DNA of 41,407 bases from Verrucomicrobiota bacterium (GTDB lineage: Bacteria > Verrucomicrobiota > Kiritimatiellia > SS1-B-03-39 > UBA6053), in the NCBI GenBank assembly GCA_020831635.1, contig JAFIGC010000037.1, forward strand, positions 1-41,407. The letters run 5' to 3'. Of this stretch, positions 1 through 41,407 are shown piece by piece; positions within the stretch are counted from its first letter, which is position 1; every line of letters begins with the position of its first letter. The translations under genes were made by a program, and so were the position numbers. The notes below the pieces were generated by a model. The model did not search any database. It was not told the origin of the DNA and was given only the letters and a program-made list of their open reading frames with translations.

Positions 1-173
1 CGGGCCGAAGGTCCGAACAAATACCAGCCCAGTCCGAGCCGCGAAGCGTGCTCGGACTGGGTTGAGATTCTCGGGAAATTGAATGCGGGCTGAAAGTCAG
101 CACAGATCACCGGTTGCAAAGGTTGCCTTTTCAATTGCGTATGGGCATGTGATCTGGGCGGACCTTCGGCCCG
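1..173. repeat. Element bounded by 15-bp inverted repeats, with internal hairpins
   Basis: Bases 1-15 (CGGGCCGAAGGTCCG) and 159-173 are perfect reverse complements and enclose about 143 nt. Inside, 28-39 pairs with 50-61 (12 bp, CCCAGTCCGAGC/GCTCGGACTGGG), and 103-110 pairs with 149-156 (CAGATCAC/GTGATCTG). The nested pairing suggests either a miniature mobile element with terminal inverted repeats or a structured RNA. The left arm sits exactly at the window edge, so the element may extend further. The remaining 174-381 is AT-richer intergenic sequence in which I see no gene and no clear promoter. Confidence 0.55.
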
Positions 174-381
174 CAAACCTTTCATCAACATGAACTGGAA
201 TTTGAGGCAGGGCAGACATAGGTGTACAATAAATCACAAATTTTCATTGCCCATGAAATACAATTATGTAGAGGTGGATAATAGAATGAATGATCGTATG
301 AAAATTCTTAATCCCCTCCCTTTTTGGAACATGATTCACTATTCCGGGTGGATCTATTGACCCGGTGAAGCACTTGTTGTT

Positions 382-720
382 ATGAAAGATTTAATCCCAC
401 TAATCCCCCTAGTCATAGTGTTAATAGTCTCTGGAGCTGTAGCAGGCTCACTTACTGCCCGCAGATTTCAGTCACTCTTGAAAGAATTGGAAGACAATGG
501 GTGTAGTTTAAATCATTCCGATGCGACTTCCTTGTTTAAAACCTGGACGAAAAAACCCCTTCATATAGTAGACGAAGCTGAAACACATGAGATCATTGAA
601 ATAAAAAGATCTCATGCCCAAGCTTTCGAAGCAAAAATAAAACCATGGAGAATTGTGGTTAAATTAGGGCCAATTATTATTGGAGTTTTGGCTTTTTTGA
701 TTTTCCAGGGAATTATCTGA
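382..720 (+). CDS. Small two-helix membrane protein, unknown function
   Basis: This 112-residue protein has a hydrophobic segment at about residues 5-24 and a second at about 92-111. Between them lies a soluble, charged stretch of about 65 residues containing one Cys. This predicts a two-pass inner-membrane protein with the middle part on one side. The gene is visibly richer in A and T than the housekeeping genes further along, which fits an accessory or acquired gene. Only 10 nt separate its stop from the next start, so the two are probably co-transcribed. I do not recognise a family. No strong Shine-Dalgarno sequence precedes the ATG. Confidence 0.6.
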   Translation: MKDLIPLIPLVIVLIVSGAVAGSLTARRFQSLLKELEDNGCSLNHSDATSLFKTWTKKPLHIVDEAETHEIIEIKRSHAQAFEAKIKPWRIVVKLGPIIIGVLAFLIFQGII

Positions 721-730
721 AAAACCAAAC

Positions 731-1438
731 ATGAAGAATCGCGTAACAAAAAGGCCCCAACCGAACCTCATCCGCCGGTCAGATTACCTAGAACGTAAGC
801 GCGACAGGAGAGAAATGCAAACCACGCTTCCAGCTTTCGCCGAAACCGACCTCCTGAGGCAAAACCAACCGATAACGTACAAGCAGTTCAGAGAACTCGT
901 TTCTTATCCGACATGGAACTACCTCACACAAGTAATCCGAACAGCACGAGCCTACGACGAAGGTCTTAGTGCGGGAATCCACCTCCTCAATATGAATGAG
1001 GAATACAAGGAGAATCTCACCCAAGAGGAATACGACAACCACCTCCGCCTCCTTTACCACCTCTGTTTAGATATGCTCGACAAGCTAGATCGATGGCAGG
1101 ATTTTCTCGATACATTCAGCCAAGTATGGTTGGACAAACGCTTTGTTTATCGATGTCATAAGAAACAGCTCGATGGCGAATTTGGAGAACTCATGGCCAA
1201 AGGGGTCGTCTCCGAAACGCCGCACTATGTCTACCTTCACGAATTTTGGCCTCACGTTTTTCGCAAAGAGGTTATCGAGAGGAAGATCAAGAGGCAAGCT
1301 AAAGGGTGTAAGATGGGCAACATGTACCACCACACAAAAGATGATCTGACGCCGGAGGAGATCTCCTACAGACGGAAATGGCTGTACGATCTCATCCACG
1401 AGTTCAATAAACGCAAGAAAGAAGATCAGAAGCATTAA
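731..1438 (+). CDS. Hypothetical soluble basic protein
   Basis: The gene encodes 235 residues with no signal peptide or membrane helix. The first 30 residues are very basic (many Arg/Lys). The centre is rich in aromatic and acidic residues, and the C-terminus ends in a Lys/Arg/Glu-rich tail. The motif KGCKMGNMYHHTKDDLTPEE lies near residues 190-210. It starts 10 nt after the upstream membrane-protein gene and is probably in the same transcript. The pairing of a small membrane protein with a basic soluble protein could suggest an accessory system, but I recognise no catalytic motif and assign no function. It is real by length and codon use. Confidence 0.6.
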   Translation: MKNRVTKRPQPNLIRRSDYLERKRDRREMQTTLPAFAETDLLRQNQPITYKQFRELVSYPTWNYLTQVIRTARAYDEGLSAGIHLLNMNEEYKENLTQEEYDNHLRLLYHLCLDMLDKLDRWQDFLDTFSQVWLDKRFVYRCHKKQLDGEFGELMAKGVVSETPHYVYLHEFWPHVFRKEVIERKIKRQAKGCKMGNMYHHTKDDLTPEEISYRRKWLYDLIHEFNKRKKEDQKH

Positions 1439-1461
1439 CAAAGGCCTTCAAATTTACCAGC

Positions 1462-1474
1462 GCCCCGTTGGGGC
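1462..1474. repeat. GTT-triloop hairpin
   Basis: GCCCC-GTT-GGGGC forms a 5-bp stem closed by a three-base loop. Flanking CCAG/CTGG extends the pairing after a C/A mismatch. It is the first member of a hairpin family that recurs across the intergenic regions of this window (1921, 1991, 2442, 4193, 4237, 13026, 13096 and others). Confidence 0.6.
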
Positions 1475-1508
1475 ACTGGAAACTGAGGCCGAAAATTCAT
1501 CAAAAGCA

Positions 1509-1781
1509 ATGAAATTACAAATCGGAGAAAACATACTTTTAATTTGTCGCGAGATTGAGGAAACATCGTGGACAGAAAAGCAATGGGCGGATGCGGAATC
1601 TGGCGATTGGTTCCAATACAACGACACCATTGGGGGTTACAATGCGGATGAACGCGCATTCCTCCTCAGTTATTATGATCCGGAGGGAGAGTGGTGGTTC
1701 CAGTTCTCGCTTGCGGACGTCCCCAAGATTCTCAGTGGGGAGATGGAGTATGTGAAGCTCAGTGTGCCCAAACGATATTAA
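1509..1781 (+). CDS. Hypothetical acidic protein of 90 aa
   Basis: The protein is 90 residues, acidic and rich in Trp and Tyr (for example GDWFQYND and EGEWWFQFSLADVP). It has no signal peptide or membrane segment. It looks like a small compact beta-rich domain, but I do not recognise the family. It lies alone between a hairpin repeat and the repeat island that begins just after its stop. No convincing ribosome binding site precedes the ATG, so the start is uncertain. Confidence comes from protein-like composition rather than homology. Confidence 0.5.
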   Translation: MKLQIGENILLICREIEETSWTEKQWADAESGDWFQYNDTIGGYNADERAFLLSYYDPEGEWWFQFSLADVPKILSGEMEYVKLSVPKRY

Positions 1782-2560
1782 GTGCGCCATAATCTGGAAA
1801 ATTTTCTCCCAGGACTTGCCAGGATACTCCCGGCGACTTCGTACCGCCCGCGGCGAAGCCGCTTTGCAGTACCATTGACTCAATTGGGCCAAATCCCGAG
1901 TATTCATGAAATCGGGAGGAGTGGCATCCCGTTGGGATGCGCGATCATTTGGGGTTCTAAACACCCGGGGGTGCCCCCCCGGGCTGACGAGTGGCATCCC
2001 GTTGGGATGCAATTTACGCGGCGAATTCAAGTTTTGGACATGATTCCAAATTGACCCCAACAGGGTCTCACCCGTCAGCCCGCGGGCAACGCCCTGACGA
2101 GTATACACATTTCGATCCCCGAAGGGGATATTCACCGTAGCCGTGGGCAAGGGGCGATCAAGCCCCGCCGCCCACGGAAATTTCATTCAAAATCGGTTCA
2201 CCCTGAAAGGGTGATTCACACCGGAGCCCCTCCATTTTTCGTTTTCACGCGGAAGGGTGCGGCATCCTTTCAGGATGCACCTCGTTTTTCCCCGGTACCC
2301 GGGGGTATTTCGCTTCGCTCGAACCCCCGGCTACGGTGAAAAGCCCTTTCAGGGCATGAAAATTCCCCATGCCCTCACGCATCTGAAATGTGTATACTCG
2401 TCAGGGCAACGCCCCGGGAAACGTATCCGCCCTCGTTCGCCGACCCCAACGGGGTCGCACCCCACCTTGTCACGAGCTTTGTCGTAAATTTTCTCCAGAT
2501 TATTCCCTTGGTAACCCATTTGAACATTACCCATTGGGATCAAAAAAGGAGTTATAACGT
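1782..2560. repeat. Intergenic island of triloop hairpin repeats
   Basis: About 780 nt without a gene, filled with short stem-loops that have three-base loops. GCATCCC-GTT-GGGATGC occurs at 1924-1940 and 1994-2010, each preceded by GTG, and the copies are 70 nt apart. Others are GCGGC-GAA-GCCGC (1850-1862), GACCC..GGGTC (2053-2067), ATCCCC-GAA-GGGGAT (2115-2129), TCACCCT-GAA-AGGGTGA (2198-2214), GCATCCT-TTC-AGGATGC (2262-2278), GCCCT-TTC-AGGGC (2343-2355) and GACCCC-AAC-GGGGTC (2442-2456). A longer hairpin pairs 2141-2148 with 2170-2177. The 20-mer at 2091-2110 is the exact reverse complement of 2388-2407. I see no open frame that looks real here. Confidence 0.75.
2091..2407. repeat. 20-bp perfect inverted repeat pair inside the island
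   Basis: GCCCTGACGAGTATACACAT at 2091-2110 recurs as its exact reverse complement at 2388-2407, with 277 nt between. Both are next to the CGTCAG..GGCAACGCCC sequence of the compound hairpin repeat. The block between the arms could therefore be a segment flanked by two oppositely oriented copies of the same repeat. Confidence 0.6.
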
Positions 2561-2561
2561 C

Positions 2562-2591
2562 TTGACATTTTAGCGTCATGATGTCATTAAT
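2562..2591 (+). promoter_or_regulatory. Promoter and probable autoregulatory operator of the toxin-antitoxin pair
   Basis: A consensus -35 TTGACA lies at 2562-2567. An AT-rich -10-like ATTAAT lies at 2586-2591, 18 nt downstream. The same stretch holds the inverted pair TGACAT (2563-2568) and ATGTCA (2581-2586), with a GTCATGATGTCAT direct repeat between the arms. Ribbon-helix-helix antitoxins typically repress their own promoter through such short repeated boxes, so this is a good operator candidate. Confidence 0.5.
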
Positions 2592-2597
2592 ATTCTT

Positions 2598-2825
2598 ATG
2601 AGCAAAGCGACACTCTATTTAAACGATGGCATTCATAAAGCCTTGCGAATGAAAGCGGCTGAAACGTCCCGATCCATGTCAGACTTGGTGAACGACGCCC
2701 TTGAGTCGACCCTTCTTGATGATCTGGAAGACATTGAGGTGTGGCGTGAACGTCGCAATGAACCGCGAGTGGGATTTGAGAAATTTGTCCAACAGCTAAA
2801 AAACGATGGCGTCCTACAGCGTTGA
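2598..2825 (+). CDS. RHH-type antitoxin (RelB/CopG-like)
   Basis: This 75-residue protein begins MSKATLYLNDGIHKALRMKA, followed by SRSMSDLVNDALESTL. This matches the beta strand plus two helices of a ribbon-helix-helix DNA-binding domain (residues 1-45). The acidic C-terminal part (about 40-75) would wrap the toxin. It overlaps the start of the RelE-type toxin frame by 20 nt, the usual antitoxin-first arrangement. The role is to neutralise the toxin and repress the operon. A clear promoter/operator lies immediately upstream. Because the partner toxin is frameshifted, the antitoxin may be a remnant or still a regulator. Confidence 0.8.
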   Translation: MSKATLYLNDGIHKALRMKAAETSRSMSDLVNDALESTLLDDLEDIEVWRERRNEPRVGFEKFVQQLKNDGVLQR

Positions 2826-3064
2826 ATTTGCGGCGAATGTCCGGAAGGATTTTCGGAAGATTCCCGCTGCCGACGCAGAAAAGATTCTGACAAAGATCCA
2901 TGAACTGACCTCGACCGCGCCCCATTGGTTCAAGAAAGCTAAAGGGTGAAGAACTCTACCGGATACGTATTGGCATGTGTCGCGTCGTGTACGAAATCGA
3001 AGAGAATCGATTGGTGGTGCTCGTTGTTCGTGTCAAACATCGCAAGGATGTTTACCGGCACTAA
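2806..3064 (+). pseudogene. RelE/ParE-superfamily mRNA interferase toxin, broken by a +1 frameshift
   Basis: From the ATG at 2806 the frame reads MASYSVEFAANVRKDFRKIP...HWFKKAKG and hits TGA at 2947-2949 after 47 codons. Starting one base later, at 2945, the frame continues GEELYRIRIGMCRVVYEIEE...VVRVKHRKDVYRH to TAA at 3062. Joined, these give an 85-residue protein with the full RelE fold, including the conserved LYRIR..RVVYEI and VRVKHRKDVY strands. One extra base in AAAGGG (2941-2946) explains the break. As it stands the toxin would be truncated and lack the C-terminal active-site residues. It could be a decayed toxin, a sequencing indel in a purine run, or (less likely) programmed frameshifting. 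Confidence 0.8.
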
Positions 3065-3147
3065 ACACGCCCCCCCCCATCGGAAAACGCCAGGGAACCC
3101 GATGAATCAAGTTGCCAAAACCCTGAAACCCGGTTAACGAAAGAGAC

Positions 3148-3396
3148 ATGAAAGCGATAAAGTATGCGGGTTTTCTTCTGCTCACGCAACTGATTCTGTG
3201 GACAGTCGTTGCATCGGCGCAAGACTTGGAACCGGAGCCTCGAAGCCAGGCCGAAGTCATGCGCCAAGAGGAACTGGACAACCGGCGATCCAAACGGGAA
3301 GGTCTGCGTGTCCCCCGCAGCGACTGGAAGGAACATGAAAACCTCCCCCCTCCGGCCCATGAAATGGATTGGGAAACGGAAGAGGGCGCCCTATGA
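3148..3396 (+). CDS. Small secreted protein, first gene of a coupled trio
   Basis: This 82-residue protein has a typical signal peptide: a basic MKAIK start, a hydrophobic stretch (YAGFLLLTQLILWTVV) and an ASA-Q cleavage site near residue 24. The mature part is short, charged and proline-containing, without Cys. GAAAGAG precedes the ATG at good spacing. The TGA stop overlaps the ATG of the next gene (ATGA), so translation is probably coupled. I do not recognise a family. Confidence 0.6.
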   Translation: MKAIKYAGFLLLTQLILWTVVASAQDLEPEPRSQAEVMRQEELDNRRSKREGLRVPRSDWKEHENLPPPAHEMDWETEEGAL

Positions 3397-3575
3397 AAAA
3401 ATGCAACCCGAAAAGATCTAATCGCCGGGCCCTGGTGGCCAAAAGGTGGGTGGGGCTTTTCAAACCCGCCAACCTTCTTTTCGGTACCTTGGCGTTCATC
3501 GGCCTTGTGTTTGGATGCATCTTTTTTAAGCAAAGAACACGTGGATTCAGGATAAATACAAGGTTGCGAACATGA
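3393..3575 (+). CDS. Small basic single-pass membrane protein, second gene of the trio
   Basis: The gene encodes 60 residues with a very basic N-terminus (MKKCNPKRSNRRALVAKR), one membrane helix at about residues 28-46 (ANLLFGTLAFIGLVFGCIF), and a basic tail. I chose the ATG at 3393 because it forms an ATGA overlap with the upstream stop. An in-frame upstream ATG at 3369 would overlap the first gene far more. Positive charge on both sides of the helix leaves the topology ambiguous. The stop overlaps the third gene's ATG in the same way. Function unknown. Confidence 0.55.
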   Translation: MKKCNPKRSNRRALVAKRWVGLFKPANLLFGTLAFIGLVFGCIFFKQRTRGFRINTRLRT

Positions 3576-3883
3576 GTTTGTGGTTCGATTTTCTTCTCGA
3601 CATACTAACGGATTTCCTTCCCTTCCCGGGATCAAGTGAGAAGGAAAATGAAGGGATTCGAAATTTGATCAAATGGAGAAACGGGGAACTGTCCAAGCAG
3701 GATGAGACGCAGATCGCATCGGATCGGAATTATCTCCTGATTGCCTCCGCCGACTCCCTGTACCTGATCCATCGACACAAGAGATGGAAAGGCAAACTGG
3801 ATCCATATGCCGAATCTCTGTTCAAACAACGGGGTGCCAAAGCATTCCGGCGGATGCACAAACATCTGGGCAAACATGAGTAA
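3572..3883 (+). CDS. Hypothetical protein, third gene of the trio
   Basis: The protein is 103 residues. It starts with an amphipathic, aromatic N-terminus (MSLWFDFLLDILTDFLPFPG) and continues with a charged helical domain that ends in a basic, His-rich tail (RRMHKHLGKHE). It contains no Cys. The ATG overlaps the upstream TGA, which makes a three-gene translationally coupled set with 3148-3396 and 3393-3575. The N-terminus could bind the membrane peripherally. No family recognised. A repeat island begins right after the stop. Confidence 0.55.
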   Translation: MSLWFDFLLDILTDFLPFPGSSEKENEGIRNLIKWRNGELSKQDETQIASDRNYLLIASADSLYLIHRHKRWKGKLDPYAESLFKQRGAKAFRRMHKHLGKHE

Positions 3884-4494
3884 AGAACCCTCCCCTATGT
3901 GGTAATCCTTGGGTTGCTGCTGAAAGCAAAACCGTTTGGGGACGATATGGAATCATGAAGGGTGCGACTCCGTTGGGGGCGGCAAACGGGGTTGGAACCA
4001 TTTCCCGGGGCGTTGCCGCCGGGCTGACGGGTGGGACCCCGAATGGCACGAACTGAAGGGTCGATTGAACGGACAGGCTCGGTCAAAACACTGAAACCAC
4101 AGACCCCTGCGGGCTTGCCCCGCATGGTGAATCTTCTTCAAGACATCAACAAAAATCGTCTCTAAAGACCCTTAAGTTGCCATTCGGGTGAGACCCCGTT
4201 GGGGTTCATCCGGAGTGGGATCCCATTCCTGAATTTGCATCCCAACGGGATGCCACTCCTCACGGAAGCCACCTCCATGTCATTTCCCCAACGGTTTGAA
4301 TTCTTTCAACGCGAAAGATCCTGACTCAATAAAACACCCACCCGAATCCTCTTGCGATTGTTCACGCTTTTGTTTAAACTTTCCTTTTAAACGTAAATGC
4401 AAAATCCGTGTCCATCCGTGTCCATCAGCCTCCGGCCCTGAGGGGCCTACTTCCCGAAGGTGGTTGAAAACAACAATTTACCCAAAGAGAACCC
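3884..4494. repeat. Second hairpin-repeat island
   Basis: About 610 nt with no convincing gene. 3961-4046 is a copy of the compound repeat (two triloop-type hairpins about 70 nt apart around CCCGGGGCGTTGCCGCC and GGGCTGACGGGTGG). ACCCC-GTT-GGGGT is at 4193-4205. 4237-4256 is the exact reverse complement of the 20-mer found at 1921-1940 and 1991-2010. The word repeat ATCCGTGTCC..ATCCGTGTCC lies at 4403-4426. An additional GCGGG-CTTG-CCCGC-type hairpin lies near 4105-4125. I saw no promoter or RNA gene here. Confidence 0.65.
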
Positions 4495-4641
4495 ATGACT
4501 ATCGGCAAAACCATCGGTCTCGTCTTATGCATACTGCTGGCCCTTTACACGGGAAACAAGCTTCGCAAGATGTTCGCCATCCGTGGCTGGGTTCCCGGTG
4601 CTAAAGTTGAGATGAAGGTCATTCAACTTGATCTTCTGAAG

Positions 4642-5091
4642 ATGAAATCAATCACGCATGTTTTTTTCGCATTTTTCATCTCCGGTTGCGGGGAATTTTC
4701 AAATGTTGGCGGCATCGGCAGCGATTATCCCGCGAAGGATCACGATCCGAAATTGACGGAAATCGCGGAAAAGGCAGGTCCGATTTTTGATGCGATTGAA
4801 GCGTATGCAGAGGAACATGCGAACCACCCGCCTTCTTTGGGCAATATTCAAGATGCACTACCTGCGGACGGGATTGAAAAAACGCCCAATGGAGGGGTCC
4901 ATGGATTTCGAGGCTGGATGTATTTCTGGGAACCCGATGGGTATCGTCTCGTCTACCGCTTGGGCTGGGATCCTCACCTCGTCTATGATTCCCGTGATGA
5001 CACGTGGACTTTTGAGCCCGGGGATGGCTCTCCGGAAACAACGATTGTTCTCGAACCGCGTAAACGCGGTTCGCTCAAGGATGAAGACTAA
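4642..5091 (+). CDS. Putative lipoprotein of unknown function
   Basis: From ATG 4642 the product is 149 residues with a lipoprotein signal (MKSITHVFFAFFISGC, lipobox ISGC), predicting a lipid-anchored protein. The mature part starts GEFSNVGGIGSDYPAKDHDP. It holds a helical segment (AGPIFDAIEAYAEEHANHPPSLGNI), a Gly/Trp/Tyr-rich beta region (WMYFWEPDGYRLVYRLGWDPHLVYDS) and a basic tail. The helix-plus-beta pattern resembles pseudopilin-like 'type II secretion GspG-type' small domains, but the match is loose. The frame stays open upstream to ATG 4495, which has a better ribosome-binding sequence (AAAGAGA) and would add a separate membrane helix. That stretch may be a small gene fused in frame, or a spurious extension. 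ATG 4612 is a third option. Confidence 0.55.
   Translation: MKSITHVFFAFFISGCGEFSNVGGIGSDYPAKDHDPKLTEIAEKAGPIFDAIEAYAEEHANHPPSLGNIQDALPADGIEKTPNGGVHGFRGWMYFWEPDGYRLVYRLGWDPHLVYDSRDDTWTFEPGDGSPETTIVLEPRKRGSLKDED
5052..5073. terminator. 9-bp stem-loop at the junction of convergent genes
   Basis: CGAACCGCG-TAAA-CGCGGTTCG is a perfect 9-bp stem with a four-base loop at the 3' end of the lipoprotein gene. It lies 26 nt before the end of the convergent nuclease gene. There is no T-run on either side, so it is a weak candidate for a bidirectional terminator. It may simply be another palindromic repeat inside coding sequence. Confidence 0.3.
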
Positions 5092-5098
5092 ATTTGGC

Positions 5099-5908
5099 CT
5101 ATTGTTTGGACCTGTTGGCGTATTTCAATAATTCTTTGGCCTGAATTTGATCACCGGGAACAAGTCGATAGTGTTTTTCTTCCACGATTTTGATTTCCGA
5201 TCCTTCCAAGGTCAGCTCGAAAAGAACGATCACATTCGAATCCAGAAACTGCGCCGAAATGGCCCTGCAGATCAGATCTGGGAATTTTTCACGACAACAT
5301 GCCAAGTCCTGTTTGGTTTGCACCATGGACAACTGGTCCGTTCCTCCTTTTGCTTGCACGGGCAGCACATAATGACAACCTCGCTTGTCTACCCCAATAT
5401 AAATTTCGTCGATTTCCACTTGGCCCACGCTTTTGACAGTTGTCCTCAAATGATTTTGCAATGAATATGTCGCCAAACCCAAGAAAATATCCAAAAGCCG
5501 ATTGTATCTCACTTTCGCCAAAAGCGCCTGTTCATCGGAGAAAGCATACATGGATACGATCTCAGGGGTTGCGTCGGGTATTTTGACTTCAGCAAGTCTT
5601 TTATTGGGCACAATATGACTTTCGGCAACCAGGCGAAAAGCGTACATGGACTTACCCTGGCCTTCAATTACCCATTCCTTGTCAGGAGGCTCCGTATTCA
5701 AAATATTTTCAGGTAATTTATTACGGTATCGGAACGAGTAGATCACATCCCCCAGATTTTTCGGGAGGTGAATACCAAGGGCGGTGGAGGCGGTAATCAG
5801 GTCATCCCGCTCAAAAACGATTTCCTCTGCACCCTTGGTGTATTTTGAAAAAAATATTCGTTCCATGATGGCCGAATATCGATTGGCGGATTTGTTTTTG
5901 GCACTCAT
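5099..5908 (-). CDS. Putative type II restriction endonuclease, partner of the C5 methyltransferase
   Basis: The protein is 269 residues. Around residues 163-190 it contains VEIDEIYIGVDKRGCHYVLPVQAKGG, which fits a PD-(D/E)XK-type core: acidic residues on one strand, then Q-A-K (Q185, K187) in place of E-x-K. It follows the C5 methyltransferase gene by 2 nt. I chose the ATG at 5908; a TTG at 5914 would overlap the methyltransferase stop instead. The expected role is cleavage of unmethylated copies of the sequence protected by the methyltransferase. The specificity cannot be read from the sequence. The rest of the protein shows no known DNA-recognition domain to me. The codon use is more AT-rich than in alaS, suggesting transfer as a unit with its methylase. 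Confidence 0.65.
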   Translation of the reverse strand: MSAKNKSANRYSAIMERIFFSKYTKGAEEIVFERDDLITASTALGIHLPKNLGDVIYSFRYRNKLPENILNTEPPDKEWVIEGQGKSMYAFRLVAESHIVPNKRLAEVKIPDATPEIVSMYAFSDEQALLAKVRYNRLLDIFLGLATYSLQNHLRTTVKSVGQVEIDEIYIGVDKRGCHYVLPVQAKGGTDQLSMVQTKQDLACCREKFPDLICRAISAQFLDSNVIVLFELTLEGSEIKIVEEKHYRLVPGDQIQAKELLKYANRSKQ

Positions 5909-5910
5909 AA

Positions 5911-7251
5911 TCAAATTTTTCCGGTCACCAGGCGTTCCTGTTCGATTTCAGCTTGTTTGCGTTTGCGTGACCCGCTTTTCCGATTTCTTGGCTGTATGGG
6001 GACCTGTACATCCCAGTATTTTGCGGCACGAGTCATGTCCATGTCAAGCAAAGCTGGATCACCAAGTTCGAGCATGCTTTCCGATTTTTCAGGCTGAACA
6101 CCCATTGCCTGCATTATTACACCCCCAACGGCTCGTGCCAAAGGCGGGGGGACGGAATTTCCAATTTGTCTGGCGCCGTGCCATTTCGTCACGTGAAAAC
6201 GAAACCAATCTGGATATCCATGTAACCGGGCCATTTCGCGAACCGTGATGCATCGTGGTTTTTGGTAATGGATCGGCCTAGGACTTGTAAAAGCCCCGCG
6301 GGAAGAATCCGTTCCCGCGCGCAAGGTGTTGCATTGGCCTTTGGGGTGCAACTTGAAGAATCTTGAGATCGGCTCGACCTCTCCGGGCGGGGTATTTTCG
6401 AATCTCCGGCGCGATATTTCCGTGTGCGAGGTGCGGGCGCTTGATGTCAAAACCGCTGGATTCCATACCCTTGGCGATCCGTAATGCCAACAATTCCGGG
6501 TCAAACAGCGCATTTCCTGTGCAAATTCGCTTTGTGATTCCCAAGGAGATACTTGAACTGAATCACATTGGGAGAGGTCTTCGAAATTTTCACAGTCAGG
6601 TAAATCCCCCAAGGCTTCTTCACATGTTGGGATAGGCCGGGTTTCATCGGAGGCAAACAGGTCTCCGTAATTTCCCGTAAAAGCCGTGGGATATTCAGGG
6701 AGGGGCAATCCGGTTTTCGCACCGATTAGAAATAGACGCTCCCGGTGTTGTGGCACGCCATAATGCTTGGCATTCAATACCTTCCAAGGATTCAGCACTT
6801 GATATCCCTGCCTGCGAAACGCTTCGATCAAGTGATTTAAAAATGTACGGTGCTTGCCAATGGTCAAGCCTTTCACATTTTCAAAAACAAAATATTTGGC
6901 ATCCAATTCCACCACAAGCCGAACAAATTGCCCCACCAGTCGGTTCCGCGGATCGTCCAGCATTCTCTGCCCTATCAGGGAAAAGCCTTGGCAAGGCGCA
7001 CCGCCAAAAACCACATCAACAGGACGGGAGGAGACCGATCCACCCACTTCGGACAGAATTTGCGCCCCTCTCAAACCGACTACCGAGCGAGCCAAAGTGG
7101 TGGTTTTGGGGAAATTAAATTGATGGGTGGCGGCATGGATGGGATCAATTTCTACGGCAGCAATCACGTCAAACCCCGCTTGCTCAAATCCTAGAGACAT
7201 CCCTCCGGCTCCGGCAAATAAGTCCACGGCAATGGGTTTGGCTTTCTTCAT
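5911..7251 (-). CDS. DNA (cytosine-5-)-methyltransferase
   Basis: This 446-residue protein has all the main C5 methylase motifs. They are DLFAGAGGMSLGF (SAM binding, residues 10-22), PCQGFS with the catalytic Cys87, ENVKG (124-128), QHRERLFLIGA (168-178) and GNSVPPPLA (364-372). The variable target-recognition region lies between about 180 and 330. The C-terminal 60 residues are an extra basic tail (RNRKSGSRKRKQ). It modifies a cytosine in a specific site to protect DNA from the nuclease encoded directly downstream. The start ATG is 46 nt from the end of the oxidoreductase gene. It is a restriction-modification unit, not an orphan Dcm. Confidence 0.92.
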   Translation of the reverse strand: MKKAKPIAVDLFAGAGGMSLGFEQAGFDVIAAVEIDPIHAATHQFNFPKTTTLARSVVGLRGAQILSEVGGSVSSRPVDVVFGGAPCQGFSLIGQRMLDDPRNRLVGQFVRLVVELDAKYFVFENVKGLTIGKHRTFLNHLIEAFRRQGYQVLNPWKVLNAKHYGVPQHRERLFLIGAKTGLPLPEYPTAFTGNYGDLFASDETRPIPTCEEALGDLPDCENFEDLSQCDSVQVSPWESQSEFAQEMRCLTRNCWHYGSPRVWNPAVLTSSARTSHTEISRRRFENTPPGEVEPISRFFKLHPKGQCNTLRAGTDSSRGAFTSPRPIHYQKPRCITVREMARLHGYPDWFRFHVTKWHGARQIGNSVPPPLARAVGGVIMQAMGVQPEKSESMLELGDPALLDMDMTRAAKYWDVQVPIQPRNRKSGSRKRKQAEIEQERLVTGKI

Positions 7252-7297
7252 GGGGAAACCATACCATATTTACCCATGATGTGAAGTTTCATATCCA

Positions 7298-8818
7298 TTA
7301 TTCATTCACCCGCCCGTTCACCCAAGCCGGACGGTGCAGGGTGGGTTCGCATTCTTTGCCGCCTCCTTGGTGTAGCCGCTCCACGCATTCGTAGCCTTGG
7401 GCGAAGCTGTGGTCTTGATTGGAGACCTCGTACTTCCAGGCCCCGAAGCGTCCGCGGCTGTAGATGTCCTTTTTCTCGAAGGCGCGGAGGACCGGGTCCA
7501 CCACTTGATCACGTCCCAGAAACGGGGTGGGATATCCTTTGGGCAGCCGGCGATGGGTGGTGCCGATCACGGCCCCGGTGTCGGGGATCAGACCGTCTTC
7601 GGTCAAGGCGCGCAGGGTGTCCGCCACCAGGGTTTCTTTTTCCACGGGTTTGTGGGGGCTTTCCGAAATTTCGGCCATGAGCGACCATTGTTCTCCGGGT
7701 CGGGGGACGTTGTTGGGACTGTAATGGCTGAATTGGGTGACCCGATAGTAGGGGCTGTGGGCCTCGGGAAAATACATCCAGCATTTGCCGGACAGTTCCG
7801 ACGGGGCCTGTCCCCATAATCCCACCCCCACGATGTGGGTGGCGGAAGAGACAAGTTGTCCGGCGGTTTCCGACGGTGCCACGCCGGGGCAGAGGCGGAT
7901 GAGATCGTCGAGCGGCAACGTGGACAGCAGTTCCTGGTACCGCACCCGCAGCCCGCTTCGGGTTTCCACGATTTTCTCCACGGGATCGATGCGCACCACG
8001 GGATCGCCATAATGACAGCGTTCGGCGGGCAGCTTGGCGGCCACCGCTTTCCACACCGCCCCGGTGCCGCCGTGACGCGGAAAACGAAAGGTGGCGTTGG
8101 GTCCCCAGCTTTTGTGATCCTCCCCGCTGCGAATGGACCGCATCACTTGCGCCATCTCCGGCACCGCCACCCGCTCGCCAATCCAATGATGGTCCATCCG
8201 TTCCAAAGGACAGGCCCACACCTTGAAATTATAGGGGTTCATAAACAATTCCGCGATCCCCTCGCCGAAAACCGACAGCACCCACTCGCCGAAATTTCGG
8301 GGCCTGTCCCCGATTGACCCGACATATTTTTCGGGGCCTGTCCCCGTTTGACCCGACATATTTTTCGGGGCCTGTCCCCGTTTTACGCCCTGAAGTTTGA
8401 CGGGGCCTGTCCCCGTTTTTTTTCCCGGATTTTGACGGGGCCTGTCCCCGTTCGCGGCTTGCAGGCCGGCGAGGCAGCGGTCGCGGTCGGCGGGGTCGAG
8501 GCGGTGGAGGTTGAGCTGGAAGGGATAGGGGACCCAACGGTTTTTGAAGCGGATCCAGCTTTCGCGCTGGTGTTCGATCCATCCGTCGGGACCGAGGGCG
8601 AGGTCCATGTGGCGGTCGAAGGTCTTGTAGTGGGAAAACTGGACGTGTCCGCCGAGGTCCCAAGTGAAGCCGTGTTCGTCCACAAAGGAGGAGGCGAGGC
8701 CGCCGGGGGTGTCGGCGGCTTCGAGAAGTTGCCAGTCCATGCCGTGCTCCCCGGCCCGGGTGGCGGCGCCGAGTCCCGTGGGGCCGCCACCAATGATGAG
8801 GAGCCGGGTGCGGATCAT
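7298..8818 (-). CDS. FAD-dependent oxidoreductase (amine oxidase / UDP-galactopyranose mutase-like) with an in-frame repeat insertion
   Basis: The gene encodes 506 residues. The N-terminal Rossmann motif LLIIGGGPTGLGAATRAGE, the ELLEAADTPGG-type motif (LLEAADTPGGLASSF) and DLGGHVQFSHY place it among FAD proteins of the protoporphyrinogen oxidase / UDP-galactopyranose mutase type. Such enzymes often act in cell-surface sugar or lipid modification; the substrate here is unknown. Residues about 123-174 are an insertion encoded by five copies of a 15-bp palindrome, read in all three frames (NGDRPR, TGTGPV, RGQAPK, TGTGPE, GDRPR). After it, the family sequence resumes at NFGEWVLSVFGEGIAELFMNPYNFKVWA. 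The insert lies in what is normally a loop, so the enzyme may still work. The gene follows alaS with a 3-nt gap and probably shares its transcript. Confidence 0.8.
   Translation of the reverse strand: MIRTRLLIIGGGPTGLGAATRAGEHGMDWQLLEAADTPGGLASSFVDEHGFTWDLGGHVQFSHYKTFDRHMDLALGPDGWIEHQRESWIRFKNRWVPYPFQLNLHRLDPADRDRCLAGLQAANGDRPRQNPGKKTGTGPVKLQGVKRGQAPKNMSGQTGTGPEKYVGSIGDRPRNFGEWVLSVFGEGIAELFMNPYNFKVWACPLERMDHHWIGERVAVPEMAQVMRSIRSGEDHKSWGPNATFRFPRHGGTGAVWKAVAAKLPAERCHYGDPVVRIDPVEKIVETRSGLRVRYQELLSTLPLDDLIRLCPGVAPSETAGQLVSSATHIVGVGLWGQAPSELSGKCWMYFPEAHSPYYRVTQFSHYSPNNVPRPGEQWSLMAEISESPHKPVEKETLVADTLRALTEDGLIPDTGAVIGTTHRRLPKGYPTPFLGRDQVVDPVLRAFEKKDIYSRGRFGAWKYEVSNQDHSFAQGYECVERLHQGGGKECEPTLHRPAWVNGRVNE
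8298..8450. repeat. Five copies of the palindrome CGGGGCCTGTCCCCG at 34-35 nt spacing, inside a gene
   Basis: Exact copies lie at 8298-8312, 8332-8346, 8366-8380, 8401-8415 and 8436-8450. Each is a near-perfect stem (CGGGG..CCCCG). The spacers are 19, 19, 20 and 20 nt and T-rich. The first two are almost the same (TTGACCCGACATATTTTT), and the third and fourth differ. The array is 153 nt, exactly 51 codons, so the host gene stays in frame. It behaves like an expanding, mobile hairpin word rather than a CRISPR array. Confidence 0.85.
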
Positions 8819-8821
8819 GGC

Positions 8822-11503
8822 TCAGGCCTGCAATTGACCCACCAGCAGCACCGGAACCGAGGCCAGGGCGTCCGCCAGCGCTTCGGGGTCTTTGCCGCCG
8901 GCCTGGGCGCGGTCGGCTTTTCCGCCCCCGCCGCCGCCGCACATTTTGGCGATGGGGCCCACCAATTTGCCGGCATGGGCGCCCCGGGCCTGACATTCTT
9001 CGGCCACGGACACGTTGAAAACGACCTTTCCGTCGGAAATCCCGGCGAGCACAATCACGGCGGGGTCGATTTTCGGACGCAATCCGTCCATCGCTTCCCG
9101 AAGTCCGTCGGCATCCACGCCTTCCAAGCGGGCGGCGAGCAATTTGACCCCCTGGATGTCCTGCACACCCGCAATCAGATCGGAAGCCATGTCCCGCGCG
9201 GAGGCGGCTTTGAGTTCTTTGAGTTCTTTTTCGACTTCCCGCAGCTTGTGCAAAACCGACTGCAGGCGAATGGGCGCCTCCTCGGGTTTCACGCTGAGTT
9301 CGCCGGCAACGCGGTGCAGCAGTTCGTGCTCGCGGGCGGTGTATTCGCGGGCGCTGTGGGCGCACACGGCTTCAATCCGCCGCACCCCGGCGGAAATGCT
9401 GCTTTCCGCGACCAGGCGGATTTGTCCGATTTCCCCCACGCGCCGCACGTGGGTGCCGCCGCAAAGTTCTTTGCTCCAGCCCCCGATATCGACGACCCGG
9501 ACGACGTTGCCGTATTTTTCTCCGAACACCGCCACCACGTCCTCGGGTTTTTCGTCGAACGCCACTTCGTAATCGACCACGGATTCATCGTCGTAGAGGC
9601 GGTCGTTTACGAGTTGCTCGATCTCGCGGAGTTCTTCGGCGGTGAGGGCCTGGAAGTGGTTGAAATCGAAGCGCAGACGGTCGGGGCTCACAAAAGATCC
9701 GGCCTGGCGCACATGATCGCCAAGCTTTTCGCGCAGGGCCCAGTTGAGAATGTGGGTGGCGGAATGGTGGCGCTGAATCTTCCGCCGACGGGGCACGTCC
9801 AAGGTCAAGAGTACCTCCTCGCCTTCGGCAAAGGCGGCGTCGCCCGCCAACAGATGCAAATAACGTCCGGCGTCGTCTTTGACGGTATCGAGGATTTTCG
9901 CGCCGCGATCCCCGGCGGACACCGTGCCCTGATCCCCGATTTGTCCGCCCATCTCGGCATAAAACGGGGTGGAATCGGTGACCAGATAGCGGCGGTCGCC
10001 GGATTCGACCACGGCCACCACCTTGGCGGCGTGGTTTTCCCACGTGACCGGATCGAAGCCGACGAAACGGGTGGCTTCCCCGTCCCCGCTGTCGGCCACT
10101 TTAATGACGCTCTTTTTCTGGGCATCGCGCGCCCGCTGACGCTGGGCCTGCATGGCGGCTTCAAAGCCCTCGAAATCCACTTCCAGTCCCCGCTCGCGGG
10201 CGAGGATTTCGGTGAGATCGAGGGGGAAGCCGTAGGTGTCGTAGAGCGTGAAGGCATCCTTGCCGGAAATGCGCCCATCGGCTTGATCGGCGATAGAGGC
10301 AAAAAGATTGATGCCGCGATCGATGGTGCGGTCGAAAGCGGATTCCTCGGCGCGGAGGACTTTGCGCACCACATCGGCCTGTTCGCGGAGTTCGGGGAAA
10401 ACGGGACCGAGGTTTTCGATGACCGGTTCGGCCAGGGCGGTGAAAAAGCCGGGTTCGAGGTTCAGACGGCGTCCGTACATGACCGCGCGACGCAGAATGC
10501 GGCGCAGCACGTAGTTGCGTCCTTCGTTGCCGGGCAGAATCCCGTCGGCCACCGCCAGGCAGAGGGTGCGGATATGATCGCCCAATACCCGGAAGCAAAT
10601 GTCGCGGGCTTCGTCGTCGGTGGGATTGCGGGCGTCGACGGGCAAGGTGGCGCCGTATTGCAGGCCGCACATGCCGGAAATCGTATCGAAAATGCCTTTG
10701 AAGAGGTCGGCGTTGTAGTTGCTGGGGGCGCGGGTGAAGTCGGTAAAGCCTTTGGTGGTGGCCAAAATGCCGGCCACGCGCTCGAAACCCATGCCGGTGT
10801 CCACGTGACGCGCGGAAAGGGGCTGAAAACCGCCGTCCTCGTTTGCGTTGTATTGGATAAACACCAAGTTCCAAATCTCAATGCACCAGGGGTTGTCGGC
10901 ATTGACGAGTTTGCCGCCGCTGTCGCCTGCCGGGGTCAGGTCCATGTGGATTTCGGAACAGGGTCCGCAAGGTCCGGTGTCTCCCATCATCCAGAAATTG
11001 TCCTTTTTGTTGCCGCGCACGATACGTTCGGCGGGGTCCAGGCCCTCGCGCTCGAAAATGGCCTTCCAGTAATCGTAGGCCTCCTGGTCGAATTCGGCGG
11101 GATCGCCCTCGTCGGGTTGATAGACGCTGGCGTAGAGGCGTTCCTTGGGAAAACCCCAGACCTTGGTCAGCAGTTCCCAGGCCCATTCGATGGCCTCTTC
11201 TTTGAAATAATCGCCAAAGGACCAATTGCCGAGCATTTCGAAAAAGGTCTGGTGATAGGTATCGTACCCGACGTCATCGAGATCGTTGTGCTTGCCGCCA
11301 GCGCGGATGCACTTCTGGGTGTCGGCCACCCGGGAATGGGGGGCGTCGCGGTCCCCGAGGAAATAGGGCACGAAGGGGTTCATGCCCGCGTTGGTGAACA
11401 GCAGGTTCGGCGAGGAGGGCAACAGCGAGGCCGAGGGCACGATGTGGTGGCCCTTGGAGGTGAAAAAATCGAGAAAACTTTGGCGTACGTCGGAAGAGGT
11501 CAT
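8822..11503 (-). CDS. alaS: Alanyl-tRNA synthetase
   Basis: The protein is 893 residues from ATG 11503 (family about 870-900). It charges tRNA-Ala. The N-terminal class II catalytic domain reads SFLDFFTSKGHHIVPSASLLPS, FTNAGMNPF and TFFEMLGNWSFGDYFK. The editing domain carries RHHSATHILNWAL (HxxxH zinc ligands) and ELCGGTH (the Cys/His pair). The C-terminal oligomerisation domain (C-Ala) ends in a Gly-rich CGGGGGGKADRAQAGG motif. I chose the second of two tandem ATGs (11506/11503), giving MTSSDVRQSF, as in other family members. A longer start at 11539 is possible. The FAD oxidoreductase gene follows 3 nt after its stop. A pair of inverted repeats lies upstream. Confidence 0.95.
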   Translation of the reverse strand: MTSSDVRQSFLDFFTSKGHHIVPSASLLPSSPNLLFTNAGMNPFVPYFLGDRDAPHSRVADTQKCIRAGGKHNDLDDVGYDTYHQTFFEMLGNWSFGDYFKEEAIEWAWELLTKVWGFPKERLYASVYQPDEGDPAEFDQEAYDYWKAIFEREGLDPAERIVRGNKKDNFWMMGDTGPCGPCSEIHMDLTPAGDSGGKLVNADNPWCIEIWNLVFIQYNANEDGGFQPLSARHVDTGMGFERVAGILATTKGFTDFTRAPSNYNADLFKGIFDTISGMCGLQYGATLPVDARNPTDDEARDICFRVLGDHIRTLCLAVADGILPGNEGRNYVLRRILRRAVMYGRRLNLEPGFFTALAEPVIENLGPVFPELREQADVVRKVLRAEESAFDRTIDRGINLFASIADQADGRISGKDAFTLYDTYGFPLDLTEILARERGLEVDFEGFEAAMQAQRQRARDAQKKSVIKVADSGDGEATRFVGFDPVTWENHAAKVVAVVESGDRRYLVTDSTPFYAEMGGQIGDQGTVSAGDRGAKILDTVKDDAGRYLHLLAGDAAFAEGEEVLLTLDVPRRRKIQRHHSATHILNWALREKLGDHVRQAGSFVSPDRLRFDFNHFQALTAEELREIEQLVNDRLYDDESVVDYEVAFDEKPEDVVAVFGEKYGNVVRVVDIGGWSKELCGGTHVRRVGEIGQIRLVAESSISAGVRRIEAVCAHSAREYTAREHELLHRVAGELSVKPEEAPIRLQSVLHKLREVEKELKELKAASARDMASDLIAGVQDIQGVKLLAARLEGVDADGLREAMDGLRPKIDPAVIVLAGISDGKVVFNVSVAEECQARGAHAGKLVGPIAKMCGGGGGGKADRAQAGGKDPEALADALASVPVLLVGQLQA

Positions 11504-11558
11504 CATGTCATTTGTCCGGTAAAGGTGAACGGGGGGCATTTCCCTAATGGATTCAGAG

Positions 11559-11664
11559 GGGAATTGTCAATCTTGGGTGTGAAATGTTTGACGAATTTTG
11601 GGGCTGACAATTCCCAAACGAGCGTGTACATTTCATCTTCCATGCAAAATTCGTCACATTTTTC
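11559..11664. promoter_or_regulatory. Interleaved inverted repeats between divergent alaS and sulfotransferase genes
   Basis: GGGAATTGTCA (11559-11569) is the exact reverse complement of TGACAATTCCC (11605-11615). A second pair matches 11581-11599 with the complement of 11646-11664, both containing TGACGAATTTT. Read on the minus strand, the 11564-11569 arm gives TTGACA, a perfect -35 box facing alaS. The -10 region downstream of it (CATTAG-like) is weak. This is the only space for both divergent promoters, so the repeats are candidate operators or a folded leader. Confidence 0.45.
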
Positions 11665-11691
11665 ATCTCAATACCCCGGAAGGCCCTGGTT

Positions 11692-12591
11692 ATGAACCAA
11701 CGGGTGTTTTTGGTCGGCGCCCCCCGTTCGGGAAGCGGGGCGATGCTGGATTTGATCACCGGACAGCCGGATTTCGCCTGGGTTTCCAACAAAGTGAACG
11801 CCGCCCCGGAAAAATTGGCGTTGTCGGCGAAAAACCGGCAATACGACTGGCCGCTTCTGGGCGAATACTGGTTTGAACGACGCTATTACGTCAAGCGCCT
11901 CCCCCACCCCGCCGAGGACACGGACTTCTGGGAACATTACCTGCCCAAGTTCAATGTGGACCCCAAGTCCCCCCGGATTCCCGGACCGGACGATGTCAGT
12001 GACGAAGAAGCCAAACGCTGTCTGGATGCGGTGAACGAAATCCAGATTCAACAAAACAAAGATTTTTTCGTGGCCCAGTACAATGAATGGCCGCGGGTGG
12101 AGATGTTGCGCAAGGTTTTCCCCGAGGCCAAATTCATCCAACTTCAGCGCGATCCGCGCTCGGTGGCCTTTCGCTTGGCCAAATCCTGGGAAAAAGAAAA
12201 ATCCGAAACCACGCTTTGGACGGAACGGGAAGCGTGGAAAGAGATCATGCCGGAGTCTTTGCGGGCGCGGTTCGATGATTTGGCGGATACGCCCCTCAAT
12301 TTCGCCGGCGTGATGGTGCGCTGGTGGCACGAACGCTACAAACAGGAATTTCAGGGAATCCCCGACGAAGATTGGCTTTCCCTGGCCTACGCCGATTTGC
12401 TGTCCCATCCCCAAAAAACCGTGGCCCGGGCTCTGAAATTTTTGGGCATGAAAACCTCCCCGCGCATAAAACGCTACGTCAAATACCACCAAATCCAGGA
12501 CAAAAACCAACGCCTGCGCAAAGATTTGACCGACGACGTGGCCGCGCAACTCGAGCGGGCTGTGAAAAAAGTGCCGCAGCAGGATTCATGA
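11692..12591 (+). CDS. Sulfotransferase family protein
   Basis: The gene encodes 299 residues. VFLVGAPRSGSG (residues 6-16) is the PAPS 5'-phosphosulfate-binding loop. FIQLQRDPRSVAFRLAKSW (about 148-166) is the 3'-phosphate-binding segment. WWHERYK and DWLSLAYADLLSHPQ fit the later conserved helices. The enzyme would move sulfate from PAPS to a hydroxyl or amine acceptor, perhaps a surface glycan or lipid. No signal peptide is present, so it is cytoplasmic or membrane-associated. It is transcribed divergently from alaS. Repeats begin right after the stop. The acceptor cannot be inferred. Confidence 0.85.
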   Translation: MNQRVFLVGAPRSGSGAMLDLITGQPDFAWVSNKVNAAPEKLALSAKNRQYDWPLLGEYWFERRYYVKRLPHPAEDTDFWEHYLPKFNVDPKSPRIPGPDDVSDEEAKRCLDAVNEIQIQQNKDFFVAQYNEWPRVEMLRKVFPEAKFIQLQRDPRSVAFRLAKSWEKEKSETTLWTEREAWKEIMPESLRARFDDLADTPLNFAGVMVRWWHERYKQEFQGIPDEDWLSLAYADLLSHPQKTVARALKFLGMKTSPRIKRYVKYHQIQDKNQRLRKDLTDDVAAQLERAVKKVPQQDS

Positions 12592-13299
12592 CGCGGATTT
12601 TATCGGCAACCAAAAAGGGAAGTGATACCAACGGATGGCTGCGCCGGACAACGGATAAGAGATGGTCGAACATCGAACGTCCAACATCGAACGTTGAAGT
12701 GAGGGGAGAAGGGGGACAGGAGCGCCGATCTCCGCATCGGCTGGGGCGGAGGGGGCTTTCGAGTGCGGAGTGTCGAATGCGGAGTGCGGAGTGGGGTCGA
12801 ACATCGAACTTCCAACATCGAACGTTGAAGGGAGGGACAGGCAACCCCGACACCTTTCCCTCTGCGCCCTCTGCGCCCTCTGCGCTCTCCTGTTCAAAAT
12901 ACATGCTGGATGGAAAACCGGAGGAACAGAAGAAAATTTTGGACTGAAAATCTGCTTTCCGACACCCGGAAAGCACTGGAAAAATTCTTCCGATGCTCGG
13001 AAACCGCTTGATCCTTTGAGGTCCGGACCCCAACGGGGTCCCACCCGTCAGCCCGGCGGCAACGCCCCGGGAAATGGAACCCACCCTCCTTTGCCGACCC
13101 CAACGGGGTCGTACTCCTCCCCTTCAGGCATAAGTTTCCCTCCTTTCCCCTTTGAACCCTCCGCATCCATCCTGTTTGAAATTTCCGGAATATAAGCTTG
13201 TGCATTCTTTTCAATCCGCCTACCATTTCGCCATGATCAATTTATTTTCAGATTTTTTCTGATTGGGTTATGATCGTAAATTTCAACATGTAGGTTTTT
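12592..13299. repeat. Repeat island with several word-like and hairpin repeat families
   Basis: About 700 nt without a credible gene. The 36-nt block GGTCGAACATCGAAC.. recurs at 12664-12699 and 12795-12830 with one mismatch. A reverse copy of the GCCGATGCGGAGATCGGC block lies at 12711-12755. GGAGTGC-type 7-nt words run over 12761-12795. CCCTCTGCG is repeated three times in tandem at 12858-12884. Stem-loops CTTTCCGACACCCGGAAAG (12955-12973) and CTTCCGATGCTCGGAA (12988-13003) follow. The compound repeat has GACCCC-AAC-GGGGTC at 13026-13040 and again at 13096-13110, 70 nt apart. From about 13190 the sequence becomes AT-rich up to the next gene. Confidence 0.75.
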
Positions 13300-13689
13300 A
13301 TGTTTTTACTTTATCTAGCAGCATTTGTTTTGAGTTTTGCATTCATAATTTGCATTCATAAAAAGTACGCAAACAATAAATATCACGACTTCCTCTTGGC
13401 CTTAATTTTATTTTCATGTTTTTCTTATTTGTTTATGATGAACTATTTTATGACTAATTTTGGCGAAACCATTTCAAAGAACAGACAGTCAAGGCTATTG
13501 GCTGAAATTTTCGAAATGTTGGATGTTAGTGAAGAAAGTAATTGCGATATTTTGAAATATCAAGTGAATCATATCGGAAAGAAAATAAATTATGTTTTAC
13601 ATGACGATGAAAAATTGGTTGAATTATACAATTGGCTATATGATCAGACGGCGTCCGATAAGTTGCTCAATGAGGGCCTGCAGGAGTAA
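13300..13689 (+). CDS. Small AT-rich membrane protein, unknown
   Basis: The gene encodes 129 residues with two hydrophobic segments (about 2-20 and 31-51) and then a soluble C-terminal domain of about 75 residues (ISKNRQSRLLAEIFEMLDVSEESNCDI...), probably cytoplasmic or periplasmic. Base composition is strikingly AT-rich and Lys/Asn/Ile codons dominate, unlike the surrounding genes. Together with repeat blocks on both sides, this suggests recent acquisition. No family recognised. Confidence 0.6.
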   Translation: MFLLYLAAFVLSFAFIICIHKKYANNKYHDFLLALILFSCFSYLFMMNYFMTNFGETISKNRQSRLLAEIFEMLDVSEESNCDILKYQVNHIGKKINYVLHDDEKLVELYNWLYDQTASDKLLNEGLQE

Positions 13690-13718
13690 CAGTTTTTCTT
13701 AGATGTCGAAGACTCGCC

Positions 13719-14116
13719 CTGGAGAAAATTCGACGAAGCTCGGGACAAAGCTTGAGACAAAGGCAAATGCCCCCCCTTCGCCCCTGCCGATGCGGAGATC
13801 GGCGCTCCCGTAACGTTCCGCATCGGCCCGGAGATTACGCCGTAGGCTTTCGGTGAGACGTCAGAGGCAAGGCGGTAGCTCGTGGAACTCGCTACACGCA
13901 CTCCAGGGACGCTCCGCGTCGATCCATCCGTGACCACGGGGGGAGTTTCAAACCAACGGCGCCAAGAGGGGAAACCCACCACCAACAGACCCAAAAGACG
14001 CCCCATCGTACAAAGTCGGTATGCGCGAAGCGCCCTGGAGTGCGTGTAGCGAGTTCCACGAGCTACCGCCCTTGTCCGGTTGCTCCCGTAACATTCCACA
14101 TCGCCCCGGAGATTTC
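13719..14116. repeat. Composite repeat: direct repeats and a 38-bp inverted repeat
   Basis: 13871-13908 is the exact reverse complement of 14033-14070 (38 nt, GGCGGTAGCTCGTGGAACTC.. arm) with a 124-nt loop. A 33-nt direct repeat starting GCTCCCGTAAC lies at 13804-13836 and 14082-14114 with three mismatches. The GCCGATGCGGAGATCGGC block is at 13771-13809. 13719-13748 matches, in reverse complement, a sequence at 2467-2498. The same inverted arm type returns at 16942-17069. No gene is credible in 13690-14172. Confidence 0.75.
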
Positions 14117-14172
14117 CGGGCGGAAGACGTTGAGCTTTTGACTTTCCCGGCGGACCCGCTATAAGCGACCGC

Positions 14173-14688
14173 ATGACAACAACTCCCGAACACATGACCG
14201 TGGACGTGGGCGCGGAGGGGATCGACACCGCCGCCCTGGTCGCGGAAATCCGCGCCGAAGTCTCCCGCAAACGCAGGGAAGGCGTGTACACCGATGCCCG
14301 CATTGCCCGCGCCGAACGCCACAACCTGATGTATATGGCCGACAGCGAGGAACTGTTGCGCTTTTATCTCAACTGCCTCCGGGATAGCGTGAACGTGGAC
14401 ATCAATGATTTCGAGATCGAAGACCGCCGTCCGGGCTTCAAGGGCAAGGCGTTGGTGAAAATCAAGGCCGTGATCTGGAAGTTCCTGAAGTTCTACACCT
14501 TCCGGCTGTGGCATCAGCAAAACCAAATCAATGCCCTCATGGTCACGGCGGTGGAAAGCAGTTTCCAGCAGTACGAAAAGAAAATCGCCACCCTGGAGGC
14601 CCGCATTGCCGCTCTCGAAGGCCGCTCGCAAGGGGGCGATCCGAAAGGGGACGACTCGCAAACGGACAAGAAGGAATCCGCCGCATGA
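14173..14688 (+). CDS. Coiled-coil protein of a glycan-synthesis type locus
   Basis: The gene encodes 171 residues. IDTAALVAEIRAEVSRKR (residues 17-34) is a pattern I associate with proteins from surface-polysaccharide loci. KIKAVIWKFLKFYTFRLWHQQNQINALMVTAVE (about 97-128) is an amphipathic, aromatic segment. A coiled coil (YEKKIATLEARIAALEGRS) and a charged tail follow. No enzyme motif is seen. It may scaffold or tether the glycosyltransferase encoded next. Its TGA overlaps the glycosyltransferase ATG (ATGA), so translation is coupled. Confidence 0.65.
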   Translation: MTTTPEHMTVDVGAEGIDTAALVAEIRAEVSRKRREGVYTDARIARAERHNLMYMADSEELLRFYLNCLRDSVNVDINDFEIEDRRPGFKGKALVKIKAVIWKFLKFYTFRLWHQQNQINALMVTAVESSFQQYEKKIATLEARIAALEGRSQGGDPKGDDSQTDKKESAA

Positions 14689-15905
14689 AGCTGGCCTTTG
14701 TCACACCACGGTATTCCCCCGGCGGGGTGGTCGGCGGCGCCGAAACCCTGATCCGAAAGCTTGCGGTCCACGCCGCCGCCGCGGGCCACGAGGTCCACCT
14801 GCTCACCACCTGCGCCCTGGACCATTTTTCCTGGGCCAACGCCCGTCCGGCGGGCGAGGAAAAGGCGGAAGGCATGACGGTTCACTTTTTCCCCGTGAAC
14901 GAAGACCGCGACGTGAACACCTTCCTGCGGGTACAGGGAAAAATCGACAAAAACCAAAAGGTCTCCCGCGAAGAGCAGGAACAATGGGCCGCCAGCAGCG
15001 TCTGCTCCCGCGATTTGGTGAATTGGCTGCGGCGCGAGGGCCAGGGCTTTGACGCGATCATGGTGGGTCCCTACCTGTTCGGCATCACCGTGCAGGTGGC
15101 CCGCATTTTGCCCGAGCGCGTGTGGCTGATTCCCTGCCTGCACGACGAATCCTTTGCCCGGTTGGACATCATTGCGGACATGTTCCGTTCCGTGCGCGGG
15201 CATTTGTTCAACGCGCCCCCCGAACGCGCCCTCGCCCACCGCCTCTATGGCCTGCCCGCCGACAGCGGCCACGTGGTGGGCATGGGCATGGAACCCTTCG
15301 AAGCCGATCCCGAAGCCTTCGCAAAACGTCACGGCATCAACCGTCCCTACCTGCTCTATTGCGGACGCCGCGAAGCCGGAAAAAACACCCCGATGTTGCT
15401 CGATTATGTGGACGCCTACCGAAAGCGCCGCCAAAGCGACATCCCCCTGGTGCTCACCGGCAGCGGAGAATACACCCCGCCCGAAACCCTGCGCCACGAT
15501 ATTCTCGACTTCGGCTTTGTCAGCGAAACGGAAAAACGCGAAGCCATGGCCGGCGCCGTCGCCTTCATCCATCCCTCCACCAACGAAAGTTTCGGCATCG
15601 TCCTCCTCGAAGCCTGGCTGGCAGGAACCCCCGCCCTTGTACACGCCAAGTCCGACGTGCTCCGCTGGCAGTGCGAAAACGCCAACGCCGGCCTCTGGTT
15701 TGCATATTATCCCGAGTTCGAGGCCATGCTCGACGTCCTCATCAACCAGCCCGATCTCCGCAAACGCCTCGGCGAAAACGGACGCCGGCACGTGCAAAGC
15801 ACCTTTACCTGGGAGGCGGTGGGACAACGCCTCTTTTCCGCGCTCGCCACCACCCAGGCTTCATCGCCTCCCGCTCCCGAAACCCAACCCCCGCTTTCCC
15901 CATGA
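14685..15905 (+). CDS. Glycosyltransferase family 4 (GT-B fold)
   Basis: The protein is 406 residues. The N-terminus MKLAFVTPRYSPGGVVGGAE is the standard acceptor-side start of GT4 enzymes. The C-terminal half has PYLLYCGRREAGKN, IPLVLTGSGEY, FGFVSETEKREAMAGAVAFIHPS and NESFGIVLLEAWLAGTPALV. These are the sugar-nucleotide site with the E-x7-E pair at about residues 300-315. It transfers a sugar from a nucleotide donor to a growing glycan in the cytoplasm. I use ATG 14685, which overlaps the upstream TGA. A longer frame from 14508 lies inside the previous gene and is not credible. The stop overlaps the next ATG as well. Confidence 0.88.
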   Translation: MKLAFVTPRYSPGGVVGGAETLIRKLAVHAAAAGHEVHLLTTCALDHFSWANARPAGEEKAEGMTVHFFPVNEDRDVNTFLRVQGKIDKNQKVSREEQEQWAASSVCSRDLVNWLRREGQGFDAIMVGPYLFGITVQVARILPERVWLIPCLHDESFARLDIIADMFRSVRGHLFNAPPERALAHRLYGLPADSGHVVGMGMEPFEADPEAFAKRHGINRPYLLYCGRREAGKNTPMLLDYVDAYRKRRQSDIPLVLTGSGEYTPPETLRHDILDFGFVSETEKREAMAGAVAFIHPSTNESFGIVLLEAWLAGTPALVHAKSDVLRWQCENANAGLWFAYYPEFEAMLDVLINQPDLRKRLGENGRRHVQSTFTWEAVGQRLFSALATTQASSPPAPETQPPLSP

Positions 15906-16888
15906 CCTTGCGACAAACTCCCGAAGCCATTGACTGGCACGCCCTCCGAGAACTCCGCGACCTTTTTCTCGCCGCCGAACCCGTGGAGCGGCCCTACTGG
16001 GTTTCCCGCGATCAGCTCGACGCCTACGACCGCACCCTCGGCGAACGCATCGGATGGAAATGGGATGCCGTCCTCACCGAACTCAAAGCCCGCAACTGGT
16101 CCCCGCCCTCGCGGAAACTCACCGACTTCGGATGCGGCACCGGCATCGCCGTGCGCCGTGTGCTGCATGCGTTTCCCGGCGCCTTCGACGAAGTGATCCT
16201 CCACGACCATTCCGCCATCGCCATGGGTTTTGCCCGGGAGCGCATCCAGGCCGAACATCCCGGCACCCCGATCCGGCTCGGGGAAAACGAAATCCCCGCC
16301 GAAGGCGTCGTGCTCATCAGTCACATCCTCAACGAACTGCCTCCCGAAAAACTGGCCGAACTCCCCGAAGTCCTCGCCAAGGCCGACGCCCTCCTCTGGG
16401 TCGAACCCGGCACCATGGCATGCAGCCGTGCCCTCATCGCCGCCCGGGAAAAGCTCCGCGCAACCCACACCCTGGTCGCCCCCTGCCCCCACCAAGGCGC
16501 CTGCGGACTCCTGCTGGAGGAAAATGCCGCCCACTGGTGTCATCATTTCGCCCCCGCCCCCGCACACGCCCACCAGGATCCTTTCTGGGGACATTTCCGA
16601 CGCGAAATGAACCTCGAAATCGGCCCCGTCGCCTACAGTTTTCTCGTCACCGACAAAACCGCCAAACCGGATGCCGGCCTGTCCCACCTCATCGGCAAAC
16701 CCCTCCGCGTTCCCAAATACCTCCGCGTCCTCAGTTGTCAGGAAAGCGACATTGCCGAACTCGTCGCCAGCCGCAGATCCGGTTCCGTGTACCGCGACCT
16801 CAAAGGCCCCGCCTCCCCCGCCCTCTACAAATTCGAACGCCGCAAAAACCGGATTGTCGGCGGCGAGTGGGTGGGGAATGGGGAGTGA
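15902..16888 (+). CDS. Rsm22-family (mitochondrial small-subunit assembly-like) methyltransferase
   Basis: The gene encodes 328 residues. LTDFGCGTGIAVRRVL (73-88) is a SAM-binding motif I. LISHILNELP (138-147) is motif-IV-like. CPHQGACGLL..NAAHWCHHF (195-215) is the Cys-rich motif of the Rsm22/METTL17 family, whose cysteines bind an Fe-S cluster in characterised members. Family members assist small-ribosomal-subunit assembly; the bacterial role is not settled. The start at 15902 overlaps the glycosyltransferase stop (ATGA). A much longer upstream frame is antisense-type read-through. The C-terminus runs straight into GGGGAGTGACGGG-type repeats, so the last residues may derive from a repeat insertion. 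Confidence 0.8.
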   Translation: MTLRQTPEAIDWHALRELRDLFLAAEPVERPYWVSRDQLDAYDRTLGERIGWKWDAVLTELKARNWSPPSRKLTDFGCGTGIAVRRVLHAFPGAFDEVILHDHSAIAMGFARERIQAEHPGTPIRLGENEIPAEGVVLISHILNELPPEKLAELPEVLAKADALLWVEPGTMACSRALIAAREKLRATHTLVAPCPHQGACGLLLEENAAHWCHHFAPAPAHAHQDPFWGHFRREMNLEIGPVAYSFLVTDKTAKPDAGLSHLIGKPLRVPKYLRVLSCQESDIAELVASRRSGSVYRDLKGPASPALYKFERRKNRIVGGEWVGNGE

Positions 16889-17343
16889 CGGGTGACGAGT
16901 GCGGAGTGCGGAGTGCGGAGTGCGGAGTGCGGCGCAGCCGCTTTGGAGTGCGTGTAGCGAGTGCAACGAAGCTACCGCTTTTCAACGCTCATTTCCAACG
17001 ATGAGCGCTGTTGTGGGCGCAAAGGTGGTAAAGCGGTAGCTTCGCGGTGCTCGCTACACGCACTCCAAAGACGCTTCGCGTCGAGGAAATATTCGAACAA
17101 GAAGCCCTCCGACGGGTCCCACGGGTCAGACGGGTCCGACAAAACAAGAATTTTTAATTCCCTGTTCGATCCCCCCTTCGCCCCTGCCGATGCGGAGATC
17201 GGCGCTCCTGTCCCCGTGGCCCCGCAAAACCCGAGATCAGTGGAAATCAGTGCATCAGCGGTTGAATTCCCAAAAAGTTTTTCGAACGGTATCCAATTCA
17301 GAAATCTCCTTTTCATTCGATAGGAATTCTGTATGGATGTCAT
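16889..17343. repeat. Repeat island: tandem 7-nt words, inverted arms, shared blocks
   Basis: AGTGCGG is repeated in tandem over 16898-16931. 16942-16980 and 17031-17069 are imperfect reverse complements (TTTGGAGTGCGTGTAGCGAG../..CTCGCTACACGCACTCCAAA) and belong to the same family as the arms at 13871/14033. Inside the loop, GCTCAT/ATGAGC forms a further small stem. GACGGGTCC-type words are at 17108-17140. The GCCGATGCGGAGATCGGC block is at 17171-17216, and GATCAGTGGAAATCAGTG words at 17233-17263. No gene seen. Confidence 0.75.
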
Positions 17344-18327
17344 ATGTCCTTCACCGCACTCCTCGTCACCGAAACCGCCCCGAAACAGTTCACCCACGCG
17401 CTCGCGCGGCGCGAAATCTCCGACCTGCCGGAACACGATACCCTCATCCGGGTACAATGGTCTTCACTGAACTATAAAGACGCGCTCAGTTTTTCAGGAA
17501 ACAAGGGCATCACCCGCAACTACCCCCACACGCCCGGCGTGGATGCGGCCGGCGTGATCGAAGATTCACCGGCCTTCGAAAAAGGCGCCGAAGTGATCGT
17601 GGTCGGCTTTGATCTCGGCATGAACACCCCCGGCGGACTCGCGGAGTACATCCGGGTTCCCTCGGAATGGGTCATCCCCAAACCGCAGGGACTGTCCCTC
17701 CGGGAATGCATGATTCTCGGCACCGCCGGATTCACCGCCGCACAATGCCTGTATCGGCTTCAACAGAACGGGCTGCGCCCAGAATCAGGACAGGTGGTGG
17801 TCACCGGTGCCACCGGCGGCGTGGGCAGCGTGGCCATCGCCCTGCTGTCCAAGGCCGGATTCAACGTCGTCGCCTCCAGCCGCAATCCGGAACAGGCCAC
17901 ATGGCTGCTCGACGTGGGCGCCATCCGCATTGTCGACGCGGACGAGTTGACCGAAGACGCCGGCAAGCCCCTGCTCAAAGGACGCTGGGCGGGCGCCGTG
18001 GAAACCGTGGGCGGAAAAACCCTGGAAGTGCTGACCCGCTCCATGCAACACCGGGGCATTATCACCTGCTGCGGCATGATCACCGGCAGCGAACTTCACA
18101 CCAACGTCTTTCCCTTCATTCTTCGGGGCCTGTCCCTCATTGGCATCGACAGCGCCGAATGTCCCATGCCCATGAAAAAAGAGATCTGGCACAAACTGTC
18201 CACCGACTGGAAACCCGACGTTCTGGATCTGATCGCGCTGGAAATCCCCCTCTCCGATGCCGCCGACGCCCTCGGAAACATGATCCGCGGACACACCCGC
18301 GGCCGCACCGTGGTGCGGATTGCGTAG
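17344..18327 (+). CDS. acuI: AcuI/YhdH-type zinc-less medium-chain dehydrogenase/reductase
   Basis: The gene encodes 327 residues. SSLNYKDALSFSGNKGI (40-56), FPHTPGVDAAG-like YPHTPGVDAAG (60-70) and the NADPH-binding VVVTGATGGVGSVA (151-164) are hallmarks of the YhdH/AcuI family. C-terminal MKKEIWHKLSTDW and GRTVVRIA also fit. Characterised members reduce acryloyl-CoA to propionyl-CoA with NADPH, protecting against reactive acryloyl-CoA, and were formerly called quinone oxidoreductases. No zinc ligands are seen, as expected. It is monocistronic or followed by the BLUF gene 82 nt downstream. The family assignment is strong; the physiological substrate here is inferred. Confidence 0.88.
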   Translation: MSFTALLVTETAPKQFTHALARREISDLPEHDTLIRVQWSSLNYKDALSFSGNKGITRNYPHTPGVDAAGVIEDSPAFEKGAEVIVVGFDLGMNTPGGLAEYIRVPSEWVIPKPQGLSLRECMILGTAGFTAAQCLYRLQQNGLRPESGQVVVTGATGGVGSVAIALLSKAGFNVVASSRNPEQATWLLDVGAIRIVDADELTEDAGKPLLKGRWAGAVETVGGKTLEVLTRSMQHRGIITCCGMITGSELHTNVFPFILRGLSLIGIDSAECPMPMKKEIWHKLSTDWKPDVLDLIALEIPLSDAADALGNMIRGHTRGRTVVRIA

Positions 18328-18409
18328 CCTTTCCGCTTGCGTCCCCACCCCGGAACAGCGTACACTGCCGTCAAATCGCCACCACACGCAAAACACAAAG
18401 AGAAAAACA

Positions 18410-18838
18410 ATGGACCTGGTACAACTCATTTATGTCAGCAGACTCAGCCCCGACTGCGACGCGGAATCCCTCAAAGAGATCCTCGACTCCTCCCGGAAAA
18501 ACAACCGCAAAATGGGCATTACCGGCATCCTCTGCCGAGACAAACGCTTTTTTCTTCAATGCCTGGAAGGCTCCCGCGCCGCCGTCAACGAACTGTATGC
18601 CACCATTATCGGCGACAAGCGCCACAGCGATGTGATCATCCTCTGTTATCGGGAAATCGTCCGCCGGGAATTCGGGGCCTGGAGCATGGCCTTCGTCTCC
18701 GCCAAAAAGGTGGACAAAGTGTTGACCCTGCAATACTCCAGCTCCACCGAACTGGACCCCTACGCCATGCCCGGACAAGCCTCCCATGACTTTCTCGTGG
18801 ACCTCGCGAACACCTGGAAAGGCGACCTTGAGGGGTAG
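18410..18838 (+). CDS. BLUF-domain blue-light sensor, short form
   Basis: The gene encodes 142 residues. A BLUF domain fills residues 1-95: LIYVSR with flavin-contacting Tyr8, KNNRKMGITGILC (Asn31/Asn32), FFLQCLEG with the switch Gln50, and FGAWSMAFV with Trp91 and Met93. All residues of the FAD photocycle core are present. No output domain follows, only a 45-residue C-terminal tail, so it probably signals by protein-protein contact. The ATG at 18410 is chosen because the BLUF fold starts there; an upstream in-frame extension to 18320 is out of family. The partner is not evident nearby. Confidence 0.9.
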   Translation: MDLVQLIYVSRLSPDCDAESLKEILDSSRKNNRKMGITGILCRDKRFFLQCLEGSRAAVNELYATIIGDKRHSDVIILCYREIVRREFGAWSMAFVSAKKVDKVLTLQYSSSTELDPYAMPGQASHDFLVDLANTWKGDLEG

Positions 18839-18860
18839 CCGTCCAGATGGCGATGGGCTT

Positions 18861-18998
18861 CGGAGTCGGACTCGTCAGACCCGTGGGACCCGTCGGAGAG
18901 ATGTGGCTTCTGTATCCGTCCGTCTGACGAGTCGGACGGGTCGGACGAGTCCGACAAAACCGCATCAACCTTCATGATATTTTATGCCCCGTAGGGGC
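18861..18998. repeat. GGACGGGTC-type word repeats plus GTA-triloop hairpin
   Basis: 18861-18898 and 18917-18960 are built from variants of the 9-nt words GTCGGACGG / GACGAGTCC in both orientations. The reverse complement of 18865-18898 closely matches 17106-17140. At 18986-18998, GCCCC-GTA-GGGGC is a triloop hairpin 17 nt before the following lipoprotein start, so it may sit in the leader of that mRNA. Confidence 0.65.
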
Positions 18999-19015
18999 AA
19001 AAGTGGTAGAAATTG

Positions 19016-19687
19016 ATGAAACCCCATGTGATCATTCTCATCTTTCTTTTGGGCTCCGGCTGTAGATCCATTGGAAATTTCCGGCATGCGTCGAGCACGA
19101 CTCCGCCGCAAATACGGTTCAGCGAACAAAGAGTAGCACTGCATTTGGATGAAGGGCAAAGAAAGGTCTCGCCCGTAAAACAAATCATCGTTTTGCATTC
19201 GGAAAATTTGCAGACTTATTTTCCGGAGCAGCAGTTCATCCAACTCGTATCCAGCACGGATTTTCCACATTATGCATCCGTCTCGGTCCTGGTCGTCGAA
19301 AAAACCCACTTGTTCACCCTCCTACGAAATGACGACCAGGTCGCTTCATTTCTGCATGCGCAAATGCCCGCGCCGACGCAGGCGGATCAAGTCCGCGATT
19401 TTCTTGAACTCTTTGCGGAATTACGGGGCTATGAAATCGTTGCGGAGAAACCCGAGGCCCAGGATACGCGCATCGGCGAAGGCCGCAGAGCCGTTCCGGA
19501 TGCCGGGCGTTTTGATCTGGAAATTGGAGAAGACCCCCATGTCTGGCAAATCAAGGCATCCTTGCGTACGGATCCCACCTACTCCGGAAGCATCTACCGA
19601 TATACTTTTTCCCTTCCCCGCACGGACCGACGCAATTTGCGTGTGAATCGAGGAGAATTGCAGTTTATTGAACATCTCATTCGATGA
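19016..19687 (+). CDS. Putative lipoprotein
   Basis: The gene encodes 223 residues from ATG 19016 (a TTG at 19013 is the alternative). The start MKPHVIILIFLLGSGC is a lipoprotein signal with lipobox LGSGC. The mature protein has no Cys, is rich in Gln, Asp and Arg, and alternates short beta-like and helical stretches. I recognise no family. A triloop hairpin repeat lies just upstream of the start, and a repeat island starts within a few bases after the stop. Envelope role inferred only from the signal. Confidence 0.6.
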   Translation: MKPHVIILIFLLGSGCRSIGNFRHASSTTPPQIRFSEQRVALHLDEGQRKVSPVKQIIVLHSENLQTYFPEQQFIQLVSSTDFPHYASVSVLVVEKTHLFTLLRNDDQVASFLHAQMPAPTQADQVRDFLELFAELRGYEIVAEKPEAQDTRIGEGRRAVPDAGRFDLEIGEDPHVWQIKASLRTDPTYSGSIYRYTFSLPRTDRRNLRVNRGELQFIEHLIR

Positions 19688-19975
19688 CATGCCCCCTTCG
19701 CCCCAGCCGATGCGGAGATCGGCGCTCCTGTCCCCCTTCGCCCGCGAAGAACACACAACCCAAGATCAGTGAAAATCAGTGTGCTCAGTGGTTTATTTCT
19801 TTTGTCCTGCGGATGCTTCGCCGATCTGCAGATAAACCCTCCCAAAATCCGTGTAAATCCGTGCCCATCCGTGGTTCCCAACCCTCAAAACCCAAGCCAC
19901 ATCCCAAGATCAGTGTCCATTCACGTTTTCCGACGTTCGGAAGGGTTACAAAAAAGGCTTCCGAGCGTCGGAAAG
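19688..19975. repeat. Repeat cluster and hairpin overlapping the 3' end of the minus-strand gene
   Basis: The GCCGATGCGGAGATCGGC block lies at 19691-19735. Word repeats follow: GATCAGTGAAAATCAGTG (19761-19794) and AATCCGTGTAAATCCGTG (19844-19876). TTCCGACGTTCGGAAG (about 19928-19943) pairs with CTTCCGAGCGTCGGAA (19958-19973) with one mismatch. That stem spans the stop of the DUF2071 gene and could act as a terminator for it, although no T-run follows on the minus strand. Confidence 0.55.
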
Positions 19976-20713
19976 CTTTTCCAAGGGATACACCACCACG
20001 TTCAGGGAGCGTGAGAAGAGCCGACTTGGATGCGCCTCCCCGATCGGCAGTCCGTCCAGCAAGGTATTTTCTTGGATTTCCACTTCCGCGCTTTGCAACG
20101 GCCAAGGGGTATGATGGATCTCGCCCCGGTACACCGCTCCTCTGCGACTCTGGCAGTAGAGCGCATATCTCGAGGTGGCCCACTCCTCGAACTCTCCCTG
20201 CGGAAGGATCTCGGATTTTGCCGGACGATAAGACGCCTCAAAGCGTAGGTCTCCACGGGAATGCCAATACCGCACCCACTCTCCTTCGCGATGGGTTTCA
20301 ACTTCCGCCTTGAAATAGGGCAGATGAAAAAAGGTCCGCGCCCCCCACACCGCCATGCGTTTGTTGACATCCAGACTGAAGAACCAGACCCCGGCCTTTT
20401 CGCCGTCCGTCACATAAGTGCGCAGATTGATTTCCGGAAAGTCACAGAATACCGGCGGAGCCGGACATCCCCGAAAGGTCACCCCTTTCATGTCGAAAGG
20501 CACAATGCCCAACCAAGCCTTGCCGTCATGGGTGTCCACCTGAAGTCCCTCCGGCAACGCCTTCTGCACCCAATCCGGGTCAACCGCCCAATGTAGAAAC
20601 AGCAGATCATTCCATTGTTGACGCAGGAGCCAGGGACGATCCGGCAGTGGCCAGGGCCGATGATCGGTTCGGGCTAGCTCGGGTGCGGGAAAGGACGGGG
20701 GTTTGGGGTTCAT
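19946..20713 (-). CDS. DUF2071 (YqjF-like) protein
   Basis: The gene encodes 255 residues. PWLLRQQWNDLLFLHWAVDPDWVQKALPEGLQVDTHDGKAWLGIVPFDMKGV is the diagnostic DUF2071 start. FPEINLRTYVTDGEKAGVWFFSLDVNK and SRSLNVVVYPLEKL complete the domain. Structurally this family relates to acetoacetate decarboxylase, but the activity is unknown. It begins by a 4-nt overlap (ATGA) with the end of the Cys-rich gene upstream, so the two are co-translated. The C-terminal residues LSDARKPFL are encoded by the hairpin repeat near 19946-19973, so the natural end may have been altered by repeat insertion. Confidence 0.85.
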   Translation of the reverse strand: MNPKPPSFPAPELARTDHRPWPLPDRPWLLRQQWNDLLFLHWAVDPDWVQKALPEGLQVDTHDGKAWLGIVPFDMKGVTFRGCPAPPVFCDFPEINLRTYVTDGEKAGVWFFSLDVNKRMAVWGARTFFHLPYFKAEVETHREGEWVRYWHSRGDLRFEASYRPAKSEILPQGEFEEWATSRYALYCQSRRGAVYRGEIHHTPWPLQSAEVEIQENTLLDGLPIGEAHPSRLFSRSLNVVVYPLEKLSDARKPFL

Positions 20714-21333
20714 CTCTTCTTGTTCTGCTTCCGAGCTTTGCTCGCCTGCTTTCGCTTGGCTTTCTTCTTCTTCCGCTCTTTCTTGATACTGGGGGCCGGG
20801 GAGGGAGGGCCGGATTTGTGCATTGCATTCATTTCCGATTCCGTGATCAGGTCCTCAATCTGTTCGTCCTCGTCGATAATGAAAACGGATTTTTCGCCTC
20901 GCCAGGTCGCGAAATACATGGGATCCCTGGTTTTGTCATTGATGACGCCCACCACTCTGCGAAATCGGGCTTTCACCACCATTCCGCGTGCGATCAATTG
21001 CTCATCGACAATCACCGTGGGACAGGATCCGCAAAACCACCCCCCGGGCACGAGCATCAGCCGCATTCCCGCCGAGGTGGCGTAAATGAATTCCGCGGTT
21101 TGCTCTTCCGTGCTTGCGCCGCAACAAGGGCAGACCGAAGGATCTTTCACTGCGGTAAGCGGATACCCGTTTTTCACTTCTCCGGTAAAGGTGGGTACAC
21201 CGTTATACTCGGTCAAAGCCTTGCGGGTTTCCTCCTCCATGTGCGCGGGCATCATGTCAAAGTTAATCCGAACGTAGTTTCCGTCCCTCGTGAGCCAGGG
21301 AAATTCTTTGAAAGCGTCTTTTTCTTTGGTCAT
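20710..21333 (-). CDS. Hypothetical zinc-binding-type protein with Lys-rich tail
   Basis: The gene encodes 207 residues. VCPCCGAS (about residues 68-75) and WFCGSCPTVIVDE (about 99-111) are two CxxC-type knuckles that could together bind zinc. A beta-rich domain (VVKARFRRVVGVINDKTRDPMYFATWRGEKSVFIIDED) follows. The last 25 residues are almost all Lys/Arg/Gln/Ala, suggesting nucleic-acid or ribosome contact. It is the first gene of a two-gene unit with the DUF2071 gene. I know no named family, and function is not assigned. Confidence 0.65.
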   Translation of the reverse strand: MTKEKDAFKEFPWLTRDGNYVRINFDMMPAHMEEETRKALTEYNGVPTFTGEVKNGYPLTAVKDPSVCPCCGASTEEQTAEFIYATSAGMRLMLVPGGWFCGSCPTVIVDEQLIARGMVVKARFRRVVGVINDKTRDPMYFATWRGEKSVFIIDEDEQIEDLITESEMNAMHKSGPPSPAPSIKKERKKKKAKRKQASKARKQNKKR

Positions 21334-21488
21334 GATTATTTTTGATTCAAGGGTTTCAGTGCGATAAATCCGCCGGCAAAGGGCAGGGTTTGCGGCTGGG
21401 TTTTCATGTAAATGTGCCTTCTGCCATTCCGCCGCCTATTGCAAACGCTACGTGCAAGTGCAATGCAAAATGGGGTCGGTGTCATGGA

Positions 21489-23444
21489 TTATGGCCTCTC
21501 AGGCTCACCCTCGAAGGCCCACGCGCCCACATCGACACGATCCGGGGGACGTTTCGCGCCGGTGAAATCCTCCTCCACGTCCCCCGGGGCTCCGGCGCCG
21601 ATGGCCGAACTGCCCTCGCGCAATCGGTAATCGCCGTTTTCGGGATCCACGAACAAGGCATTCAGATCCGTGATCACCTTGCAGCCCGGTCCCATGAAGC
21701 GTGCTTCCACTTTGCGGGTGTATATATTGTTTTCAATCACGCCGGGCAGATCCTCGGATATCCGGTCGAGAATGTTGTTCCGAATGACGAGGCCTTGCGG
21801 CGAGCCGGGGCTGTTGCGGCGCTGTCCGAGAATGGCGGTGGACCAGGAGACGTCGGGGTTGGTGTTGACGAAGGTGTTGTGCAGAAATTGAATGTTCTTG
21901 AACTCCCTGCCGCCCACGGTGCCGGAGGTCCACATGCCGACACAAACGGTGGCGCGTCCCTGTCCGTCGATGAGGTTGTTGCGGAGGAGAATGTTTTCGG
22001 CGTTGCGGTTGATCGTGAGGCTGTTTTGCACATGGTTTCGCTCAAAAACGATGTCTGCGCAGCCCTCGTAAAAATTGACCGCCGAGGCGTGCATGCCGTA
22101 ATGATCGAGGATGGCATTGTCCCGGAGCACTCCCTGTTTGGACTCGTAGTGTCGGATGCCGCTGCCGGAATTCTTGTTCAAACGATTGCGGCTGAGGCGG
22201 AAGTGGTTCACCCGGTTCACGTAGATGCCCACCGTCCAGCCGGGACAGTGATGGATGTTGCTGTCCTCCACCACAACGTGGTCGCAATGGTTCAAGCTGA
22301 TGCCGGATTGGCCGCTGACAAATCGGACTTCGCAATCGGAAATGCGCACATGGCTCGACCGCGCCGCCCCGCGCCTGGTGGCCACGCCCCCGGCACCGCC
22401 GGCATACCGCTGAATGAGAAAACCCCGGATGTCGATGTGGGAAGCTCCGGGCGCAATCGAGAGGGCGGTCCGATGCACGGGGTAGCCGATATTGACCGGC
22501 TGACCCTCCTCCGGATATTCCGTCAGCAGATAAATCCGCGCACGGCCATCCTCGAGCGGCTCGACGCACCATTCCCCCGGACGTTCCATCAACCGGGGCG
22601 CGTTGTAGAGCGCGTACCGCGTTTCCGGGTATGTGCGCGGTTGAAAACGGGGCAGAACCAGTCCCTGCGTTTCGGGATCGTACGCCCTCACTCTTGCAAA
22701 ATAGACGTGGTTGTTGCCGCCGTGAACCCCGATGAACATGCCGTCATAATGCGCCGGGTCCTCCTGAACGAAACGTTCCTCGTCCCGAACCACGGCGTTG
22801 TTCCCGTCGTGGACAATTGGATGCGGGGACTGGAAAAAATCCCCGGGCAAGTCCGGGTAAAAGGGATCGGACGGTTTCGGAAGCTGGGCGATGGGCAAGA
22901 GTCGCCGGTCGCCGTCGATCAGCAGGATCCGTTGCCAGGGGGCCTGCGCGATCGCACCCGCATCCCGGTGGGGCACGAAACGATCTTGGTTGAAATTGTC
23001 GGACAGATCCATATCGATCTCCGAAATCCTGATGTCCCGCCAGCGCGGATTTCCCTGTACCTCCGCCGCCGATGCCACCGGCCTCCATTCGGTGATCAAG
23101 GCCCCGCCGTCGAGAATGGCGCGACCTTCGCCAAAGGTTCCGGCGGTGTTGGCGTCAAATGTGATCGGCCGCCCTTCGACGCCGGATGCGGTGATTTCGA
23201 TCTCGCCGAAATACGCGACGCCCCCCTTGAACAAGACGGTGTCGCCGGGGCCCAATTCCACGGCGGCGGGATGGTCCGTGGCGTTGCGGTCTCCGGGACT
23301 GTGTCGCCAGGCCGTCTCCGGCGTCAATCCGTCCGCCGTGTTGTCGCCTCCGGAAAAATCGACATGGTAGGTGATCCCCGCCGAAGCCATGGCCATCAGC
23401 AGGGAAGCGCAAAATGTGGCAATCGATTTCAATGTGGGTTTCAA
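21489..23444 (-). CDS. Secreted right-handed parallel beta-helix protein
   Basis: The gene encodes 651 residues. A signal peptide (residues 1-22, ending MASA-G) is followed by ITYHVDFSGGDNTADGLTPETAWRHSP, a motif common at the start of secreted beta-helix proteins. Residues about 330-600 are a run of N-rich turns typical of PbH1 repeats (SHVRISDCEVRFVSGQSGISLNH, ENILLRNNLIDGQG, QGLVIRNNILDRIS). Such proteins act as polysaccharide lyases or hydrolases, or as adhesins; no catalytic triad can be identified by eye. It lies 21 nt downstream of the GH65 gene on the same strand and is probably co-transcribed with it. Confidence 0.85.
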   Translation of the reverse strand: MKPTLKSIATFCASLLMAMASAGITYHVDFSGGDNTADGLTPETAWRHSPGDRNATDHPAAVELGPGDTVLFKGGVAYFGEIEITASGVEGRPITFDANTAGTFGEGRAILDGGALITEWRPVASAAEVQGNPRWRDIRISEIDMDLSDNFNQDRFVPHRDAGAIAQAPWQRILLIDGDRRLLPIAQLPKPSDPFYPDLPGDFFQSPHPIVHDGNNAVVRDEERFVQEDPAHYDGMFIGVHGGNNHVYFARVRAYDPETQGLVLPRFQPRTYPETRYALYNAPRLMERPGEWCVEPLEDGRARIYLLTEYPEEGQPVNIGYPVHRTALSIAPGASHIDIRGFLIQRYAGGAGGVATRRGAARSSHVRISDCEVRFVSGQSGISLNHCDHVVVEDSNIHHCPGWTVGIYVNRVNHFRLSRNRLNKNSGSGIRHYESKQGVLRDNAILDHYGMHASAVNFYEGCADIVFERNHVQNSLTINRNAENILLRNNLIDGQGRATVCVGMWTSGTVGGREFKNIQFLHNTFVNTNPDVSWSTAILGQRRNSPGSPQGLVIRNNILDRISEDLPGVIENNIYTRKVEARFMGPGCKVITDLNALFVDPENGDYRLREGSSAIGAGAPGDVEEDFTGAKRPPDRVDVGAWAFEGEPERP

Positions 23445-23465
23445 CAGGGTGTACTCAAGTTCATG

Positions 23466-25517
23466 TTACAATCTTTGGTTCCGACGTTCAACTCGTACGT
23501 TGCCGCCCTCGACATGGATGTCAAGGTCTTCCCCCAGCCAGCGGCAGCCCACGAGGCGAATCCAGGGCAGGGCGGGAGGAAGGCAGGGACGGAATTCGAG
23601 CCCTTTTTCCCGGTAGCGAACCCCGGCAAATCCATGCACAATGACTTGTAGCAGCCCCCCCAGACCTGTCGTAAAAATCGAGGTCTCATTGGCAGGCGAC
23701 TCGGTGTTGATCAAATACGGTCCGCGAAAATGCGGCATCAGGTCCCCCAAAGCTTCCCAGGCGGCGTCCGCCCGACCGAGATGCGCATAGAGGATGCTGT
23801 CTATGGCCCGGGCCATCATAATGACCCCCGGTTCGTAACAGGCGCCGTAATAATCCACCAGGTTGGCGATTTCTTCATCGTCGAAGGGGTGTTCATAGGG
23901 CCAAACCATTAATTGGGCGTCGGCCTGCTTGATCACCGTGCCCTCCTTCCAATCGGCATGTTGCAACACCAGGCGACGCGACGCGTCATACGGAATGTGC
24001 AGGCCGGAAGCGATGGCCTCCCATTCCGGAGGCGGGGGAAGTCCGCGACGTTCCATGACCCGAATCGCGCAACGCAGGGTCCAAGCGGCGGCGGAAGCGG
24101 TCATGGCGTTGTCATCCACTTGCTTGGCATGTTCATCCGCGCCACAAAGGCCCCGGAAATGCCAGCGGCCATCCGCTTCGCGGCGGGCGGCGGCGGCAAA
24201 CCATTCCGCCGAAGCAATGATGCAGTCGCCGGGCGGACCGAACCAGCCGTCCTCATCCCCTTCGGCCAACAGTTGCCGCCACTGGGCCATGGCCACGCAG
24301 GCATTGATATGGCGTTCGGCGCTGAATTCAGGGTCGAAGCATCCCTCGGACCCCTCGTCGGCGCTCATCCAAGGCCAGCGGGCGCCCGCCTCCCCGTGGG
24401 CGGCGGCGAGCGCCTTGGCTCCGGGAAGAAGCTTTTGACGGTAGGCGGGAATGCAGCGGGCGCGTTCGGGATCCAGCAGGGCCAGGGCGCCGTGCACCCA
24501 CAAATCCGCGTCCCAAAACACATGACCATCCCAACCGTGCCCCGACAAACCGCAGGGGGCGATGCTGTGATCATGTCCCTCATGCAGTTGGGCATAGAGA
24601 TGATACAAGCTCGCATTCAACAAGCGTTGCAGACGCGCATGAGGCACTTCGATCCGGTGACCCCATTGCGCTTCCCAGGCCTGGAGATGTTCCCGGCGGA
24701 GGGTCTCCAGGTCCGCGCTTGCCCGCCGGCAGGCCACGGCAACCGGGTCCTCCCCGTCGGCATCGGTGGCGAGACCGACGACTTTGAACACCCGGCATCG
24801 CCGTCCCGGACGCAGGGGCACGATCAATCTTCGGGCGGCCCGTCGTCCGTCACTGCGGTTCAGTATCCGGGCCTGGTCCGCGGTTTCGCCTTCCACCCAA
24901 AGGCGGCTGGCCATGACCAAGATGCGGCGCGCGGGGCCGACCAGCACTTCGAGGATCATCAGCCCGTCCTCATACAGAATGCGGTGGCCATGCACATCTT
25001 CCCCGAGGTGAAAGGCGTCCAACTCATCATCGAACTCCACGTTCCACCCTTGGAAACTCTCCACTTCGGCCGAAAGCACTCCCGTGAGCGGTTGATTGCG
25101 GGACACCCAGGTTTCCCGGCGCACATGGTATCCTTGTTCGCAGCCCCGCCACGTATATTCCGTTTCCACGGTGGCCTGGCGCAGATCGACGGTTTGCCGC
25201 CAGTCTTCGACCGTTCCGATGGGCCGGAGGCTGCGCGGGGTGTCGCGGATCAGACGCAGCACCGCCCAACGGGGGAGATCGCGAAGTCCGGGTCTCCCCC
25301 GGTCGCCGGTGCGGCGAAAACCGGCCAGATAAGAACCGGATCCATTGGGATAATCGCCGTCCCCCCAAGGCCCCACACGCTGACCCAGCCAACCGCTGCC
25401 CACAAACGCGTCACGACGCCCCGGATCGTCCAACTCCTCGGAGGTAAGATGCCAAGGATCGCAGGGGGAATCGTGGTCCAGCCAATCTGCGGAAAGTTGT
25501 TCACGAATCTGTTTCAT
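23466..25517 (-). CDS. Glycoside hydrolase family 65 enzyme
   Basis: The gene encodes 683 residues without a signal peptide, so the enzyme is cytoplasmic. GHGWDGHVFWDADLW (326-340) and RGLCGADEHAKQVDDNAMTAS (455-474) match the GH65 (alpha/alpha)6 core. Glu462 in DEH corresponds to the general acid of the family. The N-terminal 280 residues fit the beta-sandwich domain. Family members are phosphorylases or hydrolases acting on alpha-linked disaccharides such as maltose, trehalose or kojibiose; the substrate is unresolved here. It is transcribed with the downstream beta-helix gene. A palindrome TGACA-N7-TGTCA lies upstream (25618-25634). Confidence 0.82.
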   Translation of the reverse strand: MKQIREQLSADWLDHDSPCDPWHLTSEELDDPGRRDAFVGSGWLGQRVGPWGDGDYPNGSGSYLAGFRRTGDRGRPGLRDLPRWAVLRLIRDTPRSLRPIGTVEDWRQTVDLRQATVETEYTWRGCEQGYHVRRETWVSRNQPLTGVLSAEVESFQGWNVEFDDELDAFHLGEDVHGHRILYEDGLMILEVLVGPARRILVMASRLWVEGETADQARILNRSDGRRAARRLIVPLRPGRRCRVFKVVGLATDADGEDPVAVACRRASADLETLRREHLQAWEAQWGHRIEVPHARLQRLLNASLYHLYAQLHEGHDHSIAPCGLSGHGWDGHVFWDADLWVHGALALLDPERARCIPAYRQKLLPGAKALAAAHGEAGARWPWMSADEGSEGCFDPEFSAERHINACVAMAQWRQLLAEGDEDGWFGPPGDCIIASAEWFAAAARREADGRWHFRGLCGADEHAKQVDDNAMTASAAAWTLRCAIRVMERRGLPPPPEWEAIASGLHIPYDASRRLVLQHADWKEGTVIKQADAQLMVWPYEHPFDDEEIANLVDYYGACYEPGVIMMARAIDSILYAHLGRADAAWEALGDLMPHFRGPYLINTESPANETSIFTTGLGGLLQVIVHGFAGVRYREKGLEFRPCLPPALPWIRLVGCRWLGEDLDIHVEGGNVRVERRNQRL

Positions 25518-25600
25518 GGCGCCTCTGTAAGCGAGAAGCCTCGGTTAAACAAGCCCCGTCTCAGCTTTATGATTCGATTGGCCTCTCAACGCAATGAGAC

Positions 25601-25634
25601 TTGACTTTTTTACTATTTGACATTTATATTGTCA
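25601..25634 (+). promoter_or_regulatory. Promoter with overlapping TGACA-N7-TGTCA palindrome
   Basis: On the plus strand TTGACT (25601-25606) and TATATT (25625-25630) are 18 nt apart, with the ATG at 25665. TGACATTTATATTGTCA at 25618-25634 is a perfect palindrome in its arms and covers the -10 box, a typical repressor position. The same region must also carry the promoter for the divergent GH65 gene, so one regulator could control both directions. Confidence 0.45.
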
Positions 25635-25664
25635 TATTACATACGAGAACACGCATAGTTTCCC

Positions 25665-26549
25665 ATGAATATCTTCTACCTTTTTTTGATCTTGTTGACG
25701 GTGATCACGCTGGTCGGACACGGCATCTGGGTCTTTTGGGCCTTTGTCTTCCGGAGCATCTTCGGCGAGAAAAGAAAAAAGACCCCGGAAACCTCGAATC
25801 CAGTTGAAGATCGGCGGATGTCCTTGTTTTGGGCGATCCATCACATCAAAACGCTTGCGAATGAAGGCCGGGTGGACCATGACGCCGCCGAAAAAGTGAT
25901 CGACGCCCTCTGCGCCAAACAATCCGGCGTGCCCGTCGAAACCATGTCGTCTCCCGAACCCGAGCCCCCCTTGGATCCTTCGCCCGCGTCACCGGCGCCC
26001 CAAAAACCCGCGCCGCCACCGGAACCCGCGCAAACGCCGCCCCCACTCCCGACACGACCTCCAAAGGATACGGTCCCCGCATTTCTTCCCACGCCGACAC
26101 TTTCCCCCGAGGTCATTTCCCGTCCCGCCCCCGCCGCGTCTCCAGCGCCAGCCCCGCAACCCTCGCCACTGCCGACCCCGTACCGCGCCCCTTTCCGCCC
26201 GCCACCCAAACGCTGGCAGGACATTTTCGCGGCGTTTTTGGAGGAAAGCAACATTCGCTGGGGCGAATTGGTGGGCGGCCTGCTGATTCTTTTTTGCTCG
26301 GGCGCGTTGGTGGTCAGTTTCTGGGAACACATTCACGAACTCTGGTTCCTTCAGGTGGGCCTCTTCACCGGAATCACCGCGGCCCTGTTTGGCGCGGGTC
26401 TGTACGCGCAGCGAAAATGGCGTTTGCCCAATACCAGCATGGGACTGCTTTGCATCGCCACCCTGCTCACCCTCTTGAGTTTTCTGCTGATCAGCGCCTT
26501 TGGCCGGGACCGCGAACTTTTTGCCCTGCAATCCCTGCTGGCCGAGTGA
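25665..26549 (+). CDS. N-terminal part of a giant membrane protein, ended by an in-frame TGA
   Basis: This part has 294 residues. A membrane helix (residues 4-28) is followed by a short charged helical region and a long Pro/Ala-rich linker (about 93-180). The domain RWGELVGGLLILFCSGALVVSFWEHIHELWFLQVGLFTGITAALFGAGLYAQRKW then begins a polytopic membrane region, the start of a very large membrane-protein family that I recall from planctomycetes and verrucomicrobia. The frame stops at TGA 26547-26549 in the middle of a hydrophobic segment (LLAE-stop-LSLGILGYLIAK). It continues without shift into the 1654-residue frame that follows. It is most likely one gene interrupted by a nonsense change or a base-call error. 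Confidence 0.7.
   Translation: MNIFYLFLILLTVITLVGHGIWVFWAFVFRSIFGEKRKKTPETSNPVEDRRMSLFWAIHHIKTLANEGRVDHDAAEKVIDALCAKQSGVPVETMSSPEPEPPLDPSPASPAPQKPAPPPEPAQTPPPLPTRPPKDTVPAFLPTPTLSPEVISRPAPAASPAPAPQPSPLPTPYRAPFRPPPKRWQDIFAAFLEESNIRWGELVGGLLILFCSGALVVSFWEHIHELWFLQVGLFTGITAALFGAGLYAQRKWRLPNTSMGLLCIATLLTLLSFLLISAFGRDRELFALQSLLAE
26547..26549 (+). other. In-frame TGA interrupting a 1966-codon frame
   Basis: 25665 and 26601 are in the same frame (936 nt apart), and only this TGA separates the two open stretches. The codons after it (LSLGILGYLIAKASPTL) continue the hydrophobic pattern. A TGG (Trp) to TGA transition would explain it. Other genes in this window end normally at TGA, so the organism does not reassign TGA in general. 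Confidence 0.85.
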
Positions 26550-26600
26550 CTTTCCCTGGGCATTCTCGGCTACCTGATCGCCAAAGCCTCGCCCACGCTG

Positions 26601-29600
26601 ATGCCCGCACACGCGCGCGCGCTCACCATTTCGGTGGTCACGCTGTCAGGCTTTCAGTTTCTGTTGCGACGGTTTCCCATGGCAGATCTGAGCACCCCGC
26701 TCCTTTTTTTGGTGTGCACGATTCCCTTGGTCCTTCACGCCGCATCCATCGGCTGGGTACTGCGTCGCGCCCGGGATCCCGCGAAAAACGCCCCGGTCCA
26801 TTTGCTTTGGTTTTGGGGCTTCACGGCTTTTCCCACCGTGCTGTTGGTGGCGCTGTGCGGGATTCTGTCAGGGGACCCCGCGGCTCTCGGAGAACGTTTT
26901 TCGGCGCTGGTTTGCTTGTACGGCGGACCCAGCCTTTTCATGGGACTTCATTTTTGGCACCGCCGGAAAACGATTCCCTCCGTGTGGCTCGCGGGTTCGG
27001 GGACCTTGGTCGGCGTGTTGGGTCTGGTGATCATGGGCGGCGGACTCCTTCTCGCCTGGCCCATGCCCGGCACCCTCTTGCCCGCGCTCATCGTCATCAG
27101 CCTCTGCTGCATCTGGCTCGCCCTCCGGGAAAAGCTTCCGGAGGCCTGGATTCCCGCCAGCCTGACGGCGGCCCTCGGCGTAACCCTGGTTCGCTTGGTT
27201 TCCCTGCGCGCGGAAATGGGATGGGACGCCTCGGAAACGGAACTGCTCAACGCCCTTTTTTCCGGTGACGCGGGGCGGGCTCTGGTTCCGTCCGTGTGGG
27301 GGCTGGCCGTAATTGGATTTTTCCTGCGTCGCCATCCGAAACTGAATCCCTTGCACGGACGTCTGGTCCTGTATTGCGCCGCCGGCTTGGCCTGCGTGTG
27401 CATCCTTTTCCTCGGGGCCTTCGGCTTGGCCCGCGCCGGCGATCCGCTGATGCTCCGTCTCCACTACGGCCTCTTTGGGTTGCTGGGGCTTGCCGCGCCA
27501 TGGGTGCGCTGGGTTCCAGGTCCGTCCAATCCCGTCCCCCGCCTGCAAACCCTTTTGGTTCGCGCGGGCGTTGTCCTGCTCACCCTCGCCCTCCTGCAAA
27601 GCGGATGGTTTGTCTGGGGATGGGATGCGACCCAGCCCCTTTTGCTCATCGCGAACCTCGCCATGGCCGGCCTCGTCGGGGTGTGGGCTTTGGGCGGAAA
27701 ATCCTGGGAAATCTATCACCGGGAAGTGCTGACCCTCGTCTGGCTTTCCTCGTGTACGGCTTTCGCTTTCATCCTGCAACTGTCCCTGATACCGGGAGCA
27801 CCGTCCCAGTTTGCACAATTGCTCTTACTCGCCCTCCCCTGGATGCTGTTGTCCGCGCTGAATGCGAACCCATTGCCTTGGATTTTGAGCCAAATCGCCC
27901 TCACCCTGGCCGCGATGCACCTCTTGCATGACACCGGTATCGTTTCTCCCGGCTATTTGCCCGCATCCGGCATCGTGCTCACCAGCTTGATCTGGGCCGT
28001 GCTCCGCGCCTGGGTTCCCAAACCTTCCCACCCGGAAACGCCTGGAGGGGAATTGTGGCCATCCGGCTCCGCCCCCGCGCAGGGCAAAATCCGACACCTC
28101 CGCAAAAGCGTGACCCACTTGCTGCATCCGCCCCGTTTTTCCGCCGACCAGATGCTGTTGGCGATCACCGCCGCGGGTCTTTTTGGCTGGTTCTGGTACG
28201 GTTTCGCCACACGCCTGAATCTTGAGGTCCGCGCCGCCTTCGCCCCGGCGAACGTTTCGAGCCCGCCCATGGTAGAATGGGTGCTCTATGCCGGGGTGGC
28301 CCTCGCCCTCTGTATCGCCCGCATCCGCGCGCCCGAATTCCAACGAAAATGGTTTCCCCAACTGTTCTTGGGCTGGGCCGTGGCCGCAATGCCCCTGCTG
28401 GCCAGCCACGGGGTGTACGACCAGTCGGTCTCGACGCTCATGCGCTGGAGCGCCATCCTTTTGGTGTGGGGAGGTTGCCCCCTGTCGCGTCCCCTTCAGC
28501 GTCAAAGCCTGTGGACGGGCGCGGGGTTGTTGCTGGCACTCACGGTGCGCGGGGTGTACGGTTCCCTCGCCGGATGGGGACTGCCCGTTCCCGGGGTGTT
28601 CGGTTTCCTTGGCGACGCGAACGCCACCACCGACCTCTCGCTTCCCTTGGCTCTCCTCAGCTTTTACCTTTTCAGAATGGCTCGACGCGAAACGCAAAGC
28701 GGCGCGATGCTACTCTCCTCCCTCGTCGGACACCTCGCGATCCTTGCCGTTTTCCTCGTGTACCCCCGTCCGGCGGGCATGGACCCGATCCTGTTTGGAA
28801 TTCGACTCCTGCAAGCCCACACGTTGTGGGGGGCGCTTTTTGGACTGGGCTGGATTTTTTGGCGCGAGCGCCCCCAAACCGATCCAGTCTGGCTCAAGGT
28901 CCACCTCGGACTCGCGTTTTTTTCACTCCTGTCCCTGCTTGTGCCTCCGACCGTTTACGTGTTCCTCGCCGCAACCGAAACCCTGTCCCATGGCAGCGCG
29001 GTTGCGAACGGATGGGGGATTCTCGCCGCCGCGGGCGTCTTCGCCTGCCTGACACTGATCCTGGGATACGATCCCCGCAACACTCCGTGTTTCGCGTGGA
29101 CCCGGCGTGACGCCTCCGCACTCGCCGGAGCCTTCCTCTGGCCGATCATTCTGCTTGTAACCTCCCATTTCGCGGCGCGCTCCACCTGGCTCGCCTACAG
29201 GCTACTCACCCTTTCAACCAGTCTCGCGGTGCTGATCGGCAGTGGTGTCGCCGGCGCGCTTTGGAGCGCCGAGTTCCGCCCATTCCTCATTCCGGGGGAC
29301 CGCGAAGACCCTCGCCCCGGGGGCGTAAGCTGGCTTCAGTGCAGCATGTGGTTTCTCTTTCTTCTCTCCGTTCGCGTGATCGTGCCCCCACACCACGGCG
29401 CAAACCATGCAGACCTCTGGGCGGCCCTGCCAATGTTGTTTCTCGGTCTGGCGTTTTTTGCCCACGCCTTTCTCAGTTTGATTCCTCGCATCGGCACCTG
29501 TTTCGGATCCCTCCGCCCCAACGCCACTTTGGGTGCGGTGTGCATTCAAATTTCCGCCTTCCTGCTATGGAATCTGCGTTGGTTGCCCGACCTTTCCCCC

Positions 29601-31565
29601 GCGGAACAAATTCCGAGCCTGCTGCTGGTGCAAAGCCTGGCCACCCTGCCAGGCACCCTGTTGGCAATGGCCCTGCACACCAAACAACCCGAACTTCGCC
29701 TTCATCTCCATTGGGCCGCGCTCGGAAACCTCCTGTTTGCCCTCGCGCTGGGCGCACGACTGATGCTGCCGGGAGAAACCGCAGGACTCGATCCGCTTTT
29801 CCATTGCGCCCTCGCCGTCACCCTGCTGCTGAACTTGCTCGCCCTCCGCGACGCCCGCGCCGGACTGGCCCTCCATCGGTTGTTTCTTCTGCCTTGGGCC
29901 GGGGTCGCCCTCCATCTGGAAAGCCGACTGCCCGAATGGCACGCCACCCTGCAAACCTTGTGCCTCACCCATGGGATCAACACCCTGATCTGGAGCCTGC
30001 TCTGGGCCACCCACCTCCGTTGGGAACCCCTGGCGCGACGCCTCGGATTCCAGGCCCGCCCCGCTGCTCCCCAAGACTACCTCTACCGCTTCACCCTGCT
30101 GGTCGGCATCCCGCAAATCCTGTTTGTGCTCTTCATTTCCCTCTTGGGCATGACCACCCCAACCTTCGCGCCCGAACTCTCCACGCGATTGATTTATGCC
30201 GCATCCCTGCTGCTGCTCTCCGCAGGGCTCGCCGCCATGGCCAAAACACATTTCTCCGAGACGGAAAAATCCCCGCCGGACGCCATTCACGACGCCATCG
30301 GCTTCAGCGCCATCGCCGTTTTCGCTGGTTTTGTCCTCGCCCTGGCCTGGTCCCTGGTGAATCCGCAAGGCGACTACGCCCATCCGGCCCAATACAGCGC
30401 GGTGGCCTCGTTCTCCCTGATGTTCCTTTCCATGCTGTACGCCACCCTCCAATACCGAAAGCCACTGACCGCATGGTCCAACACCCTCCGGATCGGCGTG
30501 AAAATCCTCGTGCCCGTCGCCGCCCTGACCCTGCTCAACACCCTCGTGATCCAGGCCCTGAACGCATTTCTTTTCCAGAATCCCTCCAGGCTCCCCCCGC
30601 TCAGCGTTTTCGGGGTTGCCGCCGCCCTGCTCTTCGCCTGCGTCAACTGCATCCGCTGGGCCCTGCGTCCGGAGCGGGACCCGTTCCGTCTGAGCGATTC
30701 GCGCCGTCACCGCCACATCTATGCCGCCGAAGGACTTCTCGCCCTGCTGGTGCTTCACCTGCGGATCAGCTTTCCCGAACTCTTTTCCGGGTGGGTCGTT
30801 GCCATCTGGCCCCTGATCGTCATGGGCCTGGCGTTCTTGGGGCTCGGCCTCAGTGCCGCCTGGGAGCGGAAAGGCCTGCGGGTCCTGGCGCTTCCCGTGT
30901 CCCGCACCGCCCTCTTTTTGCCGTTGCTGCCCCTGATTGGCTTCTGGATCGGTCCCTTGCCCGTGCACGAATCCCTGGTCATGCTCCTCATGGGCGGGGT
31001 GTACGGCATCGCCGCCATGCAGCGCAAGTCCTTTGCGTTTTCAGTGCTGGCCGCCCTCTGCGCCAACGGCGCCCTATGGGTGTTGCTGCACCGAACCGCC
31101 GGACGCGGGTTTTTGGAACACCCCCAACTCTGGACGCTTCCCTTTGCGCTCTGCGTCCTCCTCGTCGGCCACCTACACCGCCACCAACTGGGACCCGACC
31201 GCCACGCCCAACTTCGCTATACCTGCGTGAGCCTCATCTATCTTTCCTCCACCGCCGAAATGTTCATTCAAGGCGTGGCCAACGCCCCCTACCTGCCTCT
31301 GGTGCTCATGGGACTTTCCGTATTGGGTATCCTCGCAGGCATCATGTTTCGAATACAGTCCTTTCTCTTTTGTGGACTCGGTTTCCTGATGCTTTCCCTG
31401 ATCACCATTCTCTACCACGCCTCCGCGAATCTGGGGTGGACCTGGATCTGGTACGTCGCCGGCATTGTCTTGGGCCTTTGCATCCTCATCCTCTTCGCCG
31501 CCTTTGAGTCCAAACGCGAGACCCTCCTCGCCCGCCTTGACACCGTCAAGGGTTGGAATCGGTGA
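26601..31565 (+). CDS. C-terminal bulk of the giant polytopic membrane protein
   Basis: This part has 1654 residues, very rich in Leu, Ala and Trp, with dozens of hydrophobic segments of 18-22 residues separated by short loops. It has almost no soluble domain. Lys is scarce and Arg/His-bearing loops alternate with the helices. The Met at 26601 lies 17 codons after the TGA and may not be a true start; no clear ribosome-binding sequence precedes it. With the N-terminal part it would form a protein of about 1966 residues. Such giant membrane proteins are annotated as hypothetical, and I assign no function. If the stop is real, only re-initiation or read-through could give this product. Confidence 0.7.
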   Translation: MPAHARALTISVVTLSGFQFLLRRFPMADLSTPLLFLVCTIPLVLHAASIGWVLRRARDPAKNAPVHLLWFWGFTAFPTVLLVALCGILSGDPAALGERFSALVCLYGGPSLFMGLHFWHRRKTIPSVWLAGSGTLVGVLGLVIMGGGLLLAWPMPGTLLPALIVISLCCIWLALREKLPEAWIPASLTAALGVTLVRLVSLRAEMGWDASETELLNALFSGDAGRALVPSVWGLAVIGFFLRRHPKLNPLHGRLVLYCAAGLACVCILFLGAFGLARAGDPLMLRLHYGLFGLLGLAAPWVRWVPGPSNPVPRLQTLLVRAGVVLLTLALLQSGWFVWGWDATQPLLLIANLAMAGLVGVWALGGKSWEIYHREVLTLVWLSSCTAFAFILQLSLIPGAPSQFAQLLLLALPWMLLSALNANPLPWILSQIALTLAAMHLLHDTGIVSPGYLPASGIVLTSLIWAVLRAWVPKPSHPETPGGELWPSGSAPAQGKIRHLRKSVTHLLHPPRFSADQMLLAITAAGLFGWFWYGFATRLNLEVRAAFAPANVSSPPMVEWVLYAGVALALCIARIRAPEFQRKWFPQLFLGWAVAAMPLLASHGVYDQSVSTLMRWSAILLVWGGCPLSRPLQRQSLWTGAGLLLALTVRGVYGSLAGWGLPVPGVFGFLGDANATTDLSLPLALLSFYLFRMARRETQSGAMLLSSLVGHLAILAVFLVYPRPAGMDPILFGIRLLQAHTLWGALFGLGWIFWRERPQTDPVWLKVHLGLAFFSLLSLLVPPTVYVFLAATETLSHGSAVANGWGILAAAGVFACLTLILGYDPRNTPCFAWTRRDASALAGAFLWPIILLVTSHFAARSTWLAYRLLTLSTSLAVLIGSGVAGALWSAEFRPFLIPGDREDPRPGGVSWLQCSMWFLFLLSVRVIVPPHHGANHADLWAALPMLFLGLAFFAHAFLSLIPRIGTCFGSLRPNATLGAVCIQISAFLLWNLRWLPDLSPAEQIPSLLLVQSLATLPGTLLAMALHTKQPELRLHLHWAALGNLLFALALGARLMLPGETAGLDPLFHCALAVTLLLNLLALRDARAGLALHRLFLLPWAGVALHLESRLPEWHATLQTLCLTHGINTLIWSLLWATHLRWEPLARRLGFQARPAAPQDYLYRFTLLVGIPQILFVLFISLLGMTTPTFAPELSTRLIYAASLLLLSAGLAAMAKTHFSETEKSPPDAIHDAIGFSAIAVFAGFVLALAWSLVNPQGDYAHPAQYSAVASFSLMFLSMLYATLQYRKPLTAWSNTLRIGVKILVPVAALTLLNTLVIQALNAFLFQNPSRLPPLSVFGVAAALLFACVNCIRWALRPERDPFRLSDSRRHRHIYAAEGLLALLVLHLRISFPELFSGWVVAIWPLIVMGLAFLGLGLSAAWERKGLRVLALPVSRTALFLPLLPLIGFWIGPLPVHESLVMLLMGGVYGIAAMQRKSFAFSVLAALCANGALWVLLHRTAGRGFLEHPQLWTLPFALCVLLVGHLHRHQLGPDRHAQLRYTCVSLIYLSSTAEMFIQGVANAPYLPLVLMGLSVLGILAGIMFRIQSFLFCGLGFLMLSLITILYHASANLGWTWIWYVAGIVLGLCILILFAAFESKRETLLARLDTVKGWNR

Positions 31566-31974
31566 TGGTCGTTGGAAAGGTGACGCACAAAGCCACCTAA
31601 AAGATCGAAAACAACCTGAAAAATCCGCTTTTCCGCGTTGTTTCCCGCTTCGGCTCCTCCTTCGGGGGCTGGGACACTTTGGATGTCGAGCGAGGCGAAG
31701 TTGCCTTCACGGTTTCGGGCAGGTTTTGCCTGGCATGTCTTTTCGGGCAACCAAAGACAGGCCGCTGCCCGGAAGGGGCTTGTTTGTGTGTTTTGTGAAT
31801 TGTAGACGACAAAGTATCTATGTCCATGACCTTTTCCCTTTTAGAATTTTCAGCTCTCTTTTCAAATCTTATAATTCTCTCTGTTGGTGCTGATGTTACA
31901 TTTTGATTTATATGAATCAAGCCTTAAATTCATTTTTTCTTGCACTTTGGGAGGGTCCGGTTCAGGATGACCGT
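31566..31974. other. Intergenic stretch without a credible gene
   Basis: 409 nt that go from GC-rich to AT-rich. Short frames in several directions exist but have no protein-like composition. A GC-rich stem-like CGGCTCCTCCTTCGGGGGCTG lies near 31650-31671. 31800-31912 is AT-rich and could carry the promoter of the following gene. I see no RNA gene or repeat family of this window here. Confidence 0.4.
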
Positions 31975-32271
31975 ATGAACACATTACAGGATTTTCTCGA
32001 GCACGCCCAACAACACGATGCCCCAGACCCCGCTTGGTCCGCCCCCTTGCAGGCTCTCTGGTACGCCGAAAAGGGCGATTGGGCGCGGGCCCATGACCTT
32101 TGCCAACAGGGAGACCTTCCTGACGGCGCTTGGGTCCACGCCAACCTGCACCGCGAGGAAGGGGATCCATCCAATGCGCGATACTGGTATCACCGCGCGG
32201 GCAAACCCGAAAGCGATCTGGGCATCGTGGAGGAACGACACGACATCATCACCCGCTTGCTGGCGGGTTGA
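31975..32271 (+). CDS. Small conserved hypothetical protein
   Basis: The gene encodes 98 residues from ATG 31975. The frame runs upstream to a TTG at 31903 and an ATG at 31912. I prefer 31975 because AGGA lies 8 nt before it and because MNTLQDFLEHAQQHDAPDPAWSAPLQALWYAEKGDWARAHDLCQ is how I remember this family starting. DGAWVHANLHREEGDPSNARYWYHRAGKP is the second conserved part. It is soluble and TPR-like in pattern (one or two helical hairpins). Function unknown. It is followed 11 nt later by the secreted TPR gene. Confidence 0.75.
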   Translation: MNTLQDFLEHAQQHDAPDPAWSAPLQALWYAEKGDWARAHDLCQQGDLPDGAWVHANLHREEGDPSNARYWYHRAGKPESDLGIVEERHDIITRLLAG

Positions 32272-32282
32272 GGGAAAAGTCC

Positions 32283-33764
32283 ATGCGCGCCCGCTTTCCT
32301 ATATTGATCTCCTTCTTCCTGCTTGCGGGCTGGGTCACATCGGGCGCCGAGGTCTCCGCCTTGATCGAACAATTGGGCGCGGATGCGTTTGCCGACCGGG
32401 AAGCCGCTTCCGCGGCCCTTTGGGAAAAAGGGGACGCGGCCCTGGAAGCCCTGAGGTCGGCCACCACGAATTCGGATCCCGAAGTGTCCACCCGGGCGCG
32501 AAACTTGCTGCCTCTCATGGAAATGGGCATCCGCCCGGACACACCGAAAGCGCGACGACAGGCCATGCTCGAAAGCCGGACCCTTTCCGGTTCGCCCTTG
32601 CGGGAACTGATCAAAGAAATTTACGAAGAACTTGGAAAAGAAGCGTTTCCTTTCTTACGCGTACATCTGCAAGGTGAAGGTTCGAACATCGCGACCGACT
32701 TGATCATCGACCACCTGAAGTCCCTCTTTCGCGACCAACGTTATCAGGAACTGAAGGATCGGGCCGCGGCTTCCGCCGAACGCGCGCCCCACGAAGCCCG
32801 CTTTCTCTATTTGAAGGCGACGGGCGCTGGATTCATGCAGGAAGAAGAATTGGCCCACGACCTTTGCCAGCAAGCCTTTGCCTTGAATCCGGATGACGAG
32901 GTGGCCCACTACTTGGCCGCGGAATTGTTGAGGGAATTGAACCAGGTCCGCCTCGCGATTCGGGAATATCATCATGTCCTGGAGACGCCCCCGGACAAAA
33001 GCGTCTATGACATCAATGCCTACCTGCGACTGGGGTCGCTTTATGAGCGCACGGAAGAATACAAAAAAGCGGCATTCGCCCTCCAAAGCGCCCTGGCCCT
33101 ATACGAAGACGGCAGGAAGGAGGGCAACCGCGCCATGGGATTGGTCGGCAATACCGTCGAGGGCTTGCAGGACAAAATCCGGGAACTGCAAGCTCAGGCC
33201 ATTGCCGGGGAAATGGGAGAAACCCCTTTTCGAGTTCGGGTGGAGACCGTGGTCAAGGACGGGCGGGAGGAGGAATTGGCGGCGGCCCGCCGGGAATCGG
33301 ATTTGGTGATGTCGATGAGCGTGCAACCCCATGGATTGCGCTTGTTCGAAAAAGCGCCCGCCACCGTCGCCTATGACGCGGAACAAAACCAAATCCAAGT
33401 GTTACTCAACGACAGGCCCATCCAAGCGGGTGTCGCCTACAAACTGAAACCCGATCGAAACCGAATCCAGATCCATACCTTGGATCGGGTGTATTTCTTT
33501 GAATTGGATGCGGATACCGGACAGGGCCGGAAAGTGGACAGCTTTGCGTTGGACTACCTTCTGAAAATCACCCCGAATGAGCAGACCGCCGCCCTCAAGG
33601 ACCCAGAACTGCTTCTCGATGAAACCCCCGTAAGCTGGGAAGAGCTGGAACAAGGCATCCACTACGATTTTCTCCCGAAAAAAATCAACTTCTCCTTAAG
33701 CGGAAAGAACGCAAACGGTATCGTGTACAAAGCGGAAGCCGAATTCGAACCCCAAGCGCAGTAG
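32283..33764 (+). CDS. Secreted TPR/HEAT-repeat protein
   Basis: The gene encodes 493 residues from ATG 32283. A signal peptide (MRARFPILISFFLLAGWVTSGA) leads into a HEAT-like unit (LIEQLGADAFADREAASAALWEKGDAALEALRSATTNSDPEVSTRARNLL), a pattern I often see in PVC secreted proteins. TPR-like helices (about 130-290) and a C-terminal beta-rich domain follow. Longer upstream starts overlap the previous gene and break the signal peptide. It probably works in the periplasm or outer membrane as a binding scaffold; the partner is unknown. The gene ends in GGAGTGC-word repeats (33774-33800). Confidence 0.75.
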   Translation: MRARFPILISFFLLAGWVTSGAEVSALIEQLGADAFADREAASAALWEKGDAALEALRSATTNSDPEVSTRARNLLPLMEMGIRPDTPKARRQAMLESRTLSGSPLRELIKEIYEELGKEAFPFLRVHLQGEGSNIATDLIIDHLKSLFRDQRYQELKDRAAASAERAPHEARFLYLKATGAGFMQEEELAHDLCQQAFALNPDDEVAHYLAAELLRELNQVRLAIREYHHVLETPPDKSVYDINAYLRLGSLYERTEEYKKAAFALQSALALYEDGRKEGNRAMGLVGNTVEGLQDKIRELQAQAIAGEMGETPFRVRVETVVKDGREEELAAARRESDLVMSMSVQPHGLRLFEKAPATVAYDAEQNQIQVLLNDRPIQAGVAYKLKPDRNRIQIHTLDRVYFFELDADTGQGRKVDSFALDYLLKITPNEQTAALKDPELLLDETPVSWEELEQGIHYDFLPKKINFSLSGKNANGIVYKAEAEFEPQAQ

Positions 33765-33773
33765 AGTGGGGAC

Positions 33774-33800
33774 GGAGTGCGGAGTGCGGAGTGGCGAGTG
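33774..33800. repeat. GGAGTGC tandem words
   Basis: The words CGGAGTG and GGAGTGGCGAGTG repeat here right after the TPR gene stop, followed by ATGACGGGTGACG. The same word type, with the same GTGACGGGTGACG neighbour, is found at 16883-16931 after the Rsm22-like gene, so both sites carry related insertions. Confidence 0.65.
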
Positions 33801-33813
33801 ATGACGGGTGACG

Positions 33814-34662
33814 TTATTCTGGAAGTCCTAATTCGGATTTCAGGGTCCTCAAATCTTTCAAAAAATCAGACTGCATGGATCGGGTGTAGATTCGGAAAAT
33901 TTTCCCTTGGTTTTGGAGTTCGACCAGTTTTCTCAAATCACTCAGCCTTTCTTTCCACGTCATCCCATCCGTAACGAGCATCATCACCGTATCCGGGCGT
34001 TTTTGCTCTACAATCCTGGCGATATCGCCGAGAATATCCGTTTGTTTACTTCCGGTGGCTCCATAGGCTTTCACCTCGATCAACAGTTGGGGATCATTCC
34101 GATTCGGCACCGCAAAATCGGCTTTTTCCGTGCTCGTTCCATTGACCCCGACAAAACGGCATCGGGTATCCACCAAATCCGGATGAAAAACCTTCAGAAG
34201 AAGCTTTTCCGTAAAATCTTCCAGCCCTCGACCTCGTTGTTGCCCTTTAATGGCACTTCCCCGCCCACCTTTCAACCGCTCAACCAGCACGTCCGACCAA
34301 TGTGCCTTCACATTCACGGCCGCGCTCATTTTCTCAAGCACACCCATGGATTCCAGCGCACTCAAAAATTTGTCTCGTTCCTGATGAAACCGAGTGATGC
34401 CAAAACCTCCAGGCCCCAGAATCTCCTTCATCTGCATGGTCATTTCATCTTTGGAAACATCCAAGAACAATCGAATGACCGTCATCCCCAAAGCAAAGTC
34501 CGACTCCAGGATATTCAAAACATCAGTCCTGTCGAAAGCGGGTTTTTGTGGGATACCCCTGAGAACGCCGATACATCCGGCTGCATGTTCATCCAGCCAA
34601 GTGGCCTCTACGGGGGTTAGACTGGAAACAAGATCCTTCAGATTTTGACGAATCCGTTTCAT
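33814..34662 (-). CDS. Type II restriction endonuclease, PD-(D/E)XK type
   Basis: The gene encodes 282 residues. EKADFAVPNRNDPQLLIEVKAYGATGSKQTDILGDI gives the catalytic D182-x13-E196-x-K198 core, with QTDI after it as in many nucleases of this fold. The helical N-terminal half (1-150) has no known domain. It overlaps the adenine methyltransferase gene by 4 nt and is co-translated after it. It would cut sites lacking the partner's N6-methyladenine. The recognition sequence cannot be read. The TPR gene converges on it, with a repeat between. Confidence 0.75.
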   Translation of the reverse strand: MKRIRQNLKDLVSSLTPVEATWLDEHAAGCIGVLRGIPQKPAFDRTDVLNILESDFALGMTVIRLFLDVSKDEMTMQMKEILGPGGFGITRFHQERDKFLSALESMGVLEKMSAAVNVKAHWSDVLVERLKGGRGSAIKGQQRGRGLEDFTEKLLLKVFHPDLVDTRCRFVGVNGTSTEKADFAVPNRNDPQLLIEVKAYGATGSKQTDILGDIARIVEQKRPDTVMMLVTDGMTWKERLSDLRKLVELQNQGKIFRIYTRSMQSDFLKDLRTLKSELGLPE

Positions 34663-35756
34663 GCGAGCCCCAAAATAAGGTATTCTTCCACCAAATTCCG
34701 TTTGGCGGCGGCGTGGGTGCCAAAGTGATAGCGATGCGGTTTCCGAAGGACTTCCACATTCGGTTTGGTTTTTTTCAGAAGCGCAACCAAAACATCCAAA
34801 TCGGGATAGGCATTGGAACTGTAGGAAAGCACGATCGTGGAATCGGCAAAATGGCGGAAAAGCTGGTCAAAAGCCTCCACGGCTTTCGCACGATGACCAA
34901 AAGGCGTGTAGGGTTTCTTGATTTTTTTCACCTTGGAGGTCTGTAGAAGTTCAAGCCCTTGCCAATAGCAGGAGAGACCTTCCAGAAAGTGGTACCGCTT
35001 CATGTAGCAGTTGTCATCTGAACGTGGCACATAAGGTGGATCCATGTAAACCAGATCGATGTCCTGATTCGGGCAGCTGAACACGTCTCCATGACGCGAT
35101 TGATTCGCCTGTTTGTTGGAAAAAACCGCTTGGTTATAGCATTGCACCTGCTCCAAAAAATGCTCCCGAAGCGATAATTTCAAATCGCGGCGCCCATCTT
35201 TGTATTTTTGCGGGTCTCCGGCTACGGTAAAGACCCCTCTTGGCTGTCTTTTGATACAGGACCTCAAAATCGCGGCCAGTGCCAGGGATTGCTTGTGGGG
35301 AGAAGGCATTTCCCGGATTCCCGACCAAAGATTGTCTAGGAACTGGAGGTCCGCGGCATCGTAGAAAATTCCGGCGAATGTTTTCTGGATAAACTGCCAG
35401 GCGTCTCCCTCCGCTTTGGACACAAGCAACCTTTCCAGATCCCCATCCTCCAGATGCGTGTTGTTGTTTTGAACCAAGGCCTGACTCAATACCGCGGGAA
35501 AATGAAGTGAGTCATTCGCGATCACTTGTTTTCCCATCGATTTCAAAAGATACGAGACCACGCCGGAGCCTGAAAACGCATCGCAGGCGGAGTCAAAATC
35601 CAATTGCTGCAAAATCGAATGCAACCACTCCACCAGTCGATATTTGCTGCCCATATATCTGAACCGTGGATACAATTGAAACTGGGGGGGAATCCGACTC
35701 AGTAACTTTAAATCGGGAACTGAAGATTCGTCGTATGGAATGAGTGGATCAATCAT
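34659..35756 (-). CDS. DNA adenine methyltransferase, D12 (alpha) class
   Basis: The gene encodes 365 residues from ATG 35756 (a GTG at 35762 is possible). FRYMGSKYRLVEWL is the D12 N-terminal signature. DAFSGSGVVSYLLK is SAM motif I. LVYMDPPYVPR is catalytic motif IV (DPPY). The order I then IV defines the alpha group. It transfers a methyl group to N6 of adenine in its site, protecting it from the nuclease encoded by the overlapping downstream gene. The leader lacks a Shine-Dalgarno sequence. The HxlR gene is divergent, and the 168-nt gap holds its own candidate operator. Confidence 0.9.
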   Translation of the reverse strand: MIDPLIPYDESSVPDLKLLSRIPPQFQLYPRFRYMGSKYRLVEWLHSILQQLDFDSACDAFSGSGVVSYLLKSMGKQVIANDSLHFPAVLSQALVQNNNTHLEDGDLERLLVSKAEGDAWQFIQKTFAGIFYDAADLQFLDNLWSGIREMPSPHKQSLALAAILRSCIKRQPRGVFTVAGDPQKYKDGRRDLKLSLREHFLEQVQCYNQAVFSNKQANQSRHGDVFSCPNQDIDLVYMDPPYVPRSDDNCYMKRYHFLEGLSCYWQGLELLQTSKVKKIKKPYTPFGHRAKAVEAFDQLFRHFADSTIVLSYSSNAYPDLDVLVALLKKTKPNVEVLRKPHRYHFGTHAAAKRNLVEEYLILGLA

Positions 35757-35827
35757 AATCACACTATACGCATGGATTCATCAAGGTCAACGCCGTTTTA
35801 CAAGAAAATGAAGGTTTCCCGGGATCA

Positions 35828-35849
35828 TGCAAATCGTGCAGGTTTTGCA
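35828..35849. promoter_or_regulatory. Inverted repeat TGCAAA-N10-TTTGCA upstream of the HxlR gene
   Basis: TGCAAA (35828-35833) and TTTGCA (35844-35849) are exact reverse complements. A second, overlapping GTGCA/TGCAC pair lies at 35836-35850. TTGCAC (35845-35850) could serve as a -35 box. It lies between the divergent methyltransferase and regulator genes and is a candidate autoregulatory site. Confidence 0.35.
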
Positions 35850-35924
35850 CTAGACAGTTCCGTAGAATCGGGCATGACTTGGAAAATCCCAAAACTGGAC
35901 TCAACCTAAAGGAGGATACGCCCC

Positions 35925-36248
35925 ATGAGTGGCAAAGAAGTTGATTGTCAGGTGGAACTGACCCTGAAGTTGATCGGGGGACGTTGGAAGGTGCTGATCA
36001 TCCAGCAATTGCTGCAAGGCACGAAACGCTTCAATGCCTTGCAGCGCTCCCTGTCCACGATCTCCCATAAGTCCCTCACCCAACAGCTCCGGGAATTGGA
36101 GCGCGATGGATTGGTCAGCCGAAAAGTGTACCCCCAAGTCCCTCCGAAAGTCGAATATCGACTCACGGAACTGGGAAAATCACTGGCGCCGATTTTGTAT
36201 GCGATGCACGATTGGGCCAATGAACACAAGGGTAAAATTCGTTCATAG
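35925..36248 (+). CDS. HxlR-family winged-helix regulator
   Basis: The gene encodes 107 residues. C8 followed by QVELTLKLIGGRWKVLIIQQLLQGTKRFNALQRSL, then ISHKSLTQQLRELERDGLVSRKVYP and PPKVEYRLTELGKSL, is the HxlR signature, including the winged helix. An N-terminal Cys at this place is used for redox or electrophile sensing in characterised relatives (HypR-type), so it may sense quinones or reactive species. AAAGGAGG lies 8 nt before the ATG. It is followed by the YcaC-like and pirin genes, which are typical targets, with an operator candidate between. Confidence 0.9.
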   Translation: MSGKEVDCQVELTLKLIGGRWKVLIIQQLLQGTKRFNALQRSLSTISHKSLTQQLRELERDGLVSRKVYPQVPPKVEYRLTELGKSLAPILYAMHDWANEHKGKIRS

Positions 36249-36254
36249 TTACCT

Positions 36255-36315
36255 GCAAGTGCGTGGGTTACAACATAGTGCGTACTTGCGCGTTTTCAAG
36301 GGTTTGGGGTATGAT
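36255..36315 (+). promoter_or_regulatory. Operator and promoter upstream of the YcaC-like/pirin genes
   Basis: GCAAGT (36255-36260) and ACTTGC (36284-36289) are inverted, and GTGCGT is repeated in the middle (AGTGCGT twice). TTGCGC (36286-36291) and TATGAT (36310-36315) are 18 nt apart and form a -35/-10 pair. The right arm overlaps the -35 box, so a bound HxlR dimer would block this promoter. The ATG of the hydrolase is at 36399 with AAGGAG before it. Confidence 0.45.
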
Positions 36316-36398
36316 GCGGGAAGATGAGGGATGACCGCGGTTTGAACAGAACCCTTTTCTGTTCCGGTCTTCCGCTCAACAACCCAAGGAGTATACCC

Positions 36399-37022
36399 AT
36401 GACTGCATTCACATACAACCGACTGGACAAAAACAACGCGGCGGTGTTGATGGTGGACCATCAAACCGGCCTCACGAACTTGGTGCAGGACTTCACGCCC
36501 AATGAATTCAAAAACAATGTCCTCGCCCTGGCCGACAGCGCCAAATATTTTGGACTGCCGACCATTCTCACCACCAGCTTCGAGCAGGGACCCAATGGCC
36601 CGTTGGTCCCGGAACTGAAGGAAATCTTTCCCGACGCGCCCTACATTGCCCGTCCGGGACAGATCAACGCCTGGGACAACGAGGACTTCCGCGCGGCCGT
36701 GGAAGCCACTGGCAAAAAACAACTCATTATCGCCGGGATTGTGACCGAAGTCTGCGTGGCCTTCCCCGCGCTGTCGGCCATCGAGGCCGGGTACGAGGTG
36801 TTTGTGGTGACCGACGCATCCGGCACCTTCGATCAAACCACCCGCGACGCCGCATGGAACCGCATGTCCCAGGCCGGGGTTCAACTGATGACCTGGTTTG
36901 GCGCCGCCTGCGAATTGCATCGCGACTGGAGAAATGATATTGAAGGACTGGGCGCCTTGTTCTCCAACCATCTGCCCAACTACCGTTGTTTGATCAACAG
37001 CCATTTGGCACATACGTCTTGA
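36399..37022 (+). CDS. ycaC: Isochorismatase-family hydrolase, YcaC-like
   Basis: The gene encodes 207 residues from ATG 36399 (a longer frame exists but AAGGAG precedes this ATG). NNAAVLMVDHQTGL (D20), PYIARPGQINAWDNEDF and IAGIVTEVCVAFPAL with Cys119 form the cysteine-hydrolase active site of the YcaC group. Substrate unknown. It lies between an HxlR-type regulator and a pirin, a combination often linked to quinone or aromatic stress. The pirin gene follows 35 nt later. Confidence 0.88.
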   Translation: MTAFTYNRLDKNNAAVLMVDHQTGLTNLVQDFTPNEFKNNVLALADSAKYFGLPTILTTSFEQGPNGPLVPELKEIFPDAPYIARPGQINAWDNEDFRAAVEATGKKQLIIAGIVTEVCVAFPALSAIEAGYEVFVVTDASGTFDQTTRDAAWNRMSQAGVQLMTWFGAACELHRDWRNDIEGLGALFSNHLPNYRCLINSHLAHTS

Positions 37023-37057
37023 AAACAACCCTGAAAAAAGAAAGAAAGAGTAAACGT

Positions 37058-37915
37058 ATGAAAAAAGCAAACGAAATTCTGTCCAGTCCCCCCGCCCATT
37101 GGGTGGGGGACGGCTTTCCCGTCCGCGGCATGTTTGGCAAACATGTCTTTACGGAGTCCGTGAGTCCATTTTTGATGTTGGATTACGCGGGGCCCGCGCA
37201 ATTCGAGCCCACTTCCCGCCGCCGCGGCGTGGACGGGCATCCCCACAAGGGATTTGAAACCGTGACCATTGTCTACGCCGGGGAAGTGGAACATCACGAT
37301 TCCACCGGCAACCACGGGGTCATTGGCCCCGGGGACGTGCAGTGGATGACCGCCGGGGCGGGCATTCTTCACAAGGAGTATCATTCCGAAAACTTCGCCC
37401 GCGAGGGCGGTGACTTCGAGATGGTGCAGTTGTGGGTGAACCTGCCCGCCAAAGACAAAGGCGCAAAGCCCGGGTACCAGTCCATTCTCAACGCGGACAT
37501 TCCCACGGTATCCTTGCCCGGAGGTGGCGAGGCGCGGGTGATCGCCGGGTCCCTGCTGGACCAGACAGGCCCCGCCAAAACCTTCAGCCCCATGAATGTG
37601 TGGGACCTCTCCTACCCGGAGGCGGCAACCTCCCGCATCGAACTGCCGGAGGGTCACACCTGCATCGTGTTGGTTCGCCGGGGCAGTGTCCGCATCGGCG
37701 ATGGCCCGGAAGTCGGCGAAGCCTCCTTGGCCATACTCGATGCCGGGGACGCCCGGCTCGAAATCACCGCCTCGTCCGGCACCAAGGCCCTGATCCTCTC
37801 GGGCGAACCCCTCGGCGAACCCATTGCCGCGCAAGGTCCGTTTGTGATGAACACCCGCGAAGAGCTGGTGGATGCCATGCGCCAATTTCAACGCGGCGCC
37901 ATGGGAAATCTGTAA
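37058..37915 (+). CDS. Pirin-family protein
   Basis: The gene encodes 285 residues from ATG 37058. The N-terminal cupin carries the metal site HPHKGFETVTIVYAGEVEHHDSTG and the later GILHKEYHS (His/His/His/Glu pattern). The C-terminal cupin-like half (about 165-285) ends in GFxxNTREE-type FVMNTREELVDAMRQFQRG. Bacterial pirins with this site can act as quercetin 2,3-dioxygenase or as redox-dependent protein partners. It follows the YcaC-like gene in the same direction and is probably under HxlR control. A longer start at 36986 overlaps the hydrolase gene and is rejected. Confidence 0.9.
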   Translation: MKKANEILSSPPAHWVGDGFPVRGMFGKHVFTESVSPFLMLDYAGPAQFEPTSRRRGVDGHPHKGFETVTIVYAGEVEHHDSTGNHGVIGPGDVQWMTAGAGILHKEYHSENFAREGGDFEMVQLWVNLPAKDKGAKPGYQSILNADIPTVSLPGGGEARVIAGSLLDQTGPAKTFSPMNVWDLSYPEAATSRIELPEGHTCIVLVRRGSVRIGDGPEVGEASLAILDAGDARLEITASSGTKALILSGEPLGEPIAAQGPFVMNTREELVDAMRQFQRGAMGNL

Positions 37916-37963
37916 TCGCCGGATTTCGCTGGCTACTTGTCGAAAAACCATTACGATGAGGCC

Positions 37964-39070
37964 ATGAACACACCCAAACTTCCCTGCCTCCGCCATCGGT
38001 TCCCGCTTCCATTCACCAAGGTGGCGTGGATGCTGTTGGCGGGGAGCGCCCTCTGTCTGACTGCCGACACCCTGCCGCCGCGCAATACGGACGCTTCTTC
38101 CAAAGAGACCGCCCGTTTTCATGCCGAGCTGTGGTCCCAACTGGAGGCCCTGGGCAAGGCGGAAACACCGGAAGAATACGATGCCTTGGAAACGCGGCTC
38201 AATGAAATGGCGTCCCATCCCTTGCCCACCGTTCCCGGCGAAGGCACAATTCACCAAATCACCGAACACACCGTACGCGACACCGCCCGGGTGCTCGCGG
38301 AATTGAGGCAAGGGGAAACCGACACCCTTTACATGCCCTTGCACCGGGTCAACGCACAAGTCGCGGTCTTTTTCCTGGAGGAAGGCGTTTTGCGCTACGA
38401 CATGAAAACCGTTGACGCTGGAGAAACGTGGCCGGGACCCTGGTGGTTTCTCCCCGCAAACGAAACCGAATGGAAATCCCTGAAAATCGCCAACGCCATG
38501 TCCCACCTGCAAAACGTTTCGATTTCACCCAACCGCAAGTATTTGGCGCTGGTGACCCGCGGAGAAGGCCACCCCATCCTGAAAGTGTTTACCTTGGAGG
38601 ATCTCTTGGCAGGCGAAGTGATCGAAATGGCGGTGATCGACCCCTATCCGGGCGATTTGACGATCGCCGGATGGCAAAACCACAAGCTTCATCTGCGTTC
38701 CATCATGGCATTGGACGACCTCAACGAAGACGGACGCGTACGCGAACCGGGCACGATGTTGGACGAACCCGTTTCTTTTTTCCTCAATCCCGAAACCGTC
38801 GAAGTCTCCAGAATTTCTTTGATCCTCGACGTGGACCATGAAAACATGATCCTGTTCGAAGAGGAACGGCACGACTTAAGGGACGAAGCGGCAATCAAGC
38901 GAATGGTGGCGAAAATCCAAGATCTTGCCGTCCCCAACAACGAGGCCAATTTGTTGAACATTGGCGTCCGCATTCAACCCCAAACCACGCATGGGCAGTT
39001 AATCGAATTCATGAATGCCATCCGTTCGGCGGGCCTGTCTCAAATCACTTTCATCACGACATCCGAATAA
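37964..39070 (+). CDS. Secreted protein with ExbD/TolR-like C-terminal domain
   Basis: The gene encodes 368 residues from ATG 37964 (a TTG at 37937 is the alternative; GATGAGG precedes this ATG). Basic start, then the helix AWMLLAGSALCLTAD, predicts export or a signal anchor. The middle is beta-rich and includes SISPNRKYLALVTRGEGHPILKVFTLEDL, a WD/propeller-like phrase. The last 50 residues (ANLLNIGVRIQPQTTHGQLIEFMNAIRSAGLSQITFITTSE) resemble the periplasmic domain of ExbD/TolR. Its 3' end overlaps the queG stop on the other strand by 17 nt. Confidence 0.6.
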   Translation: MNTPKLPCLRHRFPLPFTKVAWMLLAGSALCLTADTLPPRNTDASSKETARFHAELWSQLEALGKAETPEEYDALETRLNEMASHPLPTVPGEGTIHQITEHTVRDTARVLAELRQGETDTLYMPLHRVNAQVAVFFLEEGVLRYDMKTVDAGETWPGPWWFLPANETEWKSLKIANAMSHLQNVSISPNRKYLALVTRGEGHPILKVFTLEDLLAGEVIEMAVIDPYPGDLTIAGWQNHKLHLRSIMALDDLNEDGRVREPGTMLDEPVSFFLNPETVEVSRISLILDVDHENMILFEEERHDLRDEAAIKRMVAKIQDLAVPNNEANLLNIGVRIQPQTTHGQLIEFMNAIRSAGLSQITFITTSE

Positions 39071-40139
39071 GGGGCTGCTTTAATCCCCATTGTGCGTGGG
39101 ACGCGATGAGCGGATTGGCATCCGCCGCCAATATTTCCAGTGCCGGCAGTGCTTCCGGGGTTCCGCTGTTGCCTAGGGCCACGGCCACGTTGCGCAACAG
39201 ACCCGCACGCTTGGTCCGCATCAGGGGGGTTCCCGCGAATCTTTGGAAAAACGCCTCCTCGTCCAAAGCCGCCAACTCGTCAAGACGGGGCGCCATGCGG
39301 TCGGGATCGGGGTCCAGCCAAGGCTGACGCGCCACCCGACTGTAACGCTTCACCCAGGGACAGACTTCCTGACACACATCGCAACCGAAAATCCAATTGC
39401 CCAGTTTCGGGCGCAGGGATTCTGGGATTTCACCCCGGTTTTCGATGGTTTGATACGAAATACAAAGTCGGCTATTGAGAATATACGCCGCCGGAAAGGC
39501 GTGGGTGGGGCAGGCTTTCAGACACCGGGTGCAGGCGCCGCACTCGGCCTTGCCTTGATACACCGCGCCGGAGCCGGGGGTCGGGTCGTCGGGCTCCAAT
39601 TCACAGGACACCAACAGCCCCCCCAAAAAAATCATGGAGCCATAATCGGGATGAATGAGCAACGTGTTTCTGCCGACAAACCCCAAGCCCGCGGCTAGAG
39701 CCGCGTCGTGTTCCATGACCGGACGGGCATCATTGAACGGTTGCACCTCCACGCCCTCGGGCCCCTCCTTGCGCACCCACTCCGCCAGTTTCTTCAGCCG
39801 CTTTCCAATCACCTTGTGATAATCCCGACCCCATGCATAGCGGGCCACGCGTCCGCGCATGGGATCGTTCCAAAGCCGGGGGGCGGGATTCTGCATGTGG
39901 TAGGACACCCCCACCACCACCATGGACCGCGTATCCGGCCGCCAATTGCGCGGATCCAGCCGACGGTCGATATCCCGGGCAATCCAATCCATGTCGGCAT
40001 GATGACCGTCCCGCAGCCATTGCCGGAATTCGGCGGCATGACGAACGGGCTGGGCGGCAGCCACGCCCACCAAGTCAAACCCGCATTCAATGGCCGCTTC
40101 TTTCAAGCGGGCTGTCAGACCGGATGGAGCCGAATTCAT
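39054..40139 (-). CDS. queG: Epoxyqueuosine reductase QueG
   Basis: The gene encodes 361 residues from ATG 40139 (upstream starts reach into the preceding gene). CGACTRCLKACPTHA (Cys200, 203, 206 and 210) and CDVCQEVCP (Cys253, 256, 260), with Cys226, are ligands of the two [4Fe-4S] clusters. EHDAALAAGLGFVGRNTLLI contains the catalytic Asp. The C-terminal 80 residues are HEAT-like helices (LLRNVAVALGNSG, EALPALEILAADANPLIASHAQWGL), as in family members. It performs the last step of queuosine tRNA modification, reducing epoxyqueuosine with cobalamin. Transcribed after the coiled-coil gene. Confidence 0.95.
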   Translation of the reverse strand: MNSAPSGLTARLKEAAIECGFDLVGVAAAQPVRHAAEFRQWLRDGHHADMDWIARDIDRRLDPRNWRPDTRSMVVVGVSYHMQNPAPRLWNDPMRGRVARYAWGRDYHKVIGKRLKKLAEWVRKEGPEGVEVQPFNDARPVMEHDAALAAGLGFVGRNTLLIHPDYGSMIFLGGLLVSCELEPDDPTPGSGAVYQGKAECGACTRCLKACPTHAFPAAYILNSRLCISYQTIENRGEIPESLRPKLGNWIFGCDVCQEVCPWVKRYSRVARQPWLDPDPDRMAPRLDELAALDEEAFFQRFAGTPLMRTKRAGLLRNVAVALGNSGTPEALPALEILAADANPLIASHAQWGLKQPLIRMS

Positions 40140-40173
40140 GTCATGAGGCCGTCCGCCAATACTTGCAGCCTTG

Positions 40174-40464
40174 TCAGGACTTGAATTTCTCCGCCGCTTT
40201 TCCAGCGGCATCGCTGAGTGAGCCCCAGGCGTCCTTGGCCCCGGATTTCATTTCGTCCCAGGCATCGCCACTGCTTTCCCGGATTTCCTTGAGCCTGACC
40301 TTGGCGTTGGCGATCTTGTCCTCCAGAGTGGCCTGCTCCTTTTCCAAAGCCAGCTTTGCATCCGCGTCCGCCTTGGAAGCCTTGGCCTTGAGCTTGGCAA
40401 TGTCCGCTTTCCATTCTTCGATTTGGGCTTGGATTTTCTGTTCGTGCAATTCTTTGTGACTCAT
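40174..40464 (-). CDS. Coiled-coil stress-response-type protein (sll1863-like)
   Basis: The gene encodes 96 residues, nearly all helical. A heptad coiled coil runs from about 5 to 66 (EQKIQAQIEEWKADIAKLKAKASKADADAKLALEKEQATLEDKIANAKVRLKEI). The amphipathic end, SGDAWDEMKSGAKDAWGSLSDAAGKAAEKFKS, resembles LEA/apolipoprotein-like tails. It matches what I recall of the sll1863-type stress proteins. AAAGGAAAG precedes the ATG. queG follows 34 nt downstream. A stress role is inferred from resemblance only. Confidence 0.75.
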   Translation of the reverse strand: MSHKELHEQKIQAQIEEWKADIAKLKAKASKADADAKLALEKEQATLEDKIANAKVRLKEIRESSGDAWDEMKSGAKDAWGSLSDAAGKAAEKFKS

Positions 40465-40530
40465 GGCGTCGTGTCTTTCCTTTCTTTATAGTGATGATGA
40501 AATTTATCATACGCCGAACCCGCCGGGCTG

Positions 40531-41043
40531 TCAATCTGCCTCCGTGGGCAGGACGCCCTGATCCGATTTCCATCCAACGCTCAAACAGACGAACACACCC
40601 AGAGCGGAAGCCCCACCAGTGCAAATTGCAAACCAATTGAATCCAGAGGTAAACCAGTCTCCACTCAATAAGTAGTTTCGCCAAGTCCCGGCCATGGAAT
40701 TGCCGGGATGATAGCTGCGGAAAGAGTTGGGATCCACAATGAAGCTTGTCATGGAGCAAGTGAAGACAACCGTTACCGCAATCGCAACCAACGAAAGCGC
40801 AATATTCCGGAATCGAAAACCAACCCACATCGCCAAAAATGCATTCGGAAGAATCATAAACCAGTAGACGGACACCATGAGGGCAAACCATGCGATTCGC
40901 CCGGCGACCTGATGAAAAAGCGTCGCATTGGAAGAGAAGGGGAAAAACAGAGCGACGAGGGCGCATGTCACCACATGCGTCATGACCGTGCCAATGAGAA
41001 TTTGTCGGGTCTTCTGTTTCATGTTGCTTATGTATCTAATCAT
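40531..41043 (-). CDS. Hypothetical four-helix membrane protein
   Basis: The gene encodes 170 residues with hydrophobic segments near 14-34, 46-72, 80-100 and 134-158. It has few charged residues and no family I recognise. The ATG at 41043 overlaps the stop of the gene before it (8 nt), so the two are translationally linked; an internal ATG at 41022 is possible. Trp/Phe-rich helices and a short charged C-terminus suggest an inner-membrane protein. 40465-40530 holds only a short gap with the leader of the coiled-coil gene. Confidence 0.6.
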   Translation of the reverse strand: MIRYISNMKQKTRQILIGTVMTHVVTCALVALFFPFSSNATLFHQVAGRIAWFALMVSVYWFMILPNAFLAMWVGFRFRNIALSLVAIAVTVVFTCSMTSFIVDPNSFRSYHPGNSMAGTWRNYLLSGDWFTSGFNWFAICTGGASALGVFVCLSVGWKSDQGVLPTEAD

Positions 41044-41350
41044 CTCTATCGTCCCAGTGGACCTTTACAGAATCTGACATCAATCCCATTACGGCACCTC
41101 CACAAAGGGCGAAACCTTCACAGACACCTCCAGACTCCGTCCTGACTATGATACGGAATACCTGCTGGGCTTTACTGCCGCGAATGACAAAAGGTCCACT
41201 GCGGATGTGCCTCGGTTGGGCCGAAAGCAGGCTGAGTTGCTGTTCGGAGGCCCAATCGTTCAAAATACGTCGAGCCTTGCGCAGACGCAATCGGTAATTC
41301 AGCGTCCCAACCATTACAGCAAGCACCACGATGCCGGGAACAATGATCAA
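41036..41350 (-). CDS. Hypothetical membrane-anchored protein
   Basis: The gene encodes 104 residues. An N-terminal helix (IIVPGIVVLAVMVGTLNY) is followed by a soluble domain (LRLRKARRILNDWASEQQLSLLSAQPRHIRSGPFVIRGSKAQQVFRIIVRTESGGVCEGFALCGG). The pattern of a helix, a basic stretch and a beta-rich domain is seen in many small membrane-anchored proteins. It overlaps the next gene by 8 nt. The last 57 bases of the window (41351-41407) are AT-rich and probably hold its promoter; they are cut at the window edge. Confidence 0.6.
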   Translation of the reverse strand: MIIVPGIVVLAVMVGTLNYRLRLRKARRILNDWASEQQLSLLSAQPRHIRSGPFVIRGSKAQQVFRIIVRTESGGVCEGFALCGGAVMGLMSDSVKVHWDDRDD

Positions 41351-41407
41351 TATTAATTCTACTTTGTTAAAACAATTTTCTTGAAAATTTTCAGCCGGAT
41401 GCTAGCT

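Follow-up and report, generated by a model that had tools for sequence, protein, structure and literature searches.

The locus raises the question of why an enzyme gene should carry, in frame, a cluster of identical short palindromes, and by what route they came there. The window analysed was a stretch of 41,407 nt from a Verrucomicrobiota bacterium (GenBank:JAFIGC010000037.1). Five exact copies of CGGGGCCTGTCCCCG were located at 8298–8450, with plus-strand starts at 8298, 8332, 8366, 8401 and 8436 and start-to-start spacings of 34, 34, 35 and 35 nt, which reproduced exactly the five identical copies at 34–35-nt spacing described in the initial annotation. This array lengthens the gene by about 50 residues. 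The features referred to below are as follows.

5911–7251, minus strand: C5-cytosine DNA methylase, downstream neighbour (context)
7298–8818, minus strand: host gene, a UDP-galactopyranose mutase-like flavoprotein of 506 aa by sequence and fold, with the insert at residues ~123–173
7802–7816, minus strand: sixth word in the same gene, with one end mismatch; the sister genome (G002) has the same 13-mer
8298–8450, minus strand: five REP-like hairpin words in an array (coding strand: CGGGGACAGGCCCCG), 34–35 nt apart, from word matches, repeat finder and folding
8298–8312, minus strand: word 5 in gene order, common to the sister at the same site
8332–8346, minus strand: word 4, without sister counterpart, its 34-nt unit identical to that of word 3
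8366–8380, minus strand: word 3, without sister counterpart
8401–8415, minus strand: word 2, without sister counterpart
8436–8450, minus strand: word 1 in gene order, common to the sister, where it reads GGGGACAGACCCC
8822–11539, minus strand: alanyl-tRNA synthetase, upstream neighbour (context)

Tandem Repeats Finder reported a 34-bp array at 8295–8418 and 8291–8452, and the window held 13 word matches with up to 3 mismatches versus 3.8 expected from shuffles. On the coding (minus) strand, each unit reads AAC-GGGGACAGGCCCC-G followed by a spacer. In gene order, the 34 nt of units 3 and 4 were identical, units 1 and 2 had only the word and the following GTCAAA in common, and unit 5 had its own 3′ flank, continuing into ordinary gene sequence. 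The single strand was predicted to fold into a hairpin with a 5-bp stem and a 5-nt loop (z about -2.5 to -3.2). At the sixth word (7802), insertion was ruled out, homologs being of equal length there (GL.GQxP). Two other tandem repeats were also present in the window, a heptamer (GTGCGGA) in about nine copies at 16871–16932 and a nonamer (CCCTCTGCG) in 3.6 copies at 12858–12889.

Regular spacing, together with a single strand that folds better than shuffles (z -2.8), might point to a CRISPR array or to a structured regulatory RNA on either strand. Against this, the repeats are 15 nt long, the 19–20-nt spacers are partly identical and the whole lies inside a conserved reading frame, and we regard the probability of such an origin as practically negligible. 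A CRISPR was ruled out by the shortness of the repeats and their position within the reading frame, and the Rfam search returned no meaningful match, only a chance match to a miRNA.

The host ORF (7298–8818) is open over its full length. It had initially been called an FAD oxidoreductase; the flavoprotein part of this call stood, Pfam covering the FAD-binding part of the protein only, and it was unspecific in that sequence and predicted fold both identify the product as a predicted UDP-galactopyranose mutase (UGM). The sequence search matched 4dsg, a UGM, with an E value of 2.5e-130, and the model superposed on solved UGMs at 39–43% identity with a TM score of 0.87 (A. fumigatus UGM). In the alignment to 4dsg, the insert falls into the segment bounded by residues 124 and 133, which is a short linker in that protein and in other relatives. 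Alignment with homologs confirmed that residues ~123–173 are missing from them, and a search for the same insert in distant homologs found none. In the AlphaFold2 model, pLDDT fell below 50 at residues 128–167 only, between two confident helices. With the array excluded, dN/dS versus the sister was 0.12, indicating purifying selection; this is therefore a working gene in which the insert is tolerated, and the insert peptide looks like a tolerated by-product.

In another Verrucomicrobia MAG (L047:2864–2963), the same UGM loop contained an unrelated palindromic insert, GTCCGCCGAAGCCTTGGCGAAGGCGG, encoding the peptide RRSLGEGG, and five matches to GTCCGCCGAAGCCTTGGCGAAGGCGG with up to 3 mismatches were found in that MAG. 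The UGM loop is thus a tolerant site used by two different palindromic repeats.

The site was then compared among close relatives. The congeners G001 and G003 have a short linker at the UGM loop with zero words, whereas the sister G002 (89–95% protein identity) has two words in the same loop, matching the outer two of the five, and the three inner words lie within the 114-nt net length difference between the two genomes. The counts of five here, two at the same site in the sister and none in the two congeners bear out the earlier suggestion of a stepwise local expansion; because units 3 and 4 are identical, a recent duplication in this genome was argued. Copy numbers unlike those of the sister were also seen in other arrays, namely in a comEC-like gene and an AraC-type regulator. 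The array in the comEC-like competence gene (L185:1459–1600, contig C167 of this genome) has a 33-nt period and two words, one of them decayed, versus three in the sister; it is absent in G001 and G003. With zero, two and five copies at one site in close relatives, the UGM loop provides a natural series for the entry and growth of a REP-like element inside genes.

The window derives from a 308-contig assembly, and short reads resolve a perfect tandem duplication of 34 bp poorly, which would speak for an assembly artefact of the draft genome. However, both flanks and words 1 and 5 recur in the separate sister genome, spacers 1 and 2 are unique and the frame is open, so an artefact is very unlikely.

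Searching the genome for the 15-mer supported the initial suggestion of a mobile hairpin word, which proved to be dispersed. There were 39 exact copies and 77 with at most one mismatch, and the 13-mer core GGGGACAGRCCCC occurred 88 times in this genome (G000) and 65 times in the sister. Eight other genomes of the family had 0–2 cores each (two in G001, none in G003 and 0–2 in six further members), and controls with the reversed pattern gave 0–1. At the fetched loci, the word was found 39 times, whereas the 119 alternative arrangements of its five codons together gave two matches; as these loci had been picked for the word, only the control figure is free of bias. In the phylum, 17 of 289 genomes contained the 15-mer. 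A flank consensus AAAAC...GAAAA surrounds the core in arrays and is weaker at isolated coding copies; in other families of the class, the core is unchanged and the flanks are different. The flank consensus has neither GTAG/GTGG nor CGTC as a tetranucleotide at the foot of the hairpin. By a rough, codon-usage-based gene call, 48 of the 77 fetched words (~60%) fall within predicted genes (21 sense, 27 antisense); words also occur between genes and next to transposase genes. The word was not printed in any paper of the open literature collection searched and may appear elsewhere.

Two further observations were made on word-bearing loci. A spermidine-synthase-like gene of this genome (L156; G001 contigs C473 and C520) is 87% identical to that of G001, other genes being at about 64%, and carries the only exact 15-mer of G001; transfer or bin contamination is possible for this gene. 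In addition, two GGGGTCTGTCCCC words 24 nt apart (L299 in G002, L310 in G000) lie in a stretch of more than 50 nt that is identical in both genomes, unlike its surroundings.

Dispersal on this scale bears on whether the array is an ordinary local minisatellite in which slippage multiplied a single 34-bp unit without any mobile element. The identity of units 3 and 4 over 34 nt and the copy-number differences from the sister, in this array and in that of the comEC-like gene, would agree with such an origin, but the core is common to dozens of unlinked loci with different spacers, in further families of the class it lies next to genes for transposases, and the slippage-like look is confined to the last expansion step. 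We therefore consider a minisatellite to be improbable in the extreme range, at about the same level as an assembly artefact.

It had also been proposed that the word is part of a mechanism adding loop peptides to proteins, with reading in three frames and no stop as a striking property. The three frames were recovered (GDRPR, GTGPV and RGQAP), but stop codons are absent from all six frames of the 15-mer, so stop-free reading is unremarkable; of the three sense frames, two are open across the entire array. An adaptive device, in which words are selected since the encoded loops change protein function, would account for an in-frame insert in a conserved gene. Yet, from gene to gene, the word is read in either orientation and in each of the three frames, the loop is predicted to be disordered, and copies also occur in intergenic regions, antisense to genes and beside transposases. 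It thus appears that the DNA word is propagated and not the peptide, and the loop-peptide proposal was abandoned as having hardly any probability.

Among the 21 Y1_Tnp matches in this genome are two genes for REP-associated tyrosine transposases (RAYTs) accompanied by the word. An inverted word pair is located ~100–200 bp upstream of a 342-aa RAYT gene on contig C15, and word variants lie ~55–100 bp upstream of a second RAYT gene (357 aa) on C232 (C114 being its counterpart in G002). Both genes and their upstream words are kept in the sister, whose RAYTs are 81% (the ortholog) and about 52% identical to the C15 protein. The HuH histidines and the catalytic tyrosine (H63, H65 and Y183) were invariant, the Pfam Y1_Tnp match was above cut-off, and the best PDB fold was 4er8, a REP-associated tyrosine transposase bound to a REP hairpin; the NCBIfam REP_Tyr_transpos score was 64.7 bits, below the cut-off of 80. 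Taking all Y1_Tnp genes of the genome as partners was ruled out, as most have no nearby word.

In this genome, in the sister and in more distant genomes, the word was found 55–300 bp from genes for Y1/REP-type tyrosine transposases. The RAYT gene of G065 has four words per side in opposite orientation, that of G207 has one word on either side, and words adjoin RAYT genes in G256 and G112. Assuming 15 Y1 genes per genome, and in genomes chosen for having words, the closeness had P values of about 0.004 (G207), 0.003 (G256) and 1e-8 (G065). Among ten other genomes of the family, close forms of the two RAYTs occurred in the word-rich sister only, and the other members, all word-poor, had RAYTs of a ~400-aa clade or none; this co-occurrence concerns two sister genomes of one lineage and could be explained by a single evolutionary event. 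None of the fetched RAYTs of the ~400-aa clade had a word nearby, in other genomes such a word was likewise missing near many RAYT homologs belonging to this superfamily, and the plasmid search gave only distant RAYTs (24–28% identity). An array of a second word type, GGGGACAGACCCCTT..., with a copy number strongly unlike that of the sister, was observed at L309:1000–1250 (contig C225 of this genome). This word type resembles the words upstream of the C232-type RAYT, a sequence likeness which suggests that there may be two RAYT/word pairs.

The position of the word inside coding sequences was examined against orthologs of G001 and G003. Apart from the window array, 22 of 29 coding word sites aligned without gaps and 7 with gaps. 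At the ungapped sites, nearly all orthologs lack the word, and they match on average 8.3 of 13 bases versus 4.1 for other in-phase positions; exact words found by search tend to have near-match ancestors, so this resemblance alone proves nothing. In polA, for example, two congeners have CGGGGTCAGGCGCCG and CGGGGGCAGGCTCCG where this genome has CGGGGACAGGCCCCG, RGQAP being conserved and the changes synonymous; an RsmF-like gene keeps RGLSP at the word site, and a MATE transporter gene has two words where the congeners have other residues, with equal alignment lengths. The telling point is the number, some twenty in-place words versus 0–2 words in all in other genomes of the family.

Sequence conservation was compared in 28 orthologous word pairs of G000 and G002, located through the proteins and not the words. 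Divergence was 4.1% in the word (3.0% without the R position) versus 14.7% in the flanks. Because only words intact in G000 had been taken, the fair neutral expectation is half the divergence rate of the flanks, and word divergence was below it with P values of 0.008 (4.1%) and 0.0005 (3.0%), which are approximate, the sites being not all independent.

In-place words would fit templated replacement by single-stranded word DNA, or uptake-like drive or binding-site selection, routes that differ in the intermediate states they predict. We offer as a tentative possibility, with the odds against it, that the word spreads mainly by being written over near-matching coding sequence and not by insertion, either through RAYT-processed single-stranded hairpins that template short replacements or through an uptake-like drive. 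If true, codons of core genes would be edited, at unchanged gene length, by a DNA word linked to a transposase, and a long RAYT clade would have a cognate hairpin.

The same data could be read without a mobile element at the origin: the word would be a DNA site under selection or propagated by drive, comparable to DNA uptake sequences (DUS/USS) or to other protein-bound words, and built by in-place substitution in permissive coding sequence, with the arrays secondary. The 22 ungapped sites, with congener orthologs at 8.3 of 13 bases versus a background of 4.1, and the divergence lower in words than in flanks both fit, and neisserial DUS have been reported as highly conserved and commonest in permissive core-genome sites (PMC2397512). 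Nevertheless, about 90 copies per 6 Mb are far under DUS/USS abundance, and tandem clustering at 20–35 nt and the association with RAYT genes are foreign to uptake sequences. We judge such a site to be an unlikely explanation overall.

We conclude, with a probability of roughly 0.78, that the array represents a cluster, inside a gene, of a REP-like hairpin element (core GGGGACAGRCCCC), locally expanded in a tolerant loop, and that its cognate enzyme is most likely the ~340-aa HuH/Y1 RAYT encoded elsewhere in the genome. As the two outer words are common to both genomes, words would have reached the surface loop of the UGM gene before the split from the sister. The RAYT may move or copy the word, and the extra copies were probably made by local duplication, most recently by an exact tandem duplication of 34 bp. 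Since additional disordered residues are tolerated in the loop and the word contains no stop in whichever frame it is read, in-frame variants would persist, with purifying selection presumably retaining in-frame states only.

Several findings run against a REP-like element. There is no GTAG/GTGG guide tetranucleotide as in canonical REPs; since this tetranucleotide is defining, the word was filed as REP-like and not as a canonical REP. Movement is deduced, no event having been seen directly; ~60% of the copies are in predicted coding sequence and REPs are usually intergenic; and the 22 ungapped coding sites are not predicted by plain insertion. The many RAYT homologs without a nearby word, and the origin of the RAYT co-occurrence in a single lineage, weigh in the same direction. 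The word family is a likely partner of the long RAYT clade. The dissemination mechanisms of REP words are described as poorly understood (PMC8266576). If the in-place pattern holds, how REP words spread becomes testable.

Among known systems, the DUS of Neisseria and the USS of Pasteurellaceae occur in hundreds to thousands of copies, about one per kb, with no transposase link. Like them, the words described here are short, occupy permissive coding positions and are better conserved than their surroundings; unlike them, they have a density of about one per 68 kb, form 34-bp arrays and are linked to a transposase. The Rickettsia palindromic elements are in-frame palindromic repeats inside protein-coding genes, some of them longer than the present word. 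They share with it the in-frame position of palindromes in genes and differ in sequence (PMC3733652).

Intragenic REPs of the GTAG/CGTC super-families are RAYT-linked short palindromes, some of which lie inside ORFs; clusters in Thauera and Rickettsia conorii were reported to encode 43–82 aa, DNA polymerase I was among the tagged genes, and intragenic REPs were accommodated by linkers or loops (Di Nocera et al. 2013, PMC3733652). The RAYT-linked palindromes, the clusters within ORFs, polA and the tolerance of loops are all alike here, whereas the GTAG/CGTC tag is missing, the arrays are direct repeats instead of mostly head-to-head dimers, and most comparable coding copies align without length change. 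In REPtrons, an HuH/Y1 gene is flanked by its own hairpin family, and in-frame REPs occur in genes including tnpA-REP itself (Quentin et al. 2018, PMC6006769). An HuH/Y1 transposase gene with flanking hairpin words was likewise found here, but the RAYT, of ~340 aa with long extra domains, resembles subclass 2.3 in length, and for that subclass no REP-like structure was found (PMC6006769). REPINs are RAYT-linked dispersed doublets, also in tandem arrays (Bertels and Rainey 2011, PMC3116915); the inverted word pair upstream of the RAYT gene and the tandem arrays are similar, while the words here are mostly singlets or direct repeats in far fewer copies. Thus, intragenic hairpin repeats, in-gene REP clusters and tandem REP arrays have all been published, whereas no description of the present word family was found in the open literature collection searched, and the word often lies inside genes without changing their length.
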